From the NCBI GenBank assembly GCA_003354055.1, contig PIVQ01000302.1, positions 1-8,084 of the forward strand: DNA of 8,084 bases, given 5' to 3'. A program made the translations under genes and the position numbers. The stretch comes from Desulfobacteraceae bacterium. GTDB taxonomy: Bacteria > Desulfobacterota > Desulfobacteria > Desulfobacterales > Desulfobacteraceae. A model generated the notes under the pieces. That model was given only the letters and a program-made list of their open reading frames with translations, did not search any database and was not told where the DNA came from. Position 1 is the first letter of the stretch. Each line of letters begins with the position of its first letter. Below are positions 1-8,084 of this stretch, one piece after another.

Positions 1-255
1 GCCTGCGCAAAACCAAATGGCTACATTGTTACCTGTGACGGTTCCTTTCAGCCCAATCAGTTACCTGCAGTCTACAACCGTAAATGCACGGTTCACAAAC
101 ATACACGGGCTGCTATGAATTATACCAATTTTCCTCATCCAGTACGTCCAGCAGATGTAAATGCCTATAGAAACGCCAGATACTGGCTTGTTCCAAGTGG
201 AAGCTTGATTGCCAATAATTCAATGATGTGTTTCGACCGCCTGACCCTGAGTTAA
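1..255 (+). CDS. 3' end of an unrecognised protein (5' end off window)
   Basis: Frame 1 is open from the first base to a TAA at 253-255, giving 84 codons of the C-terminus of a gene that begins upstream of the window. The fragment has four cysteines (residues 2, 12, 29 and 78 of the visible part), many Asn, Tyr and Pro residues, and a motif NARYWLVPSGSL near the end. The Cys content and polar composition would fit an exported, disulfide-stabilised protein such as a pilin-like or surface protein, but I do not recognise the family and assign no function. No obvious terminator follows. It runs in the same direction as the signalling operon at 559 but is 303 bp away and probably unrelated. Coding status is supported mainly by the uninterrupted frame and plausible composition. 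Confidence 0.5.
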   Translation, partial: ACAKPNGYIVTCDGSFQPNQLPAVYNRKCTVHKHTRAAMNYTNFPHPVRPADVNAYRNARYWLVPSGSLIANNSMMCFDRLTLS

Positions 256-265
256 TCCAAATGAA

Positions 266-316
266 TGATATTTGACCAAAAGGCGGTGATATTTAACCAG
301 ACGCATCAAATATCAC
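266..316. repeat. Three TGATATTT-type elements phased at 21 bp
   Basis: TGATATTTGACCA (266-278) and TGATATTTAACCA (287-299) are direct repeats matching at 12 of 13 positions. A third copy, AAATATCA (308-315), is inverted. The octamer centres lie at 269.5, 290.5 and 311.5, so both intervals are exactly 21 bp, about two helical turns. The second and third copies also form a 9-bp perfect inverted repeat, GTGATATTT (286-294) and AAATATCAC (308-316), with a 13-nt spacer. A TATAAT hexamer follows at 333-338. Phased same-face sites could be an operator for a dimeric regulator (inference). The same octamer also occurs inside genes at 590, 2970, 3619 and 4950, so chance or codon bias may contribute. 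Confidence 0.35.
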
Positions 317-500
317 TACTCGCACAGGCTATTATAATGCACCAGATTCAGGTTGCAAGCCAGGCGAATCAGGCAACGGTGGGGTGAGGGTAAAACCAAT
401 TGAAACTCCCATGAAAATGCGACTTTCAAATACCCCGCTCTGGCACAAAAAATGTATCACTTTCGGGGATGATCCCAAAATAAACATAGAAAGTACTTGA
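297..500 (+). pseudogene. Possible coding remnant without a start
   Basis: Most of the 303-bp gap between the first stop and the gene at 559 is covered by frame 3, which is open from just after a TAA at 294-296 to a TGA at 498-500 (67 codons). The translation has a protein-like composition, with GYYNAPDSGCKPGESGNGG early and two Cys. The only ATG codons lie late (411 and 417) and have no ribosome-binding site. It could be a displaced or frameshifted piece of the gene ending at 255, a gene fragment, or a chance open frame. No homology is recognised. The rest of the gap (256-296 and 501-548) holds only the phased repeat and AT-rich leader sequence. Confidence 0.22.
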
Positions 501-558
501 ATATGAAACTGTTTATTCGTTATTCAATAGGCTCTTTCTATAAAAACAGGAATCGGTA

Positions 559-1032
559 ATGGCTTTATCTTCACAGGAAATAGGAAGTCTGATATTTAAA
601 CCAACCATCCAGCCGAATCTCGGAAAGCTGGCTCTGGACGGTATGTCGCTCAGCCTTCTCATGCAGTTCGACGGTAAAAAGACACTTGACCAGGTTGCCC
701 GACAAGTGGCGCAGACCCCGTCAGCCATACGCCCGGTGGTTGCAAAACTTCTAAAAGCCAAGCTTATCCAGCCTTTAAACACGACAGAAAAAACCGTAGA
801 CCAGGAATTTATGGGTTATCTTGTCTCCCGGCTGTCCATTGCCATAGGGCCGCTTGGAAGAATCGTTGTTGAAGACGGCCTTGAAATTTTAGGGTACACC
901 GGTGCCACCCTTCCTGTCCGTCAGGCAGCAGAACTGATAAACCTCCTGTCCAGGGAAATTCCCAGGGAAGAGAAAAGAATCCAGTTCCAACAGGACATGC
1001 TCCAGAAAATCAGGGAAAAAAATTACCTGTGA
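559..1032 (+). CDS. Winged-helix-like protein with C-terminal 'IGP' (DUF8082-like) domain
   Basis: This is a 157-aa soluble protein. Residues about 24-73 read as a small helical winged-helix-like unit of the PqqD/DUF4388-tail type: a 'DGKKTLDQVA' turn, then helices ending in LLKAKLIQPL. Residues about 82-150 resemble the DUF8082-type domain found at the C-termini of some bacterial signalling proteins, with the core 'LSIAIGPLGRIVVEDG' (IGP at 96-98) and a downstream 'LINLLSREIPREEKRIQF' helix. That assignment comes from memory of the motif. The start is supported by AGGAA at 548-552, six bases before ATG. It is the first gene of the plus-strand operon, 87 bp before the zinc-ribbon receptor. 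A role as an adaptor or regulator within this signalling cluster is inferred; no catalytic residues are seen. Confidence 0.85.
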   Translation: MALSSQEIGSLIFKPTIQPNLGKLALDGMSLSLLMQFDGKKTLDQVARQVAQTPSAIRPVVAKLLKAKLIQPLNTTEKTVDQEFMGYLVSRLSIAIGPLGRIVVEDGLEILGYTGATLPVRQAAELINLLSREIPREEKRIQFQQDMLQKIREKNYL

Positions 1033-1107
1033 GCCGGGGGAACATGCGGAATGGGAATAAGTTACAAAAAAATTTGAAATTCACCTTGGGTTAGCCCCTG
1101 ACTTGGT

Positions 1108-1113
1108 AAGGAG
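1108..1113 (+). promoter_or_regulatory. Shine-Dalgarno AAGGAG deciding between two adjacent ATGs
   Basis: AAGGAG is followed by AAC and then two consecutive ATG codons (1117 and 1120). Spacing is 3 nt to the first and 6 nt to the second, so the second is favoured. Confidence 0.6.
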
Positions 1114-1119
1114 AACATG

Positions 1120-2400
1120 ATGGAAGTCGTATGTGAAGGATGCGGATCAAAATACAAAATCGATTCTTCAAAGATCAACGGGCCCAATGCCTGGTTTAAG
1201 TGCCAAGGATGTTCCAAGCCCATTAATGTTGACCGGCAGAATCCGGCAGAGGCACCCAATCCTTCCATAGGAAGTGATCTGCCCGTGACAGAGTCCTTCA
1301 CAGATCCAATAGTTCAATCTCCTCCTGAAAAATCATACCGCTTTGGCCTCACTGCAAAGGTCGTCATTTTGATGCTGCTTGTGAGCCTGATTCCCGGGGG
1401 TATTTATTTTGCACTTTCGTCCAAATTATCCCATGAGAGAATATTATCTGAATCCGAAGATCTCGGAATAATGATTTCGGCCCAACTGTCATCGCAGGTG
1501 GACATGTGGATCGATAAGAACGTCCGGGCTCTGAAAACCCTGGCCCATCTGCCCGGAATCCGATCTATGAATGCCGATCAGCAGGAGAGTGTTCTTAAAT
1601 CCCTTCAAAATGAATATCCGTGGATGTACCTAACATTTACGGCGGACATCAACGGACGCAATATTGCCAGAAGTGACGGAAAATCCTTAAGGGATTACGC
1701 CAACAGGCAATATGTCAAAGATATTGCCAGCGGCTCGGAACTGGCCTGGCAGACTCTGATCGGTAAAACATCAAAAAAACCGGCCCTGGTCCTTGCGGTT
1801 CCCATCAAAAGCCGGGGCCGCATTGTCGGGTTGCTGGCAGCGGCAATGACACGGGAGGCCATTTCAAAACGGATCACCACTTTCAAGCAGGGAAAAACCG
1901 GATCAAGCTTTCTTGTTGATCAGACCGGACGTGTTGTGGCACACCGGGATAATGCACTTGTGATGGAGGAACAGGATATGAGTATCCATCCTCTGATCAA
2001 TGCATCACAGTCCGGCCGGAAAGGAAAAATTGAGTTTATTGATGCAAACGGTAAAACCGCCATCGGGTTTACCAAAACCACCGGACTTGGATGGATACTT
2101 GCCATTCAGCAGGAAAAAAGCGAAGCCCTTGAACCCCTCAAGGAGGCACGTTTCTTTGCCTTTGCCCTGCTTGGCGGCACCCTGCTCGTGGTTGTTCTCA
2201 TTGCCCTGTTCGCCAGCCGGACAATTGTCCGGCCGATCACGGAACTAACCGATGCCGCAAACCGGATCAGCGTGGGAGATATGGATGTTGAAATAAATAC
2301 CCGGTCCAAAGACGAAATCGGAGACCTTGCAGAGGCGGTTACCCGGCTCCAGGACAGCATCCGGATTTCGATTTCACGAATGAAGCGCCTGAAGAGATAA
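1120..2400 (+). CDS. Zinc-ribbon / dCache / HAMP membrane receptor without output domain
   Basis: This is a 426-aa membrane protein. Numbered from the ATG at 1120, the order is: an MJ0042-like zinc ribbon with Cys5-Cys8 and Cys28-Cys31; a Pro-rich linker; TM1 at about 79-99; an extracytoplasmic dCache-type sensor at about 105-340, with 'RSDGKSLRDYANRQYVKDI' and 'ALVLAVPIKSRGRIVGLL' as typical Cache strands; TM2 at about 345-365; and HAMP at about 366-420 with RPITEL and the DEIGDL motif. The protein stops right after HAMP with a basic tail, so there is no kinase, cyclase or methyl-accepting domain. The ATG at 1117 is also possible. I chose 1120 because AAGGAG (1108-1113) is then six bases away rather than three, and because the Cys positions then match those of the zinc-ribbon/roadblock protein at 4199-4672 exactly. 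Ligand unknown; the residues are not those of the amino-acid-binding dCache motif. The next gene begins 6 bp later. Confidence 0.9.
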   Translation: MEVVCEGCGSKYKIDSSKINGPNAWFKCQGCSKPINVDRQNPAEAPNPSIGSDLPVTESFTDPIVQSPPEKSYRFGLTAKVVILMLLVSLIPGGIYFALSSKLSHERILSESEDLGIMISAQLSSQVDMWIDKNVRALKTLAHLPGIRSMNADQQESVLKSLQNEYPWMYLTFTADINGRNIARSDGKSLRDYANRQYVKDIASGSELAWQTLIGKTSKKPALVLAVPIKSRGRIVGLLAAAMTREAISKRITTFKQGKTGSSFLVDQTGRVVAHRDNALVMEEQDMSIHPLINASQSGRKGKIEFIDANGKTAIGFTKTTGLGWILAIQQEKSEALEPLKEARFFAFALLGGTLLVVVLIALFASRTIVRPITELTDAANRISVGDMDVEINTRSKDEIGDLAEAVTRLQDSIRISISRMKRLKR

Positions 2401-2406
2401 TTTGCC

Positions 2407-3447
2407 ATGCTGAACTTTCTTTTATTTACAAACGACCCGGCTGTTCGTGACACCATTGAAAAATTCATTTCAGGGCAGGATATTTCCCTCCTCACAGCCT
2501 CCACCTACCAGGAGGCCGCAACCCTCCTTGAAAACACACTTATAGCTCTCGTAGTGGTGGATTTCAACCTATCGCAGATCAAGGGCAAGTCTCTGCTGGA
2601 ACACACGCAAGACCTTTATCCGGATATCCGGCTTATCACCCTGTCACCATCCCCCTTAGAACAGATAGAACTGCCGGCAAATGGATTTACCCCATACGTC
2701 GGTACCTCCTATGTCACAAGAACCTTCCATCAGATCGTTGAATCCGAAATTCGAAACCTGAGCCAGGGGGGGACCATCACCAATGTGTCCACCCATCTGT
2801 TTGCCCAGCTTCTGGAAATGGAGAAGAGAACCTGTGTCCTCAGACTCTTTGAGAAAATAACAAAACACGGGGGGCTTTTGGTTTTCAGGTCCGGAAAACT
2901 TGTTGATGCACGATTTAATACACTCAGCGCCATGGACGCGGCCTGCAGAATATTGGCCTGGGAAGAGGCTGATATTTTTATTCAGAATGTGGAAACTTCC
3001 GGGAAAGACAGGATTGATGCGGATCTGCAGTCCATTATAATGAAATCGGCTTACCTGAAAGATGAGGGTCTGGATTCACCGGCAGCAGCGACTACTCCTA
3101 TGGCAGAGCCTCCAGCTGCAACGCCCCCTGCGACGACTACCCCAACGGCTCCGACCAGAGAGATCTCTTTTCCTGAAAAGCTTAGGCGACATCTTAAAAC
3201 AGACATGGGGGACCGGCAGGGTTTTAACGATATTATCCATGACTCTGACATTGACGGTCTGATCAGTGATTCACAGGCAATGGGATCGATTTTCGATCTT
3301 GGCCGTTTAAAGCTGGGGTATGCCGATGACGGCACCTCTCCGAGAATAATTTTTCCCGGCTCCCCCCCCACGGTGCTGACACTAAATCCTCAATGTCCCC
3401 GGGACAGGGTGACCCAATCAATTAACAGGTTCCTGGATCAATTATGA
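2407..3447 (+). CDS. Degenerate receiver-DUF4388 (PATAN-like) protein
   Basis: This is a 346-aa soluble protein. Residues 1-117 have a response-regulator fold pattern: beta1 'LNFLLFTNDP', the phospho-acceptor position Asp52 in 'VVVDFNL', and Thr78. However, the acidic pair is Asn9-Asp10 and the conserved Lys after beta5 is Thr100, so phosphorylation may be weak or absent. Residues about 118-194 match DUF4388/PATAN: 'LFAQLLEMEKRTCVLRL', then 'FRSGKLVDARFNTLSAMDAA' and 'ILAWEEADIFI'. A Pro/Ala/Thr linker at 224-250 leads to a C-terminal region (255-346) that I do not recognise. PATAN-receiver proteins are known from cyanobacterial taxis (PatA type), where they control pili. Here the neighbours suggest an adaptor downstream of the Cache-HAMP receptor (inference). 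It starts 6 bp after the receptor stop with only a weak ribosome-binding site (likely coupled) and overlaps the next gene by ATGA. Confidence 0.88.
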   Translation: MLNFLLFTNDPAVRDTIEKFISGQDISLLTASTYQEAATLLENTLIALVVVDFNLSQIKGKSLLEHTQDLYPDIRLITLSPSPLEQIELPANGFTPYVGTSYVTRTFHQIVESEIRNLSQGGTITNVSTHLFAQLLEMEKRTCVLRLFEKITKHGGLLVFRSGKLVDARFNTLSAMDAACRILAWEEADIFIQNVETSGKDRIDADLQSIIMKSAYLKDEGLDSPAAATTPMAEPPAATPPATTTPTAPTREISFPEKLRRHLKTDMGDRQGFNDIIHDSDIDGLISDSQAMGSIFDLGRLKLGYADDGTSPRIIFPGSPPTVLTLNPQCPRDRVTQSINRFLDQL

Positions 3448-3788
3448 AAGACATTTTTGACGCCGTTATCGGCCTGGATCAGATTTCCGGAGCGCTCATT
3501 CTGGATGAAGAGGGCAGGGTCGTTTATGACCCCCTTAGATTAAACAAAATTGATCCCCAAACTGAGAAAGATTGGCAACGCCTGATTGATTCGGACCATT
3601 TTCCCGGGGAACTGGATCTGATATTTAAAAAAGGCCGGCTCTATATCAGAAAAATAAAGTCTGTCTATCTTTTGGCCTTCATGGATGCAGACAGCTCTGT
3701 CGCCTCTCTCAAGCTAACCTGCGATATGTTTGAACAGGAAGCGGACAAAAAAAAGCCCCGCAGAGGTTTTTTCAACTTTTTTTCTTGA
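3444..3788 (+). CDS. Small roadblock/LC7-like protein with hydrophobic C-terminal tail
   Basis: This is a 114-aa protein with the roadblock/LC7 layout: an N-terminal helix, then 'GALILDEEGRVVYDPL' (beta1-turn-beta2), a central helix, 'GRLYIRKIKSVYLLAFM' (beta3-beta4), and a final helix 'SVASLKLTCDMFEQE'. Such domains dimerise and act as adaptors or GAP-like partners of Ras/Rab-type GTPases. The match is by secondary-structure pattern and is less certain than for the MglB-like gene at 7132. The C-terminus is basic then aromatic (KKKPRRGFFNFFS), a possible membrane-contact or docking tail (inference). The start codon overlaps the preceding stop as ATGA and has no clear Shine-Dalgarno, implying translational coupling. 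It is the last gene of the plus-strand operon; its 3' end carries the A/U-rich terminator candidate. Confidence 0.8.
   Translation: MKDIFDAVIGLDQISGALILDEEGRVVYDPLRLNKIDPQTEKDWQRLIDSDHFPGELDLIFKKGRLYIRKIKSVYLLAFMDADSSVASLKLTCDMFEQEADKKKPRRGFFNFFS
3747..3785. terminator. Weak A/U-rich bidirectional terminator candidate
   Basis: A8 (3747-3754) followed by G, CC, a 7-nt loop, GG (3765-3766) and T6 (3767-3772) can fold into a stem of six A-T and two G-C pairs with one bulged G. A second run of seven T follows at 3777-3783. Read on the minus strand the hairpin ends in T8. It overlaps the 3' end of the plus-strand roadblock gene and faces the end of the minus-strand operon. The G-C core is short, so confidence is low. 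Confidence 0.3.
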
Positions 3789-3860
3789 TTTCAAAAGGAC
3801 TGAAACGACTGGATTAGGAATCGTTACAAAAGATCAAGTAATTTTGGAGCCGATCCTTAG

Positions 3861-4199
3861 CTACGTTTTTCCGATTTTTCCTTCCACAACATTTATAAAT
3901 TCCATAACTGCCTCTGAAGCTTCAAAATCTGAGACATGGGATTGTTTTTCCACCCCTAAGAAGAAGTTGCCCACAGGAAAAATCAAGATATTCTTTTTAC
4001 TTCTCCTTGAAAGAGAGACATATTTAAAATTGCGATGCCCCAGAGCCCGCAGCCTGTTTCCACACGAAGATACTGCTTTGACTATTTTTCCAGGGGCCTC
4101 CATATCATGTGCCATGAGATTTCCCTTGCCGTCAACCACAATATAGCCGTGAACCCCTTTGATACGACCAATAATTGAAAACAGCCTCTCCACACCCAT
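3861..4199 (-). CDS. Roadblock/LC7-like protein, last gene of minus operon
   Basis: This is a 112-aa protein starting at the ATG at 4199-4197, which overlaps the upstream stop as TGATG. GAGGGA precedes it at a good distance. A longer form from a GTG at 4214 is possible but has no ribosome-binding site. The pattern is roadblock/LC7: an initial helix, 'GVHGYIVVDGKGNLMAHD' (beta1-turn-beta2), helix 'IVKAVSSCGNRLRAL', 'FKYVSLSRRSKKNILIFPV' and 'NFFLGVEKQ' strands, then a C-terminal helix. These are the structural hallmarks of small adaptors that bind MglA/Ras-like GTPases. It has no zinc ribbon, unlike the gene before it, so the two may form a hetero-dimer (inference). It ends with TAG at 3861 and converges on the plus-strand operon. 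Confidence 0.82.
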   Translation of the reverse strand: MGVERLFSIIGRIKGVHGYIVVDGKGNLMAHDMEAPGKIVKAVSSCGNRLRALGHRNFKYVSLSRRSKKNILIFPVGNFFLGVEKQSHVSDFEASEAVMEFINVVEGKIGKT

Positions 4200-4672
4200 C
4201 AGTTCCCTCTGCACAGATCAATAATATGTTTAAGGAGCCCGTCCGGCAAGGCGGGCTTTGTTGTGACAATCACTATGTATAAGGCTCTGGTAATCCTGTG
4301 AACAAAAAAATGTTTATCGGAGATCACAACCATCATCCCATCCATATCCGAACAGGCATCAAGACCCTCTGCATAACTGCGGACCAGTCCAGAGCCCAGG
4401 GCTTCAATATCGTTTCTGTTCAGGACGGCAGGCATTTGTGTGCCAATCACCCTTTCCTCCCTGTCGTATAAAAAGGATCCGACGACTTCAGGGAAAGATA
4501 GGACTTCGCTCAAAAAACGCTCTGTATCATCAAAAGGAAGCGTTGCCCTGACATTGACTGAATAGGCGTTACCATAGCTACAGCTGCTGCATTTAAAAAC
4601 CGCTTTACCGCCGGTAAGAGCCGAGGGAGGAAGATCATTTTTTTTACCGCAGTCTTCACAAAATAAAATCAT
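4199..4672 (-). CDS. Zinc-ribbon / roadblock-LC7 fusion protein
   Basis: This is a 157-aa soluble protein. Residues 1-35 form an MJ0042-like zinc ribbon with Cys5-Cys8 and Cys28-Cys31. Residues about 45-157 follow the roadblock/LC7 pattern: 'FLSEVLSFPEVVGSFLYD' then 'EERVIGTQMP', a central helix 'DIEALGSGLVRSYAEGL', strands 'GMMVVISDKHFFVHRI' and 'ALYIVIVTT', and a final helix 'GLLKHIIDLC'. It starts one base after the TAG of the acidic protein gene (stop 4674-4676, start 4672), with GGAA in the last codons of that gene as ribosome-binding site. Its stop overlaps the next start as TGATG. The Cys positions are identical to those of the receptor at 1120-2400. Likely an adaptor that uses the ribbon for protein or nucleic-acid contact and the roadblock for GTPase-linked dimerisation (inference). 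Confidence 0.85.
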   Translation of the reverse strand: MILFCEDCGKKNDLPPSALTGGKAVFKCSSCSYGNAYSVNVRATLPFDDTERFLSEVLSFPEVVGSFLYDREERVIGTQMPAVLNRNDIEALGSGLVRSYAEGLDACSDMDGMMVVISDKHFFVHRITRALYIVIVTTKPALPDGLLKHIIDLCRGN

Positions 4673-4673
4673 G

Positions 4674-6458
4674 CTAGTTCCGGAACATTGACGTTATCTT
4701 TGCAAAAATTCCGCCTTGAGAAGAACCTTCCGGTTCAGTACTGCCGTCTTCCGATTCGGGCTCTTGCCGGTCGTCATCCTCCCGGTCATCACCGTCCGGC
4801 CCGTCTTCGCCATACTCATGATCCTCCAGGGCCTGATCGTCTTCTTCCGGCTCTTCTGTTTCAGGTTCCGGTTCTTCCTCTTCTGAAGAAAACTCCCTTG
4901 GTTCTGTTTCCAGCGGGGCTATCACTTGATGGTCGGGCTCTTCATGGTCTGATATTTCTATAATCGTTTCTTCCGCATCCACTGTATCCGTTGTTTCCTG
5001 GTCATGGATGTATTGGGTCAACCCGGCCATAAGTGTGAGAAGGCTGCTTTTTTTAGAATCCTCCAGCCACAGTTGTTTTAATTGAAACAGGTCTTCAAGA
5101 ACTTTGGTAAAGACATCGTTCCCTGCCAGCTTTGCCGGGGTTCCCAAAGAGAGCTCCAACCGCTCTAATATAGCGGCATCCTGCTCATTTTCATCCTCAA
5201 TGGGAACGATGGCATCATCAGGAAGTTCTTCTCCGGGCAAGGAAGGATCCGGCACTAAATCAGCATCAATAAGATCTACCTCTTCCCATTCCGGATCATC
5301 TTCCACATCTGTTTCCGGATAACTTTCTTCCGGAACTTCCCTGATTTCAGTCTCAGGGAAATCTTGATTGAAAAAGGCATCCAGGCGGCTCTCAATTTCA
5401 GGGATAGGGGCCTTGTCTGTCCGCTGGGGTGTAAAGTTTTTTATCCCCTCTTCAATTTCCTGCATTGCGTCGGGGGCCATTGCAGTTTCCTGTCCTGAAC
5501 CATGAACGTCTGCAAGGTGAATGGCATCCAGCAGTTCGTCTGCCGGAGAATCTTTAAGAGAGAACAGATCCCCCATGACATCCCTTTGCGGCTGGGGAGA
5601 GTCTTGGCTTTTCCCAATTACCCGGACCGGCTTGACGGCTTCCTCATCCTGCTCTGCAAGCGTGTTCAGGGGAACCACCTCTCCCGTGGATGGAACAGAT
5701 GCAACATGAGACAGGGCCGGAGGAACCTCTTCATCAGGAGGAGCCGGTTTAAGACCTGGTTTGGCCAGCCTGACAATATCCCTCTTCAATTTATTGTAGG
5801 CCTTGATATCACCTTCAATCATCCGTTTTTTCTCTTCCACGGCCATGTCCGGGGCATCAACCAATCTTTCAAAATTTGCAAATACGGACTGTAGCAGCTT
5901 GATGGAATCCTTATGGGCATCGGCCTTACTCCTGGCGACCTCCCCTCCGATGCTGTGAAGAATTCTCAAAAAGGAATAATGAATTTTACTTGCCTTCGCC
6001 TTTTCTTTCAGGCGGGTAATGACGCGGTCAAAGCTTCTCAGCGTTATTTGTGAAATCTCCCAGTCAATGGAAAGGATCACGGCCTTGAGCTCTTCCATTT
6101 CCTTTGCCGATATATGGGGGGCGGCAGCCCGGGCTTTCAGGGATTTGAAAGTCCGGATGCCACGCGCCAGAATTTCATTGGTATCTTCAGGTAATTGAGG
6201 CAATGTCCGGACAAGGATTTCCAACTCCCGAACCAGCGATGCCAGCACCGGTACGGTATCAGGATGTGCATCCTCGGCTTTTGATGCCAGATACCTGCCT
6301 ATGGACCGCATCATCTTGACAAAAGAAGCGGCAGGAGAGATCTCCCGCACCTCTTTTTCCAGTCCTGCCAGCAGGATATCCATCGTCTTTACATCATCGC
6401 CCTGAACCCCGGATTCCATTGCATTGATAATCTGTTTTATCTTTTCAACTGACGCCAA
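4674..6458 (-). CDS. 594-aa acidic protein with tandem 117-residue helical repeat; function unknown
   Basis: This soluble protein has no signal peptide or TM segment. Residues about 8-110 and 125-227 are two copies of a mostly helical unit that align without gaps at an offset of 117 (details under findings). A third, half-length and diverged copy is likely at 449-484. The rest (about 235-580) is low-complexity and strongly acidic (Glu, Asp, Pro), with short hydrophobic islands such as 'DELLDAIHLADVHG' (307-320) and 'SRLDAFFNQDF' (357-367) that could be docking motifs. It ends in GGIFAKITSMFRN, an amphipathic tail. The start is TTG (6458-6456), strongly supported by AAGGAGGT (6470-6463) five bases upstream and by the absence of another suitable start. 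The stop of the MglA-like gene lies inside that ribosome-binding site, so translation is coupled. I do not recognise a named family. A GTPase effector or scaffold is inferred from position only. Confidence 0.85.
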   Translation of the reverse strand: MASVEKIKQIINAMESGVQGDDVKTMDILLAGLEKEVREISPAASFVKMMRSIGRYLASKAEDAHPDTVPVLASLVRELEILVRTLPQLPEDTNEILARGIRTFKSLKARAAAPHISAKEMEELKAVILSIDWEISQITLRSFDRVITRLKEKAKASKIHYSFLRILHSIGGEVARSKADAHKDSIKLLQSVFANFERLVDAPDMAVEEKKRMIEGDIKAYNKLKRDIVRLAKPGLKPAPPDEEVPPALSHVASVPSTGEVVPLNTLAEQDEEAVKPVRVIGKSQDSPQPQRDVMGDLFSLKDSPADELLDAIHLADVHGSGQETAMAPDAMQEIEEGIKNFTPQRTDKAPIPEIESRLDAFFNQDFPETEIREVPEESYPETDVEDDPEWEEVDLIDADLVPDPSLPGEELPDDAIVPIEDENEQDAAILERLELSLGTPAKLAGNDVFTKVLEDLFQLKQLWLEDSKKSSLLTLMAGLTQYIHDQETTDTVDAEETIIEISDHEEPDHQVIAPLETEPREFSSEEEEPEPETEEPEEDDQALEDHEYGEDGPDGDDREDDDRQEPESEDGSTEPEGSSQGGIFAKITSMFRN

Positions 6459-6462
6459 AACA

Positions 6463-6470
6463 ACCTCCTT
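6463..6470 (-). promoter_or_regulatory. Strong Shine-Dalgarno AAGGAGGT fused to upstream stop codon
   Basis: On the minus strand TAAGGAGGT combines the TAA stop of the MglA-like gene (6471-6469) with a near-consensus ribosome-binding site for the TTG start at 6458. The arrangement fixes the unusual TTG start and implies coupled translation. Confidence 0.8.
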
Positions 6471-7074
6471 AGGATATCTGGTCCTGAATGGATACCAGAG
6501 TCATGGATATAATCTTTTTTAACGTGGGAATCACATTTCCTCCGCCAACGGCACTGGCTTCAAAGGCAGGTACCTTTAACAGCCCGTTCAAATCCTTTTG
6601 CAGGGTCTGGGATGCCAGGGTGGGGACATCTGATTTCCTAAAGTCTATCTTATTGTACTGCATGACCAGAGGGATTTTAAACAGATCAATATTATATGTC
6701 TGCAGGTTATCGTAGAGCTGATTCAAGGACTCGATATTTTTTTTACGCAGTTCTTTCTGGATGTCGGCCACAAAAACGATACCGTCCACCCCCCTGAGAA
6801 CCAGCCGGCGGGTGGCATCATATTTTACCTGACCGGGAACGGTGTATAACTGGATGGTCACGTCAAATCCCTTGATCTGCCCAACGTCAAAGGGAAGAAA
6901 GTCAAAGAACAGGGTCCGGTCATCATGAGTCTTCAGGCTGACCATCTCGGTCTTGATCTGTTCCCTGTAAGTCTCGTTTATATATTCCAGATTGGTCGTC
7001 TTTCCGCCCCTTCCGGGACCGTAATAAACGATTTTAATCTGGACTTCTCTGGTTTTTACATTAATCAACGCCAA
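6469..7074 (-). CDS. MglA-like Ras-superfamily GTPase
   Basis: This is a 201-aa small GTPase of the MglA family, which acts as a GTP-controlled switch for cell polarity, motility or pilus positioning in the bacteria where it is known. Visible motifs: P-loop GPGRGGKT at 19-26; the 'THDDRTLFFDFLP' segment with Arg54, equivalent to the M. xanthus MglA intrinsic arginine finger (Arg53); 'TVPGQ' with Gln83, equivalent to the catalytic Gln82; 'YDATRRLVLRGVDG'; and the guanine-specificity motif NKID at 142-145. All key residues are present, so it should be active. The start codon is TTG (7074-7072), chosen because the N-terminus then matches the family (short, ending in KIVYYGPG) and AGGGGGA lies seven bases upstream. 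It sits 57 bp after an MglB-like roadblock gene, the same order as mglBA. I leave the symbol empty because the cluster is not a standard mgl locus. Confidence 0.95.
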   Translation of the reverse strand: MALINVKTREVQIKIVYYGPGRGGKTTNLEYINETYREQIKTEMVSLKTHDDRTLFFDFLPFDVGQIKGFDVTIQLYTVPGQVKYDATRRLVLRGVDGIVFVADIQKELRKKNIESLNQLYDNLQTYNIDLFKIPLVMQYNKIDFRKSDVPTLASQTLQKDLNGLLKVPAFEASAVGGGNVIPTLKKIISMTLVSIQDQIS

Positions 7075-7131
7075 TTCGGGTTCCCCCTTTAATTCAGGGT
7101 TTTTTGGAAATTTATAAGTCTTTTATCCGCA

Positions 7132-7512
7132 TCAGGCCAGAACTTTATTGATTTCCTTAATGGTCTCAGCCACCTTCAGCCTCACGATTCCAAGGGAAAC
7201 ATCTTTATTAAACATGGAAATAAGCAAGGTATCGTCGGTCACTTTGTTAAAATGGATGCTTGATTTCTCGCCCTTATGAAACAACAGTGAAAATTCCGAC
7301 TCCCCCACCAGTTTGGCCATGGCATCCACAGCGGCAAAATTACCTGCGGCCAATGCGGCCAAGGCTGTGGAATCTATAGAAGTTTTGCCGCTGTCATGCT
7401 TGGCAATGGCATTTCCGCTCATGTCCATGTAAATCACATGGTCAATTCCGGTGGTGATCAGATGCGTCTGGATGGCGTTGTCTATGGCATTTAACTGACT
7501 TTTGTTAAACAT
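7132..7512 (-). CDS. MglB-like roadblock/LC7 protein
   Basis: This is a 126-aa protein with a clear roadblock/LC7 domain over most of its length: 'GIDHVIYMDMSGNAIAKHD' (beta1-turn-beta2); the Ala-rich helix 'ALAALAAGNFAAVDAMAKL', typical of MglB-type members; 'EFSLLFHKGEKSSIHFNKV' and 'DTLLISMFN' strands; and 'SLGIVRLKVAETIKEI' as final helix. MglB homodimers act as GAP and nucleotide-exchange partners of MglA; this is the most likely cognate regulator of the GTPase encoded 57 bp downstream. It is shorter than M. xanthus MglB (about 160 aa), mainly at the C-terminus. The start is ATG at 7512, with GGGAG 12 bases upstream, a rather long spacing. A candidate promoter lies at 7546-7575. Confidence 0.92.
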   Translation of the reverse strand: MFNKSQLNAIDNAIQTHLITTGIDHVIYMDMSGNAIAKHDSGKTSIDSTALAALAAGNFAAVDAMAKLVGESEFSLLFHKGEKSSIHFNKVTDDTLLISMFNKDVSLGIVRLKVAETIKEINKVLA

Positions 7513-7545
7513 GGCAAATGGTATCTCCCACTATTTTAATTGTTC

Positions 7546-7575
7546 AATATACATGAATCTTATATTACTTAACAA
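7546..7575 (-). promoter_or_regulatory. Candidate sigma-70-type promoter for the MglB-like/MglA-like operon
   Basis: On the minus strand TTGTTA (7575-7570) is followed after 18 bp by TATATT (7551-7546), matching the -35 consensus at four of six and the -10 at five of six positions. It lies in the 97-bp gap between the receptor stop (7609) and the MglB-like start (7512) and would give a leader of about 28 nt. The gap is otherwise AT-rich with no obvious terminator, so read-through from the receptor gene is also possible. Confidence 0.35.
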
Positions 7576-7608
7576 CAGCCTTAACAGCATCAGCTTGGCT
7601 GCAGTCTC

Positions 7609-8084
7609 CTATCTTCTGGATCTGGACATTGCTATTTTCAGGCTTGTGACCAACCGGTTGAATGATTCAATCAGAACACCGATTTCATCTGTCCGCCTGT
7701 TGGATATTTCTTCAAGATCCATTTGGCCCTGGGATATCAATTCGGCTCTCATGGCAAGCGCGTTGATCGGCTTTGTAATACCGCTGCCGATCATCAGGCC
7801 TACGAAGATGGCCACAATAACAACACCCACCCAGACCCCGATGATGATTTTTTGAATTTGGGCCGCAGGCCGCATGACCACCTCTTCAGAAACAACGATT
7901 CCGACACTTGCGTCAATGGCCGGCAGCGGTGCATAGGCAACGATAATTCTGCTATCACCCTCCGTATGGGTGCCGATACCCGTCTCCCCCGCCATCATGC
8001 GTTTAATGATGGCCTTGAACTCCTGATTGTTACTTGCCAGGGCATTGTCTGTTTTCACAACCTCGTTCCAGGCAATATTTTTAC
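7609..8084 (-). CDS. Cache / TM / HAMP receptor without output domain (5' end off window)
   Basis: The reading frame stays open to the window edge, so the GTG at 8058 is an internal codon and the gene starts beyond 8084. The visible 158 residues are: the end of an extracytoplasmic Cache-type sensor ('GIGTHTEGDSRIIVAYAPL', 'SVGIVVSEEVVMRPA'); one TM helix ('IIIGVWVGVVIVAIFVGLMI'); and a HAMP domain with 'ITKPINAL' and 'RRTDEIGVLIESFNRL'. The protein stops (TAG at 7609-7611) just after HAMP with the basic tail SLKIAMSRSRR, just as the receptor at 1120-2400 ends in SRMKRLKR. No histidine kinase, GGDEF or methyl-accepting region follows. It is upstream of the MglB-like gene on the same strand, suggesting that the receptor feeds the roadblock/GTPase module. 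Whether it also begins with a zinc ribbon cannot be seen. Confidence 0.88.
   Translation of the reverse strand, partial: KNIAWNEVVKTDNALASNNQEFKAIIKRMMAGETGIGTHTEGDSRIIVAYAPLPAIDASVGIVVSEEVVMRPAAQIQKIIIGVWVGVVIVAIFVGLMIGSGITKPINALAMRAELISQGQMDLEEISNRRTDEIGVLIESFNRLVTSLKIAMSRSRR

Follow-up and report, generated by a model that had tools for sequence, protein, structure and literature searches.

In eukaryotes, the control of small GTPases by receptors is well known; in bacteria, to our knowledge, it has been little described beyond the actinobacterial conservons (CvnA-D), in which a membrane HAMP protein, an MglB-type roadblock protein and an MglA-type GTPase are encoded in one operon. Two further bacterial systems resemble the locus analysed here: (i) the MglA/MglB polarity module of Myxococcus xanthus, which is marked by GAP/GEF activity and polar localisation and comes with the GEF pair RomR/RomX, RomY, SgmX and PilB, and (ii) the PATAN (DUF4388) regulators of type IV pili, such as PixE/PilB1 of Synechocystis. 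According to passages of PMC4316618, CvnA is a histidine kinase, the conservon GTPase belongs to Group 2, and M. xanthus mglA lies apart from the genes for its response-regulator partners. The same passages define Group 1 MglA by an arginine beside the G2 threonine (DRT), TVPGQ in G3 and NKxD in G4. In M. xanthus, contact between MglA and PilB was not detected (PMC7519303), which counts against the pathway favoured below.

Layout of the window

The window, that is, the whole stretch of 8,084 nt that was analysed, comes from a bacterium akin to sulfate reducers. All ten open reading frames named beforehand are present (Table 1), with gaps of -16 to 96 nt between neighbours, and the two clusters converge between D and E. 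The left operon contains a winged-helix protein (A), a zinc-ribbon-Cache-HAMP receptor (B), a REC-DUF4388 protein (C) and the small protein D, while the right operon contains receptor J, MglB (I), MglA (H), the acidic protein G and the small proteins F and E. This tight, convergent packing bears out the original prediction of two facing operons encoding ten proteins. An assembly chimera was ruled out: a like convergent order occurs in L043 (MAG.124), where H-G-F-E faces D-C-A without B, and for six of the nine D relatives outside the window the longest contig has the same length as that of a G or F relative.

Table 1. Proteins encoded in the window.
Protein	Position	Strand	Description
A	559..1032	+	157 aa, soluble; N-terminal winged helix, C-terminal helical part
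B	1117..2400	+	Receptor: MJ0042-type zinc ribbon in the cytoplasm, then TM, periplasmic dCache, TM and HAMP
C	2407..3447	+	Receiver-like domain, DUF4388/PATAN, C-terminal domain possibly of roadblock type
D	3444..3788	+	114 aa, roadblock fold, basic-aromatic C-terminal tail
E	3861..4214	-	117 aa, roadblock-like
F	4199..4672	-	Zinc ribbon and possible roadblock domain
G	4674..6458	-	594 aa, acidic second half (by eye)
H	6469..7074	-	Group 1 MglA-type GTPase
I	7132..7512	-	MglB-type roadblock protein, adjoins H
J	7609..8082	-	Second receptor, 5' end past the window edge; end of periplasmic part, TM, HAMP

The GTPase, its candidate partners and the receptors

H matches the solved M. xanthus MglA (7.6e-52 over residues 1-196), as expected of the one complete MglA-like GTPase that had been predicted, and it carries the Group 1 MglA motifs. 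Among 100 family rows (96 distinct ends), 45 of them D-anchored and picked at > 330 bits, DRT is found in 99, TVPGQ in 100 and NKxD in 99, the misses being partial rows, and GTPGQ, the motif of Groups 2-5 and hence of the conservons, in none. Nine lower-scoring matches stood outside this set; five are second copies beside the operon, with TVPGQ and without DRT. I scores 32.7 bits with Robl_LC7, above the Pfam cut-off of 23, and 64.2 bits with the MglB model, under that model's cut-off of 200. A match to I precedes H in 54 of the 55 loci of the H scan, the sole miss being a contig that starts within H.

Four roadblock proteins had been predicted, and the case for them is graded: I is clear, D is supported by predicted structure, E by profile, and F is suggestive only. 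D has no Pfam match, and its roadblock topology and structural match come from AlphaFold, Foldseek and VIA; the Foldseek matches include Ragulator/LAMTOR chains, and MglB and profilins match D too, with profilins tying in VIA. A profile of E (17 sequences) gave 14 PDB matches at E <= 1, 12 of which are dynein roadblocks (best 0.0031), and Robl_LC7 was matched by four of the 17 members at E <= 1, the window E staying below the cut-off. In F, Cys5, Cys8, Cys28 and Cys31 are invariant (22/22). With the zinc ribbon removed, the best PDB match of F is a roadblock protein at an insignificant E of 0.76 (whole F, 0.21-0.48), from profiles built without L011, L012 and L015; hhalign gave 58% for F against D, and Robl_LC7 is absent among the matches listed for the 22 F members (25 of 39 Pfam families). 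Comparisons with I by hhalign were unconvincing for D (0.6%), E (8.8%) and F (0.2%). The prediction had named a lack of the roadblock fold in D, E and F as counting against it; D and E match the fold, and the best match of F is insignificant.

C matches DUF4388 at 33.2 bits (cut-off 25) and a receiver at 25.6 bits, under the cut-off of 30.2 (91.3 bits for its relative in L035); receiver plus DUF4388 is the combination that marks PATAN response regulators. Asp52 of the receiver is invariant in all ten aligned proteins, and the acidic pair and the lysine are lost in the window and in L043 and kept in the other eight, so that the receiver, called degenerate in the prediction, is only partly so. 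Residues 255-345 are possibly of roadblock type, as their predicted secondary structure fits a roadblock without the second strand. This C-terminal domain gave 11.6% against D in hhalign and two PDB matches at E <= 5, neither of them a roadblock, with a profile built without L016; the VIA list was occupied by the receiver.

Both receptors had been predicted to be of the Cache-HAMP type. In B, dCache_1 (78.6 bits) and HAMP (52.9 bits) lie above their cut-offs, the N-terminal Zn_ribbon_4 (29.2 bits) falls just under its cut-off of 30.3, and two TM segments span residues 74-102 and 343-375; past HAMP, Pfam matched no output domain. Only TM and HAMP are seen in J, whose Cache domain is inferred because a full relative of 505 aa in L055 (the same MAG as L043) carries dCache_1 (79.1 bits), together with HAMP (35.2 bits) and a zinc ribbon below cut-off. 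In Myxococcus, the zinc ribbon of GltJ binds MglA. Passages of PMC3169522 and PMC12288465 describe an MglA-GltJ contact at most and leave the zinc ribbon unmentioned.

The predicted absence of a kinase holds for the window, and neither HisKA nor HATPase was matched by Pfam in B or in the full J relative, where a CvnA-type protein would show them. It does not extend to the family: receivers are intact in the eight aligned layout-2 loci, and among the scanned proteins are HATPase proteins above cut-off (L024, L022) and PAS proteins whose HisKA match lies under it (L035, L024).

G, which has no Pfam match, shares a region with the G proteins of about 210-270 aa in related operons (short-G profile match, 171 bits), has at least 154 matches, itself included, and may serve as a scaffold. 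A tail is common to D and G; the window D and G fit its pattern, which was defined after the tails had been inspected, and fail its charge rule. Counted on distinct sequences (D rows > 60 bits), the tail was found in 0 of 32 short G proteins, and at least one of the seven background matches resembles a missed G tail.

For A, the "DUF8082-like" label found no support in the Pfam copy used: DUF8082 does not appear in the complete set of 25 families matching ten A members at E <= 1. HTH_47 was matched in eight of these ten members at E <= 1 (best 2e-4). An A-type domain within P4 or the L016 fusion was rejected on weak hhalign values (35% and 19%). The winged helix of A could mean gene regulation, which counts against the control of pili favoured below. 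The GTPase complex would then work through A on expression, with the pilus-type ATPase of related operons as a passenger or a regulated gene. The winged-helix family matches of A point this way, along with weak matches to solved HTH regulators (best E 0.004), and passages of PMC4316618 describe Group 3 MglA operons that encode a protein whose fold resembles receivers and wHTH domains; we nevertheless hold such transcriptional control to be unlikely.

Conservation of the joint operon

Of 194 genomes sampled from one order, 62 contain a match to D. Co-occurrence and order were counted in 42 of the 64 D loci from these 62 genomes, namely those in which more than 7.5 kb of sequence precedes a labelled D and 2.8 kb follows it; in L118, L155 and L160 the gene picker left D unlabelled, and the other loci were dropped for short flanks. 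The H scan had also picked up the genomes of three of the 42 (L097, L115, L116). For B, C, F and J, the counts rest on HMMs rebuilt from clusters, as the initial models had begun to collect zinc-ribbon, receiver and HAMP proteins of other kinds. mglA lies near D in 39 of the 42 loci, and in 31 nine genes share one strand and one order: mglB-mglA-G-A-receptor-X-REC/DUF4388-D-PilB-like ATPase. The window is a rearranged form of this collinear operon, broken into two convergent parts; it has two additional small proteins and shows no ATPase. Because both gene sets are joined in many relatives in one operon that closes with a pilus-motor-like gene, the two clusters probably make up one system coupling an external signal to a machine on the cell surface, in support of the single receptor-roadblock-GTPase system originally predicted.

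The dependence between the two sets is one-sided. In 50 genomes picked by their GTPase (50 of the 55 GTPase loci, leaving out L012, L028, L050, L052 and L055), D is missing from 39, where mglB-mglA-G is present; the 11 genomes with D are the same as those with a strong match to A (>= 117 bits). Independence of the operons, which the prediction had named as its refutation, is thus seen from the GTPase side and hardly from that of D. A general MglB-MglA-G-F-E polarity operon might instead face an unrelated receptor/DUF4388 operon by chance. Apart from the 39 genomes without D, A and the zinc-ribbon receptor adjoin in seven stretches (L068-L070, L073-L076) without a labelled mglA, and a quick tree, in which every second one of the eligible D-anchored loci was used, places the window H with F/E-type rather than D-type loci (SH-aLRT 99). 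However, the 31 collinear loci reject chance adjacency, D occurs without mglA in just three of the 42, and L043 repeats the convergent arrangement, which together largely refute this explanation and leave it very improbable. In 17 loci, one of which had its protein scanned, a single DUF4388-type protein faces the GTPase operon at the place of A-D, which, like the 39 genomes without D, counts against the reading favoured below.

A candidate receptor-to-pilus pathway and its relatives

Related collinear operons end in a gene for a PilB-like ATPase (Z) that has its own N-terminal extension and matches PilB better than GspE. There is no Z within the window. Among 14 genomes of the window-GTPase clade that were searched, Z is present in three (G033, G034, G050), and a Z reaching into the extension is absent from G041, which has the window layout, and from ten others. 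Given its absence from the window and these 11 genomes, the output in the window's lineage is only inferred; the PilB-like ATPase of related operons is the best clue to it. Z could also power a secretion or DNA-uptake machine within a genuine GTPase system; its match to PilB over GspE and the pili reported as outputs of MglA and PATAN in the publications consulted speak against this without being decisive, and we rate it as rather improbable.

The reading that we favour, with somewhat more confidence than doubt, is that ligand-sensing receptors control an MglA-type switch whose output is the extension ATPase of type IV pili or of a pilus-like machine. From the genes observed and their order, the domains matched, the motifs of the GTPase, the shared tail and the PilB-like gene of relatives, we infer the binding steps, activities and direction of signalling as follows. 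The Cache domain of B or J would bind a periplasmic cue, and HAMP would relay the change inward to the cytoplasmic part of the receptor, which carries a zinc ribbon and no enzyme and would have A as its likely partner. The relay would shift the place and amount of GTP-bound MglA (H), with MglB (I) acting as GAP; D, E and perhaps F would serve as alternative partners, in dimers or as scaffold. G, together with the tails of D and G, would keep the complex at the membrane. C and MglA-GTP would then act upon the PilB-like ATPase, which in the window's lineage would be a PilB encoded elsewhere.

Eukaryotic Ragulator (LAMTOR), which serves the Rag GTPases, similarly brings several distinct roadblock-fold subunits to small GTPases. 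By analogy, the membrane-anchored receptors might hold a platform of roadblock proteins, made up of I, D, E, F and perhaps the C-terminal domain of C, with G as the scaffold, loading or unloading MglA according to periplasmic ligand, with Z as an effector whose built-in, effector-binding TPR-like part would fuse the roles of SgmX and PilB. We consider this a doubtful extension. The likeness to Ragulator lies at fold level only, and MglB and profilins match D too. If true, the extension would place a complete receptor-to-GTPase-to-motor path within one operon.

More generally, one operon brings together candidates for the sensor, the switch, the GAP-type proteins, a scaffold and the pilus-type motor; the signal that sets MglA and the reason for several roadblock-like partners per GTPase therefore become testable. 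Judged by titles and abstract openings, with supplements outside the search, we recognised no published description of it.

The PATAN regulators share the receiver-DUF4388 architecture of C and, in relatives, proximity to a PilB-like ATPase, whereas C has a further C-terminal domain, sits in a GTPase operon and, in the window, has a receiver without the acidic pair and lysine. As a combination of membrane HAMP protein, roadblock protein and GTPase, the conservons offer the best functional parallel; however, nothing was matched after HAMP in the receptors here and the GTPase is of Group 1. Pfam matched none of the ten window proteins to DUF742, the family of CvnC. With M. xanthus, the locus shares Group 1 motifs, an MglB-type partner, a link to PilB and several regulators per GTPase. 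In contrast to M. xanthus, a single operon here brings in zinc-ribbon receptors of the Cache-HAMP type, a larger number of roadblock-like proteins, G and REC-DUF4388, and the PilB of relatives carries an N-terminal extension; the operon is probably a new form of MglA-type control.

Gene content and co-occurrence

The ten open reading frames (ORFs) listed in the original prediction were all present on reading the window, with intergenic distances between neighbours of -16 to 96 nt. The GTPase H matches the solved MglA of M. xanthus (7.6e-52).

Features of the window
Feature	Position	Strand	Product	Basis
Edge-cut ORF	1-255	+		no Pfam match at E <= 0.1
A	559-1032	+	winged-helix protein	ORF
B	1117-2400	+	zinc-ribbon-Cache-HAMP receptor	Pfam dCache_1, HAMP; zinc ribbon slightly below cut-off
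C	2407-3447	+	REC-DUF4388/PATAN	Pfam DUF4388; receiver below cut-off
D	3444-3788	+	roadblock fold (predicted structure)	ORF
D tail	3752-3785	+		basic-aromatic pattern
E	3861-4214	-	roadblock-like (profile)	ORF
F	4199-4672	-	zinc ribbon, possible roadblock	ORF
G	4674-6458	-	acidic protein	ORF; no Pfam family matched
G tail	4677-4730	-		basic-aromatic pattern
H	6469-7074	-	MglA-type GTPase	Pfam Ras-like GTPase
I	7132-7512	-	MglB-type	Pfam Robl_LC7
J	7609 to window edge	-	HAMP receptor, probably zinc-ribbon-Cache-HAMP in full	Pfam HAMP

A profile of D, chosen so that loci would not be anchored on H, was searched in 194 genomes from the order of Desulfospira joergensenii (Desulfobacterales). It matched in 62 genomes, and 64 loci were fetched, 42 of them with sufficiently long flanks. 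In these 42, D was accompanied by labelled H (39), I (38), G (39), A (37), receptor B (37), the gene X (37), C (40) and the PilB-like ATPase Z (35), and in 31 the nine families all followed one another on the same strand as I-H-G-A-B-X-C-D-Z. Order was broken in two (L140 and L143), and H was absent beside D in three (L120, L121 and L143). At the labelling threshold, E, F and P4, a DUF4388-type protein, were found in none of the 64. The prediction that the facing operons form one system is supported by the 31 collinear loci and by the presence of H in 39 of 42; the window is best read as a single system that descends from an operon widespread in the order.

Among 50 genomes picked by H, D occurred in 11; A matches of at least 117 bits fell in the identical 11, and seven further genomes had only matches of 88 bits or less. 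Separate occurrence of the operons, named beforehand as evidence against a single system, thus holds in one direction: mglB-mglA-G is found without D in 39 of the 50, whereas the A-D set seldom occurs without mglA. In L120 and L121, where neither mglA nor C was labelled, D homologues adjoin large unlabelled proteins, and D may serve another system in such settings. Pairs of A and a zinc-ribbon receptor also occur without labelled mglA in the fetched stretches of L068, L069, L070, L073, L074, L075 and L076, so that A could be partnered with such receptors more generally.

Locus layouts

The H scan returned 55 loci, titled as Desulfo- taxa, Deltaproteobacteria or Proteobacteria; named relatives of G were mostly Desulfobacter and its family, and both of D were Desulfobacter sp. 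Layout 1 (Desulfobacula and kin) reads I-H-G-F-E, with P4 (408-409 aa; DUF4388 at 113 bits in the one member scanned) convergent to it in 17 loci. Layout 2 reads I-H-short G-A-zinc-ribbon receptor-X-(Y)-C-D on a single strand, with the ~787-aa Z behind D in some loci. Desulfobulbaceae-like loci contain I-H-G flanked by other genes. In a quick-method tree of H, the window lies within the clade of F/E loci (SH-aLRT 99), which, with the layout counts, indicates that it combines a layout-1 GTPase operon with a layout-2 A-D module, sited where layout 1 has P4.

L043 shares the window layout (H-G-F-E facing D-C-A) without B. In L055, from the same MAG, a 505-aa zinc-ribbon-dCache-HAMP receptor immediately ahead of I is likely the full-length counterpart of J; opposite it, read by eye, run CheB, CheX-like, CheY, HDOD and CheD proteins (L055:4500-7795). 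Short proteins at L012:3209-3670 and L015:12246-12716 look by eye as if an E-type domain had been joined to the zinc ribbon of F. A ParA/MinD-like ATPase (L018:14115-15071), whose cluster was found in seven loci, has an N-terminal zinc ribbon of the type seen in these operons, below cut-off. G050, a genome with a layout-1 operon, carries a second, diverged one (L071:3998-13732) with MglB, MglA, DUF4388, X, A, a G-like protein, a PilB-like ATPase and a zinc-ribbon receptor.

GTPase, receiver and shared tail

Across 100 rows of H, DRT was present in 99 (the exception is a truncated row), TVPGQ in 100 and GTPGQ in none; this count left out nine lower-scoring matches, five of which are second copies beside operons, without DRT. 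DRT with TVPGQ is the Group 1 MglA signature in PMC4316618, and by these motifs H is a Group 1 MglA. The same paper notes PATAN genes near some Group 1 mglA genes, so the mglA-PATAN link itself is not new. In L149, L150, L151, L152 and L158, a second MglA-like gene upstream of the operon (251-293 bits; TVPGQ, no DRT Arg) perhaps encodes a GTPase with altered hydrolysis.

The acceptor Asp of C is kept in 10 of 10 aligned proteins; the acidic pair and Lys are lost in the window and L043 and kept in eight layout-2 proteins. The L035 receiver scores 91 bits, and a gene upstream encodes two PAS domains and a below-cut-off HisKA but lacks an ATPase part. A PAS protein of similar kind occurs in L024, and a HATPase protein precedes I in L024 and L022. 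The predicted absence of kinase components therefore holds within the window but not for its relatives, and phosphorylation is probably a family trait weakened in the window lineage, judging from these receivers and the three loci scanned for kinase genes (L035, L024, L022). The REC-DUF4388 protein at L016:5155-6351, whose C-terminal part weakly resembles the second half of A (hhalign 19%), is a possible A-C fusion.

The C-terminal tail of D is a basic stretch with an aromatic motif, and similar ends occur on P4 and long G, seemingly unrelated proteins. Tails with the pattern and a net charge of at least 2 were found in 45/67 D, 10/21 long G and 15/17 P4 proteins, in 0/32 other G proteins, in none of the tested members of families E, F, I, H, A, B, C and X, and in 7/1022 other ORFs near these loci, counts that are descriptive rather than a test because the pattern was picked after the tails were seen. 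The window D and G tails fit the pattern and fall short in charge (net 1 and 0). The natural reading is that the tail would be a membrane tether or docking peptide.

The PilB-like ATPase and output

Z best matches PilB (351 bits; presumably the Geobacter entry), then GspE (331) and, far lower, PilT (111). About 210 residues precede the PilB homology; in one copy they resemble TPRs, below cut-off (2.7e-4). In M. xanthus, MglA-GTP binds SgmX, a TPR protein that matters for PilB at the pole, and MglA-PilB contact was not detected (PMC7519303). The PATAN regulator PixE is hypothesised to bind PilB1 (PMC7690835). MglB is able to work with a partner, RomY, and the authors draw a comparison with Ragulator (PMC9481161).

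In a search of 14 genomes, G033 and G034 each have two full-length copies of Z, and G050 has a 42% identical one; the second of the two lies away from the D match in G034 (C1:3784712-3787087) and G033 (C55:22732-25110). In G041 and ten other genomes of the window GTPase clade, full-length Z was not found and all matches begin at residue 212 or later, suggesting that in the window lineage the output goes elsewhere, if to a pilus at all. The system most probably controls a pilus-type ATPase via an MglA switch. In its working it resembles a conservon with a probable MglA-to-pilus output, but it is not one: its GTPase belongs to another group, and B and the full-length J counterpart have no kinase match in Pfam.
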